Shown here: positions 1-33,783 of the stretch, piece after piece
Position numbering within the stretch: position 1 is the first letter of the stretch
Layout: the number at the start of each line of letters is the position of its first letter
IMG/VR virus record: IMGVR_UViG_3300046450_002773
Span: 1-33,783 of that record
Strand: one strand, 5' to 3'
DNA: 33,783 nt
From: a virus
The notes under the pieces: model-generated
The model's input: only the letters and a program-made list of their open reading frames with translations
The model's database searches: none
Told to the model about the DNA's origin: nothing
Program-made: the position numbers and the translations under genes

Positions 1-1
1 A

Positions 2-757
2 ATAGATGGCACTCCTGAGCCAACAACGACAACGGCAGAAGGCTCGACGACGACAACGGCAGGGAGCTCGACGACGACAACGGCGGGAGGCTCAACGACG
101 ACAACGGCAGGGGGCTCGACGACGACTACGGCAGGCTCAACGACGACAACGGCAGAAGGCTCGACAACGACAACGGCAGAAGGCTCGACGACGACAACGG
201 CAGAAGGCTCGACAACGACAACGGCAGGGGGCTCGACGACGACAACGACGTGTGCTCCTCAATCCACACCTATGTTTCCTTGGTACAATGGGGAAGATTG
301 TGTTTGCTGCGAATGCTCAGAAACAGCAACAACAACGACAACAACCGGTGAGGAATGTTGTAGTGGCGGCACCCAGATTTATAGAGCCAACATATGCGGA
401 GTGTGTAGTGAGGGCACGGCTGAGAATTGCACGGAGTCAGCCTGTACAGCCGCAGGAGGAACTTGGGGAAGCGTGGGTAGTAATACCCCAATGAATACAA
501 TAATATACGTCTGTATGAGCTCGTCACCACAGGCCCAAAACCCTCAAATAGGAGACTTTCATGTCGCGTTGGTGTGCAGCACGGAGATGTTGTACTCGTG
601 CGTTGAGCTCCTTCCACCAGTCGATCCGCTATCGCCTCAGACCGGAGACGCTGAAGACGTGAGCGGGCCGGGCATCACTGCGACACGAGAGTTTAACCCA
701 AACGTCATTAGCACGAATTGTTGCTGTACCTCAGGCACCGGCGGTGGTGGCCCTTAG
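2..757 (+). CDS. Thr-repeat, Cys-rich surface or tail-fibre-like protein (5' truncated)
   Basis: The frame is open from the window edge, so the N-terminus lies outside. The first ~80 codons are an octapeptide repeat of the form TTTTA(E/G)GS, then a second half with about 17 cysteines, in clusters such as CVCCEC and a final NCCC. The middle has a CTESACTAAGGTW stretch, a pattern I associate with Cys-rich extracellular repeats of environmental bacteria. A low-complexity Thr/Ser/Gly linker before a disulfide- or metal-rich domain fits a virion surface decoration, tail fibre or adhesin, but no family can be named. A competing +1 frame gives an Arg/Gln-rich product that is an artefact of the repeat. 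The stop codon overlaps the AGGA of the next gene. Medium-high confidence that it is coding; function is inference. Confidence 0.7.
   Translation: MDGTPEPTTTTAEGSTTTTAGSSTTTTAGGSTTTTAGGSTTTTAGSTTTTAEGSTTTTAEGSTTTTAEGSTTTTAGGSTTTTTCAPQSTPMFPWYNGEDCVCCECSETATTTTTTGEECCSGGTQIYRANICGVCSEGTAENCTESACTAAGGTWGSVGSNTPMNTIIYVCMSSSPQAQNPQIGDFHVALVCSTEMLYSCVELLPPVDPLSPQTGDAEDVSGPGITATREFNPNVISTNCCCTSGTGGGGP
20..250 (+). repeat. 24-bp in-frame tandem repeat coding TTTTA(E/G)GS
   Basis: About nine tandem copies of a 24-nt unit (core ACGACGACAACGGCA followed by G-rich and GGCTCG codons). One copy, at 119-139, is 21 nt because it lacks one glycine codon. The length changes by whole codons, so the frame is kept, as expected for a selected protein linker that varies by slippage or recombination. 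Third positions vary between copies (ACG/ACA/ACT, TCG/TCA), so the array is not newly expanded. Confidence 0.9.
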
Positions 758-760
758 GAA

Positions 761-949
761 ATGAAACAACAAGATTTAGTAATTAACAACATAGCTATTG
801 TTCTTAATATTGATGAGGATAGCTGGGTAACTAGCAGTTTAGTTATATTAAAGCCTGACGCAACTTCATTTGAAGCTTTAGATATTATTAATTATTTATA
901 TGAAGAAGGGTTTATATTAGATAGAAGAATACAATATAAAATAGTATAA
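761..949 (+). CDS. Short protein resembling the N-terminal part of nucleoside diphosphate kinase
   Basis: This 62-residue protein has AGGA directly before its ATG, overlapping the previous stop. Residues ~26-58 read SLVILKPDAT, then a helix with DIINYLYEEGF and a strand ILDRRIQYKIV. That matches the first strand-helix-strand of NDP kinase (typically TLVIIKPDAV ... I...E.kGF.I). Full NDP kinases are ~140 residues with a catalytic His near 115; here the frame stops after the second strand, and the sequence after 950 shows no continuation that I could see. It may be a decayed remnant, or a small protein that kept the half-fold, for example as a partner of host Ndk. It is not expected to be an active kinase. 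The family link rests on one short motif and a length pattern. Confidence 0.5.
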   Translation: MKQQDLVINNIAIVLNIDEDSWVTSSLVILKPDATSFEALDIINYLYEEGFILDRRIQYKIV

Positions 950-1002
950 TTTTTAAAGTAAATAACTCGACCCATTCATATCACTAAGAAATTTTGATTA
1001 AA

Positions 1003-1704
1003 TTATTTCTTAATTTTTTTTATTCTTTCAATAAGCTCGAAGATTTTAACCTTAGGTATGTCTTCCAGAGTGTTCACGGCGTCAGCCTTTTCGTAGTTGT
1101 CGCTTACTAATCGCAGTTTTAGCTTGTCGAAAGTAACCCCCCTGTCTTTCATTACGTTTCTAAGGAGGGATACTGGGTCAGCTTGGTTTTCTGCGCTGGA
1201 CGAAGGGTCTTCTGTGAGCTTAGATTCTGGTAACTCTTCTTTACTCACGATATTAATTTTTAAAAAATTACGAACGCAACGGTTGAAGGCTCTGTTTTCA
1301 GCTATAGGTCCGAGAAAGTTTCTAGCAAAGCTATTCGTGTTGTTGGGAGAAGCGTCACCAATAGCAGAGAAAGTTACTGCTTGGTCTTCGGTTTCGTAAT
1401 TAGGAATCCAGTCAATAGTGCAGGTCGTAACAACATAATCAGAGGACGGACTGGTAATTTGATAGCGAACATTTGTGTACCCTCTGATTTGAGCCAACTC
1501 TTTAACTCCCCCCAGTAAGATAATCAATTGATGATCTTCGAGCTTTGATACATCTGTCTCTGACGTTCTCTGACGATTAGGAACAAGGTGCTCGGGTTTT
1601 ACCATTTTTCTCCAATCGATTAAACCACTCTCATCGTACTGATATTTCACAGAAGTACCGGAAATAAGCCCGTTGGCATCTCTTTTAATTTTTTTTAGTT
1701 TCAT
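1003..1704 (-). CDS. Putative recombination/ssDNA-annealing protein
   Basis: This 233-residue protein starts three bases after the stop of the putative SSB, with no clear Shine-Dalgarno sequence, suggesting translation by reinitiation. The central region carries GDASPNNTNSFARNFLGP followed by AENRAFNRCVRNFL. This resembles the 'G.ASP.N ... aEtRA..RAlR' signature seen in Rad52/Sak-like annealing and related phage DNA-binding proteins, and it is preceded by a beta-rich segment (residues ~75-115). The C-terminal ~60 residues are helical and charged and may be a separate binding tail. Its position directly after an SSB-like gene and next to Pol III alpha supports a DNA-metabolism role. The exact family is uncertain; another DNA-binding fold is possible. 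Confidence 0.5.
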   Translation of the reverse strand: MKLKKIKRDANGLISGTSVKYQYDESGLIDWRKMVKPEHLVPNRQRTSETDVSKLEDHQLIILLGGVKELAQIRGYTNVRYQITSPSSDYVVTTCTIDWIPNYETEDQAVTFSAIGDASPNNTNSFARNFLGPIAENRAFNRCVRNFLKINIVSKEELPESKLTEDPSSSAENQADPVSLLRNVMKDRGVTFDKLKLRLVSDNYEKADAVNTLEDIPKVKIFELIERIKKIKK

Positions 1705-1707
1705 AAT

Positions 1708-2301
1708 TTACCAAAGATCATCTTCTTCACTCGCGTCCGCAACTTCGCGAACAACTTCTTGTTGATTCTGCTGATTTTGAGCCAGCTTTTTCTTGAACGT
1801 ATCCTCCATGGTTTTATCTGTTATCAGGAAGCTTTCCCGCAGAAGATACGCTAAGTGTTCTCTAAGCAGTTTTCCTTCTGGGAAAGTTAAGCCTATAACA
1901 AAACTTGATTTATTCGTCGAATCTTCTTTCGATTCTCTAGTTACCCTAAGGGAAAAGCCTTTTTGCACGGTTCCTTCGATCCATGTTCCTTCTTCGTTTT
2001 TCGATTTAGGAACGTAAGGGCCGAAGGTAAACCTTACGACTTGATTGCTTCCGTGGTAGCCTGAAACCTCTACGTTTCTGTCTATCGCATCCATAAAGGC
2101 GGCTATTTCTGTCTGGCTAAATTTAATATTTACATTCTTACCTTCAACTTTTTTATTCTTTTGAAATGACCCAATTTTGCGACCGCTATCCCAAGAGTCT
2201 TGCTTAATTAGGTTGGAGAAAAAGGAATTGTCTCTCTTGTTGAGATAGAAAGACATGGCCGTGCCTGTCACTTTCGGAGTTGGTTTGTAAAAACTGATCA
2301 T
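1708..2301 (-). CDS. Putative single-stranded DNA-binding protein with acidic C-terminal tip
   Basis: The N-terminal ~150 residues are beta-rich with conserved-looking aromatics (FYKPTPKVTG, FFSNLIKQDSWD, VRFTFGPYVP). A Gln-rich linker (QNQQNQQEVV) follows, then an acidic tip ending SEEDDLW. A DNA-binding body, a flexible linker and an acidic tip with a terminal hydrophobic residue is the architecture of SSB proteins, where the tip binds replication partners. No OB-fold motif is identified outright; a PC4/Whirly-like fold is equally possible. It is first in a two-gene unit with its own near-consensus promoter only a few bases upstream, and the polymerase gene ends 31 bp before it. Moderate confidence in an ssDNA-binding role. 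Confidence 0.5.
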   Translation of the reverse strand: MISFYKPTPKVTGTAMSFYLNKRDNSFFSNLIKQDSWDSGRKIGSFQKNKKVEGKNVNIKFSQTEIAAFMDAIDRNVEVSGYHGSNQVVRFTFGPYVPKSKNEEGTWIEGTVQKGFSLRVTRESKEDSTNKSSFVIGLTFPEGKLLREHLAYLLRESFLITDKTMEDTFKKKLAQNQQNQQEVVREVADASEEDDLW

Positions 2302-2336
2302 AGTAATAATTATAGAGGTTTTTTAGTTTACGTCAA
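2302..2336 (-). promoter_or_regulatory. Sigma70-like promoter, leaderless arrangement, for the SSB-like gene
   Basis: On the minus strand TTGACG (2331-2336) is followed after 16 bp by a perfect TATAAT (2309-2314). Only 7 nt separate the -10 box from the ATG at 2301. The predicted transcription start falls on or next to the A of the ATG, so there is no room for a ribosome binding site. The -35 box overlaps the last codons of the upstream polymerase gene. Confidence 0.75.
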
Positions 2337-4870
2337 GCATCTTTTAAGTCGGAGAGCTTTGTGTATATTTTATTGGTCTGGATAGCTATCTTATCAGCGA
2401 AGACAACCTCTTCCTTCTTTTTTCCAGTTACTATTACAATGTTATTTTCTTCGGGGGGGTTGTTAGCGTTTTCTGCCATCATTTGAGCAAGCCTGTTGGA
2501 GAAGATCATCACTTTCATGTTGGCTGTCTCGTCTTTTACGAAGACTTTCATGTATTCATTGTCGTTTCTGGACTTACCGAAGAAAGGCTTGTCTTCAACT
2601 GCCCCAACAAACGATACGGTCTCGTCAATCTCAGACTCTTCCACTGTTCTTAGGGAAAATAACCCCTGTCTTTTCTCTTGGAAAATATCTCTTAACGTTT
2701 TTCCTGAGGTATACCCTAATAGATGGTTTTCGTAATACCAGTTTGCGAATGATTCGGAGTATTTGTTCTTGAAGTAAATTTGCTTGTATGGCTCAGACTT
2801 CTTTCTAATGGTTTTCATTCTGGTTTCCTTCACCATGGGCTTACCTTTGTCATCTTTTTTAATGGATAGACACTTCATTATCTCTACTAAATCAAAATTA
2901 TATTTATCAGCAAGCAAAAGGGCTGCCGCTTTTTCTTTTTTCGTGAGGATATTCCACAATTGAGCCTCGTAAACTATCTTGCTGCGAGACATCTGGAACC
3001 CCTCAAAGGTTCCGGCCTGAATTAAGGCGGATAAAATACCAATGGTGAGACCAGCTTCCTTGGCTCCCTCAAAGACTTCGAACTTGGTAGAGTAGCAATT
3101 CTTGAAGTCGTTTAATTTTTCAATAGACTTCTCAGAGATACCCTTTATGGAAAGCAGCCCGAAGCGAATATTGTTTCCTTCAGCGTTAAAATCCATTTCA
3201 GATTTTATGATATGAGGAGGGAGTAGCTTTACTCCGAAATCGCTCATCTCTCTTTGCGTTTTTGAAATCTCACGAATTGGGTCAGGTTCATGCCTAGTCA
3301 TCTTGAGAAGGCTCAAGAAGAACTGTTGCGGGTATTTAAATTTAAGGTAAACAGTCGTCGCCGCTAAGGCTGCGTACGAAATTGAATGAGACTTATTAAA
3401 AGAGTAATTTGCTGAGTCTTCTAGCAAGCTCCAAAGAACATCGCCGATTTTGGGATCTAGATTGTTTTCTTTTACCTTGCTTTTTATTTTCCTTTTCCAT
3501 TTACGGACTTCTATTACTTTTTTCTTGCCGACAATTCTGCGAAGTATTTCCGCTTCGTCGAGCGTGAAGCCTATTTTGTTTGCCATCTGCATCATTTGTT
3601 CTTGATACAATGCCACCCCTCCGGTCTGCAATAAAATATCATCAAAGAATGGGTGAATGGATTCACCTTCCCCAGTGTTGGCATACTCAGCGTATTGATC
3701 AACAAAGGCCAATGCCCCCGGACGAGATAGGGCCAGCACTCCGCTCAGTTCTTCTAAGTTTTTAGGTTTAACTTTCTGGCATACCCTAAAGTTCGTGTCC
3801 GCTTCGATTTGGAACAGTCCATGTGGGGTTCTTAGATTTTGTAGGTTATCGTAAATGAGACTGTCGTTTAGATCTATGTCCGAAAGCTCTATGCCAACAT
3901 TTTTACATACATCGTCTACGACTGATACAGCCCTGAGTCCAAGGATGTCCAGCTTGACGTTGAACATGGATACCCAGTTCATATCGTAAGAAGAAACGAA
4001 GCTTTTCTTGTCTGAAGTAAGCTCGGTGGGGCAACTGTCGTCCATCATATCATAAGACAAAGATATTGCTGATGGATGAACCCCTTTGTTTTTGTTTAGG
4101 CCTTTTATTTTTAAGGCTATTTGGTAACACTCGTTATTGTTATCGCACCATTCCCTGAAGTCTGACTCTTCAGCGTAAGCTTCCTTTAGGTCTTTGACTT
4201 GCCCAAAAACCTTTGGGATAAGAGATGAAACTTTATTCATTTCTTGTTCTGATTTAGAAGCCACAACTTTGCCACACTCTTTTACGCATAGCTTTCCGCT
4301 TAGAGTGTTGAGCGTTACGATCTTCGAGGTTTTACCTTTGAATTTGCTCTCCAGAAACTCAAGGACTTTCTGCCTGTTGTAATAACAGATATCCAAGTCT
4401 ACGTCCATCATCAAGGAGCCGTCCAAGTAAGTGATTCCGTCTACTATAGTTTTCTTCGCTCTTATTTTTGAGATAAAACGCTCGAAGAATAAACCGTATT
4501 CTATCGGATCAATTTTCGTGACCCCCATTAGGTAAAGAAGTAAACTTCCCGCAGCTGAACCACGACCAATACCCGTTGGGATTTGCTCTTTTTTGCAAAA
4601 GTTAATTACTTCCCAGACAAGTAAAAGGTAATCCACAAACCCAAGCTCTCTAACTGTTTTAAGCTCGTGGGTTAACCTTTCTCTGTACTTTGGTTCATCT
4701 AACTTTAGTTTTTGTAAACCATCTTCGCAAAGAGACTCTAAGAAGTCTTCGTTACAGATGTCTTCGCTTACACCCAGCTTCCTTTTGTCCTTGTTCTCTA
4801 CTTTAAAAGAAGGGAGCCTAACTCCGTGAATCTTTAAATCGAGGTCTTCAAATTGGTCTATGAAATTCAT
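2333..4870 (-). CDS. dnaE-like: DNA polymerase III alpha, catalytic polymerase part (PHP domain absent)
   Basis: This is a C-family replicative polymerase. Residues ~20-100 match the start of the palm region, followed by GRGSAAGS (102-109) and LDPIEY-type motifs. Catalytic aspartates are visible in MDVDLDI (D158 and D160) and in VKLDILGLR (D308). Fingers motifs ELSGVLALSRPGAL and GVALYQEQMMQMA follow, then a helix-hairpin-like GLLSIKGIS and a C-terminal OB-fold (~730-810, VSFVGAVEDKPFFGKS). The usual N-terminal PHP domain is missing; it is encoded separately at 9347-10096. The break falls where bacterial DnaE has the short link between PHP and palm, just before the LPxF motif. The start overlaps the carbamoyltransferase stop in ATGA. 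Together the two pieces total 1094 residues, close to intact DnaE. Confidence 0.93.
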   Translation of the reverse strand: MNFIDQFEDLDLKIHGVRLPSFKVENKDKRKLGVSEDICNEDFLESLCEDGLQKLKLDEPKYRERLTHELKTVRELGFVDYLLLVWEVINFCKKEQIPTGIGRGSAAGSLLLYLMGVTKIDPIEYGLFFERFISKIRAKKTIVDGITYLDGSLMMDVDLDICYYNRQKVLEFLESKFKGKTSKIVTLNTLSGKLCVKECGKVVASKSEQEMNKVSSLIPKVFGQVKDLKEAYAEESDFREWCDNNNECYQIALKIKGLNKNKGVHPSAISLSYDMMDDSCPTELTSDKKSFVSSYDMNWVSMFNVKLDILGLRAVSVVDDVCKNVGIELSDIDLNDSLIYDNLQNLRTPHGLFQIEADTNFRVCQKVKPKNLEELSGVLALSRPGALAFVDQYAEYANTGEGESIHPFFDDILLQTGGVALYQEQMMQMANKIGFTLDEAEILRRIVGKKKVIEVRKWKRKIKSKVKENNLDPKIGDVLWSLLEDSANYSFNKSHSISYAALAATTVYLKFKYPQQFFLSLLKMTRHEPDPIREISKTQREMSDFGVKLLPPHIIKSEMDFNAEGNNIRFGLLSIKGISEKSIEKLNDFKNCYSTKFEVFEGAKEAGLTIGILSALIQAGTFEGFQMSRSKIVYEAQLWNILTKKEKAAALLLADKYNFDLVEIMKCLSIKKDDKGKPMVKETRMKTIRKKSEPYKQIYFKNKYSESFANWYYENHLLGYTSGKTLRDIFQEKRQGLFSLRTVEESEIDETVSFVGAVEDKPFFGKSRNDNEYMKVFVKDETANMKVMIFSNRLAQMMAENANNPPEENNIVIVTGKKKEEVVFADKIAIQTNKIYTKLSDLKDA

Positions 4871-6519
4871 TTTTCTACTATAAAATTACCTACACAAAGT
4901 GAGTCCGCGTCACTTTCCATAAAGGTTCTGATTGCATCGTATGGAGAATTCACTATGGGCTCGTAACTTAAATTAAAGCTAGTGTTCAGGACTAAAGGTA
5001 TACCAGTTCTTTTTTTAAATTCAAGAATTATATCATGAAAAATTGGATTAGTTTTCTTATAGACTGTTTGAGGTCTGCAAGAACCGTCTACGTGGACAAC
5101 AGCGGGTATCTTATCTTTATAACTCTCTTTAACTTGACACGCCATTAGCATGTAGGGAGAATGAATTTTAGACTCAACCACGTCGAAGTAGTCTTCTTCG
5201 AGAATGCTTGGCGCTAAAGGTCTCCAAGGCTCTCGGCCTTTAATTTTGTTTACTTTATCTAGCATTCCTTTACTGCAAGGGTTCGCTAGTATGCTTCTGT
5301 TACCCAACGCTCTCGGTCCTATCTCTGCTCTGCCTTGGAAGTTGCAAACAACCTTATCTTGGGCAAGTAAATCCGCAACACGTTCGGATGGATTGTTGTA
5401 ATGAGTGTAATTTAAATTTTGCTCGTCTAGCTCTTTGTTAATATCGTCTTGAGAAAATTCAGACCCCCAGTATGCATGATCAAAATTATTCTCAAAATTA
5501 CCGCCATGCTCTTTGCATCCTAAAATTGCCGCACCAAGAGCCGTTCCGTTGTCCGCCGCAGCGGGTTGCACAAAAACCTCATCCACGAAATCGAGCGAGG
5601 CTAAGTGCCCATTCCCTGTACAATTTAGAGCGACACCGCCAGCGAGACAGAAGTTTGAGCAACCATTGTCGGCAACCATTTCTATAGCTTTTTTGGTTAG
5701 GTAATTGTTGTAATGGTGCTGTAGCATGTACGCCGTATCCTTGCCTTCCTGCGACAAGGGGTCCACCATCTTACCGGACTGAATGCTCCAGCCTTTTTTC
5801 TCGAAAAACATATTGTACTCAAACAGGTTTGGAGAGCCATCTGGCATGAATAAACCCGGGAGAGCCTCAAGGTTGTACTTCCCGTAAGAAGCCAGCCCCA
5901 TTGTTTTCCCTTCTCCAGAATGGCGTATGAAGCCTAAAAATTCAGTAACGTCTTCCCAAATCCTCCCCCAAGAATAATCTACAGGAATGACTTCATTAAA
6001 GCTTAGCGGGTTTACTTGGTGAGTGGTTATATCGTGGTAATTAGAAAAAGTTCCTTCACTAAACCCGAGCCAACCGCTGCAATCATCTCCAGATCCATCT
6101 AGAGAAAGTAGATTGCTAAAAGAAAAACCACTGCAAAAAAACGAAGAAGCGACATGGCAGAGGTGATGATTGTAATAAGAAACTCTTGCATCTATTTCTA
6201 GGCTCGAAAAGCCAGCTAACATTCTATCTGTAGAAAGTTTTAGAAAATCAGCACGATCCCGTCGTTTTTGCAACTCGGTGTTTGGATTCCACCCGCAAGC
6301 AATCACATCTAAATCTTTTGGTCCAATCCCACCAACTCTAAGGCATTCTTTTATTGCGTTCGCGGGAAAATCTCCATGCGATTGTCCATTAAAAACATTT
6401 GTAGCGTGCTTGTTTCTGGTGAAGCGTTCCTCTTCGTTTATGGAAACTATTTTGCCGTCCATTATGAGGCATGCGGCAGTGTTCCAGCTTATGGGGTGAG
6501 TTATTCCTAATACATTCAT
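4867..6519 (-). CDS. Carbamoyltransferase, NodU/CmcH/TobZ family
   Basis: The family transfers a carbamoyl group from carbamoyl phosphate, through carbamoyl-adenylate, to hydroxyls of sugars or small molecules. All landmarks are present over 550 residues. These are a Kae1-like N-domain with NEEERFTRNKH (~28-38) and metal-binding HHLCH (118-122), LDGSGDD, CLAGGVALN, and QPAAADNGTALGAA. A C-terminal domain has GRAEIGPRALGNRS, REPWRPLAP, VDGSCRPQTV and LNTSFN. It looks complete and active. It overlaps its upstream and downstream genes by 4 bp and lies between a GT9-like gene and Pol III alpha. The acceptor is unknown: a phage-modified surface glycan, a virion glycan or a modified nucleotide are all possible. 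High confidence in family, low in substrate. Confidence 0.93.
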   Translation of the reverse strand: MNVLGITHPISWNTAACLIMDGKIVSINEEERFTRNKHATNVFNGQSHGDFPANAIKECLRVGGIGPKDLDVIACGWNPNTELQKRRDRADFLKLSTDRMLAGFSSLEIDARVSYYNHHLCHVASSFFCSGFSFSNLLSLDGSGDDCSGWLGFSEGTFSNYHDITTHQVNPLSFNEVIPVDYSWGRIWEDVTEFLGFIRHSGEGKTMGLASYGKYNLEALPGLFMPDGSPNLFEYNMFFEKKGWSIQSGKMVDPLSQEGKDTAYMLQHHYNNYLTKKAIEMVADNGCSNFCLAGGVALNCTGNGHLASLDFVDEVFVQPAAADNGTALGAAILGCKEHGGNFENNFDHAYWGSEFSQDDINKELDEQNLNYTHYNNPSERVADLLAQDKVVCNFQGRAEIGPRALGNRSILANPCSKGMLDKVNKIKGREPWRPLAPSILEEDYFDVVESKIHSPYMLMACQVKESYKDKIPAVVHVDGSCRPQTVYKKTNPIFHDIILEFKKRTGIPLVLNTSFNLSYEPIVNSPYDAIRTFMESDADSLCVGNFIVEK

Positions 6520-7388
6520 AATTTATCTATCCAATCAGCTAAGTTTTTGTCACACTCCTCTTTTTTGTTGGCGAAATCCATAATACAGCAATTGTCGTTT
6601 CCGACAAGTTTATATTTATAGCTTCTTATGTTCATTACGTCGTTCACCATGCCGTGCCCCCCTGCCATAGCTGTTTTGATTCCCGCAGCCTTTGAGTACC
6701 AAGCTGTCCAGCTACAACAACTTACATTAAGTTTACTATAGTTCCAGATCAAATCCAATGATTCAAAAAAGGTTAATTTGCCGATAAGATTTAGTATTTC
6801 GTAATCATGCAGTAAATATGGATAATATTTATACATAGCTTCGTTATCTTTCTCACCGCCAATTAATATTATTTTATATCCACCGCCCTTAAGACTACGC
6901 ACTGTCTCTTTCCAGACCGGAAGATAGTACTCCTCAAATTCTTCTGGGGGCTTGTTCGTTAGTGAGATGGGATGCAATACGGCGACCTTTTCGTTTTGCA
7001 GAATTCCAGCGTTAAACTTCTGAGGAAAAAGGTCAATATCTACATCTTCTCTTATATCGTTTTCCCAATCCGCCATAGGAGGAAGGTCAACGAATTCAAT
7101 ATTATAGTTTGAATTATCTATGGAAGCGGAAAAATCCCTTTGGTGAAAGTCAAAAATTAATCCTTTTACGAATCTAACTGAATTTAAGAAATTTAATACG
7201 TTTGCATTTGCTGGGAAAAAGTTCTGCGAATTTGGATGCCAGAATTGTTTCCCAGTATGGTAAACGACTTCATCTTTTTCAAGGTTGATTAAGTTTTGTT
7301 TGGTTTTGCAAACATCTATGATAGTGTCTCCGTAAAATCCAGAGGCAATCCAAGAATGAAATTCTTTTTCGTGGTGAAACTTGTTCAT
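6516..7388 (-). CDS. GT-B glycosyltransferase-like protein, heptosyltransferase (GT9)-like
   Basis: This is a ~290-residue protein. Its C-terminal half has the second Rossmann domain of GT9-type enzymes: VAVLHPIS, a helix with EYYLPVWKETVRSLK, the strand YKIILIGGEKDN, then LNLIGKLTFFESLDLI and SCCSWTAWYSKAAG. GT9 enzymes transfer ADP-heptose-type sugars; the donor here is unknown. The N-terminal half is shorter and more divergent. I chose the ATG at 7388 because it makes an ATGA overlap with the DnaQ stop, the linkage used by its neighbours. An ATG at 7403 (starting MDDRV) is the alternative and would overlap by 19 bp. Fold assignment is fairly secure; sugar specificity is not readable. Confidence 0.7.
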   Translation of the reverse strand: MNKFHHEKEFHSWIASGFYGDTIIDVCKTKQNLINLEKDEVVYHTGKQFWHPNSQNFFPANANVLNFLNSVRFVKGLIFDFHQRDFSASIDNSNYNIEFVDLPPMADWENDIREDVDIDLFPQKFNAGILQNEKVAVLHPISLTNKPPEEFEEYYLPVWKETVRSLKGGGYKIILIGGEKDNEAMYKYYPYLLHDYEILNLIGKLTFFESLDLIWNYSKLNVSCCSWTAWYSKAAGIKTAMAGGHGMVNDVMNIRSYKYKLVGNDNCCIMDFANKKEECDKNLADWIDKL

Positions 7389-8023
7389 AACTCGATCATC
7401 CATTTTATCTTATTCCAGACTTTTATATTGAGACGCAAGTCAACAACTGCGTCATGGAGGTCATCGTCGTCATGCTCTATTTCATACTCTCTGCCTAACG
7501 CTGCCAAGTTTGTCCTAACCCCTTTCCTTCTTTCGCTATACATTTTGTATTGGTACTCTAAGAAGTTATCGCTTTGCTTGTAGTAGTTTCCGAACTTCAG
7601 ACCCTTAGCTATGCAGTTCGTGTCTATAATTTTTTCTACAAGATGCTTGTAGGGCTTACCCATGTATTTATAGAAGTCTTTTATTAAATATAAATCGAAG
7701 CCAAGGATGTTGTGTCCCACTATGTAGTCGGCGTTATCCAGCCAGTCTTGCATGGTGGGGAAAACTTCTTCGGGGGATAATCCCTTTTTTTCTAATACCT
7801 TCGGGTTAAACTTCGTTATCCTCGCCGCGTCTGCGCTGATTTTTAAATGGGTATCCCATTTTATGTGGTAATTCTTGGTAGCCACGGTTTTGTCTCCCAC
7901 GACTTTAATCATGCCTATCTGCCAAGGTAGGTTATGGCAAGAATTTAAGCATAGATTTAATGTTTCGCAGTCAATGAAAACATATTCTTTTTCTCTATCG
8001 AATCTTAAGTATTGTTCATCCAT
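7385..8023 (-). CDS. dnaQ-like: DnaQ-like DEDDh 3'-5' exonuclease (Pol III epsilon-like)
   Basis: Motif Exo I is YVFIDCETLN (D18, E20), Exo II is VGHNILGFD, and Exo III is the late HDAVVDLRLNIKVW with the His and Asp of the DEDDh type. Length (212 residues) fits the epsilon catalytic domain. No clear C-terminal tail for clamp or alpha binding is seen. Its place between the two separated pieces of Pol III alpha suggests it proofreads for that polymerase; phage C-family polymerases lack an internal exonuclease. It overlaps the upstream GT34 gene by 8 bp and the downstream gene by 4. Confidence 0.88.
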   Translation of the reverse strand: MDEQYLRFDREKEYVFIDCETLNLCLNSCHNLPWQIGMIKVVGDKTVATKNYHIKWDTHLKISADAARITKFNPKVLEKKGLSPEEVFPTMQDWLDNADYIVGHNILGFDLYLIKDFYKYMGKPYKHLVEKIIDTNCIAKGLKFGNYYKQSDNFLEYQYKMYSERRKGVRTNLAALGREYEIEHDDDDLHDAVVDLRLNIKVWNKIKWMIEL

Positions 8024-9350
8024 TATTGTATAGGTCTGGCCTGTATTGTCTTAACAGCATGTCTCTGCCTCCGTGATTTATAGAAGCGAAATGCAACACG
8101 AAATCTCCATCTTCGTACGTTCCTTTATCATACTCCTTCATATCTAAAACGAACTTGAAAGTACCACATTCGTACGTATTGCCTTCTGTGAAAAACTCTT
8201 TAGTCTCTTTAGCTACCGAGTTGAATTCCCTTTGCTTGTGGACTTTTATTCTGATTCCTTTCTCCCAAGCACTGTTCATAAATGCTCCTTGCTCCCATAG
8301 GAACGCGTCGATGTGTTCTTCTTTTGAATAGGTATAGTTCAATAGATCTTTAGCCTTGTCCGAGTTTTTAACAAACCAAGCCCCAGTGTTCCAAGAAAAA
8401 GCATCTTTGCAAAGGGCGAAATCATATTTGTTATCAATAAATTTTTCTAGCTCTATAGAGTCATTCATTATGACTGCATCAGCATCTATCCAAAAAACCC
8501 AGTCATATCCTTCTTCGAGGGTTTTAAGAATGTACAAGATTTTACTCCAAGGAGGAGGTCTTGACTCGTCTAGCGTTTGCCAGTATTCCTTCCAGTCGTA
8601 GCCGTGTTTCTCTGCATAAGCCTTGTTGTTTTTAAATATAGGCTTTGCATAAGAGTCTATATCTGGCGTGGCGAACGATAACATGCATATACTTTTCTTC
8701 TTTAAAAGTTTAAAGATCGATTTAGATTTTTCTTCCGCAGCTAAGCCAGCGAAATGGATTATAAAATCTCCATCTTTGTATTCTCCAGCCTTAGACCTTT
8801 CGGAGTCCCAGTAATACGTCTTTTCGTTTACTTTCGTATACCAGCCTTCGCGAGACCCTTGCACTGGGTAGGAGTTCATGCTCCTCTGGGAGAGCGGCTT
8901 AACTTTATAGTAATCGTTGTTCTCAAGCACTTCAATCCAAGCAGCTTGCTCTTCCCAAGGGTGACCGACATGATGCCCCTTCTCTATACATTCCCTTAGG
9001 AACTTTTTTGAAGCTGCCGTGTTCTTCATTAAGAATACGCCCGTGTTGTAGGCGAAGCAGTCCTCGGTTATTAATAGGTCGAAATCATCATCTATTAAAT
9101 TTTCTATTTTTATGTTGTTATTAACTATTATAGCGTCAGAATCAACCCATAAAACCCAATCGAATAGTTCTGTTTCGAAAATATCTAGCATCACTTTTAG
9201 CTTGCTCCAGTTAGCTGGGCGGTCATCAAGTAAATCTTTGTAAGAACGAAAAGCGTAACCATTCGTACGGCAATATTCTCTTCGGTTTTCGAAAACCTCT
9301 TTCTGATACGGAAGGTTATCCGTAGCTAAAGTCGTTACCGCGATGTTCAT
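8016..9350 (-). CDS. Tandem-duplicated GT34-like galactosyltransferase
   Basis: Two copies of the same GT-A domain lie head to tail. Copy one (~1-215) has NWSKLKVML, WVLWVDSDAII (D70-x-D72), NTGVFLMKN, EQAAWIEV and DGDFIIHFAG. Copy two (~220-440) repeats these as PWSKILYIL, WVFWIDADAVI (D289-x-D291), NTGAWFVKN, EQGAFMNS and DGDFVLHFAS, offset by 219 residues. This layout matches the GMA12/MNN10-type GT34 family, which uses UDP-sugars with Mn2+. Both DxD motifs are intact, so both halves may be active, for example adding two successive sugars. It overlaps the PHP gene by 4 bp. The acceptor is unknown. Confidence 0.85.
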   Translation of the reverse strand: MNIAVTTLATDNLPYQKEVFENRREYCRTNGYAFRSYKDLLDDRPANWSKLKVMLDIFETELFDWVLWVDSDAIIVNNNIKIENLIDDDFDLLITEDCFAYNTGVFLMKNTAASKKFLRECIEKGHHVGHPWEEQAAWIEVLENNDYYKVKPLSQRSMNSYPVQGSREGWYTKVNEKTYYWDSERSKAGEYKDGDFIIHFAGLAAEEKSKSIFKLLKKKSICMLSFATPDIDSYAKPIFKNNKAYAEKHGYDWKEYWQTLDESRPPPWSKILYILKTLEEGYDWVFWIDADAVIMNDSIELEKFIDNKYDFALCKDAFSWNTGAWFVKNSDKAKDLLNYTYSKEEHIDAFLWEQGAFMNSAWEKGIRIKVHKQREFNSVAKETKEFFTEGNTYECGTFKFVLDMKEYDKGTYEDGDFVLHFASINHGGRDMLLRQYRPDLYNNG

Positions 9351-10096
9351 GCGTTTTTCTCCTTCCAGCTTTCTACACAGAATTCATCGCTAGTCATGTG
9401 TTGGAGCTCCGGTTTATCAAGCGTACTCCTGCCATTAATACACCTGAACGTTAAGTAAGCTTTGAAGTCTTTCTTGCTTTTGTAGAAAACGCTTTGAGCC
9501 TTTTGCGTATCGGTCGATATGTTTATTACTTTTTGCTTAATCAAGTCGTCGAACGGTAAGTCGTTATCCTCGATAAAGTAAGTGAGGTCGGCGAAGTTAA
9601 GCTCTGGCACACAAATGTTATTCTCCAAAGTATTCTTAAAGATGTAAGAGTCGTAGAATGGTATCACCATTTTAAGTTCTGAATTGTCCCAGAAAGACTT
9701 CATGTTCTTGTAATCCATTCTGGGCTCATAATAGAAACCCTTTCTTGCCGCGAAAGAGAATATCTTAATTAATTTTTTGTACCCTTCGTTATTTTTAATG
9801 AAAATTATGACCTTGTTATTAGTCTTTAGGGAATCCTTTGACTTGTCCTCTATATCGAGACACATAGTCATCCTGAGCCCGAAAATTAATTTAACATTTA
9901 ATTCTCTTGAGTTTTGGTAAGCCTCCAGAAAGCCCGTTAAGCAGTCTTCCACTAAGGTTAGCTCCCGCAAGTCGCTCTCTTTAATGATGGAAAATATGGA
10001 ATCTGATTCGTCCGGCTGACCATCGACAGAAGTTAGGTTAAGTATAGATTTGCCTAGACTGTAGTGGCTTTTAAATAAGGGTATCACTCCGCTCAT
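9347..10096 (-). CDS. dnaE-like (PHP part): PHP domain of DNA polymerase III alpha, encoded as a separate protein
   Basis: This 249-residue protein follows the DnaE PHP pattern. It opens with a first strand FKSHYSLGKSIL (compare HVHSxYSLLDG), then LTLVEDCLTGFLEAY (compare LALTDHGNLxGAxEFY), VKLIFGLRMTM (compare IKPIIGCEV), NNEGYKKLIKIFS, and a terminal CINGRSTL ... MTSDEFCVESW. The last matches the end of bacterial PHP domains, where the palm begins. The metal-binding His and Asp of active PHP domains are mostly replaced (first HxH reads KSH; TDH reads VED), so it is probably structural. The rest of the polymerase is encoded at 2333-4870. It is preceded by a 30-bp gap and the RecB-like gene. 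Confidence 0.82.
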   Translation of the reverse strand: MSGVIPLFKSHYSLGKSILNLTSVDGQPDESDSIFSIIKESDLRELTLVEDCLTGFLEAYQNSRELNVKLIFGLRMTMCLDIEDKSKDSLKTNNKVIIFIKNNEGYKKLIKIFSFAARKGFYYEPRMDYKNMKSFWDNSELKMVIPFYDSYIFKNTLENNICVPELNFADLTYFIEDNDLPFDDLIKQKVINISTDTQKAQSVFYKSKKDFKAYLTFRCINGRSTLDKPELQHMTSDEFCVESWKEKNA

Positions 10097-10126
10097 GAAA
10101 GAATGATAGGCCTTTTTTTTAAAAAG

Positions 10127-11107
10127 TCAAGCCCAATCAAAGGGGTCATCGCTATCATCGCTGGAAGAAGCGTTGTATTGGTGCGCGGGGCATCCTTCGT
10201 ACCTTAATTTGACTACTCTTTCTCCCTTACTGGGCTCTCCAACTCCCTTTTTTTCGAACGAAGTTTTTAGTACGTCATCAAATTCGTCCTTAAGAGCGTA
10301 ATACTCTACTGGGTCAAGGTAGGGGCATCTCCAAGTTGCTCCCGCTTTGCATAACCATTTAGATTTAGGGGAATCTGAGGCAAAATTAGTTTTAGCTCTC
10401 TTGTAATCGAAGCTGTTAATGATTTTGTAAACGTGGGCCAAGTAATGCTCAAACCCTTTAAGCTGATCCTCGCTGGCCTTGACCTGTTGAAGCGGTTGTC
10501 TTGGGAATTTTAGAAATTGAAATTCGACTTCCACATCTTTGATCTTAGGGTAAAGCTTCTTCTTTGAGGCTAGGGTGTAAGCCATGGCCTGAACATTAGC
10601 GGTAAGTTCGTCTCCTCTGAATTTATATTTACTCGTTTTGTAATCTATTATCTTAACCTTGTTTTTATAGACGAGAGTCTTGTCTATGAATCCTCTAATT
10701 TTGTACCTTGGGTTTTTGCTCTCTAGGAGAAATGCTAGTTCTGGGGCGGCTGGCTCTAGCTCTTCTCCCGTGCCGTAAAAGTCTTGGTTTAAGCAAACAA
10801 GTATCATGCTCATGCATAATTCGAAATTTTCCTTAGTGAGGGCTTTTACCTTTTTTAGGTTTTTCTTAACTAGCCTTACTATGGCCTCGCTGGCTTCCGT
10901 GTTAGATTCTTTTAGTATAAGGTCGTAGTGTTTTTTATGCCTTACGTTGAGAAGGCATTCAAATATTAAGTGACACACAGTACCCCTTCTTGCGCCGTCA
11001 TTGCCTCTCTGGGGGATTTTCAGGTGATAGTTGCACCAATATGACCAACTGCAGCTTTCTAGTGTTTTGATCCTAGAGGCTGATAATATTTTTTTATCTT
11101 TTCCCAT
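10127..11107 (-). CDS. RecB/Cas4-like PD-(D/E)XK nuclease, probable Fe-S protein
   Basis: The N-terminus SASRIKTLESCSWSYWCNY is the classic start of RecB/Cas4-family nucleases. GTVCHLIFE (motif with active-site His) follows, then the core IRGFIDKTL (Asp) and VKIIDYKTSK (D-x-K), and the helix QAMAYTLA. Cysteines at 19 and 25 and a later WLCKAGATWRCPY ... EGCPAH set could hold an Fe-S cluster like AddB/Cas4. The C-terminus is acidic (SSSDDSDDPFDWA), resembling partner-binding tails. It likely processes DNA ends for the RecA/annealing system. GGAAAAAG precedes the ATG. Confidence 0.83.
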   Translation of the reverse strand: MGKDKKILSASRIKTLESCSWSYWCNYHLKIPQRGNDGARRGTVCHLIFECLLNVRHKKHYDLILKESNTEASEAIVRLVKKNLKKVKALTKENFELCMSMILVCLNQDFYGTGEELEPAAPELAFLLESKNPRYKIRGFIDKTLVYKNKVKIIDYKTSKYKFRGDELTANVQAMAYTLASKKKLYPKIKDVEVEFQFLKFPRQPLQQVKASEDQLKGFEHYLAHVYKIINSFDYKRAKTNFASDSPKSKWLCKAGATWRCPYLDPVEYYALKDEFDDVLKTSFEKKGVGEPSKGERVVKLRYEGCPAHQYNASSSDDSDDPFDWA

Positions 11108-11134
11108 TTCTTTTTCCAGCCAAAGAGTAGCCGC

Positions 11135-11260
11135 CTACTTAATCTTAGCAAGGTTTTCTTTTATTGCAATATAAAAAACACATATAACGCAGGAAATTAA
11201 GTAGCATAAAGCTACGGAAAGCACCCAAGGAACAATGATAAAGTATTTAAGCTTGCTCAT
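11135..11260 (-). CDS. 41-residue single-pass membrane protein
   Basis: A short frame starts inside the end of the dehydrogenase gene (14 bp overlap) and stops 27 bp before the nuclease start. The peptide begins MSKLKYF, then has a ~24-residue hydrophobic span (IIVPWVLSVALCYLISCVIC) and ends with a charged tail KENLAKIK. Position in a tightly packed operon and a clean membrane-spanning pattern argue that it is real. Function unknown. Confidence 0.6.
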   Translation of the reverse strand: MSKLKYFIIVPWVLSVALCYLISCVICVFYIAIKENLAKIK

Positions 11261-12353
11261 AGGGAGCGTCTCCGACTTTTTCCCTCAAGAGATCCATGTT
11301 TTCTGTAAATTTTTCGTAATTTACGTCCCTATAACTTAATTGTCGGGGCTTATCGAGCGACCCGCCGCTTACCATTTCTTTAGCTACAGAAGCCAAAGAA
11401 AATCCTGTTGCTTTTTGCATAGCTGAGTATGGGCAAGTCGACGGGTTTTGTCGAATTAGCATTTCTTTTTCCCAGTTTTCGCCAGACTTACTTTTGATGG
11501 AAACCTTTATTAAGACTATATCTTTAGAGCCCTTTGATGCGCACCCTTGAAATACGCTGGTTAAACACTCATCGCTAAGCGCGCATTTTCTAATTAGAAA
11601 TTCAACGATATCGCAATGACCTTGATATCTTAAGGTTTTGTAGGAGCAGTCTAATACTCCTCTCTCTAACATGGACTGGCTAGAGTGAGACGCTCCTCCG
11701 CTGGTGTAAAACGCCTCTAAATTTTTATTTAAAGCCTTGGAGAATACTTGCTCAAGCCCAGTCATGCCCTTCTTCGGCACATGGCTTCCGTTCTCTAAAA
11801 TTACGCAGCTATCACGGTATTCGTTTATCAAGCCGTCTATTGACCAAGTGACAGAGTAGTTTAGGGGGTTGTCTGGCGCTTCAGGTATGCCGCCAACCAT
11901 CATTTTAACTTCTGACGCTTGACTTCCGGTTTTCAAAAGCTCATCACATCCGTGCTCCGCTAATATGTTTACCCATCCGGGAGCTAACCCTAAATCGGTA
12001 AAAACAGGAGTGCTTGTTCCCCACTGATTTATTTTATCAGAGACATCGACTCTGCCTCCTAGATCGCAGTAAGGTATGTGGCTGTGAAGAATACATTGCT
12101 TGGCGACTGCTTTAGTTTGATGGTAAGGTAAGGAGGATATAACTATGTCTGGCGCGGTTAGGGCCAGCGACTTTGTTATATCGTTTTCGTTTTCAACCTT
12201 TAAGAAATCCATGGTTGGGGGCAGGTTGGCTGCAATCCTGTCGTCTTGATCTAGAGCAATTACATGAAAACCAAATTCATTCATGGCCCAAGATATTGTT
12301 TGGCCCATCCTGCCAATACCGCAAATCACTGCTCTCGGTTTTCTGTCATCCAT
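11247..12353 (-). CDS. Saccharopine dehydrogenase / lysine 6-dehydrogenase-like oxidoreductase
   Basis: An N-terminal Rossmann fold is visible: AVICGIGRMGQTIS (GxGxxG at 12-17) and an acidic residue ending the second strand (ALDQD), favouring NAD. Further motifs are DIVISSLPY, PYCDLGG, VFTDLGLAPGWVNILA and MVGGIPEAP, all typical of the saccharopine-dehydrogenase-like family, which includes lysine 6-dehydrogenase and carboxynorspermidine synthase. Length ~368 fits lysine 6-dehydrogenase. I use the ATG at 12353, overlapping the previous stop by 8 bp; a TTG at 12362 is the alternative. An aldehyde dehydrogenase in the same operon suggests a linked pathway, lysine to aminoadipate semialdehyde to aminoadipate. 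Substrate is inferred, not shown. Confidence 0.75.
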   Translation of the reverse strand: MDDRKPRAVICGIGRMGQTISWAMNEFGFHVIALDQDDRIAANLPPTMDFLKVENENDITKSLALTAPDIVISSLPYHQTKAVAKQCILHSHIPYCDLGGRVDVSDKINQWGTSTPVFTDLGLAPGWVNILAEHGCDELLKTGSQASEVKMMVGGIPEAPDNPLNYSVTWSIDGLINEYRDSCVILENGSHVPKKGMTGLEQVFSKALNKNLEAFYTSGGASHSSQSMLERGVLDCSYKTLRYQGHCDIVEFLIRKCALSDECLTSVFQGCASKGSKDIVLIKVSIKSKSGENWEKEMLIRQNPSTCPYSAMQKATGFSLASVAKEMVSGGSLDKPRQLSYRDVNYEKFTENMDLLREKVGDAPYEQA

Positions 12354-12579
12354 ACCAATCAATCCCTTTGTTATCTTTTTTTTGTTTAAAGTTTAATGTT
12401 CTTTTTATTCTGGAAACGATCCCTTCGCTTTCTTCGTTCGGATAGAGACCCTCCTTCCTTCTTCTCTCAACTTCTTGCTTGTTCCACTCTTCTTCCTTTC
12501 GCCATTCTTCCTGCTCTTCCGGCGAAAGGTGCGGAGGCATGGCGCTTTTAAATTTATCAAAAAAATTCTCTTCTTTCAT
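12346..12579 (-). CDS. Small charged hypothetical protein
   Basis: This 77-residue protein has an unusually high Glu/Lys/Arg content. The middle is a helix-forming EEQEEWRKEEEWNKQEVERR stretch likely to be a single charged helix or coiled coil. No known domain is recognised. It starts 4 bp after the stop of the 47-residue membrane protein and overlaps the dehydrogenase by 8 bp, so it sits within the coupled operon. Confidence 0.65.
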   Translation of the reverse strand: MKEENFFDKFKSAMPPHLSPEEQEEWRKEEEWNKQEVERRRKEGLYPNEESEGIVSRIKRTLNFKQKKDNKGIDWYG

Positions 12580-12583
12580 CGTT

Positions 12584-12727
12584 CTAAAAAAGTTCGAACC
12601 ACCATAAAACTAGCAACCCTAATAGGATTCCTATCTCAAGGGCATGTTGTCCGTTGATAAACAGCCATGTTGATAATCCTATCATCGAAAAACCGATAAA
12701 TAAATCTTTCCAGTTTCTTTTACTCAT
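12584..12727 (-). CDS. 47-residue membrane protein
   Basis: The frame starts MSKRNWKDLF and has two hydrophobic spans (FIGFSMIGLSTWLFI and LEIGILLGLLVLWWFELF) around a short NGQHA turn, predicting a two-pass hairpin. It ends 4 bp before the next gene. The pattern and packing support a real gene. Small hairpin membrane proteins of phages include holin-like and exclusion proteins, but no homology is recognised. Confidence 0.62.
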   Translation of the reverse strand: MSKRNWKDLFIGFSMIGLSTWLFINGQHALEIGILLGLLVLWWFELF

Positions 12728-12801
12728 TTTCTTTGTCTCGCTAAATTCCTCTCTGATCTTAAGACACCCTTTTCTCTGCCTGAGTCATTCCGAGCATGAC
12801 A

Positions 12802-13218
12802 TTAAAGCTCCTCTATCCTCTTAGCTTTGTCGTCAATCACTAAGTCGTAAGGGGGTTTCACGAAATCCCCTTTCGTTCCTGTTGATAAATCGTGAAATTT
12901 ACACCCCCATGACTCTAGTTGTTCCCAAGTAAAGTCGTAATAACATGCGCCCTCTTTCTTTGACTTTTCAGACCCGCCTCTGGCGGTCCAATAGACGACG
13001 TGCCAGCCTTCGTCGTATAATTTATTTATTTTTTCGATATTACCCATATGCCCTATGGCCATATCGTATCTTCTTTTATCTTTGTAGAAACATATTGTTT
13101 CGTCAATATCTACTAAGACTACTTTTTTTTCACCCTCTGGAGCTAGCTTATCGGATTCATGAAATTTTAAATCTCGCACGGGTTGCCTGCGCTGTTCTGT
13201 TTCCGGGCGATCTTTCAT
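12802..13218 (-). CDS. HAD-superfamily phosphatase
   Basis: Motif I VVLVDIDETIC gives the nucleophile D37 and acid D39. Motif II is VVYWTARGG (Thr), and motif IV is DLVIDDKAKR. At 138 residues with no cap domain it resembles the small HAD proteins of phages, including polynucleotide-kinase phosphatase and sugar-phosphate phosphatase types. No kinase domain is fused. A 5'/3'-phosphatase in DNA/RNA repair or a sugar-phosphate phosphatase serving the nearby glycan genes are both plausible. Confidence 0.8.
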   Translation of the reverse strand: MKDRPETEQRRQPVRDLKFHESDKLAPEGEKKVVLVDIDETICFYKDKRRYDMAIGHMGNIEKINKLYDEGWHVVYWTARGGSEKSKKEGACYYDFTWEQLESWGCKFHDLSTGTKGDFVKPPYDLVIDDKAKRIEEL

Positions 13219-13280
13219 GTTCTATTTCTCGTGTTGCTTGACTCGTTTGCGAGGGGCTCTTTGCTTTCTATGTTTTTCAT
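13215..13280 (-). CDS. Possible 21-residue upstream ORF coupled to the HAD gene
   Basis: A short frame (MKNIESKEPL ... NRT) ends in an ATGA overlap with the HAD phosphatase start, the linkage used throughout this operon. It is hydrophilic and too short to judge by composition. It may be a real micro-protein or only a translational coupler. The ~70 bp upstream to 13349 show no other convincing frame. Confidence 0.25.
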   Translation of the reverse strand: MKNIESKEPLANESSNTRNRT

Positions 13281-13348
13281 GCCTTTACCGTATGTACCTC
13301 AACCTTGGCGGGTTTTCTTTCCTGCCATGTTCGTGTTTGTCGTGGTGC

Positions 13349-13552
13349 CTACATCGGGTACCCGTTCTTGTTAAGCCTCGGTCCGGTTTTAGTCGCTTTT
13401 TTTTGTTTTTCGCCCTGCTTACATACGCCTCCACAGCATTTTTTCTTAGGCCAAAGGTTGCTGAAAAGCGCTTTAATTTTTCTCCACCACTTTCCGTGGT
13501 TTGGATCTTTCTTGGCGAATTTTCCTGTTTTTGAACTCCATGTACTGCTCAT
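13349..13552 (-). CDS. Small basic hypothetical protein with a Cys cluster
   Basis: This 67-residue protein is Lys/Trp-rich (KWWRKIKALFSNLWPKKK) followed by CCGGVC and a basic tail. The ATG lies 1 bp after the aldehyde dehydrogenase stop. Basic plus Trp-rich composition could allow membrane-surface or nucleic-acid binding. No family recognised; the overlapping plus-strand frames are antisense artefacts. Confidence 0.55.
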   Translation of the reverse strand: MSSTWSSKTGKFAKKDPNHGKWWRKIKALFSNLWPKKKCCGGVCKQGEKQKKATKTGPRLNKNGYPM

Positions 13553-13553
13553 T

Positions 13554-15089
13554 TTATTTCATTCCTTGTGGGAAGGTTAACTTATCCGCGTGATTCACGG
13601 TCCAGCTAATCTCGTGTGTTACTGCTCTGTATGTCCTTGCTGCGCTAGGAAAGCCGTTTCCTGACTTCTTTACGCCGCCGAAAGCGAGGTGTGATTCAGC
13701 GGCGATAGAGCCACCGTTCCAATAAATCATTCCAGCGTCACAATCGTCTCGTAAGATTCGCGCTTTACGGAAATCATTCGTAAGAACACCCACTGCAAGA
13801 CCATAATCAGTGTCGTTATAAATATCAATTGCATCTTCTAAAGTGTCGAAAGGGATAATAGAAACGTGAGGGCCAAATACTTCGTTTTTAAGATAAGGAA
13901 CGTCTCTCCATTCCGTCTTGTAAACCATTGGCGACATGAAATATCCCGGTTCTAGATCTTTAACTCGTTCTCCGTTGAGTAAAATTTGAGCGCCCGGATC
14001 TGCTCGCACCATGTCATTGTAAGACTCTATTTTGTCAATCCCTTGTTGATTAATTATCGGGCCGTAGTAAATTTCTTTATTAGGAGCATAGTCTTCCCAG
14101 CATATCGCTGCGGGAGTACCGCATGACCCCATACGCTTATTAAAGGGGTTGCCTGTTTTTAACTTAGAGGCTTCTTCGCTAAATTTTTCCGAGAATTCGT
14201 CGTAAATCGTTCTTTGGACTATCATTCTGCCGGAAGAAACGCACCGTTGACCGGAGAGCTTGAACGCGCTTGCAACTGTTGCTTCTATAGCTAAACTCAT
14301 CTCAACATCATCGAAGACGATACACGCAGATTTACTGCCCATTTCGCAGGAGGTGGTTTTGTGCCAGCTTTCTGCGGCTACTTTTCTAATGTGTTGACCG
14401 ACTTCGGCAGACCCAGTAAAACAAATATGATCGACATCGGTGTGGGTTAAGAAATCGCCAGTATCACCACGACCGTGAATCATGTTGATTACTCCATGCG
14501 GAAGACCTGCTTCTTCATAAATTTCGATAGCTATTTGCGTGGAAATTGGAGCATCTTCACTAGGCTTAAGTATAACGGTGTTGCCTTCTACTAGTGCTGG
14601 GGCAGCACACCAAAACGCTCCTATGGCTAAGGGGAAATTAAACGGAGATATAATAGCTATTACCCCCTTCGGTTTACGAAGCATGTAAGAATCCTTGTCC
14701 TCCACCTCAGACGAAAGCACTTCGCCATGGGAATAACGGCCAGAGCTAAAAGCGAACTGAGCCATGTGAAGAGCTTCATTTACTTCAGCGATACTTTCGT
14801 TGTAATTTTTTCCCGTTTCCCAAGAGATCGCCGTAGCTAATTCCTCTCTTCTTCTTTCGACAATCTGAGCAACTTTATACATGTAGTCCGAACGAACGAA
14901 CCTGCTTAATTTTCTCCAACTATTGAAAGATTTTCTCGCCGCAGTGTAAGCGTCATGCACGGTGGACTCGCAACTATCAGGGAATACTCCCATGCATTCT
15001 CCCGTGGCGGGATTGGCTTTAGAAAAAGACGCTCCTTGCGGACTTAGCCACTTTCCGTTTATATAGTTTTTTCCTTCGTAATCCTTCAT
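13554..15089 (-). CDS. Aldehyde dehydrogenase (semialdehyde dehydrogenase-like)
   Basis: A full-length NAD(P)-dependent ALDH of 511 residues. It shows SPFNFPLAIG with the oxyanion Asn (N151), the cofactor loop LKPSEDAP, FTGSAEVG, the catalytic Glu in CEMGSK (E249), the nucleophile in SGQRCVSSG (C283), NEVFGP and FGGVKKSGNG. All catalytic residues are intact. AAGGAA lies 6 nt before the ATG, a good ribosome binding site, and this gene opens the long operon. Several ALDH families share these motifs; ALDH7/aminoadipate-semialdehyde dehydrogenase is suggested mainly by the lysine-dehydrogenase-like gene downstream. Exact substrate cannot be read from sequence. Confidence 0.9.
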   Translation of the reverse strand: MKDYEGKNYINGKWLSPQGASFSKANPATGECMGVFPDSCESTVHDAYTAARKSFNSWRKLSRFVRSDYMYKVAQIVERRREELATAISWETGKNYNESIAEVNEALHMAQFAFSSGRYSHGEVLSSEVEDKDSYMLRKPKGVIAIISPFNFPLAIGAFWCAAPALVEGNTVILKPSEDAPISTQIAIEIYEEAGLPHGVINMIHGRGDTGDFLTHTDVDHICFTGSAEVGQHIRKVAAESWHKTTSCEMGSKSACIVFDDVEMSLAIEATVASAFKLSGQRCVSSGRMIVQRTIYDEFSEKFSEEASKLKTGNPFNKRMGSCGTPAAICWEDYAPNKEIYYGPIINQQGIDKIESYNDMVRADPGAQILLNGERVKDLEPGYFMSPMVYKTEWRDVPYLKNEVFGPHVSIIPFDTLEDAIDIYNDTDYGLAVGVLTNDFRKARILRDDCDAGMIYWNGGSIAAESHLAFGGVKKSGNGFPSAARTYRAVTHEISWTVNHADKLTFPQGMK

Positions 15090-15159
15090 AGAAATTCCTT
15101 ACTTTTTATTTTCGCAAGAATCAAGGAGATATTCTATTATTTTTTAAGGAAAAAGTTTT

Positions 15160-16068
15160 TTAGGAAATAGTATTACTGTGCCAATCTTTTATCTCCGTAA
15201 TGCTCATCTCTCCAAAATCATTTTTTTCTGGTAAAGCTATTTGGACTTGGTGTTGATCGAAGTGGCAAAAGAGCTTATTTCTGATCTTTAAAGAAGCTTT
15301 ATTTCCTGCACTATTGTTGCTTGCGTCATTATTAAAAGAAATAAAAACCCTATTTAGGTCTAGTTTTATTAACAAACTTGTCATCGAAGAGCTAAGGTTC
15401 AGACCAAAGGCTATTAGCACATTCTTGACTCCCCCTTCCCACAAGGAAAGCATATCCCCAATGCTCTCAACCAAGAAAACCTCTTTACTTTTCCTTATTA
15501 TATCGTGGTTAACTTGTAGCGGGTACTTCCATTCAGAGGTTCGGCCTTTGTGTAGCCATTTCGGAGTTTTTTGAGACGTCTCTAGCGATCGCCCTGTAAC
15601 CCCTATGAGGTTTTCTTTAAAGTCGAATATGGGAAACACATACCTGTTGGCCATTGTCCCGCTCTTGACTACGCCTCCTTTGAAAAGTTTAATCGTCTCG
15701 GCACTTACTCCTCTGCTAATCCAGTATTCGTGGTGCGGCATTAACTTCGTGAGGTATTCTCGTGGGAAAACTTTTACGCTATTAACTTCTGGTCTGTTTT
15801 CTCTTTTGACCTCTGTTATAGACCATCTATTTAAGAGGGCTTCCTTTGCTTCTTCTATGGTTTTTAAGTTTAAGGAAAGCTGTATTAGGTACTCGAAAGA
15901 GCCACTTATAGACCTGCCGAAATCTATAAAGTGGCCCGTGTCTTTCCTTACCGAAAGAACAGTGTTGTTGCCTGACTCCCTGAAGAGAGGCCTCATTCTT
16001 AACTCTTTACCGTTATCCTTTATGTTGGAATATCCCAAGTCGAGTAAGATGCTTTTGAAGTCTGTCAC
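15160..16068 (-). CDS. DnaG-like TOPRIM primase, lacking the zinc-binding cysteines
   Basis: The N-terminal ~65 residues follow the CHC2 zinc-domain pattern (PLFRESGNN ... GHFIDFGRSISGSFEYL) but have no metal-binding cysteines. The catalytic core follows: NRYVFPIFDFKENLIGVTGR and TPKWLHKGRT, then TOPRIM with VFLVESIGDMLSLWEGGVKN (E201) and SFNNDAS. In the usual DxD of that last motif the first Asp is Asn (N246), with D248 kept. The start is GTG, in a GTGA overlap with the helicase stop, so primase and helicase are made together. Length 302 lacks the C-terminal helicase-binding domain of host DnaG. Confidence 0.8.
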   Translation of the reverse strand: MTDFKSILLDLGYSNIKDNGKELRMRPLFRESGNNTVLSVRKDTGHFIDFGRSISGSFEYLIQLSLNLKTIEEAKEALLNRWSITEVKRENRPEVNSVKVFPREYLTKLMPHHEYWISRGVSAETIKLFKGGVVKSGTMANRYVFPIFDFKENLIGVTGRSLETSQKTPKWLHKGRTSEWKYPLQVNHDIIRKSKEVFLVESIGDMLSLWEGGVKNVLIAFGLNLSSSMTSLLIKLDLNRVFISFNNDASNNSAGNKASLKIRNKLFCHFDQHQVQIALPEKNDFGEMSITEIKDWHSNTIS

Positions 16069-17552
16069 AATAGCCCGCCATCGTTTTCGGCTCCATCATT
16101 CAAACTATGCTGGTCTAGGTCCCTGTTTACTATGTCATGCAAAGACCCTACTTCTGATACGTTAAAGTCATTTATTGTAAAGTTTAAATAATTATTCACG
16201 AACCTAGTCGTTCCGTCGGGCATGACTCGCCTTACCAAGTCATGGTGACCGGCCGCATCTTCCCCTTGGAATCTGGTTTTCAGTGGGACCAGCTTATGGG
16301 TTCCGAAATCTTCTCCATCTTCCGCGATTTCATCCACTGTTTTTCTGCGAAAAATGGCCACGAAAGAAGCAAACCATTGCAATCTATCTGACTGAGCTAT
16401 GGCAGAACTGTCGTCTACAACTGATCCACCGGTTCTGTTGTATGTTTCTCCGGTGCGATTCATTTGCATGGCTGTGATAATTGGGCAAGCTAATTCTTCT
16501 GAAAGTTTTTTAAGCTTATCTATTTTATCGCCTATCGCTTGCCACTCTGCCCAGTTTTGGCCAACTTTTTCTCCTGTGAGTTTTATGTAGTCGTACCCTA
16601 GTATGAAGGGGTTCCCTCTCCCCACGTTGGAATAATACCACCGCCTGACAAGAGAACACACTTGGTCTATAGTCTTGTTTCCTACTGGGTAGTGGTAAAT
16701 GTTTTGACCTTTAAATTTTTCGTAAGATTTTCTCACTTTAACCACAAGCTCTGGATTTTTTCGCCAGTTCCCCGTTTCAAGATGCCATAAAGATACGCCA
16801 GACATAGCGGAAACTACTCTGAACCTGTTGTCCCTCGTAGTCATTTCTGTGTCTAGAATCAACGTCGGGACTCTATGTTTTTCCGACGTTTTGCGACAAA
16901 CATCAAGTATCCAAGTCGACTTTCCTTGCCCCGGTCTGGCGACAATCGCGTAAAGGTTTCCGGGACGGAACCCTCCGTACAGCCTGTTAAACTCCGGATA
17001 AGTAGTTGAGAACCCTGAGTCTTCTTGGGGTGATTCCCCTGTCTCTTCAATTAAGTCCTGAAGCCCATCGTAAAGATTTTCAGGTTCTTGGTCGGAGGAT
17101 TCAAAATCTCTTATTAAATCCCCGTAAAGGTGGTCCGCTGTTGAAACGATTTCATCTACAGCTTTTTCCCCGTTCTCTTTTAGGAATTTTTTAATATCGT
17201 CGCATTTATGGTATAAATTTCTTCTTACCGTCAGCTTCTTGAGCTCTTTACAGGCCTCGACTAATCCCTTTTTGCTTATTGTGTTGAAGGCGATCGCCTC
17301 AATATAATCATAAATGTTTACATCATCTTTGAACGATATGCCTATGTTTTTTATTTTCTCCGCTAACACGACGGTGTCTACGGCTTCATTGCTTACGAAG
17401 CAGCTTCTAAGTACACAGAAAATTGTTTGATGAACCTCGTTAATAAAATCCTTTTCTGTTACAAACCTCTCTACGTCCGCGAACATCTTCGAATCCTTAA
17501 TTAAGCCTCCTAGTACGTGCTTTTCTATTTGTATTGAATATATGGAATCCAT
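16065..17552 (-). CDS. DnaB-like replicative DNA helicase
   Basis: The N-terminal domain (1-110) follows the DnaB pattern (EKHVLGGLIKDSKMF, then VHQTIFCVLRSCF). A linker follows, then the RecA-like motor: Walker A ARPGQGKST at 205-213, LILDTEM (H1a-like Glu), the Walker B-like FILGYDYIKLTG, IITAMQMNR and SDRLQWFASFV. At 495 residues it is near DnaB length. It is first in a two-gene unit with the primase, behind its own promoter at 17589-17616. Confidence 0.88.
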   Translation of the reverse strand: MDSIYSIQIEKHVLGGLIKDSKMFADVERFVTEKDFINEVHQTIFCVLRSCFVSNEAVDTVVLAEKIKNIGISFKDDVNIYDYIEAIAFNTISKKGLVEACKELKKLTVRRNLYHKCDDIKKFLKENGEKAVDEIVSTADHLYGDLIRDFESSDQEPENLYDGLQDLIEETGESPQEDSGFSTTYPEFNRLYGGFRPGNLYAIVARPGQGKSTWILDVCRKTSEKHRVPTLILDTEMTTRDNRFRVVSAMSGVSLWHLETGNWRKNPELVVKVRKSYEKFKGQNIYHYPVGNKTIDQVCSLVRRWYYSNVGRGNPFILGYDYIKLTGEKVGQNWAEWQAIGDKIDKLKKLSEELACPIITAMQMNRTGETYNRTGGSVVDDSSAIAQSDRLQWFASFVAIFRRKTVDEIAEDGEDFGTHKLVPLKTRFQGEDAAGHHDLVRRVMPDGTTRFVNNYLNFTINDFNVSEVGSLHDIVNRDLDQHSLNDGAENDGGLL

Positions 17553-17588
17553 GTTACTTTTTATTTACATATTGTTTCGTACACTATA

Positions 17589-17616
17589 AGTATACTAAAT
17601 TTTTTTGAGACATCAA
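17589..17616 (-). promoter_or_regulatory. Sigma70-like promoter for helicase-primase
   Basis: On the minus strand TTGATG (17611-17616) is spaced 16 bp from TATACT (17589-17594). The leader to the helicase ATG at 17552 is about 30 nt and contains AAGTAA close to the start. Unlike several other promoters here, this one leaves space for a leader. Confidence 0.6.
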
Positions 17617-17618
17617 CG

Positions 17619-18035
17619 CTAAAGTTCCAAGCCGAACTTCTTTGAAAAGAATTCTCTCGACAGGAGATCAATCTCGCTTTCTTCCACCTCTATTAATTTA
17701 TAATTATTCAACTCCAGCCACTGACTCTTCTCAAAGTCTCTCTTAATTGAGGCTAGGTACTTAGCTCTGGAATTGGAGTGAAAGAAGCTATTGAAGGAGC
17801 TGTGCTGTCTTCCTTGCACCTCTACCGCTACCTTGATTGTAGCGTTTAGTATGTCGACCTTTAGCCTTGTGCCATAAACGGGGAATTCCTCGAAAACAAC
17901 GTGTGACTTCCAATAGGTTTTTAAAAATTGCTTTACTTTAAACTGGATTTTGGATCTGGATTTCTTGCCCCAATCAACTGAATATTTTGCAACCGACTTG
18001 CTTCTTAGTCTTTTCTTTACGTCATACAGTCTCAT
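17619..18035 (-). CDS. PD-(D/E)XK (Vsr/DUF559-like) endonuclease
   Basis: The core is LKVDILNATIKVAVEVQGRQH (strand-Asp, then E-x-Q with the distal Gln-His), followed by a helix and the SQWLELNNYKLIEVEESEID strand. This is the Vsr-type or DUF559 nuclease pattern also used by some homing nucleases. The N-terminus is basic (KKRLRSKSVAKY). I take the ATG at 18035, 1 bp after the HNH gene stop; a GTG at 18065 would overlap it by 29 bp. It follows the HNH gene between recA and the helicase, a common location for free-standing phage endonucleases. Confidence 0.68.
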   Translation of the reverse strand: MRLYDVKKRLRSKSVAKYSVDWGKKSRSKIQFKVKQFLKTYWKSHVVFEEFPVYGTRLKVDILNATIKVAVEVQGRQHSSFNSFFHSNSRAKYLASIKRDFEKSQWLELNNYKLIEVEESEIDLLSREFFSKKFGLEL

Positions 18036-18036
18036 C

Positions 18037-18603
18037 TTAAAGCTTTCGGCGCAACACTCCGTCACCTCTTTCTTTTTCTTTTTTCTTTTTTGCTGCGGCT
18101 TTTCTTTGGTTGTTGGAGTAAGATTCCCAGTTTAAATTTATAAGACGATAGTCTAAGTGGTCGTCGTTTATGTGGTCAACCACGGAGAACCTTTCTGGGT
18201 TTTTGTTTTCTAGAAAGGCTATGGCAAACAGTTCGTGTACTAAAAAATCTATAGACTTACCGAGGGTCGTGCGAACAGTCAGGGAGGGGTATTTGCATCT
18301 GCTTAGTCTTACGGGTGTATTGTTTTGGGTTTTGGTATTGAGGACGAATGGGAAAACTTTTCCTCTGTCTTTATACTGATCACCAGCATGCTCTTCACCT
18401 GTCGGGTAAATGATGTACTTGCCTTTCTCTATGTCGTCTAACAGGTGCATCTTTTCGGTTTTTATGGTTCTAGCCTTGTTGGGTTTATTTGGATCTTTAG
18501 TCGTGAAGTCTAGGCGAGGTACGTCATATAGATCAACTCCACCTTCATTTAATAAAAATCTAGGGCGGGTTTCTAGGCTGGGAAATAAATACAATTGATT
18601 CAT
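18037..18603 (-). CDS. HNH homing-type endonuclease
   Basis: The C-terminal half shows the HNH_3-like layout: VHELFAIAFLENKNPER, then VVDHINDDHLDYRLINLNW and SYSNNQRKAAAKKKK. This gives His and Asn residues in a beta-beta-alpha-metal arrangement. The N-terminal ~100 residues may bind DNA. The ATG at 18603 shares its A with the recA stop (TGATG); a TTG at 18606 is possible. Free-standing HNH proteins next to recombination or replication genes usually spread by homing into neighbouring alleles. Confidence 0.8.
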   Translation of the reverse strand: MNQLYLFPSLETRPRFLLNEGGVDLYDVPRLDFTTKDPNKPNKARTIKTEKMHLLDDIEKGKYIIYPTGEEHAGDQYKDRGKVFPFVLNTKTQNNTPVRLSRCKYPSLTVRTTLGKSIDFLVHELFAIAFLENKNPERFSVVDHINDDHLDYRLINLNWESYSNNQRKAAAKKKKEKERGDGVLRRKL

Positions 18604-19700
18604 CAAGACTTCTTTAAGGCGTCCCTGAATTTGTGGAATAGGTATTTTCCTACATCGGGGGTCTCCTCGAAGTACTTGCGTAAATTATCCATACCTTGGT
18701 GTTGCTTTTTGAACTCCAGACCTGTTTCCTTTTGAACTTCTTCAATGATTTCGTCAGAAACAGTTACCCATGCCCCTTTGGCTGTCGCCATCTCCCATTG
18801 TAGGAGCATGTCCACTATTTCGTACTCTACCCAAATGCTTTTTCCTCCCACCCTGCCGTATCGAATGGGGTATCTAACTGTTGTTCCCGTTTTCTCGTTA
18901 GGGGTTTTCCTGAAAACGACCTTACACCAGTGGCCGAGCATGTCCCCTTTACCATTAGGCTGTGTCGAGATTATATCTTTAAGATACCGTGGCTGAAACT
19001 CTAAGATCCAATCACTATAATGAAGCGCAGCATTACCTCCTGAGGCGTTGGTTACCTGCGGGTCGGATTTTTCATATGGATTAATTTTGATAGTACTTCT
19101 AACTTGCGACACCATGTAACACACATGACCACGAGTTGCTAAGGCGAGAGCCATTCTGCGTAAAAAGTCTGAGCTTAATAGCGCCCCCGCACCAACTTTT
19201 AATGCCTCTTCTGATCCTTTTTCTAGATCCCCCTTGGGTATTAGTGCGTCCATGGAATCTATTATAAACATGTAGCGAGTGTCTGTCTCGTTATGTTTAA
19301 CCATTTGCCTCATAAGGTTGATCACTGTTTCGTAAACGTTCGACTTGATTACTTGCCACTTTTTGGGATCAGTATCTACCCCCATTCTTTCTATTAAATC
19401 TTCAGACAACCTGCCTTCGGCTTTAATGTAGATGACCATGCTGTTATCCATCTCTTGAAAGCTTCTAGCAAACGCTAACCCGCAGGAAGTTTTACCTCCT
19501 TCTGTTACTCCTGTGGCCCGTATAACCCCGGGCTTTATTCCTCCCCCCAGTTCAATATCCAGAAGAAGGCTCCCGCTGGACACGGTGTAAACCCGGTCCT
19601 CTTCGAAGTTGTAATGGTCCCCTTTATTTTGTTCAAGGTAGGCTTGAATTTGGTCTTCTGGAGACATTGCCCCTGATTTTTCTTGTTTTTTACGAGTCAT
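18603..19700 (-). CDS. recA-like: RecA/UvsX-like recombinase
   Basis: This 365-residue RecA-fold protein has Walker A GVTEGGKTS (64-72), VIYIKAEGRL, Walker B YMFIIDSMDAL, and the SQVRSTIKI and NASGGNAALHYSDW motifs that correspond to RecA loops. It shows the LLLDIELGGGI approach to Walker A and retains a lysine-rich C-terminus rather than an acidic tail. It mediates strand exchange in recombination and replication restart. It overlaps the upstream gene by 11 bp and couples to the HNH gene by a TGATG junction. Confidence 0.9.
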   Translation of the reverse strand: MTRKKQEKSGAMSPEDQIQAYLEQNKGDHYNFEEDRVYTVSSGSLLLDIELGGGIKPGVIRATGVTEGGKTSCGLAFARSFQEMDNSMVIYIKAEGRLSEDLIERMGVDTDPKKWQVIKSNVYETVINLMRQMVKHNETDTRYMFIIDSMDALIPKGDLEKGSEEALKVGAGALLSSDFLRRMALALATRGHVCYMVSQVRSTIKINPYEKSDPQVTNASGGNAALHYSDWILEFQPRYLKDIISTQPNGKGDMLGHWCKVVFRKTPNEKTGTTVRYPIRYGRVGGKSIWVEYEIVDMLLQWEMATAKGAWVTVSDEIIEEVQKETGLEFKKQHQGMDNLRKYFEETPDVGKYLFHKFRDALKKS

Positions 19701-20064
19701 TTTTTATAAAATCTAAGATAGAGAGCTTTTTGGTGGATGTTTTTCTTAGCTTTTCCCCCACTTTTTCTTTCTCAAGTAGAGGTTTATCCGTTTTAAACGC
19801 GTCAATGTTGACGTCTTTCCTTTTCAGGTGATAAAAAAAACTATTTTTTAAAAATAATTTACCATCTTCGGTAAGAAAGTACGCTAACGAGTTGAGTACT
19901 CTTCGTTTACTTTCCAGTAGGGTTCCTTTCCAGAAGCTGAAATCATCGTAAGTCGAAAGCAGCTTTTTAGCCAAAGCGTATTCTTTGGGGTAATTTATAT
20001 TGTTGGTGTTCTTAAGGAAGAGGGTTACGAGAACATTGTAATCAGATCTTTTAAAACTCTTCAC
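19690..20064 (-). CDS. Hypothetical protein preceding recA
   Basis: A mostly helical 124-residue protein (NYPKEYALAKKLLSTY, LLESKRRVLNSLAYFL, then a Lys-rich tail). It overlaps recA by 11 bp. The start is a GTG with a promoter whose -10 box is 6 nt upstream. No family is recognised; position suggests a recombination or replication accessory role. Confidence 0.6.
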   Translation of the reverse strand: MKSFKRSDYNVLVTLFLKNTNNINYPKEYALAKKLLSTYDDFSFWKGTLLESKRRVLNSLAYFLTEDGKLFLKNSFFYHLKRKDVNIDAFKTDKPLLEKEKVGEKLRKTSTKKLSILDFIKNDS

Positions 20065-20098
20065 CTATTGAGTGTACATCTTTTTTTTGGATACGCAA
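20065..20098 (-). promoter_or_regulatory. Promoter for the 20064-17619 unit, leaderless arrangement
   Basis: On the minus strand TTGCGT (20093-20098) is 16 bp from TACACT (20071-20076), and only 6 nt separate the latter from the GTG at 20064. The predicted start of transcription falls at the start codon. It probably drives the recA unit. Confidence 0.5.
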
Positions 20099-20099
20099 G

Positions 20100-20384
20100 C
20101 TATCTCTTTAGGGAATCGATCTTTTCTTCTATTCTGTCGAACCTATCATTCATTCTTTCGGCAAACATCTTAAAGTCGTCCTTACTAACGTATTTGTCTG
20201 GTAGGGAAAGCGCGAGATCCGTGTGCTTTTCCTTCATGAGGTCGACATCTTTATGGTGTTTAATCATTAGATCGTGATGTTCGGACTTGATTTCGTTTAC
20301 GTGCCCAAGGATCATCTTAAATACCCACCCCCCCATCAAGGTGACGATACCAACAGCTATGTTTACGAGAATCTGATAGTCCAT
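20100..20384 (-). CDS. Small membrane protein with coiled-coil tail
   Basis: This 94-residue protein has an N-terminal transmembrane span (LVNIAVGIVTLMGGWVFKMI) followed by a His/Lys/Asp-rich helix with heptad spacing to the end (MNDRFDRIEEKIDSLKR). One-TM plus coiled coil is common in phage envelope or holin-accessory proteins. Its start has TGTAAT exactly 7 nt upstream. No family is recognised. Confidence 0.65.
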   Translation of the reverse strand: MDYQILVNIAVGIVTLMGGWVFKMILGHVNEIKSEHHDLMIKHHKDVDLMKEKHTDLALSLPDKYVSKDDFKMFAERMNDRFDRIEEKIDSLKR

Positions 20385-20397
20385 ACTCTCAATTACA
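20385..20397 (-). promoter_or_regulatory. TGTAAT box 7 nt before the start codon
   Basis: On the minus strand TGTAAT (20392-20397) precedes the ATG at 20384 by 7 nt. The same box and spacing recur at 20705-20710 (TGTAAG, minus) and 20829-20834 (TGTAAT, plus). No good -35 match is seen at any of them. Confidence 0.4.
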
Positions 20398-20421
20398 CTG
20401 AATTAATTAAGAAACCTAGAG

Positions 20422-20697
20422 TTATTTCCACCGGTAACATTCTAATAATTCGAGCAATCCCCATCCAAGCAGTAAGAATCCGGCGGTACATTCTAGGCTG
20501 CCGGTAAACCAAAGACAAAGAGAGGCTGTTATTAGGCCTAGGCCCTTGAGGGCTTCTTCGCTGGGCACTTTGTCCCAAAGCCAGTCTGACGAGTTGGAAA
20601 GTTTCTTTTTAGCCCACACTCCAAACCTGCAGTGGAAACACTTGCAGCGTTTAGTACATTTACATAATGATTTTACCCATTTCCATGCTTTACTCAT
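20422..20697 (-). CDS. Small Cys-rich membrane protein
   Basis: The N-terminal 30 residues contain CKCTKRCKCFHC, a basic cysteine cluster that could bind metal. The C-terminal half is hydrophobic (GLGLITASLCLWFTGSLECTAGFLLLGWGLLELL), enough for one or two membrane spans. It is 91 residues, the first gene of the leftward cluster at the divergent promoter region. No family recognised. Confidence 0.6.
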   Translation of the reverse strand: MSKAWKWVKSLCKCTKRCKCFHCRFGVWAKKKLSNSSDWLWDKVPSEEALKGLGLITASLCLWFTGSLECTAGFLLLGWGLLELLECYRWK

Positions 20698-20841
20698 ACT
20701 TCTACTTACACCGCCGTTTGTTGTGGCGCATTAATTGATTTTAGTTAAAGAACTGGGACGGGTTCTATGTTTTTTTTAAAAAGTGTACTAGCTTTATGTT
20801 TTTTAAGAAAGTTATTAATTTAAAGGGGTGTAATTAACCAT
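20698..20841. promoter_or_regulatory. Divergent control region between leftward and rightward units
   Basis: This 144-bp region separates the start codons of the 20697 (minus) and 20842 (plus) genes. Each side has a TGTAA box 7 nt before its ATG (20705-20710 reading TGTAAG on the minus strand; 20829-20834 reading TGTAAT on the plus strand). A third candidate, TGTACT at 20784-20789, lies 6 nt before a 13-codon frame at 20796-20837 (MFFKKVINLKGCN), which ends 4 nt before the 20842 start and may be a leader peptide. No convincing -35 boxes are seen. AT-rich tracts (poly-T at 20770-20777) are present. Confidence 0.45.
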
Positions 20842-21237
20842 ATGAAGAGCCTCTGGAGTTGGGTGAGTAGGAACACTGTAAGCATTTGTGCGGTGTGGGT
20901 CGCGACATTGGTCATGAGCGTAATTATGGTCGACCAGAACATAAAGCACGCAAACAAGGAAGTCGGTCATTTGGTGGACAAGATAGAGCTGACCAGAGAA
21001 AACAACGAGTTAGCTCAGACCTTAATTGGTCAGTATGGGATGATTAACGACCTGATGAAAACCTCTAGCCAGCAGCATGACCAGTTAGACCAAGCCACGG
21101 AAACCATAAGTGAACAAATCATGATTCTTCAAAGATTAGTAGACTATCTTAAAAAAATTGGACATTGGCCTCCTAAAATAGACCTACCAAAGCCGGTCGA
21201 CCCTAGTTCCTTAGCTAGGGGGAGGAGTGAAGCATGA
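20842..21237 (+). CDS. Membrane-anchored coiled-coil protein (inner-spanin-like architecture)
   Basis: 131 residues: a short cytoplasmic start, a TM span (VSICAVWVATLVMSVIMV, ~13-30), then a long polar helix (~35-105) rich in Gln/Glu with heptads, and a Pro-rich end. An N-terminal anchor with an extended coiled coil is the architecture of inner-membrane spanins (Rz-like), but many other proteins share it. It begins the operon that ends with a signal peptidase, and its stop overlaps the next gene in ATGA. Confidence 0.62.
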   Translation: MKSLWSWVSRNTVSICAVWVATLVMSVIMVDQNIKHANKEVGHLVDKIELTRENNELAQTLIGQYGMINDLMKTSSQQHDQLDQATETISEQIMILQRLVDYLKKIGHWPPKIDLPKPVDPSSLARGRSEA

Positions 21238-21488
21238 GGATGCTAGGTAAGGATAGTCATTGGTGGAAAGAAGAAGAAAGGGAATGGGCTTCCCAAGATC
21301 AATCCGGAAATTGGTGGATATATAAAAAAACGAAAGAGCCTACCCCTATGAAAATCCGCAATAAAAGACGCAATGGACAGACCTCAGTTAGATTCGCCGC
21401 AGAACACTACGCTATTATTACTCTAGCTTGCGCACTCGGAATTAGCTTGGTTCTGAATATAATAATATTAATAGCATTAACATCATGA
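21234..21488 (+). CDS. Small Trp-rich protein with C-terminal membrane anchor
   Basis: 84 residues. The N-terminal 35 residues are charged and Trp-rich (HWWKEEEREWASQDQSGNWW), then a basic stretch (KIRNKRRNG), and the C-terminus is a membrane span (YAIITLACALGISLVLNIIILIA). It overlaps both neighbours by 4 bp (ATGA). Function unknown; a tail-anchored topology with the N-terminus inside is predicted. Confidence 0.62.
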   Translation: MRMLGKDSHWWKEEEREWASQDQSGNWWIYKKTKEPTPMKIRNKRRNGQTSVRFAAEHYAIITLACALGISLVLNIIILIALTS

Positions 21489-21664
21489 GTTGTTTTTTTC
21501 CAAAGGTAGTCCCTTCCTTCGGGGTAAAGAGATGGGTTAAGAGGAACTCCTGTTGGATAAAGTTGTCTATGGTTTTATTATTAATAATAAGCATTATATT
21601 TAACGTTTATCAATATAAGATCATTGATTACTACAAGCAAGCATCGGTATCTAAAATTAAATGA
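21485..21664 (+). CDS. 59-residue single-pass membrane protein
   Basis: The frame starts in an ATGA overlap with the preceding gene (21485-21488) and ends in an ATGA overlap with signal peptidase (21661-21664). It fills exactly the space between them. A basic N-terminal part (VKRWVKRNSCW) precedes a hydrophobic span (LSMVLLLIISIIFNVY) and a short polar tail. The double overlap is strong evidence that it is real. Confidence 0.75.
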   Translation: MSCFFPKVVPSFGVKRWVKRNSCWIKLSMVLLLIISIIFNVYQYKIIDYYKQASVSKIK

Positions 21665-22161
21665 AAATGGATAAGAAGAAATTCTGCAGGGTCATGAGGG
21701 TTTTTGTTCTTTTTATTATCTTCGCTGTGTTTTTTCATTTAGGATACGGCTTTTCACAGGTAGAGGGGGACAGTATGTCTCCGACGTTCAAGGACGGACA
21801 AAGGCTTCTAGTGGACGAATGGACTTATAAGTTTTTTAAGCCAGAGAAGGGAGAAGTGGTTATCCTAGTAGACCCCGAAAAAGGGGGAGGTAAATTAGTT
21901 AAGAGGGTCATAGCGGCGGGGGGAGATACTGTGCAGATTAAGTATGGCAAAATATTCTTAAACGGTAGTGAGTTAAAGGATGAATTTTCTAATATAGCAA
22001 TCATTTTTTACGTAAACGAGGAAAAAACCTTGTGGTTTAATGAGGATATAAATAAAATTAAAGTACCTAAAGGCTGTGTTTGGGTCATGGGAGACAACAG
22101 GGAGTCCTCTTGGTATGGTATGGTTAAAATTTCCAAGATACAAGGAAGGGTTATAAGGTAA
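21661..22161 (+). CDS. lepB-like: Type I signal peptidase (S26 family)
   Basis: This is a 166-residue Lep-type peptidase. It has an N-terminal signal anchor (VMRVFVLFIIFAVFFHLG), box B GDSMSPTF with nucleophile S38, box D LVKRVIAAGGD with general base K81, and box E MGDNRESSWYG. All catalytic landmarks are present, and the length matches minimal bacterial enzymes. It would cleave secretory signal peptides at the outer face of the inner membrane. It ends an operon of three small membrane proteins. The same window has proteins with signal peptides (22205-22402, a lipoprotein, which would need SPase II, and the metallopeptidase at 32184, an SPase I-type substrate). Signal peptidases are unusual in phages. 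Confidence 0.92.
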   Translation: MKMDKKKFCRVMRVFVLFIIFAVFFHLGYGFSQVEGDSMSPTFKDGQRLLVDEWTYKFFKPEKGEVVILVDPEKGGGKLVKRVIAAGGDTVQIKYGKIFLNGSELKDEFSNIAIIFYVNEEKTLWFNEDINKIKVPKGCVWVMGDNRESSWYGMVKISKIQGRVIR

Positions 22162-22187
22162 AAAAAAGCCCCCTTTAAAAAAGGGGG
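22161..22187 (-). terminator. Rho-independent terminator between convergent units
   Basis: CCCCCTTT (22169-22176) pairs with AAAGGGGG (22180-22187) around a 3-nt loop. Reading leftward the stem is followed by a run of Ts (A-run 22161-22167 on the plus strand), a textbook terminator for the lipoprotein/NrdB unit. Reading rightward only a weak U-tract follows, so termination of the signal peptidase unit may be partial. Confidence 0.85.
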
Positions 22188-22204
22188 TTGATATTTCGAA
22201 GTGG

Positions 22205-22402
22205 TTACTTCTTTTTCTTAGTTGTTTCCGCTACTCCTGTTTCGGCTTTAACGAACGGAACGGTAACGCTTACTCCACTTGTGGAAGCTGATGCGCCTAG
22301 ATAGCCGTCTTTATTAGCGTTAGGCCCAATTGTCATCGTACTCGAACAACCTGACGCTACGAAAAGCAGCGTCCCTACTGTTAGTGTTACTAGTTTTTTC
22401 AT
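22205..22402 (-). CDS. Small lipoprotein
   Basis: 65 residues with a lipoprotein signal peptide (KKLVTLTVGTLLFVASGC) and lipobox VASGC, so Cys19 would be lipidated after SPase II cleavage. The mature ~47 residues are Ser/Thr/Gly/Val-rich and end in KKKK. It follows NrdB by 7 bp and ends at the terminator. A mature short lipoprotein could be an outer-spanin candidate, but the sequence is not Pro-rich like Rz1. Function unknown. Confidence 0.7.
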   Translation of the reverse strand: MKKLVTLTVGTLLFVASGCSSTMTIGPNANKDGYLGASASTSGVSVTVPFVKAETGVAETTKKKK

Positions 22403-22409
22403 GTTTGGT

Positions 22410-23420
22410 TTAGAAATCGTCTTCTAAGACGCCAGAGCTTTGGTAGTCCTTCACTTTTCTTTCGAAAAAATTAGTCATTGCGGCGGAATCAATTACCTCA
22501 GATAACCAAGTGAATGGGTTCTTGTCACTATCGAAACGAAACTCAATGCCTATCCCTTCTAGTCGTCTGTTGCCTATGTATTTCATGTAGTCCACAAACA
22601 TTTCAGCATTTAACCCAAGTATTCCCCGAGGAAGAACGTCGTGAGCGTATTGAACTTCTAGCTCAACAGCTTTCTTGATGTGCTCCACTGTTTCTGCTTC
22701 GAATTTCTTCGTCCACACCGATGGGTATTGTTCTTTAATGGTATTAATTAAGTAAGTGCCAAATTGAATATGAAGGGTTTCGTCTCTAAGTGTGTATCTG
22801 ATCTGATCAGAAAGTCCCGGAAGTTTGTTTTGCCTTCCAAGAGCTAGCAACATTGCAAATCCGCTAAAGAAAAACGTGCCTTCGCAAACTATATAATAAG
22901 TAATAAGATTTCTCAAGAATTCCCTTTTCCCTTCCACGGTTCTTGTGGAAAAACCGGGCCTATTAACGTCAGACGTTATGCTTACGAGAAAATCGTCTTT
23001 GGCTTTTATGCTGGGGATATTTAAGTAAGCCTCATAAACTTCGCTCACCTTGAGGCTGTATGAGTCGCAGCACGTTACTATCGTCCAGTTGTGCAGGGAC
23101 TCCTCGTAAGCTTGTCTAAGTATATACTGGCTGCACTCCGCGTCAGTTACCCACCTGTTAACCGTGAGTAATAAATTGTTTCCAACTAAGGACTCTGTTC
23201 CTGCAAAAAAACCAAGGCATCTTTTGACTAAGAGCTTTTCGTCTTCAGAGAGTTCTCCAGATTTCCACTGCTCAATATCCGTGGACATATTCACTTCCGC
23301 AGGAGACCAGTTGTTCGCTACCCCTTTGAGGAAAAGATCCCACGCGAATTGATGTTTGTGAGGTAAAATTTGGTTAACCCCAGAAACTTCGTCGTCTAAT
23401 ATTAATCCGGATTTACTCAT
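22410..23420 (-). CDS. nrdB: Class I ribonucleotide reductase small subunit (NrdB), no radical tyrosine
   Basis: A ferritin-like R2 protein, 336 residues. Metal ligands are all present: E76 (FFAGTESLV), E107 and H110 (YEESLH), E180 (VCEGTFFF), E214 and H217 (RDETLHI). The residue four after H110, where radical-bearing Y122 sits in E. coli NrdB, is Ile114. The first ligand is Glu rather than Asp. Both features match the Chlamydia-type class Ic R2, which uses an Mn/Fe cofactor. It overlaps an 87-residue gene by 8 bp, downstream of NrdA. Together with NrdA it makes dNDPs for phage DNA synthesis. Confidence 0.92.
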   Translation of the reverse strand: MSKSGLILDDEVSGVNQILPHKHQFAWDLFLKGVANNWSPAEVNMSTDIEQWKSGELSEDEKLLVKRCLGFFAGTESLVGNNLLLTVNRWVTDAECSQYILRQAYEESLHNWTIVTCCDSYSLKVSEVYEAYLNIPSIKAKDDFLVSITSDVNRPGFSTRTVEGKREFLRNLITYYIVCEGTFFFSGFAMLLALGRQNKLPGLSDQIRYTLRDETLHIQFGTYLINTIKEQYPSVWTKKFEAETVEHIKKAVELEVQYAHDVLPRGILGLNAEMFVDYMKYIGNRRLEGIGIEFRFDSDKNPFTWLSEVIDSAAMTNFFERKVKDYQSSGVLEDDF

Positions 23421-23676
23421 TATCGGGGTTTACAATTTTATTTGTAAGGTCTTCTACGGCACTTTCTTCTTTAATCTTATTCACCTCGTTAATAACGCTG
23501 TCTGCCCAAGTAGCGTTCCATACAGCTAAAGACTTGACCGCCTCTTTGCCCAACATGGATGACCCAGCGATTACATATAACACAACAGCCAAGTCTTCCG
23601 TTTCTGGATTTCCTTCGAATTCCTTAGCTAAGCTTTCTATTTTGCCCCTAGGGCTATCTTGCTCTTCATTGTCCAT
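23413..23676 (-). CDS. Small acidic hypothetical protein between NrdA and NrdB
   Basis: 87 acidic residues, largely helical (EDLAVVLYVIAGSSMLGKEAVKSLAVWNATWADSVINEV in the centre, with charged ends). AAGG lies 10 nt before the ATG. It is cotranscribed with both RNR genes and overlaps NrdB. It could be an RNR accessory or only a passenger. No homology recognised. Confidence 0.6.
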   Translation of the reverse strand: MDNEEQDSPRGKIESLAKEFEGNPETEDLAVVLYVIAGSSMLGKEAVKSLAVWNATWADSVINEVNKIKEESAVEDLTNKIVNPDNE

Positions 23677-23692
23677 TGATTGTTACCTTTGT

Positions 23693-26149
23693 TTATTGGC
23701 AGCTCTCGCAATTAGGGTCTGTGATTAAGCAGGCTTTATAGTCAGCCAGATCGTCACCATTACTAACGTCGCTGCTCGTTTGGGTTGATTTCTCGGTTTC
23801 GCTTGCGCTTTTGTTTCTTAAATAATATGTGCTTTTTAGACCTAATTTCTTAGCATGAAAATAAAGATCATTCAAGTATTTTAAAGAAGTTTTATTATTA
23901 AACAAGTTTAAACTTTGCCCCATGTCTATCCATTTTTGCTTAGCTGCTCCACCTTCCAGCAGCTTGAACTGATCATGGTCAAAAGCTGTACAGTACCGGT
24001 CTTTTAAGTCTGCCGGTATATCGCCGTTCAGACGCCTCAGGTCACCGTCCACGAATCTTATCGCATCAATGAGCCCTTGGTTCCATATGCCTCTTTCTTT
24101 ACATTCTTTGATGAACCATTCGTTTACTATGGTTAAATTTCCGCTCTTATTTTCGTAGACAAAAAGAACCGAGAAATCGGGTTCAACACAAGGCGAACAC
24201 CCTTGGATATAGGATATTGTTGCCGTGGGCGCTATCGCCATAGTATTGCTGTTTCTCATTCCGTGTTCTTTTACGTGAGAACGAGCCTCTTTCCAGTCTA
24301 GTTCTGGGCAGTATTTTTTTCCTCTATGCGATATAGGCTTGTAATCATTTAAGTACTCCATTAATTTTTTGTATGTATCCGAGGGAAATACCCCTTTGCT
24401 CCAAAGCGACCCTTCGAACGTGGAGTATTTACCTTTTTCTTTAGAAAGTTTACTGGAATTTAAGATGCAATGGAACGAAATGAATTCGTAAAGCTCGTCC
24501 GAAAATTTAATAGCCTCATCCGATGAGAAGTTAACTTTATAAGAATGAAATACGTCCGCCCACCCCATGCTGCCAGCGCCAACTGGGCGATGAGCGAGGT
24601 TGGATTTCTCTGCTTCAGCTGTAGGGTAAAAGTTTAAATCAACGACATTGTCTAACATCCTCATTTGGGTTGCTATGGTTTTTGAGAGAAGCTTAAAATC
24701 TAACTCTCCGTTCTGCTTAAGGTGTTCCTTTAAATTCACAGAGCTCAGGTTGCATACAGCCGTTTCGCCGACCTCGGTCTTTACTCCCTCTTCGTATCGA
24801 GAGGGCTTAGTATGTAGGAATATCTCCGTGCAAAGATTAGAGCTATGGATAACGCCTTCGTGAGAGTTGGAGTAGCGCATATTAGCGTTATCTTTAAACG
24901 TCATCCAAGCGTGACCTGTTTCGAACAGAGCTCTTAGCATTTTTTTCCACAACTCTTTAGCTTTAATTGTGCGGTAGTTGGTTAGTTCTCCGTCGTCAGC
25001 CTGTTTGCAGTATTTTTTATATCGTTTATCAAAATCACTTCCGTAAGTCTCGTGTAAATCCCTGACATCTGAAGGGGAAAAAAGATACCAGTCCTTGTTT
25101 TTTTCCACGTATTCGAAGAATAAATTAGGCAACCAGTTTGCTGTGTTCATGTCGTGACAGCGACGACGCTCTTCGCCGGTGTTCTTCTTAAGATCAAGGA
25201 AATCTTCTATATCTAAGTGCCAAGGCTCAAGATAAGCGCAACCCGCACCGGGACGCTTACCTCCTTGGTTAACCGCTACAAGAAGGTCGTTGTATATTTT
25301 AAGCCACGGTACAAGACCACTGGAAGTCCCGTTTGTCCCTTTGATATGAGAACCGGCTGAGCGAAAATTAGAAACATCAAAGCCTAGCCCTCCAGCGTAT
25401 TTAGATTTTCGAGCCTCCTGCCAAGCTCCCTCAAATATGCCGTCAATGCTGTCATCGAAAGTGTTTAGGTAGCAAGAGCTGAGCTGGCTATGAGTAGTTC
25501 CGCTATTGAAAAGGGTGGGCGTGGAGGGGCATACTAAAAATTTGGAAATAGTTTCGTAGAACTCTATAGCCTTTTGCTCTTTATCTTTTTCGTTAAGAGC
25601 TAGTCCCATGGAGACTCTCATCCAGAATGATTGAGGCGCTTCTAGTCTTCGTCCGTTTACGTTAAGGAGGTATCTGTCGTAAAGGGTTTGCAGTCCAAGG
25701 TATTTGAACTTAAAGTCTCTGCTCAAGTCGAGTGCTTCTGATAATTTTTTTAAATCAAATTCTAAAAGCTTTTCAGATAAGACTCCTTCCCCTACTAAAA
25801 GCTTAGTGTTTTTTATGAACGATAAGCGGTATTGGTGATCGAACGCGTCTTTATCTACACTGCTCCCAAATACTTCTTTATGTATATTGAAAAGCAGAAG
25901 CTTGGAGGCTACGTAGTTGTAGTTTGGCTCTTTTTCTATCTTTTGCCTTGCTGACAAAATTAGAGCCTTGTCTATTTCTTTAGTGGTGATTTTATCGTAG
26001 AGTTGGACGTGCGCGTCAAGGACCACTTCGCTTGCTGAAACATTTTCAAGAAATTCACAAGCTCTTTCGGCGCATAAATTAATCTTGTTAATGTCTAGCT
26101 CTTGAAGTCGCCCGTTTCTCTTCTTAACATTTCTTGAAGGTGTTTCCAT
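23693..26149 (-). CDS. nrdA: Class I ribonucleotide reductase large subunit (NrdA)
   Basis: 818 residues, close to full-length NrdA. An N-terminal ATP-cone (~5-90, VKKRNGRLQELDINKI) gives allosteric activity control. Catalytic cysteines are C226 (SSCYLN) and C440, the thiyl-radical site in SSNLCTEI, with a C-terminal redox pair C814/C817 in the tail NCESCQ. Other signatures are GGLGFDVSN, GKRPGAGCAYLEPWH and NSNTMAIAPTATIS. It catalyses NDP reduction with NrdB, two genes downstream. No intein or split is seen. Confidence 0.95.
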   Translation of the reverse strand: METPSRNVKKRNGRLQELDINKINLCAERACEFLENVSASEVVLDAHVQLYDKITTKEIDKALILSARQKIEKEPNYNYVASKLLLFNIHKEVFGSSVDKDAFDHQYRLSFIKNTKLLVGEGVLSEKLLEFDLKKLSEALDLSRDFKFKYLGLQTLYDRYLLNVNGRRLEAPQSFWMRVSMGLALNEKDKEQKAIEFYETISKFLVCPSTPTLFNSGTTHSQLSSCYLNTFDDSIDGIFEGAWQEARKSKYAGGLGFDVSNFRSAGSHIKGTNGTSSGLVPWLKIYNDLLVAVNQGGKRPGAGCAYLEPWHLDIEDFLDLKKNTGEERRRCHDMNTANWLPNLFFEYVEKNKDWYLFSPSDVRDLHETYGSDFDKRYKKYCKQADDGELTNYRTIKAKELWKKMLRALFETGHAWMTFKDNANMRYSNSHEGVIHSSNLCTEIFLHTKPSRYEEGVKTEVGETAVCNLSSVNLKEHLKQNGELDFKLLSKTIATQMRMLDNVVDLNFYPTAEAEKSNLAHRPVGAGSMGWADVFHSYKVNFSSDEAIKFSDELYEFISFHCILNSSKLSKEKGKYSTFEGSLWSKGVFPSDTYKKLMEYLNDYKPISHRGKKYCPELDWKEARSHVKEHGMRNSNTMAIAPTATISYIQGCSPCVEPDFSVLFVYENKSGNLTIVNEWFIKECKERGIWNQGLIDAIRFVDGDLRRLNGDIPADLKDRYCTAFDHDQFKLLEGGAAKQKWIDMGQSLNLFNNKTSLKYLNDLYFHAKKLGLKSTYYLRNKSASETEKSTQTSSDVSNGDDLADYKACLITDPNCESCQ

Positions 26150-26203
26150 ATCAGCGACTAATTACTAGCATACCGTTTTTTTATAAAAGGAAAAGATAAA
26201 AAT

Positions 26204-27475
26204 TTATATCTGCCTTCCGTGGACAGGAACTTCGAACCCTTTCTCGGGCAACTTGACAAGGTGAGCCTTTGTATACAGTATTCTGTGAAATTCATGAAAG
26301 TCGCTAGGGTAGTAATTATTTATCCTGTTCAGTTGGAATTTTACGGGAGTACCTATGAAATGAGCCTGTTCGCTTTTAGTATAATACCAAAAACTATTAC
26401 TGTTCCAGTAACTGACATGAGTTGGGTCTTGGAACGCTCCTCTACCGTCCGTGGAAGGCACGTCTATTACGGCCCACCCGTAGTCAGCGAGACATCTGTA
26501 GATTTCCTTCATAGTATTTAGTGGGTCTTTCATATGCTCAACTGCGTCTTGAGCACGAAAGACTCCGACCGAACCGTCCTCGAAGGGCCAGTCGGTTTTG
26601 TTCAAGTCAAAAACTATATCATCTTCGTTAAGTTTTCTAGCGTCTACGCCTACGAAGCCTTTGGGCTTGTTGTTGCAACTGCATAAGTCTACCTTTTTAA
26701 GACCGTTTTCGTCGCTCCACTTCGACGCAATCTCAAGCGCGTATTGGTCGTGGATTTTATGCGTTAGCTCTTGTATGTCTTTGTTTTTTTCGCCGTAGGC
26801 CGTATTGTCTTCATGAAAGTAGTATTTGTATAAGGGTTTACTTATGAGGTGGCACCTTCCATTTATGTAAGTTCGGCACAATAGATCATAGTCGTCGCAA
26901 ACTTCTAGCTCGGCGTTGTGCCCGCCGATTTGGTTGTAAAATTTCCTGTTCCAAGACCTGACGTGATCCGGAGCGTACCAAATGTAAGAAAAAGATAAAG
27001 CTGACGGAGCGAAGGACGGGTGGTAAGGCAGCCCGCTTTCATCTTCTTCGGTTTTCCATCCCCATTCGGCGGAGAATGACGTTTCATAAGTTTCTTTGCC
27101 GTCGACAATCCTTACGGCATAATCAGACGAGTAACAAAAGTCGTGCCCTTCGTCGAAAGCCTTGGATAGTTCCTCTAAACAGTCCGACATTAAAGCGTCG
27201 TCGTGATCCAATTCTACTAGGAAATCACCTGAAGATTCTTCGCAGCTCCTTTTCTTCAAGTATCCTATGTTTTTGTTATCCGATACGTCTTGTATAATTT
27301 TATAATTTAATCCAGACGAATTGAGCTTCTCCTCGAGAGAGTCTTTCTCTTTGAGGGCGTCCCCGTTCAAGAGGAGTACCCATTCAAAGTCTTTGAACGT
27401 TTGGTTTAATAGACTATTAATCGGTCGGTCTATATACTTCAGACTATGTGATGGTGTGAATACTGAAAATTTCAT
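26204..27475 (-). CDS. GT2 glycosyltransferase fused to a methyltransferase-like domain
   Basis: Residues 1-215 are a GT2/GT-A domain: KFSVFTPSHSLKYIDR, NQTFKDFEWVLLLNGD, GDFLVELDHDDAL (DxD at 90-92) and the acceptor EVCDDYDLLCR. Residues ~260-400 follow class I SAM methyltransferases: VDLCSCNNKPKGFVGVD, DLNKTDWPFEDGSVGVF, VEHMKDPLNTMKEIYRCL and QDPTHVSYW. The SAM-binding GxG of motif I is CSC here (265-267), so binding may be lost or altered. The gene overlaps the FmdB-like gene by ATGA. It could build or decorate a glycan along with the other glycosyltransferases of the window. Confidence 0.8.
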   Translation of the reverse strand: MKFSVFTPSHSLKYIDRPINSLLNQTFKDFEWVLLLNGDALKEKDSLEEKLNSSGLNYKIIQDVSDNKNIGYLKKRSCEESSGDFLVELDHDDALMSDCLEELSKAFDEGHDFCYSSDYAVRIVDGKETYETSFSAEWGWKTEEDESGLPYHPSFAPSALSFSYIWYAPDHVRSWNRKFYNQIGGHNAELEVCDDYDLLCRTYINGRCHLISKPLYKYYFHEDNTAYGEKNKDIQELTHKIHDQYALEIASKWSDENGLKKVDLCSCNNKPKGFVGVDARKLNEDDIVFDLNKTDWPFEDGSVGVFRAQDAVEHMKDPLNTMKEIYRCLADYGWAVIDVPSTDGRGAFQDPTHVSYWNSNSFWYYTKSEQAHFIGTPVKFQLNRINNYYPSDFHEFHRILYTKAHLVKLPEKGFEVPVHGRQI

Positions 27476-27831
27476 AATTTTTTAGGTTTGTTTCCACTCT
27501 TGTTCGGGTGAGCCTTGCCTGTCTTTTTCTCGTAGGCTGTGACCGTCTTGTCTTTTACTGGGTCAAGCCCCCTAGAGCTTTCTCTTTTTTTACTAAGCTT
27601 CTCGGATAAATCCATCATGTCTCCTGCGGTCATGCCTTTTTTAGCCGTGGCTTTCAGAAAGTCGCTCTTAGAAAAGGGGTCTATATCGGAATCTATAGCA
27701 GCGTTGGGGACGTTGAAGACTCTGAGCCATTCTACGCCTTGGTCATCGACGAAGACATGCTTGTCGGTCATACCTTGAACGACTTCAATGACTTCATCTG
27801 TTTCGGGGTTGGTGTATTCGTAAATAGGCAT
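27472..27831 (-). CDS. FmdB-like phage protein without zinc cysteines
   Basis: It starts MPIYEYTNPETDEVIEV, the FmdB/regulator start (MPxYEYxCxxC) with cysteines replaced by polar residues. Then come TDKHVFVDDQGVEWLRVFN and a long basic, Lys-rich tail. Such Cys-less FmdB-like proteins occur in T4-like and marine phages. 119 residues. A weak promoter (TTTAGA, 16 bp, TATGAT, the latter at 27848-27853) lies just upstream. Function unknown. Confidence 0.55.
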   Translation of the reverse strand: MPIYEYTNPETDEVIEVVQGMTDKHVFVDDQGVEWLRVFNVPNAAIDSDIDPFSKSDFLKATAKKGMTAGDMMDLSEKLSKKRESSRGLDPVKDKTVTAYEKKTGKAHPNKSGNKPKKL

Positions 27832-27872
27832 TTGCTTTGTTTAAATCATAGCTCAAATCTCGCATTTCTAAA

Positions 27873-27907
27873 GAAAAAAAAATCCCCCGTAAACGAGTTA
27901 CGGAGGA
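27873..27907 (-). terminator. Rho-independent terminator
   Basis: Reading leftward, CCTCCGTAA pairs with TTACGGGGG (one T-G pair) around a short CTCGT loop, followed by a run of Ts (A-run 27874-27882 on the plus strand). It ends the unit that starts at 28281, isolating it from the FmdB-like/GT2 unit. Confidence 0.85.
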
Positions 27908-27933
27908 TCGTGTTGGGTAGCCGTGACACCGGC

Positions 27934-28281
27934 TTACAGGACGTGTTCTTCGGGGACCTCTTGAACTTCGCTTGGCACTGTTTCGCTTGCGGGAACTTGC
28001 TGTTCTCTTGCGGGAACCTGCTGTTCGCTTGCGGGAACCTGCTGTTCGCTTGTGCTCTTCTTCTGAAGAGGCGTCGATTTGTAGATCCTGAAGTCAGGGT
28101 GGTTGTCCTTTTGTTTGTGTTTGTTAGCGAAGATGATTAGCTGGAGGGTTTCCTCTCCTCCCATACCGTCATCTACTTTAACATGTCCTGAAAGATACTT
28201 CTGAGTAGTACTTTCCTTCTTCCATAGGGCTCCGAGCTCTCGCTCTTGCCATTCGTTATTTTTTTTAGTTTCAGCACTCAT
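27934..28281 (-). CDS. Small protein with beta-rich head and SEQQVPA repeat tail
   Basis: 115 residues. The N-terminal 75 residues (GALWKKESTTQKYLSGHV, LQLIIFANK, DNHPDFRIYKS) follow the pattern of small phage/plasmid proteins with '(K)YLSG...' and 'PDYRIY' motifs (DUF736-like, possibly ssDNA-binding related). The C-terminal tail contains three SEQQVPA/REQQVPA repeats and ends acidic (VPEEHVL). It is a single-gene unit with its own promoter and terminator, suggesting high or separate expression. Confidence 0.6.
   Translation of the reverse strand: MSAETKKNNEWQERELGALWKKESTTQKYLSGHVKVDDGMGGEETLQLIIFANKHKQKDNHPDFRIYKSTPLQKKSTSEQQVPASEQQVPAREQQVPASETVPSEVQEVPEEHVL
27982..28052 (-). repeat. 21-bp in-frame tandem repeat coding SEQQVPA
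   Basis: Three near-identical 21-nt copies (starts 27982, 28003, 28024) and a partial fourth at 28045, differing by single bases. Being a multiple of three the array lengthens the tail without shifting the frame. It forms a flexible Gln/Pro-rich linker. Confidence 0.85.
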
Positions 28282-28294
28282 AATGTTGTACGTA

Positions 28295-28322
28295 AGATTA
28301 ACGTAATTTTCTGATTTGTCAA
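28295..28322 (-). promoter_or_regulatory. Sigma70-like promoter for the 28281 gene
   Basis: On the minus strand a consensus TTGACA (28317-28322) is 16 bp from TAATCT (28295-28300). The start codon lies 13 nt after the -10, leaving a leader of only a few bases and no ribosome binding site. Confidence 0.7.
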
Positions 28323-28324
28323 CA

Positions 28325-28957
28325 CTAAATATTATCTTGATGCTCGTTAGAATTCATCTTCTTATGGAGCATTCTTACACCTTTTTGGTGCAAATTGATA
28401 GCTGTTTGCGTACTTGTGTTTATTTTTGAAGCTATAGTACTCCAAGTAGCTTTTTTATTTTTAATGTCTTTATCGAAATACCTTAACTTAAATACTTTAG
28501 ATATTCTTTTGTCTTTTAATTGTTTTAAAAGCTTAAAGACGTACTCTTTGTCGTTTTTTAAATTACTTTCATCGTCGAACTCCTCTTTGCTTTTGTTTAT
28601 CATAATGGTCTCGATCGTCTCGTCTTCTAGGTCTACAAATCTGTTGCGGGAATTAATGAAAGTTAAACAGAAGTATTTGGAGCAGTTCCCGAACCAAGTT
28701 GAGAATTTAGTGTTCTTGTTCGGTTTGTAACTTCTTACAGCTTTAAACAGGACGAAGCTTTTTTCTTGAAACATGTCTTGTCTTCTAAAACCTTTAGCTT
28801 CTGCTACGGGTGCGTAGATCTGACACATTTTATAGAATAGCTTTTCGTGACGATCTAAGAGAATCAGGAAACTTTCATTGCATCCTGTAGCTTTTATCCT
28901 TCTGACTAATGTATTGTCAACGGGAAGCTTTTTTAGTTTTTTTGCTGCGATAGCCAT
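28325..28957 (-). CDS. Sigma-70-like factor (ECF-type layout)
   Basis: 210 residues. Region 2 spans ~35-115: LIL..RHEKLFYKMCQIYAP, the core-binding FRRQDMFQEKSFVLFKAVRSYKPNK, and KFSTWFGNCSKYF, matching sigma region 2. Region 4-like helix-turn-helix is at ~150-200 (FKLRYF, WSTIASKINTSTQTAINLHQKGVRMLHKKM). Region 1.1 and most of region 3 are absent, as in ECF factors. It overlaps the dNMP kinase by 25 bp. It may direct host RNA polymerase to phage promoters, for example the TGTAA-type boxes. Confidence 0.75.
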   Translation of the reverse strand: MAIAAKKLKKLPVDNTLVRRIKATGCNESFLILLDRHEKLFYKMCQIYAPVAEAKGFRRQDMFQEKSFVLFKAVRSYKPNKNTKFSTWFGNCSKYFCLTFINSRNRFVDLEDETIETIMINKSKEEFDDESNLKNDKEYVFKLLKQLKDKRISKVFKLRYFDKDIKNKKATWSTIASKINTSTQTAINLHQKGVRMLHKKMNSNEHQDNI

Positions 28958-29559
28958 TTGACGAATTCACCAACATATGGTTCTAGTTCGTCGATTTGAC
29001 CGGTTTCAATGAAAGGCCATTCAATTTGAAAGTCACTTTTATCTTTTATTTTTGGGTCATTTCTGGTTTCCTCGCTGTTTGCAGGGGTTTTGAATTTTTT
29101 AAGTTTGCCCTGAGTAATTGATAAGCCCTCTTCGTGTGCTTTTACTTGAGTAAAACCTAAATACATAGAAACATGAACTAATACCCCTCCTAGTTCGTTT
29201 TTTAACCAACTTACTTCATCGTTTTCATAATCATCATACCTTATATCTGTTATGATTTTAAAATTTTTAGATTTATCGTTAATGATATTGTCGTTAAGCT
29301 TATCTAACCAGTGCCTACCCTCGCTAGAATTTCTTTTGAACTTAGCGTGGTAAACTAAGAACTCCCTGATCAACTCCTTTTCTTCTCTCGCGCAATTAAC
29401 GGAATCTACACCGTAATGAATCATGCACCATCGCTGGACTTCTTTCTTAAGCTCGTCAGCTAAGGAAAACCTCGTGCAAGGAATGTGCCGGGAAAGCAAC
29501 GAGAAGAAAGTGTCCTTACCGCTTCCGGCAACACCTGATACTCCTATAATCTTGTTCAT
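28933..29559 (-). CDS. Deoxynucleoside monophosphate kinase
   Basis: P-loop GVAGSGKDT (9-17) with the dNMP-kinase spacing and FSLADELKKEV after it. Further landmarks are an Arg-rich lid region and a conserved ITDIRYDDYENDE strand-loop. 208 residues, the size range of T4 gp1-type enzymes. It phosphorylates dNMPs to feed the RNR-made dNTP pool. It lies directly after the non-coding block and overlaps the sigma-like gene. The -10-like TATAAT sits only 2 nt before its ATG, so its true promoter is not clear. Confidence 0.8.
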   Translation of the reverse strand: MNKIIGVSGVAGSGKDTFFSLLSRHIPCTRFSLADELKKEVQRWCMIHYGVDSVNCAREEKELIREFLVYHAKFKRNSSEGRHWLDKLNDNIINDKSKNFKIITDIRYDDYENDEVSWLKNELGGVLVHVSMYLGFTQVKAHEEGLSITQGKLKKFKTPANSEETRNDPKIKDKSDFQIEWPFIETGQIDELEPYVGEFVKWLSQQKN

Positions 29560-30045
29560 ATATTATATTAAAATTATTTAAAACTTAAATCTAATAATCC
29601 TAGCGTATGACTGCTTATCCTTTAAATTTTTCCTCTGGGTTAAGAAAGCCGAATGGCTTTCGGGATAAGAACATAGCTGTCCACTGGGGAATAGTTTCTG
29701 TATTTAACAAAGCCGCTTCAGTCCGTCGCGTTAGCCTCTTTTAGCTCCGCTCGCTGACTTGTTAAACTATAGCACTCTTTGTTTCTGCGGAGGGACTTAT
29801 CTTTTTAACTGCTTATCCTTTTCCTCTTGGGAGGATTAAGTTTCTAGCTTGAGCATTTCTGCTCACATTAGCCTCAACTGCCGCTTTTTCCCGAAATAAC
29901 AGCAGACTTATTAAGTCTAGTTGGCTAAGGTCTTTTTACGGGCCTGTGGTCTCTTACGAGTTGAAGTGAGGTTAACCCTCACAAGCTGTTCACCGCTAAC
30001 AAAGAACTGTAGGTACTCTATCAAGCTTTTACAGCGAAGCAAGTA
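29560..30045 (-). ncRNA. Candidate structured non-coding RNA (orientation inferred minus)
   Basis: There is no convincing coding frame over 486 bp in an otherwise gapless genome, but many perfect stems. They are: tttaacaa (29703-29710) with ttgttaaa (29759-29766), extended by atag (29691-29694) and ctat (29767-29770); cttatcc (29614-29620) with ggataag (29663-29669), enclosing gaaagcc/ggctttc (29644-29661); tcctc/gagga (29822-29835); tgagca/tgctca (29850-29865) with a GAAA loop on the minus strand; agactt/aagtct (29904-29918); and gtgagg/cctcac (29966-29982). ACTGCTTATCC followed by a TTCCTC-GGG segment occurs twice, near 29610 and 29808. No tRNA-like TPsiC loop or RNase P core was found. Minus strand is preferred from the GAAA tetraloop and collinear genes. 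Confidence 0.55.
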
Positions 30046-30549
30046 TTATTTTTTCTTTTCATTTTCCCCTTCATCTTCTTCAGGGGTTTCATCACGATCG
30101 TTAACGTCTACCCCAAAATCACTAAGGCTGCTAATTATTTCTTCTTTTTCCGATAGCTTTTGTTTATAGTATTGAGCTATGTGGACCAAGTTCCGGAAGT
30201 CTTTTTCGGTTATAGAGGAGGGAGAGCACTCATCCTGATGATCTTCGATTAAATTGCAGAACTCGTTAATTTCATTACCCACCATCGTCGCTGTCCACGG
30301 ATTTAAGTCGGGGTTCTGAACGTAAGACTCAAACGGCTTAGTGAGGACGTAGAACTTTTTTTCATTATAATCCTTTGAGGCTATTAAATTATTAGACTCC
30401 AACTCCTCTAAAGCCAACTTAAAAGCCACGATTGATTCAGCTTCGTCATCAGAAACTTGAACTATTTTCTTAAGGTCTCGGTCGATCTCAAAACTGTGAT
30501 TAGTTCGGAAGTATTCAAAAAGACTGTTATTTGCGTCTAAAATTGTCAT
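30046..30549 (-). CDS. Hypothetical acidic protein
   Basis: ~167 residues, acidic, with an N-terminal helical region (LFEYFRTNHSFEIDRDLKKIV, AFKLALEELESNNLI) that could be a winged-helix-like domain, and a very acidic end (ETPEEDEGENEKKK). Two adjacent ATGs exist (30552 and 30549). I use the second because the predicted transcript starts there. It is divergent from a small DNA-binding-like gene at 30628. Function unknown. Confidence 0.6.
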   Translation of the reverse strand: MTILDANNSLFEYFRTNHSFEIDRDLKKIVQVSDDEAESIVAFKLALEELESNNLIASKDYNEKKFYVLTKPFESYVQNPDLNPWTATMVGNEINEFCNLIEDHQDECSPSSITEKDFRNLVHIAQYYKQKLSEKEEIISSLSDFGVDVNDRDETPEEDEGENEKKK

Positions 30550-30554
30550 CATCT

Positions 30555-30582
30555 ATACTAAACGAAGGAAAGGTTTGTTCAA
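30555..30582 (-). promoter_or_regulatory. Leftward promoter of the 30.5-kb divergent pair
   Basis: On the minus strand TTGAAC (30577-30582) is 16 bp from TAGTAT (30555-30560). The second ATG (30549) follows the -10 by 5 nt, so the mRNA would be leaderless. The element lies back to back with the rightward promoter at 30591-30618. Confidence 0.45.
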
Positions 30583-30590
30583 AAGAAATG

Positions 30591-30618
30591 TTGACTTTAT
30601 TAAAAAGACAGATAGACT
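30591..30618 (+). promoter_or_regulatory. Rightward promoter of the 30.6-kb divergent pair
   Basis: TTGACT (30591-30596), a 16-bp spacer, TAGACT (30613-30618). The ATG at 30628 is 9 nt after the -10. The -35 and following bases (GTTGACTTTATTAAAAA) match those of the promoter at 32150 (GTTGACTTTCTTAAAAA). Confidence 0.6.
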
Positions 30619-30627
30619 GTGGTTAGA

Positions 30628-30894
30628 ATGAACGAGAAAATGAAAATTACACGACGAGGAAGACCTCCGGTAGCAATTCAATGGCCCGACGTAGTATTCA
30701 CCGCTCAAGACGTGGTAGATACCATGCCTGAAAAAGTTTCCCGTGTCACAGTACACAGCAAACTTAACGAGGCAGTTGACCAAGGCAGTCTTCAGATTGT
30801 CGGCAAAATGAAAACAAAAAACGGAAGACCTCGGATTTCTTATAAAAAAACCGAGGAACAGTCTTCTCGACTTACTGAAACCTGCCAACCCTAA
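30628..30894 (+). CDS. Small winged-helix-like DNA-binding protein
   Basis: 88 residues. After a basic start (MKITRRGRPPVAIQWPDVVF) comes a helix pattern FTAQDVVDTMPEKVSRVTVHSKLNEAVDQGSL and a wing-like KMKTKNGRPRISYKK. This is the layout of a small winged helix with two GRP turns. It has a predicted near-leaderless start at ATG 30628; a GTG at 30619 lies inside the -10 box and is rejected. It may regulate the divergent gene and itself. The specific family is not identified. Confidence 0.55.
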   Translation: MNEKMKITRRGRPPVAIQWPDVVFTAQDVVDTMPEKVSRVTVHSKLNEAVDQGSLQIVGKMKTKNGRPRISYKKTEEQSSRLTETCQP

Positions 30895-30963
30895 CTGTGG
30901 AATTCTTAACGGTAATCGTATGTTATTTCTTTTTTAGAATGGCTTATCTAGTCCTCTTTAAGG

Positions 30964-31392
30964 ATGCCTCTCTCTAGCAGTAAGAGAATATCTTGGGAGA
31001 GGTTTGCTATTGACATTGCCGACACAGCCTCCCTAAAAAGCGAAGACCCTCACCGCAAGGTGGGGGCTTGCGCTTTAAACCACCAAAACATGGTGGTAGG
31101 GGTAGGCTACAACGGCTTAGCCTCAGGCAAAAACGTAGGCAAGGAGTTTTGGGAAGACAGGGATGCTCGCAGACCTTACATGATTCACGCTGAGGCAAAC
31201 TGCTTGTCTCTTTGTAAGAAAGGCGAGGTCCGCTTGCTCGCTGTCACGCTTTTGCCTTGCTCTTATTGCGCCACCTTAATAGCTTCTTACGGGGTGGAGA
31301 AAGTAGTCTATCGCGATACATATCTTCATGACGACAAGGCTTTTGAGATACTCTCGTTTTACGGGATTCAGTTACGTCAAAGACCAGATTAA
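30964..31392 (+). CDS. dcd-like: dCMP deaminase (cytidine/deoxycytidylate deaminase family)
   Basis: 142 residues with the zinc motifs HAE (75-77, catalytic Glu) and PCSYC (98-102), plus the upstream VGACALNHQNMVVGVGYNG that places the substrate. This is the deoxycytidylate deaminase layout; it makes dUMP for dTMP synthesis. AAGG directly precedes the ATG. Rightward, 69 bp after the DNA-binding-like gene, with no obvious promoter of its own. Confidence 0.88.
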   Translation: MPLSSSKRISWERFAIDIADTASLKSEDPHRKVGACALNHQNMVVGVGYNGLASGKNVGKEFWEDRDARRPYMIHAEANCLSLCKKGEVRLLAVTLLPCSYCATLIASYGVEKVVYRDTYLHDDKAFEILSFYGIQLRQRPD

Positions 31393-31430
31393 TTAGATTA
31401 TTACCCATTCATGTTAGATTATATTCCAGC

Positions 31431-31778
31431 ATGGAACACTTGGTTTACTCTTTTTTGAACGCTTCGCTTCTTTTCTTCTTGTATAACACAGACGCCTTCG
31501 TGGAGTATGTTGGGCTGCTCAGGCTAGGCAAGCTCTTTCGAGTAGAAAAATATGAAAAATACCTAGATACATTCGGCGAGGGAAACTACTGGGAATATCT
31601 AGTTTACGAGAAGAAGACTTTCCTAAGAAAGTTGCTTTCTTGTCCGTTTTGCGTTAGTTTCTGGATGAACATCGCTTGCTTTGCGTTCCACAAGGAAAGC
31701 GTAACGCTTATAGTTAACCTATGGTTAACCTTGTTTTTGTATTTAGTTTTAAAATTCTTACTTAAAAAATCGTTATGA
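31431..31778 (+). CDS. Membrane protein with CPFCVSFW motif (DUF1360-like)
   Basis: 115 residues with hydrophobic ends (SFLNASLLFFLYNTDAFVEYVGLL and LIVNLWLTLFLYLVLKFLL) and a central LLSCPFCVSFWMN. The CPxCxxFW motif resembles DUF1360 membrane proteins of phages and spore-formers, whose Cys pair could be redox-active or metal-binding. It overlaps the next gene in ATGA. Function unknown. Confidence 0.6.
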   Translation: MEHLVYSFLNASLLFFLYNTDAFVEYVGLLRLGKLFRVEKYEKYLDTFGEGNYWEYLVYEKKTFLRKLLSCPFCVSFWMNIACFAFHKESVTLIVNLWLTLFLYLVLKFLLKKSL

Positions 31779-32146
31779 TGACCGTTTTCACCTTTGACAA
31801 CAACCAAGAGTTTGGATTATTTTTTAAAATTAATTCAGCCAGACTACTAGGGCTTTCAACCGATGAAGGATATCAGGGGAAAATAAACGAATATACCAAG
31901 GTTTTTAGCCACACAAAGGGCGGGTGCGGATGCAACTTAAATAAAAGACGGAAGGCTGCGGCGGTTTATTACGAGTCATTTATTCCTGAATTTTTTACTC
32001 ACCCCATGGAAGCGAGAGAGGGTGACGAATCGGCTGCGCTGTTAAGAGACAGAGTAAGAGCGACCGTTAAAGAGATTCTCGGCAACCCCTCTTCGGTTTG
32101 CTTTAAAAAAGATACCGCAGATCAAGAGCCTTTTTTTTCAATTTAG
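31775..32146 (+). CDS. Hypothetical protein with HTKGGCGCNLNKRRKAA motif
   Basis: 123 residues with a central TKGGCGCNLNKRRKAAAVYY segment, a Cys pair followed by a basic patch, and a Cys near the C-terminus. It overlaps its upstream neighbour (ATGATG gives two possible starts, 31775 and 31778). The pattern suggests a metal- or nucleic-acid-binding role but no family is known to me. Confidence 0.55.
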   Translation: MMTVFTFDNNQEFGLFFKINSARLLGLSTDEGYQGKINEYTKVFSHTKGGCGCNLNKRRKAAAVYYESFIPEFFTHPMEAREGDESAALLRDRVRATVKEILGNPSSVCFKKDTADQEPFFSI

Positions 32147-32149
32147 TTG

Positions 32150-32177
32150 TTGACTTTCTTAAAAAAGGTGTCATAAT
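32150..32177 (+). promoter_or_regulatory. Promoter for the metallopeptidase, leaderless arrangement
   Basis: TTGACT (32150-32155), 16 bp, CATAAT (32172-32177). The ATG at 32184 is 6 nt later, so transcription should begin at its A. The first 17 bases are almost identical to the promoter at 30591. Confidence 0.7.
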
Positions 32178-32183
32178 TAGAGT

Positions 32184-33308
32184 ATGAAAAGAATCTTACT
32201 CTTGCCCCTCGCGGTTCTGGTGGCTTCAGCGCAGGTCTACGCTGGAGGCCTTAAGGTGGACCTTTCCAGATACGACTCTTACAAGTCTTACAACATAAAA
32301 GGATTGATTATCGTTCTGCATAAATCTATTTATAACGATAAGGTAAAGACTCAACAGTGCTTAAATTATTGGAGCAATTCTTTTTCTAACATTGAGAAGC
32401 TATGCCCAAGCACGGCGACCCACTTTAAGAAAAACAAATACAGGCTCTACCTTTACTCCTTACCCAGCACCAGAGGGGGCATGGAATTTATCAGAGACGG
32501 CCAGTATCTTTGGGACAAGAGAATGTCGGCCTACGTGAACAGGGGAATCATTGTTCCACGGGCTTTATTTTATATAAGGCAGAACCAGAAAGAAAACGGA
32601 GCGGTTTATTTACTTCATGAAATTGCCCACTATCGCCACGTCGTGATGATTGGAGAGAACGGCAGAGGATACGATAAGGTCATTCGGACAGAATACAACA
32701 AAGCCATGAGAAACCCGCTATATCGCGGCACTTACGCGTCAAAAAACCATTTGGAATATTTTGCTGAAATTTCTATGGCGTATTTGCTAAGGAAACACAC
32801 GGTTGCGGTTTTCCCTTCTGGCTCTAGAGAACTTTACGAGAAAGACAGGATTGGATATGATTTATGCAAAAAAATATGGGGAGAAAACCTAGCCTCATAC
32901 AGACCCCAAAGACAGAGGCTAGTAGCAAACCCGCCAGTTCAATCAATAAGCCCCTTTGGCATGTCTCCTGAGCCGGCGCTAGACCTGCCTCCGTCAGGAA
33001 GGCACAGAACATACGAGGTTACCCAAGGCCAAAGGACAGGCTCGTTACAGGATCGATTAACGACTTACGCCACGGAAGTCTTTAGAAACCCCTCAGATGA
33101 AGAGGTGTTGATTAGTAAGAAATTTCTTGAAATGAAGATGTCGATAAGTAAAGCTGAGACAGAAGAGATGTCAGGGAATCACGCTATGTCTCATTGGCTT
33201 TACGGCAATTCCCTAAGGACCCTCAACGACTTCAAAAAAGAGAACCCTCAATGGAGCGCTTCAGTAATAGACGGTATGATTAACAGGGTTAAATCTAAAA
33301 TAAATTGA
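32184..33308 (+). CDS. Secreted zinc metallopeptidase (HExxH)
   Basis: 374 residues. A signal peptide (KRILLLPLAVLVASAQVYA, cleavage predicted A20/G21) is followed by a domain with HEIAH (145-149) and, 42 residues later, EYFAEISMAY (E191/E195), giving the HExxH plus downstream Glu of gluzincins. The shape is reminiscent of anthrax lethal factor (ATLF)-like peptidases. The C-terminal ~120 residues are Pro/Gln-rich then helical. The mature protein would act outside the cytoplasm, on cell wall, envelope or extracellular proteins. The gene is a monocistronic unit with its own promoter. Family link to ATLF is tentative; protease assignment is fairly secure. Confidence 0.78.
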   Translation: MKRILLLPLAVLVASAQVYAGGLKVDLSRYDSYKSYNIKGLIIVLHKSIYNDKVKTQQCLNYWSNSFSNIEKLCPSTATHFKKNKYRLYLYSLPSTRGGMEFIRDGQYLWDKRMSAYVNRGIIVPRALFYIRQNQKENGAVYLLHEIAHYRHVVMIGENGRGYDKVIRTEYNKAMRNPLYRGTYASKNHLEYFAEISMAYLLRKHTVAVFPSGSRELYEKDRIGYDLCKKIWGENLASYRPQRQRLVANPPVQSISPFGMSPEPALDLPPSGRHRTYEVTQGQRTGSLQDRLTTYATEVFRNPSDEEVLISKKFLEMKMSISKAETEEMSGNHAMSHWLYGNSLRTLNDFKKENPQWSASVIDGMINRVKSKIN

Positions 33309-33333
33309 CTTAAGTCCACCTTTCAATTATTAT
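33305..33333 (+). promoter_or_regulatory. Promoter for the terminal glycosyltransferase gene
   Basis: TTGACT (33305-33310, overlapping the metallopeptidase stop), 17 bp, TATTAT (33328-33333). Only 5 nt separate it from the ATG at 33339, so the mRNA would be leaderless. Confidence 0.65.
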
Positions 33334-33338
33334 TATCC

Positions 33339-33783
33339 ATGAGGTTTTGCGTAGCTTATACTAATTCTCACAGATCTTTCTTAGATGAGTTTTTTTTAAA
33401 AACTTTTCCATTTGAATCTGGCGTTAGCTTAGTTCTAGAAAGAATGCCTCAAAAATGCAGCTCTGGCTGGCTTTTTTCTGACGGATGGAGAGACCAGATG
33501 GTGGAAAAACAAAAGTTTATAAACAAAAGCCTAGAGACCTTTTTCTTGAATGAAATTTTAGTTTTCTCTGACGTAGACATATCGTTTTACGGCGACGTTA
33601 AAGAAGACTTAATTGAGAGTCTAGGAGATAACGACATAGCGTTCATGAAAGACCACAACTCTGACGAGTTTGGTCGTTGTGGCGGGTTTTTTATCTTAAA
33701 GTCAAACGACAAAACGAGAAGGTTATTCAGTCAGGTTTTATCGAGCTTGCTGTCTTTGAGCACTCTCGAATCGACCACATTCC
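33339..33783 (+). CDS. GT77-like nucleotide-diphospho-sugar transferase (3' truncated)
   Basis: An open frame to the window edge (148 codons). It has EILVFSDVDISFYGDV, a DxD donor-binding motif, then DNDIAFMKDHN and GRCGGFFILKSNDKTRR, the layout of GT77/RXYLT1-type sugar transferases. The first ~60 residues (MRFCVAYTNSHRSFLDEFF) match the GT-A nucleotide-binding start. The C-terminal part lies outside. It adds a further glycosyltransferase to those at 6516, 8016 and 26204. Confidence 0.72.
   Translation, partial: MRFCVAYTNSHRSFLDEFFLKTFPFESGVSLVLERMPQKCSSGWLFSDGWRDQMVEKQKFINKSLETFFLNEILVFSDVDISFYGDVKEDLIESLGDNDIAFMKDHNSDEFGRCGGFFILKSNDKTRRLFSQVLSSLLSLSTLESTTF

Follow-up and report, generated by a model that had tools for sequence, protein, structure and literature searches.

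The alpha chain of a C-family, DnaE-type replicase is encoded in a large clade of uncultivated phages by two genes, one for the PHP domain and one for the remainder of the polymerase (here PHP and POL), with the gene of a DnaQ-type exonuclease (EXO) between them. We consider it likely that this chain was cut a single time in the distant past, within the PHP-palm linker, that the two halves assemble non-covalently, and that the DnaQ protein proofreads for them. The layout was analyzed starting from the window, by which we mean the whole 33,783-base stretch of a virus record, itself a fragment of a genome. The splitting of DnaE is not new; to judge from the literature searched, the novelty lies in how deep the split is, in the order PHP-EXO-POL, and in the evidence pointing to assembly in trans. 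In bacterial replicases, PHP, palm, thumb, and fingers have been described in one chain (PMC3666897).

Two genes for one polymerase

Along the minus strand of the window, the gene order starts with a saccharopine-dehydrogenase-like gene and a PD-(D/E)XK nuclease gene, continues with PHP, a GT34-like glycosyltransferase gene, EXO, a GT9-like gene, a carbamoyltransferase gene, and POL, and then includes two more conserved genes (Table 1). Both halves of the polymerase are open reading frames on this strand, as originally predicted, and all of the intervening genes named in that prediction are present. A single PF07733 match makes POL the only C-family (DnaE-type) polymerase of the window. No beta-clamp match was found in the window, which carries little weight given that it is a 33.8-kb fragment.

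Table 1 Location of the features discussed in the text, in positions of the window
Feature	Position	Strand	Evidence
PHP as a separate subunit, 249 aa, without its metal ligands	9347..10096	-	PF02811 1.8e-10; phrog_405 positions 65-289
POL catalytic subunit, 845 aa: palm, thumb, fingers, HhH, OB; without PHP	2333..4870	-	PF07733, PF17657, HHH_6
EXO, DnaQ-like DEDDh 3'-5' exonuclease, 212 aa, conserved third piece	7385..8023	-	PF00929 5.2e-16
GT34-like glycosyltransferase, two repeats, cargo in the PHP-EXO junction	8016..9350	-	PF05637 4.6e-33
GT9-like protein, cargo in the EXO-POL junction	6516..7403	-	PF01075 E=0.043 only
Carbamoyltransferase of the NodU/CmcH type, EXO-POL junction cargo	4867..6519	-	PF16861 2.5e-66, PF02543 7e-33, phrog_1601
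PD-(D/E)XK nuclease (Cas4/RecB-like), conserved upstream neighbor of PHP	10127..11107	-	PF12705 1.8e-19; conserved order
Conserved gene directly downstream of POL	1708..2301	-	Without significant Pfam or PHROG match
PHP Lys107 codon, one side of a covarying charge pair	9776..9778	-	z 8.4 with POL D278
POL Asp278 codon, partner of PHP Lys107 in that pair	4037..4039	-	Charge opposite to PHP107, 101/104 loci
POL Asp156 codon, catalytic with D158 and D308	4403..4405	-	Invariant in alignment

The two products correspond to adjoining parts of one enzyme. POL covers positions 313-1082 of the full-length phage polymerase profile phrog_405 (2.7e-146), and PHP matches the stretch next to it (Table 1). 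In a profile alignment to the intact DnaE of a Tagabacteria genome, PHP ends at residue 251 and residue 9 of POL falls on residue 273, so that only some 13 residues of linker are missing and both domains are whole. The original prediction had placed the break within the PHP-palm linker, and this alignment bears it out.

The active site of POL is intact. The catalytic Asp triad, already described as intact from the window alone, consists of D156, D158, and D308, which are invariant in all 36 aligned sequences, as is GRGS-A-G of the GRGSAxGS motif that marks a DnaE-type palm. Its closest PDB matches are the DnaE enzymes of Taq and E. coli, and Foldseek retrieves DnaE, with PolC far weaker. The fingers are followed by a helix-hairpin-helix (HHH_6, 5.8e-14) and an OB domain that is weak by Pfam (0.011), although OB folds were matched structurally. 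What sets POL apart from the usual DnaE-type enzyme is that PHP, palm, thumb, and fingers do not share one polypeptide. An AF2 model of POL alone is weakest in the palm, in parts of residues 139-310 that include 278-310; this would fit a need for PHP, but a shallow alignment could by itself have the same effect.

Scans of IMG/VR returned hundreds of relatives for each piece. Once duplicates had been removed, there were 228 distinct loci in which PHP, EXO, and POL were all visible, and in every one of them the three were separate ORFs in that order, with no PHP-POL fusion. This search of the relatives for unsplit forms and for gene order shows that the split, originally presented as a peculiarity of the window, is a property of the whole clade.

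The PHP subunit and its covariation with the palm

The PHP product has preserved its barrel (AF2 pLDDT of 88; Foldseek matches to DnaE PHP domains at E ~1e-11) and lost its metal site. Both His of HLH have been replaced, LLDG has Lys in place of its Asp, the His of TDH has become Asp, and the Glu position of GVE is occupied by Arg. The nine ligands of an active PHP proofreader, HHDHEH[C/H]DH, are thus not conserved, with other residues found in the window and in its relatives. This loss had not been mentioned in the original prediction. The DnaE-specific motifs of the PHP tail are invariant. Since the metal ligands are lost while the active sites of DnaQ and POL are intact, PHP is probably a scaffold or structural subunit. 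In E. coli, PHP is structural and binds epsilon, mutations in it lower the activity and stability of the polymerase, and the loss of PHP activity accompanies a separate epsilon (PMC3666897).

Covariation between genes was computed on 138 distinct loci (about 94 effective sequences). Four PHP-POL residue pairs exceeded z = 6, as against none for EXO-POL or for pairs with the nuclease gene and one each for PHP-EXO (6.2) and the downstream-gene control (6.5), so that the comparison gene pairs peak at 6.5, below the top PHP-POL pair (z = 8.4). The latter joins PHP K107 to POL D278, and two further pairs fall in the same patch, R118-T282 (z = 7.0) and F217-C280 (5.9). Positions 278, 280, and 282 of POL alternate, as they would on one face of a strand, while 107 and 118 of PHP share one helix (residues 103-119). 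The residues of the top pair were K-D in 50 loci, K-E in 20, and E-K in 25; where both were charged, the signs were opposite in 101 of 104 loci (76 plus/minus and 25 minus/plus, with 3 like-charged). Two other high-scoring PHP-POL pairs, 79/626 and 237/585, are without a structural explanation.

When PHP sequences were exchanged among the three nearest relatives, the top-pair z dropped from 8.4 to a mean of 3.8 and a maximum of 5.9 over 25 trials. Among tree-independent changes of sign, six to seven of eight were concordant and none discordant (sign test, median P of 0.03, which is optimistic because the pair had been chosen as the maximum after a scan). At the column of POL 278, intact DnaE almost invariably has D or E, which would be expected of a contact passed down from a fused enzyme. 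The covariation favors non-covalent assembly of PHP and POL in the normal DnaE fold. The two products would most likely rebuild that fold with no covalent bond between them, the inactive PHP docking on the palm through the same face as in the intact enzyme and playing a structural role. For the two-polypeptide, non-covalently held alpha that had been proposed from the window, the split is real, and assembly is the most likely outcome in view of the cross-chain covariation, the lack of room for an intein or intron (see below), and the lack of a second or fused copy in 25 long contigs.

A different fate for PHP appears unlikely, namely that it has left the polymerase and acts, for instance, as a phosphoesterase or regulator of its own while POL suffices alone. 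The PHP region is nearly unrecognizable in three phage polymerases (JG024, kaset, and Carpasina), and some C-family enzymes may accordingly manage with little PHP. However, an enzymatic job is improbable after the loss of the metal ligands, and the PHP of this clade has been kept at all 228 loci of the census, with invariant tail motifs specific to DnaE and with covariation linking it to the palm. In this clade, a PHP domain that has lost its metals has been cut off yet kept. Separate expression of PHP and POL, followed by mixing, would make the share of PHP in polymerase stability and in proofreading directly accessible and free of truncation artifacts.

Origin of the split and other divided polymerases

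An unrooted tree built on the catalytic core (43 rows) places the split polymerases in a single clade (support 100/100) at the end of a long branch (length 1.4). The searches brought up no unsplit form close to this clade, identity to intact enzymes of phages and bacteria not exceeding ca. 32%. The only member of the clade in a bacterial genome collection (locus L160) lies on a contig binned with a Flavobacteriaceae MAG. Because the tree has no root, it does not prove that a fused ancestor underwent fission, although this is the more likely reading.

Fission of DnaE has occurred elsewhere. The two-gene DnaE of Krampusvirus (Microbacterium cluster EF) is already in print (PMC7302621). A 345-aa PHP gene adjoins a 767-aa polymerase gene in Krampus and its relatives, and in Arthrobacter phage Wollypog, an HNH endonuclease gene lies between the DnaE halves, while Streptomyces phage Yara, ca. 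60% identical, has an intact DnaE. As in the clade of the window, DnaE is cut in these phages near the PHP-palm border into neighboring genes, but the cut is further downstream, after LPKMDR, and there is no DnaQ gene between the halves. A shared origin of both splits was rejected (AU test for one clade, P = 2e-47), and the sister Yara is intact. In Cuke and phiT1, the polymerase is interrupted at another place, namely between palm and fingers.

The opposite polarity, in which PHP, exonuclease, and polymerase were separate first and became fused later in other lineages, is improbable. The long branch, the unrooted tree, and the absence of any intermediate among the sequences found would agree with it. 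Against it, the PHP of this clade lacks ligands that intact DnaE has kept and would thus derive from an active form, and recent fissions are directly observable in Krampus and Wollypog versus the intact Yara. Intact DnaE is also near universal in bacteria. We infer that the halves arose by fission.

It is very improbable that the halves are rejoined by protein trans-splicing through a split intein or by RNA trans-splicing. Inteins do occur in this polymerase, though not at the PHP border. All of them lie inside POL, at an NK|SH site: a split intein in L130 and L142, an intein with HNH and NUMOD4 in L156, and a probable split intein in L269, where POL-N, whose N-intein match is weaker, and POL-C have between them a free-standing ORF that weakly matches an endonuclease. 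At the PHP-POL break, in contrast, there are no flanking intein halves. The original prediction had seen none in the window, and the intein search of both ORFs was negative, with the inteins found in L130 and L142 as positive controls. Halves of about 95 and 37 aa would not fit, given that conserved DnaE motifs lie only a few residues from the end of PHP and from the start of POL. In L160, moreover, the PHP/EXO and EXO/POL junctions are 4-base ATGA overlaps that leave no room for an intron or intein, and no Rfam match was found.

Least credible of all is that the layout reflects a rearrangement produced in assembly or sequencing, or that the polymerase is decaying and an intact copy exists elsewhere, for while the window as a 33.8-kb fragment is unable to exclude a second copy by itself, such an artifact is rejected by the identical order in the 228-locus census and by 25 long contigs (72 to 203 kb) with one DnaE match each, one PHP match in 24 of them, and no second or fused polymerase copy found, and POL shows a mean column identity of 62% with an invariant active site.

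Essential phage genes are known to be fractured by split inteins or homing endonucleases (gp41/NrdJ types; Aeh1 nrdA). The present clade resembles these cases in that an essential gene is broken and free-standing endonucleases are found nearby. Nevertheless, the PHP-POL break is free of inteins, fixed throughout the clade, and holds the core gene DnaQ and not only mobile genes. The clade thus offers a clean example of an essential gene split at an endonuclease-prone junction. Cyanobacterial split DnaE is likewise encoded by two genes, with its halves ligated by an intein that the phage break lacks.

The exonuclease and the cargo genes

The window was originally described as having four unrelated genes between the halves. 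All four are present, but DnaQ belongs to the conserved set, being found between PHP and POL throughout the census, which leaves three that are unrelated. Residues D18, E20, D110, H190, and D195 of EXO are invariant in 29 aligned sequences and make up the DEDDh signature, used as a criterion for such exonucleases (PMC12926913). The exonuclease domain takes up residues 15-202 of the protein, leaving little tail and no obvious counterpart of the C-terminal tail by which E. coli epsilon binds the PHP domain. Because EXO does not covary clearly with PHP or POL (maximum z of 6.2), its assignment as the proofreader of POL draws on gene order and family; on these grounds, the neighboring DnaQ would proofread for this polymerase much as in E. 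coli alpha-epsilon.

The alpha-epsilon division of labor is textbook knowledge, and the E. coli enzyme resembles the phage set in combining an inactive PHP, a separate DEDDh exonuclease, and a DnaE polymerase. It differs in that its PHP is in the polymerase chain and in that the phage EXO is without an obvious epsilon-like tail. Bacterial PolC also unites PHP, a DnaQ-type exonuclease, and a C-family polymerase, but does so in a single polypeptide whose PHP carries the exonuclease as an insertion, and POL groups with DnaE by sequence and fold. A bolder and more tentative view, which may well not hold, is that a three-subunit replicase of dead PHP, DnaQ, and PHP-less POL is fixed and obligate in the clade, with PHP as a separable bridge that docks in trans on the palm and positions the exonuclease. 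If so, exchange or regulation could act on each subunit by itself, and in some members POL would itself be rebuilt by a split intein.

The real intruders in the window are the GT34 gene, the GT9-like gene, and the carbamoyltransferase gene, which occupy two junctions. In the nearest relatives (L003 and L004), both the PHP-EXO and EXO-POL junctions are empty and the GT34 gene of the window is missing. At 103 of the 228 loci, more than 300 bp separate PHP from EXO, and the contents of this gap across the clade include LAGLIDADG, HNH/EndoVII, and PD-(D/E)XK proteins, cupins, a sugar kinase, and GT17; another GT34 is located there in L089. The EXO-POL gap of L023 carries a homolog of the GT9-like protein, and no homolog of the carbamoyltransferase was found in the loci compared. 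With junctions filled differently from phage to phage, the idea that glycan genes form part of a replicase operon was not sustained, and the three genes of the window would have no part in replication chemistry.

Endonuclease genes have been reported to concentrate around essential phage genes, where they delimit exchange (PMC10448857), and the junctions of PHP, EXO, and POL may similarly attract mobile endonucleases and other cargo. A role of the carbamoyltransferase in DNA hypermodification was suggested by one lead (PMC8670742), but the ORFs of the window that were scanned include no thymidylate synthase-like gene. Of the cargo families, the two largest, with 36 and 26 members, lack a match to any known family. 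The base composition of the cargo in the window is close to that of its surroundings, and in one locus (L082) a phrog_18407 cargo protein is fused to the PHP end.

Genes in the replicase junctions

In about half of the phages with separate PHP, exonuclease (EXO) and catalytic polymerase (POL) genes, the EXO-POL junction holds a small conserved gene (about 66 to 105 aa) that is absent from the window; the gap between EXO and POL spans 60 to 300 bp in 123 of the 228 loci. The small protein, which begins M-[AP]-S-[LM]-D and matched no family, could be an accessory replicase subunit. The PHP-EXO junction holds two large protein families (36 and 26 members, 150 to 205 aa), for which Pfam and PHROG gave no match and which may represent unknown mobile endonucleases. 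At one locus, L082, a phrog_18407 protein, stand-alone cargo of this junction in other phages, was joined to the PHP C terminus.

Coordinates of features in the window and in compared loci (L numbers)
Feature	Location	Remark
Tandem array	window 23-247	24-bp period, 9.4 copies
Carbamoyltransferase	window 4867-6519	adjoins replication genes
Saccharopine-dehydrogenase-like	window 11247-12362	close to replication genes
Aldehyde dehydrogenase	window 13554-15089	close to replication genes
dNMP kinase-like	window 28933-29559	
Small EXO-POL junction gene	L009:9769-9984; L072:9754-9993	examples; many other loci
PHP-EXO junction families	L344:6741-7331; L426:2802-3419	examples
PHP joined to phrog_18407 protein	L082:8015-9370	
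phiT1 and Cuke DnaE, split	L083:3164-6446; L254:3134-6369	
Split-intein POL	L130:7630-10632; L142:3726-6701; L269:4998-8906 (probable)	

Other genes of the window

Carbamoyltransferases of this kind reportedly can carbamoylate 5-hydroxymethylcytosine of phage DNA (PMC8670742). The saccharopine-dehydrogenase-like gene, common to L002-L004, and the aldehyde dehydrogenase gene are possible auxiliary metabolic genes. An Arg/Gln-rich stretch is encoded in one reading frame of the tandem array.

Split sites within the polymerase

Despite their distant relationship, the DnaE proteins of phiT1 and Cuke are split at the same place, the palm/fingers boundary. Split inteins were found at the NK|SH insertion site of phage DnaE in L130 and L142 and, probably, in L269, where the halves are separated by a 312-aa ORF with a weak endonuclease match. 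These split inteins are possibly new, with potential use in protein ligation.

Follow-up and report, generated by a model that had tools for sequence, protein, structure and literature searches.

A pseudoknotted RNA of about 400 nt in uncultured phage genomes, with a proposed role in trans

Does a gap between two genes of a phage genome hold an RNA that works in its own right and, if so, of what kind? The gap in question (486 nt, 29560-30045) is flanked by two minus-strand genes in IMG/VR virus record IMGVR_UViG_3300046450_002773, a 33,783-base record that carries phage replication genes; the whole record was analyzed and is called the window here. A first-pass annotation, made without database searches, had proposed that the gap contains a structured element, namely a new structured noncoding RNA of about 450 nt on the leftward strand. 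Homologs confirm the element, and the proposal largely held: the RNA is about 400 nt long, lies on the minus strand and belongs to no Rfam family. The RNA proper covers about 29605-30008 of the interval, whose outer ends consist of promoter and A+T-rich spacer. Our overall reading, which we favor by a modest margin only, is that of a stand-alone phage noncoding RNA of about 400 nt that is folded, has its own promoter and acts in trans in the manner of the phage RNAs GOLLD and ROOL. The evidence is comparative sequence; no transcript, oligomer, partner or function has been observed directly, and the function is inferred.

A protein search with the neighboring kinase showed the gap to be about 85-88% conserved at six other loci, and six DNA-pattern scans of IMG/VR, together with a covariance model, enlarged the homolog set. 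Homologs of the RNA occur in 31 IMG/VR phage records besides the window, a count of contig names tallied after each candidate from the pattern scans and the covariance-model search had been read; two of these are identical to the window RNA, two duplicate other members and two are cut by contig ends. When 16 whole records were searched with the model, 15 gave exactly one match, the sole exception being a 9.3-kb contig that ends at the kinase gene. Candidates L036, L037 (model E 0.78), L042, L043, L047 and L050 were judged by reading to be chance matches. The structure-blind MAFFT alignment used throughout (A1) comprises 24 full-length homologs, in which the RNA measures 363-425 nt; it omits the duplicates L020, L022, L032 and L046, the truncated copies L019, L034 and L027, and also L057 and L012/L058, which were found later.

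The RNA is kept at one syntenic place although neighboring proteins drop to about 40% identity. The phage proteins match only distant cultured relatives, NrdA at no more than 44.7% identity among the 15 rows listed and DNA polymerase at no more than 31.8% among 10. No blastn match was found in INPHARED phages for the window RNA, L040, L041 or L025, nor in plasmids for the window RNA, and two exact-pattern scans of an 84,980-species collection of bacterial and archaeal genomes returned no true copy. Two matches from the second of these scans were rejected on reading, as the rest of the RNA is missing. Exact patterns miss known members (GUCCG in PK1; L012; L057), and absence from bacteria is therefore unproved. 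As one part of the overall reading, we lean toward the view that the RNA is conserved in a lineage of large uncultured phages. Three further observations concern proteins of the window. NrdA (23693-26149, minus) is about 76-88% identical across the phages, with their dNMP kinase and sigma-like proteins mostly at 33-66%, a pattern of either unusually strong conservation or recent exchange. A Nol-like carbamoyltransferase is encoded at 4867-6519 (minus), and at 26204-27475 (minus) glycosyltransferase and methyltransferase domains are joined in one protein.

Folding of the single window sequence gave a z score of -2.24 for the minus strand (1 of 100 shuffles as good) and -1.74 for the plus strand (4 of 100). 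An energy only mildly better than that of shuffled sequence would not suffice as proof of a fold; the homologs supply that proof. RNAalifold on A1 returned 36 pairs, 25 with two-sided compensatory change, and a covariation scan of every column pair with enough residues (24 sequences, 11 in effective number) revealed extra long-range helices, GCUU/AAGC and CCAC/GUGG in particular. Combining the two gives a structure of 72 pairs, 14 helices and four pseudoknots; across the 24 homologs standard pairs fill 92.7% of 1640 cells, and 48 of the 72 pairs show two-sided changes in A1. On each of five measures, all 500 shuffles fell short of the real alignment. When the partners were shifted by 1-3 columns, pairing dropped to 33-43%; this control is biased in favor of the structure, which was drawn on the same alignment, so the comparison with shuffles by number of pairs and types is safer. 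The weakest helices are P1b (76.8% of cells paired), P5 (83.1%), P8 (87.0%), P7 (88.2%) and H1 (89.2%). G-U combinations fill 132 cells of the fold and A-C combinations 28, and the functional strand is therefore the minus strand. The comparative evidence establishes that the RNA folds, as the minus strand, into a compact pseudoknotted molecule.

One alternative is that the stems are a chance cluster or belong to a decayed gene. In its favor stands the single-sequence folding, only mildly above shuffled. Against it stand covariation far beyond every control, syntenic retention while neighboring proteins diverge, and the lack of a conserved frame: none is kept in place across the 24 homologs, and the longest ATG-started frame wholly within the RNA varies by copy from 14 to 69 letters, stop included. 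We regard this alternative as all but excluded. The first-pass annotation had named two outcomes that would refute it, no covariation across homologs or a conserved protein frame in related genomes, and neither was met, covariation being strong.

The features of the RNA and its surroundings are collected in Table 1. The unmapped ends of the RNA are inferences, drawn from where the promoter lies and how far conservation extends in the 24 sequences of A1. The 5' domain, closed by P1b and P1, holds H1, P2-P3-P4, PK1, PK3, P5 and a first module (R1, hairpin, T1), and the 3' domain holds P7, P8 and a second module (R2, hairpin, T2). PK1 and PK3 are interlocked within the 5' domain, both using the P4 loop, and PK2 and PK4, both spanning P1, plus the T1:R2 helix link the 5' domain to the 3' domain. 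Relatives carry PK1 as UCCG/CGGA (three of them), PK2 as AGUUC/GAACU or AACCC/GGGUU, and PK4 as CAAC/GUUG, CCUC/GAGG or CCUA/UAGG; two-sided changes affect 6/6 pairs of P2, 4/4 of P3 and 2/4 of P4. Three structural details of the first-pass annotation can be placed on this fold. Its 8-bp helix enclosing about 48 nt is P7, which covaries, and its stem-within-a-stem matches P2 around P3 and P4, where covariation is strong. Its minus-strand GNRA loops held only in part, the GAAA of P5 being real and GNRA not universal (present, by column, in 13 of 24). Three further candidates for general features were set aside because they fail in divergent members: docking of GNRA loops, kissing of palindromic loops (GUUAAC in H1 of the window) and a CUUAUCC/GGAUAAG pairing. 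Module 2 of the window also contains a clade-specific hairpin (GAAAGCC..GGCUUUC, 29649-29663, minus) that looks terminator-like to the scanner and is absent from divergent relatives.

Table 1. Positions of the RNA, its helices and strands, and neighboring features in the window
Feature	Position	Strand	Remarks
Unknown ORF	30046-30552	-	borders gap 29560-30045
-35-like box TTGCTT	30037-30042	-	weak in window; unlisted by consensus scanner
-10-like box TAGAGT	30015-30020	-	poor match in window; unlisted by scanner
RNA	29605-30008	-	404 nt; inferred 5' end (AGUUCUUUG) to just beyond second repeat copy
P1/P1b 5' strand (CUUUGU and GCGGU)	29992-30004	-	pairs with 29777-29791
PK3 5' strand GCUU	29983-29986	-	100% of cells paired; two-sided changes in 3/4 pairs
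Hairpin H1	29966-29982	-	two-sided changes in 5/6 pairs; missing from a few relatives
PK4 5' strand CCAC	29946-29949	-	pairs with 29681-29684, 265 nt away; 95.8% paired
PK1 5' strand CCCG	29939-29942	-	100% paired; CG to UA in 3 sequences
P2 (29923-29928/29868-29873) around hairpins P3 (29904-29918) and P4 (29878-29902)	29868-29928	-	99-100% paired
PK1 3' strand CGGG	29890-29893	-	partner of 29939-29942; in P4 loop
PK3 3' strand AAGC	29883-29886	-	partner of 29983-29986; in P4 loop
Hairpin P5, GNRA loop GAAA	29851-29864	-	two-sided changes in 5/5 pairs; 83% of cells paired
Strand R1 (CAAGCUAG)	29844-29851	-	local T1 partner; 3 pairs, 3/3 with two-sided changes, 90.5% paired
Repeat strand T1 (AAGGAUAAGCAGUUA)	29806-29820	-	changes in step with T2; pairs with R1 and R2
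PK2 5' strand AGUCC	29793-29797	-	pairs with 29720-29724 across P1; 99.2% paired
P1/P1b 3' strand	29777-29791	-	P1 99.1% of cells paired, UA/CG/UG change; P1b 76.8%
P7 (29753-29766/29703-29716) around hairpin P8 (29733-29746)	29703-29766	-	P7 two-sided changes in 10/12 pairs
PK2 3' strand GGACU	29720-29724	-	PK2 two-sided changes in 3/5 pairs
PK4 3' strand GUGG	29681-29684	-	PK4 two-sided changes in 3/4 pairs
Strand R2 (GACAGCUAUGUUCU)	29668-29681	-	partner of T1 (long range) or T2 (local)
Repeat strand T2 (AAGGAUAAGCAGUCA)	29608-29622	-	changes in step with T1; can pair locally with R2
Deoxynucleoside monophosphate (dNMP) kinase, downstream gene	28933-29559	-	phrog_139 E 9.7e-12; PF21448 slightly below cut-off; context, outside RNA
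Sigma-factor-like protein, next gene	28325-28957	-	phrog_36 and phrog_351; Sigma70_r2 below cut-off; context, outside RNA

Two copies lying outside A1 bear on the fold. The 5'-domain model R1, trained on the 24 sequences, found the copy in L012 (37.8 bits, E 5.5e-7), which is too divergent for any pattern scan to catch. By reading, this copy has a promoter (TTGACA-N17-TATACT), PK1, P2 and P4; a terminator-like hairpin comes next and, after it, a protein that exceeds the Pfam threshold for Sigma70_r2. The 3' half of the RNA copy is rearranged, and not all helices can be placed there. In L057, the complete copy of L027 obtained later, 75 of 75 positions pair in strands picked at matching places, a test only partly blind, as the 3' part had been seen before. 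As a further observation, L039 (7200-7624, minus) and L044 (348-761, plus) carry an insertion of a few tens of nucleotides around the P8 hairpin, as if the 3' domain could accept an extra arm.

Is the RNA transcribed on its own? In the window the scanner lists no promoter at the RNA on the minus strand. Measured from the inferred 5' end, all 24 homologs have TTG[AC] at -43 to -31 (9% at random positions), and 21 of them have TANNNT at -19 to -4 (23% at random). In only 16 of the 24 does the top-scoring consensus site lie where expected, and we consider this mechanical score less informative than the position test. Among divergent members, promoters come close to the consensus (TTGACA-N17-TATTAT in L040 and TTGACA-N17-TATACT in L058). 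Leftward transcription from a host-type sigma-70 promoter belonging to the RNA is thus inferred from promoter boxes, no transcript having been seen. Terminator-like hairpins stand between the RNA and the next gene in L040 and L058; no intrinsic terminator is listed at the RNA 3' end in the window, L035 or L048. In the very divergent copy of L058 (about 650-1060, minus), we also note that the 5' GCGGAA has a potential partner in the UUCCGC of that copy's terminator-like hairpin, and closing helix and terminator may there compete.

The position of the RNA raises the possibility that it is a leader, either riboswitch-like or an attenuator, which controls in cis the downstream operon of nucleotide-metabolism and sigma-factor genes. 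The RNA sits between a divergently transcribed dCMP-deaminase-like gene and the kinase, sigma and NrdA genes; in the window, ribonucleotide reductase genes come after the sigma-factor-like gene. In favor of a leader, the RNA is co-directional with the next ORF at all loci, at a distance of 6-144 nt; this ORF is a dNMP kinase in 17 of the 23 loci where it is readable, and a sigma-like gene directly follows the RNA in L040, L049 and L058. Several points argue against it. The constant downstream gene expected of a dNMP kinase leader was not met, since 6 of the 23 loci have another gene there (sigma-like in two, another protein in four), and in L025 a tRNA-Gly (1310-1385, plus) intervenes almost directly after the RNA. 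The kinase has a separate promoter-like site in L035 and L048, and a leader of 400 nt and four pseudoknots would be a large one. The varying next gene and the terminator-like hairpins in two relatives therefore make a stand-alone RNA likelier than a leader. This preference is inferred from sequence alone; a leader seems unlikely and is not excluded. A phage-encoded sigma-like factor lies close downstream of the RNA in most relatives, which we record as a separate observation.

An unexpected feature is a 15-nt strand that is duplicated, as T1 and T2, with both copies able to pair with the same strands. The first-pass annotation had reported a duplicated ACTGCTTATCC, and this held: the minus strand reads AAGGATAAGCAGT(T/C)A at both T1 and T2, 198 nt apart. 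A hairpin lies 5' of both copies, but the hairpins are less similar than the repeats. As read from the alignment, the two modules share a common plan of R, CUUAA, hairpin, GGAAAA, AAG and T. Across 13 sequences, T1 and T2 of the same genome have an identity of 0.92, as against 0.51 for those of different genomes; not one of 20,000 permutations gave such concert. Counted by alignment column, 91.7% of R2:T1 is paired, and 4 of its 5 pairs show two-sided changes. Cognate pairing energy exceeded permuted in 12 sequences for R1:T1 (P 0.007), R2:T1 (0.005), R1:T2 (0.008) and R2:T2 (0.045); some of the sequences are related, and the four tests depend on one another. Of the 12, 6 pair R2 more strongly with T1 than with T2, 5 pair it equally with both and one, the window, pairs it more weakly with T1; the R2 pairings are weak in L025, L039, L040 and L045. 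In an unconstrained scan, cognate pairing was only modestly preferred at R2, and R2 did not emerge as the top partner. The R2 strand lies directly 3' of the PK4 strand, so PK4 and R2:T1 could stack. We infer, with less confidence than we give to a stand-alone role in trans, that T1 and T2 compete with each other for pairing to R1 and R2. A role of T as guide to an outside target was set aside, its changes being matched inside the RNA.

Two other explanations address the same modules. The RNA could be the core of a ribonucleoprotein, the duplicated R-hairpin-T modules being two sites for one phage protein whose specificity T1 and T2 track. Two modules of the same plan with tails that change together would fit this possibility; against it, changes in T are compensated in R inside the RNA, which pairing explains without a protein, and no single neighboring gene was detected at every locus. 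We consider this explanation unlikely. The RNA could also be a ribozyme or self-splicing element in which the T copies are substrate strands recognized by R as guide strand. Several interlocked pseudoknots, conserved unpaired purine-rich segments and two near-identical strands with common partners speak for this, but the intron and ribozyme families of Rfam give no match even at E 1-10 and no gene is interrupted at the locus, and we consider it very unlikely.

Under the stand-alone reading, leftward transcription from the host-type sigma-70 promoter would yield a discrete RNA, in which the long helix P1 closes the 5' domain with its interlocked PK1 and PK3, and PK2, PK4 and the T1:R2 helix bind that domain to the 3' domain. 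The molecule may then act in trans as a scaffold or self-assembling particle, in the manner of GOLLD and ROOL. Competition of T1 and T2 for R1 and R2 could bring about strand exchange inside a single molecule, as a switch during synthesis of the 3' end, or alternatively between molecules, giving a domain-swapped assembly. Which of these holds, if either, is undecided by the sequence. A bolder reading, to which we give rather less credence than to its negation, is that the RNA is a phage RNA machine of a new class built around strand exchange, with T1 and T2 kept alike by selection because each has to pair with both R1 and R2. If true, the RNA would flip between two folds, or swap strands to form a symmetric RNA-only particle.

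How does the RNA compare with those already described? No Rfam family reached the gathering score in the window, including group I intron and RNase P RNA, which agrees with the earlier claim that the element resembles no nameable class; the claimed absence of tRNA and tmRNA signatures also held (ARAGORN, 0 genes in the window). Around the RNA, only two implausible weak matches appear at E up to 10; seven relatives at E up to 1 give only the tRNA of L025, and L040 only two chance-level matches. The GOLLD and ROOL models have no match in the window, around the RNA (E up to 10) or in the seven relatives (E up to 1). No description of this RNA was found in the open-licence literature searched, a result that does not rule one out.

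Only a small number of known phage noncoding RNAs are comparably large and intricate, and for the best-known two, GOLLD and ROOL, the function is open; both are large phage RNAs that form RNA-only cages (PMC12286853). An abundant orf-less noncoding transcript of about 800 nt occurs in vibriophage ICP1 (PMC7567579), and two lncRNAs of phage K have been likened to GOLLD and ROOL (PMC9241854). Like the ICP1 transcript, a product of a lytic phage, the RNA described here is long, noncoding and placed in a protein-free gap; unlike it, it does not lie at the start of the lysis cluster, and its length differs (PMC7567579). With GOLLD it shares a phage origin, large size, an ornate and pseudoknotted structure, long-range covarying pairs, an unknown function and an occasional place beside tRNAs, but it has no Rfam match and is about half as long (PMC12286853). 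GOLLD, which forms a homo-oligomeric cage, often exceeds 800 nt, with a conserved 3' region and a less conserved 5' region (PMC12286853), a description that the 24 homologs, at 363-425 nt, do not fit. ROOL is encoded by phages or prophages, often near tRNA islands (PMC12286853); tRNA genes occur in 7 of 29 scanned loci here and adjoin the RNA only in L025. Those of L023, L024, L031 and L033 lie about 3-8 kb from it. The RNA resembles ROOL as a large phage or prophage RNA with multiple pseudoknots and no known protein partner (PMC12286853), but it lacks a Rfam match and was found only in virus records, with none in the two bacterial and archaeal pattern scans. We therefore describe it as GOLLD/ROOL-like in manner and, by Rfam, a member of neither family, its function being inferred by analogy. 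Its discovery indicates that virus collections contain structured RNAs missing from Rfam. Shorter than GOLLD and ROOL, with four covariation-supported pseudoknots and a concerted duplicated strand, it is compact enough for structural studies and adds an independent example to the questions of why phages carry large RNAs and whether assembly from RNA alone is a recurring strategy.
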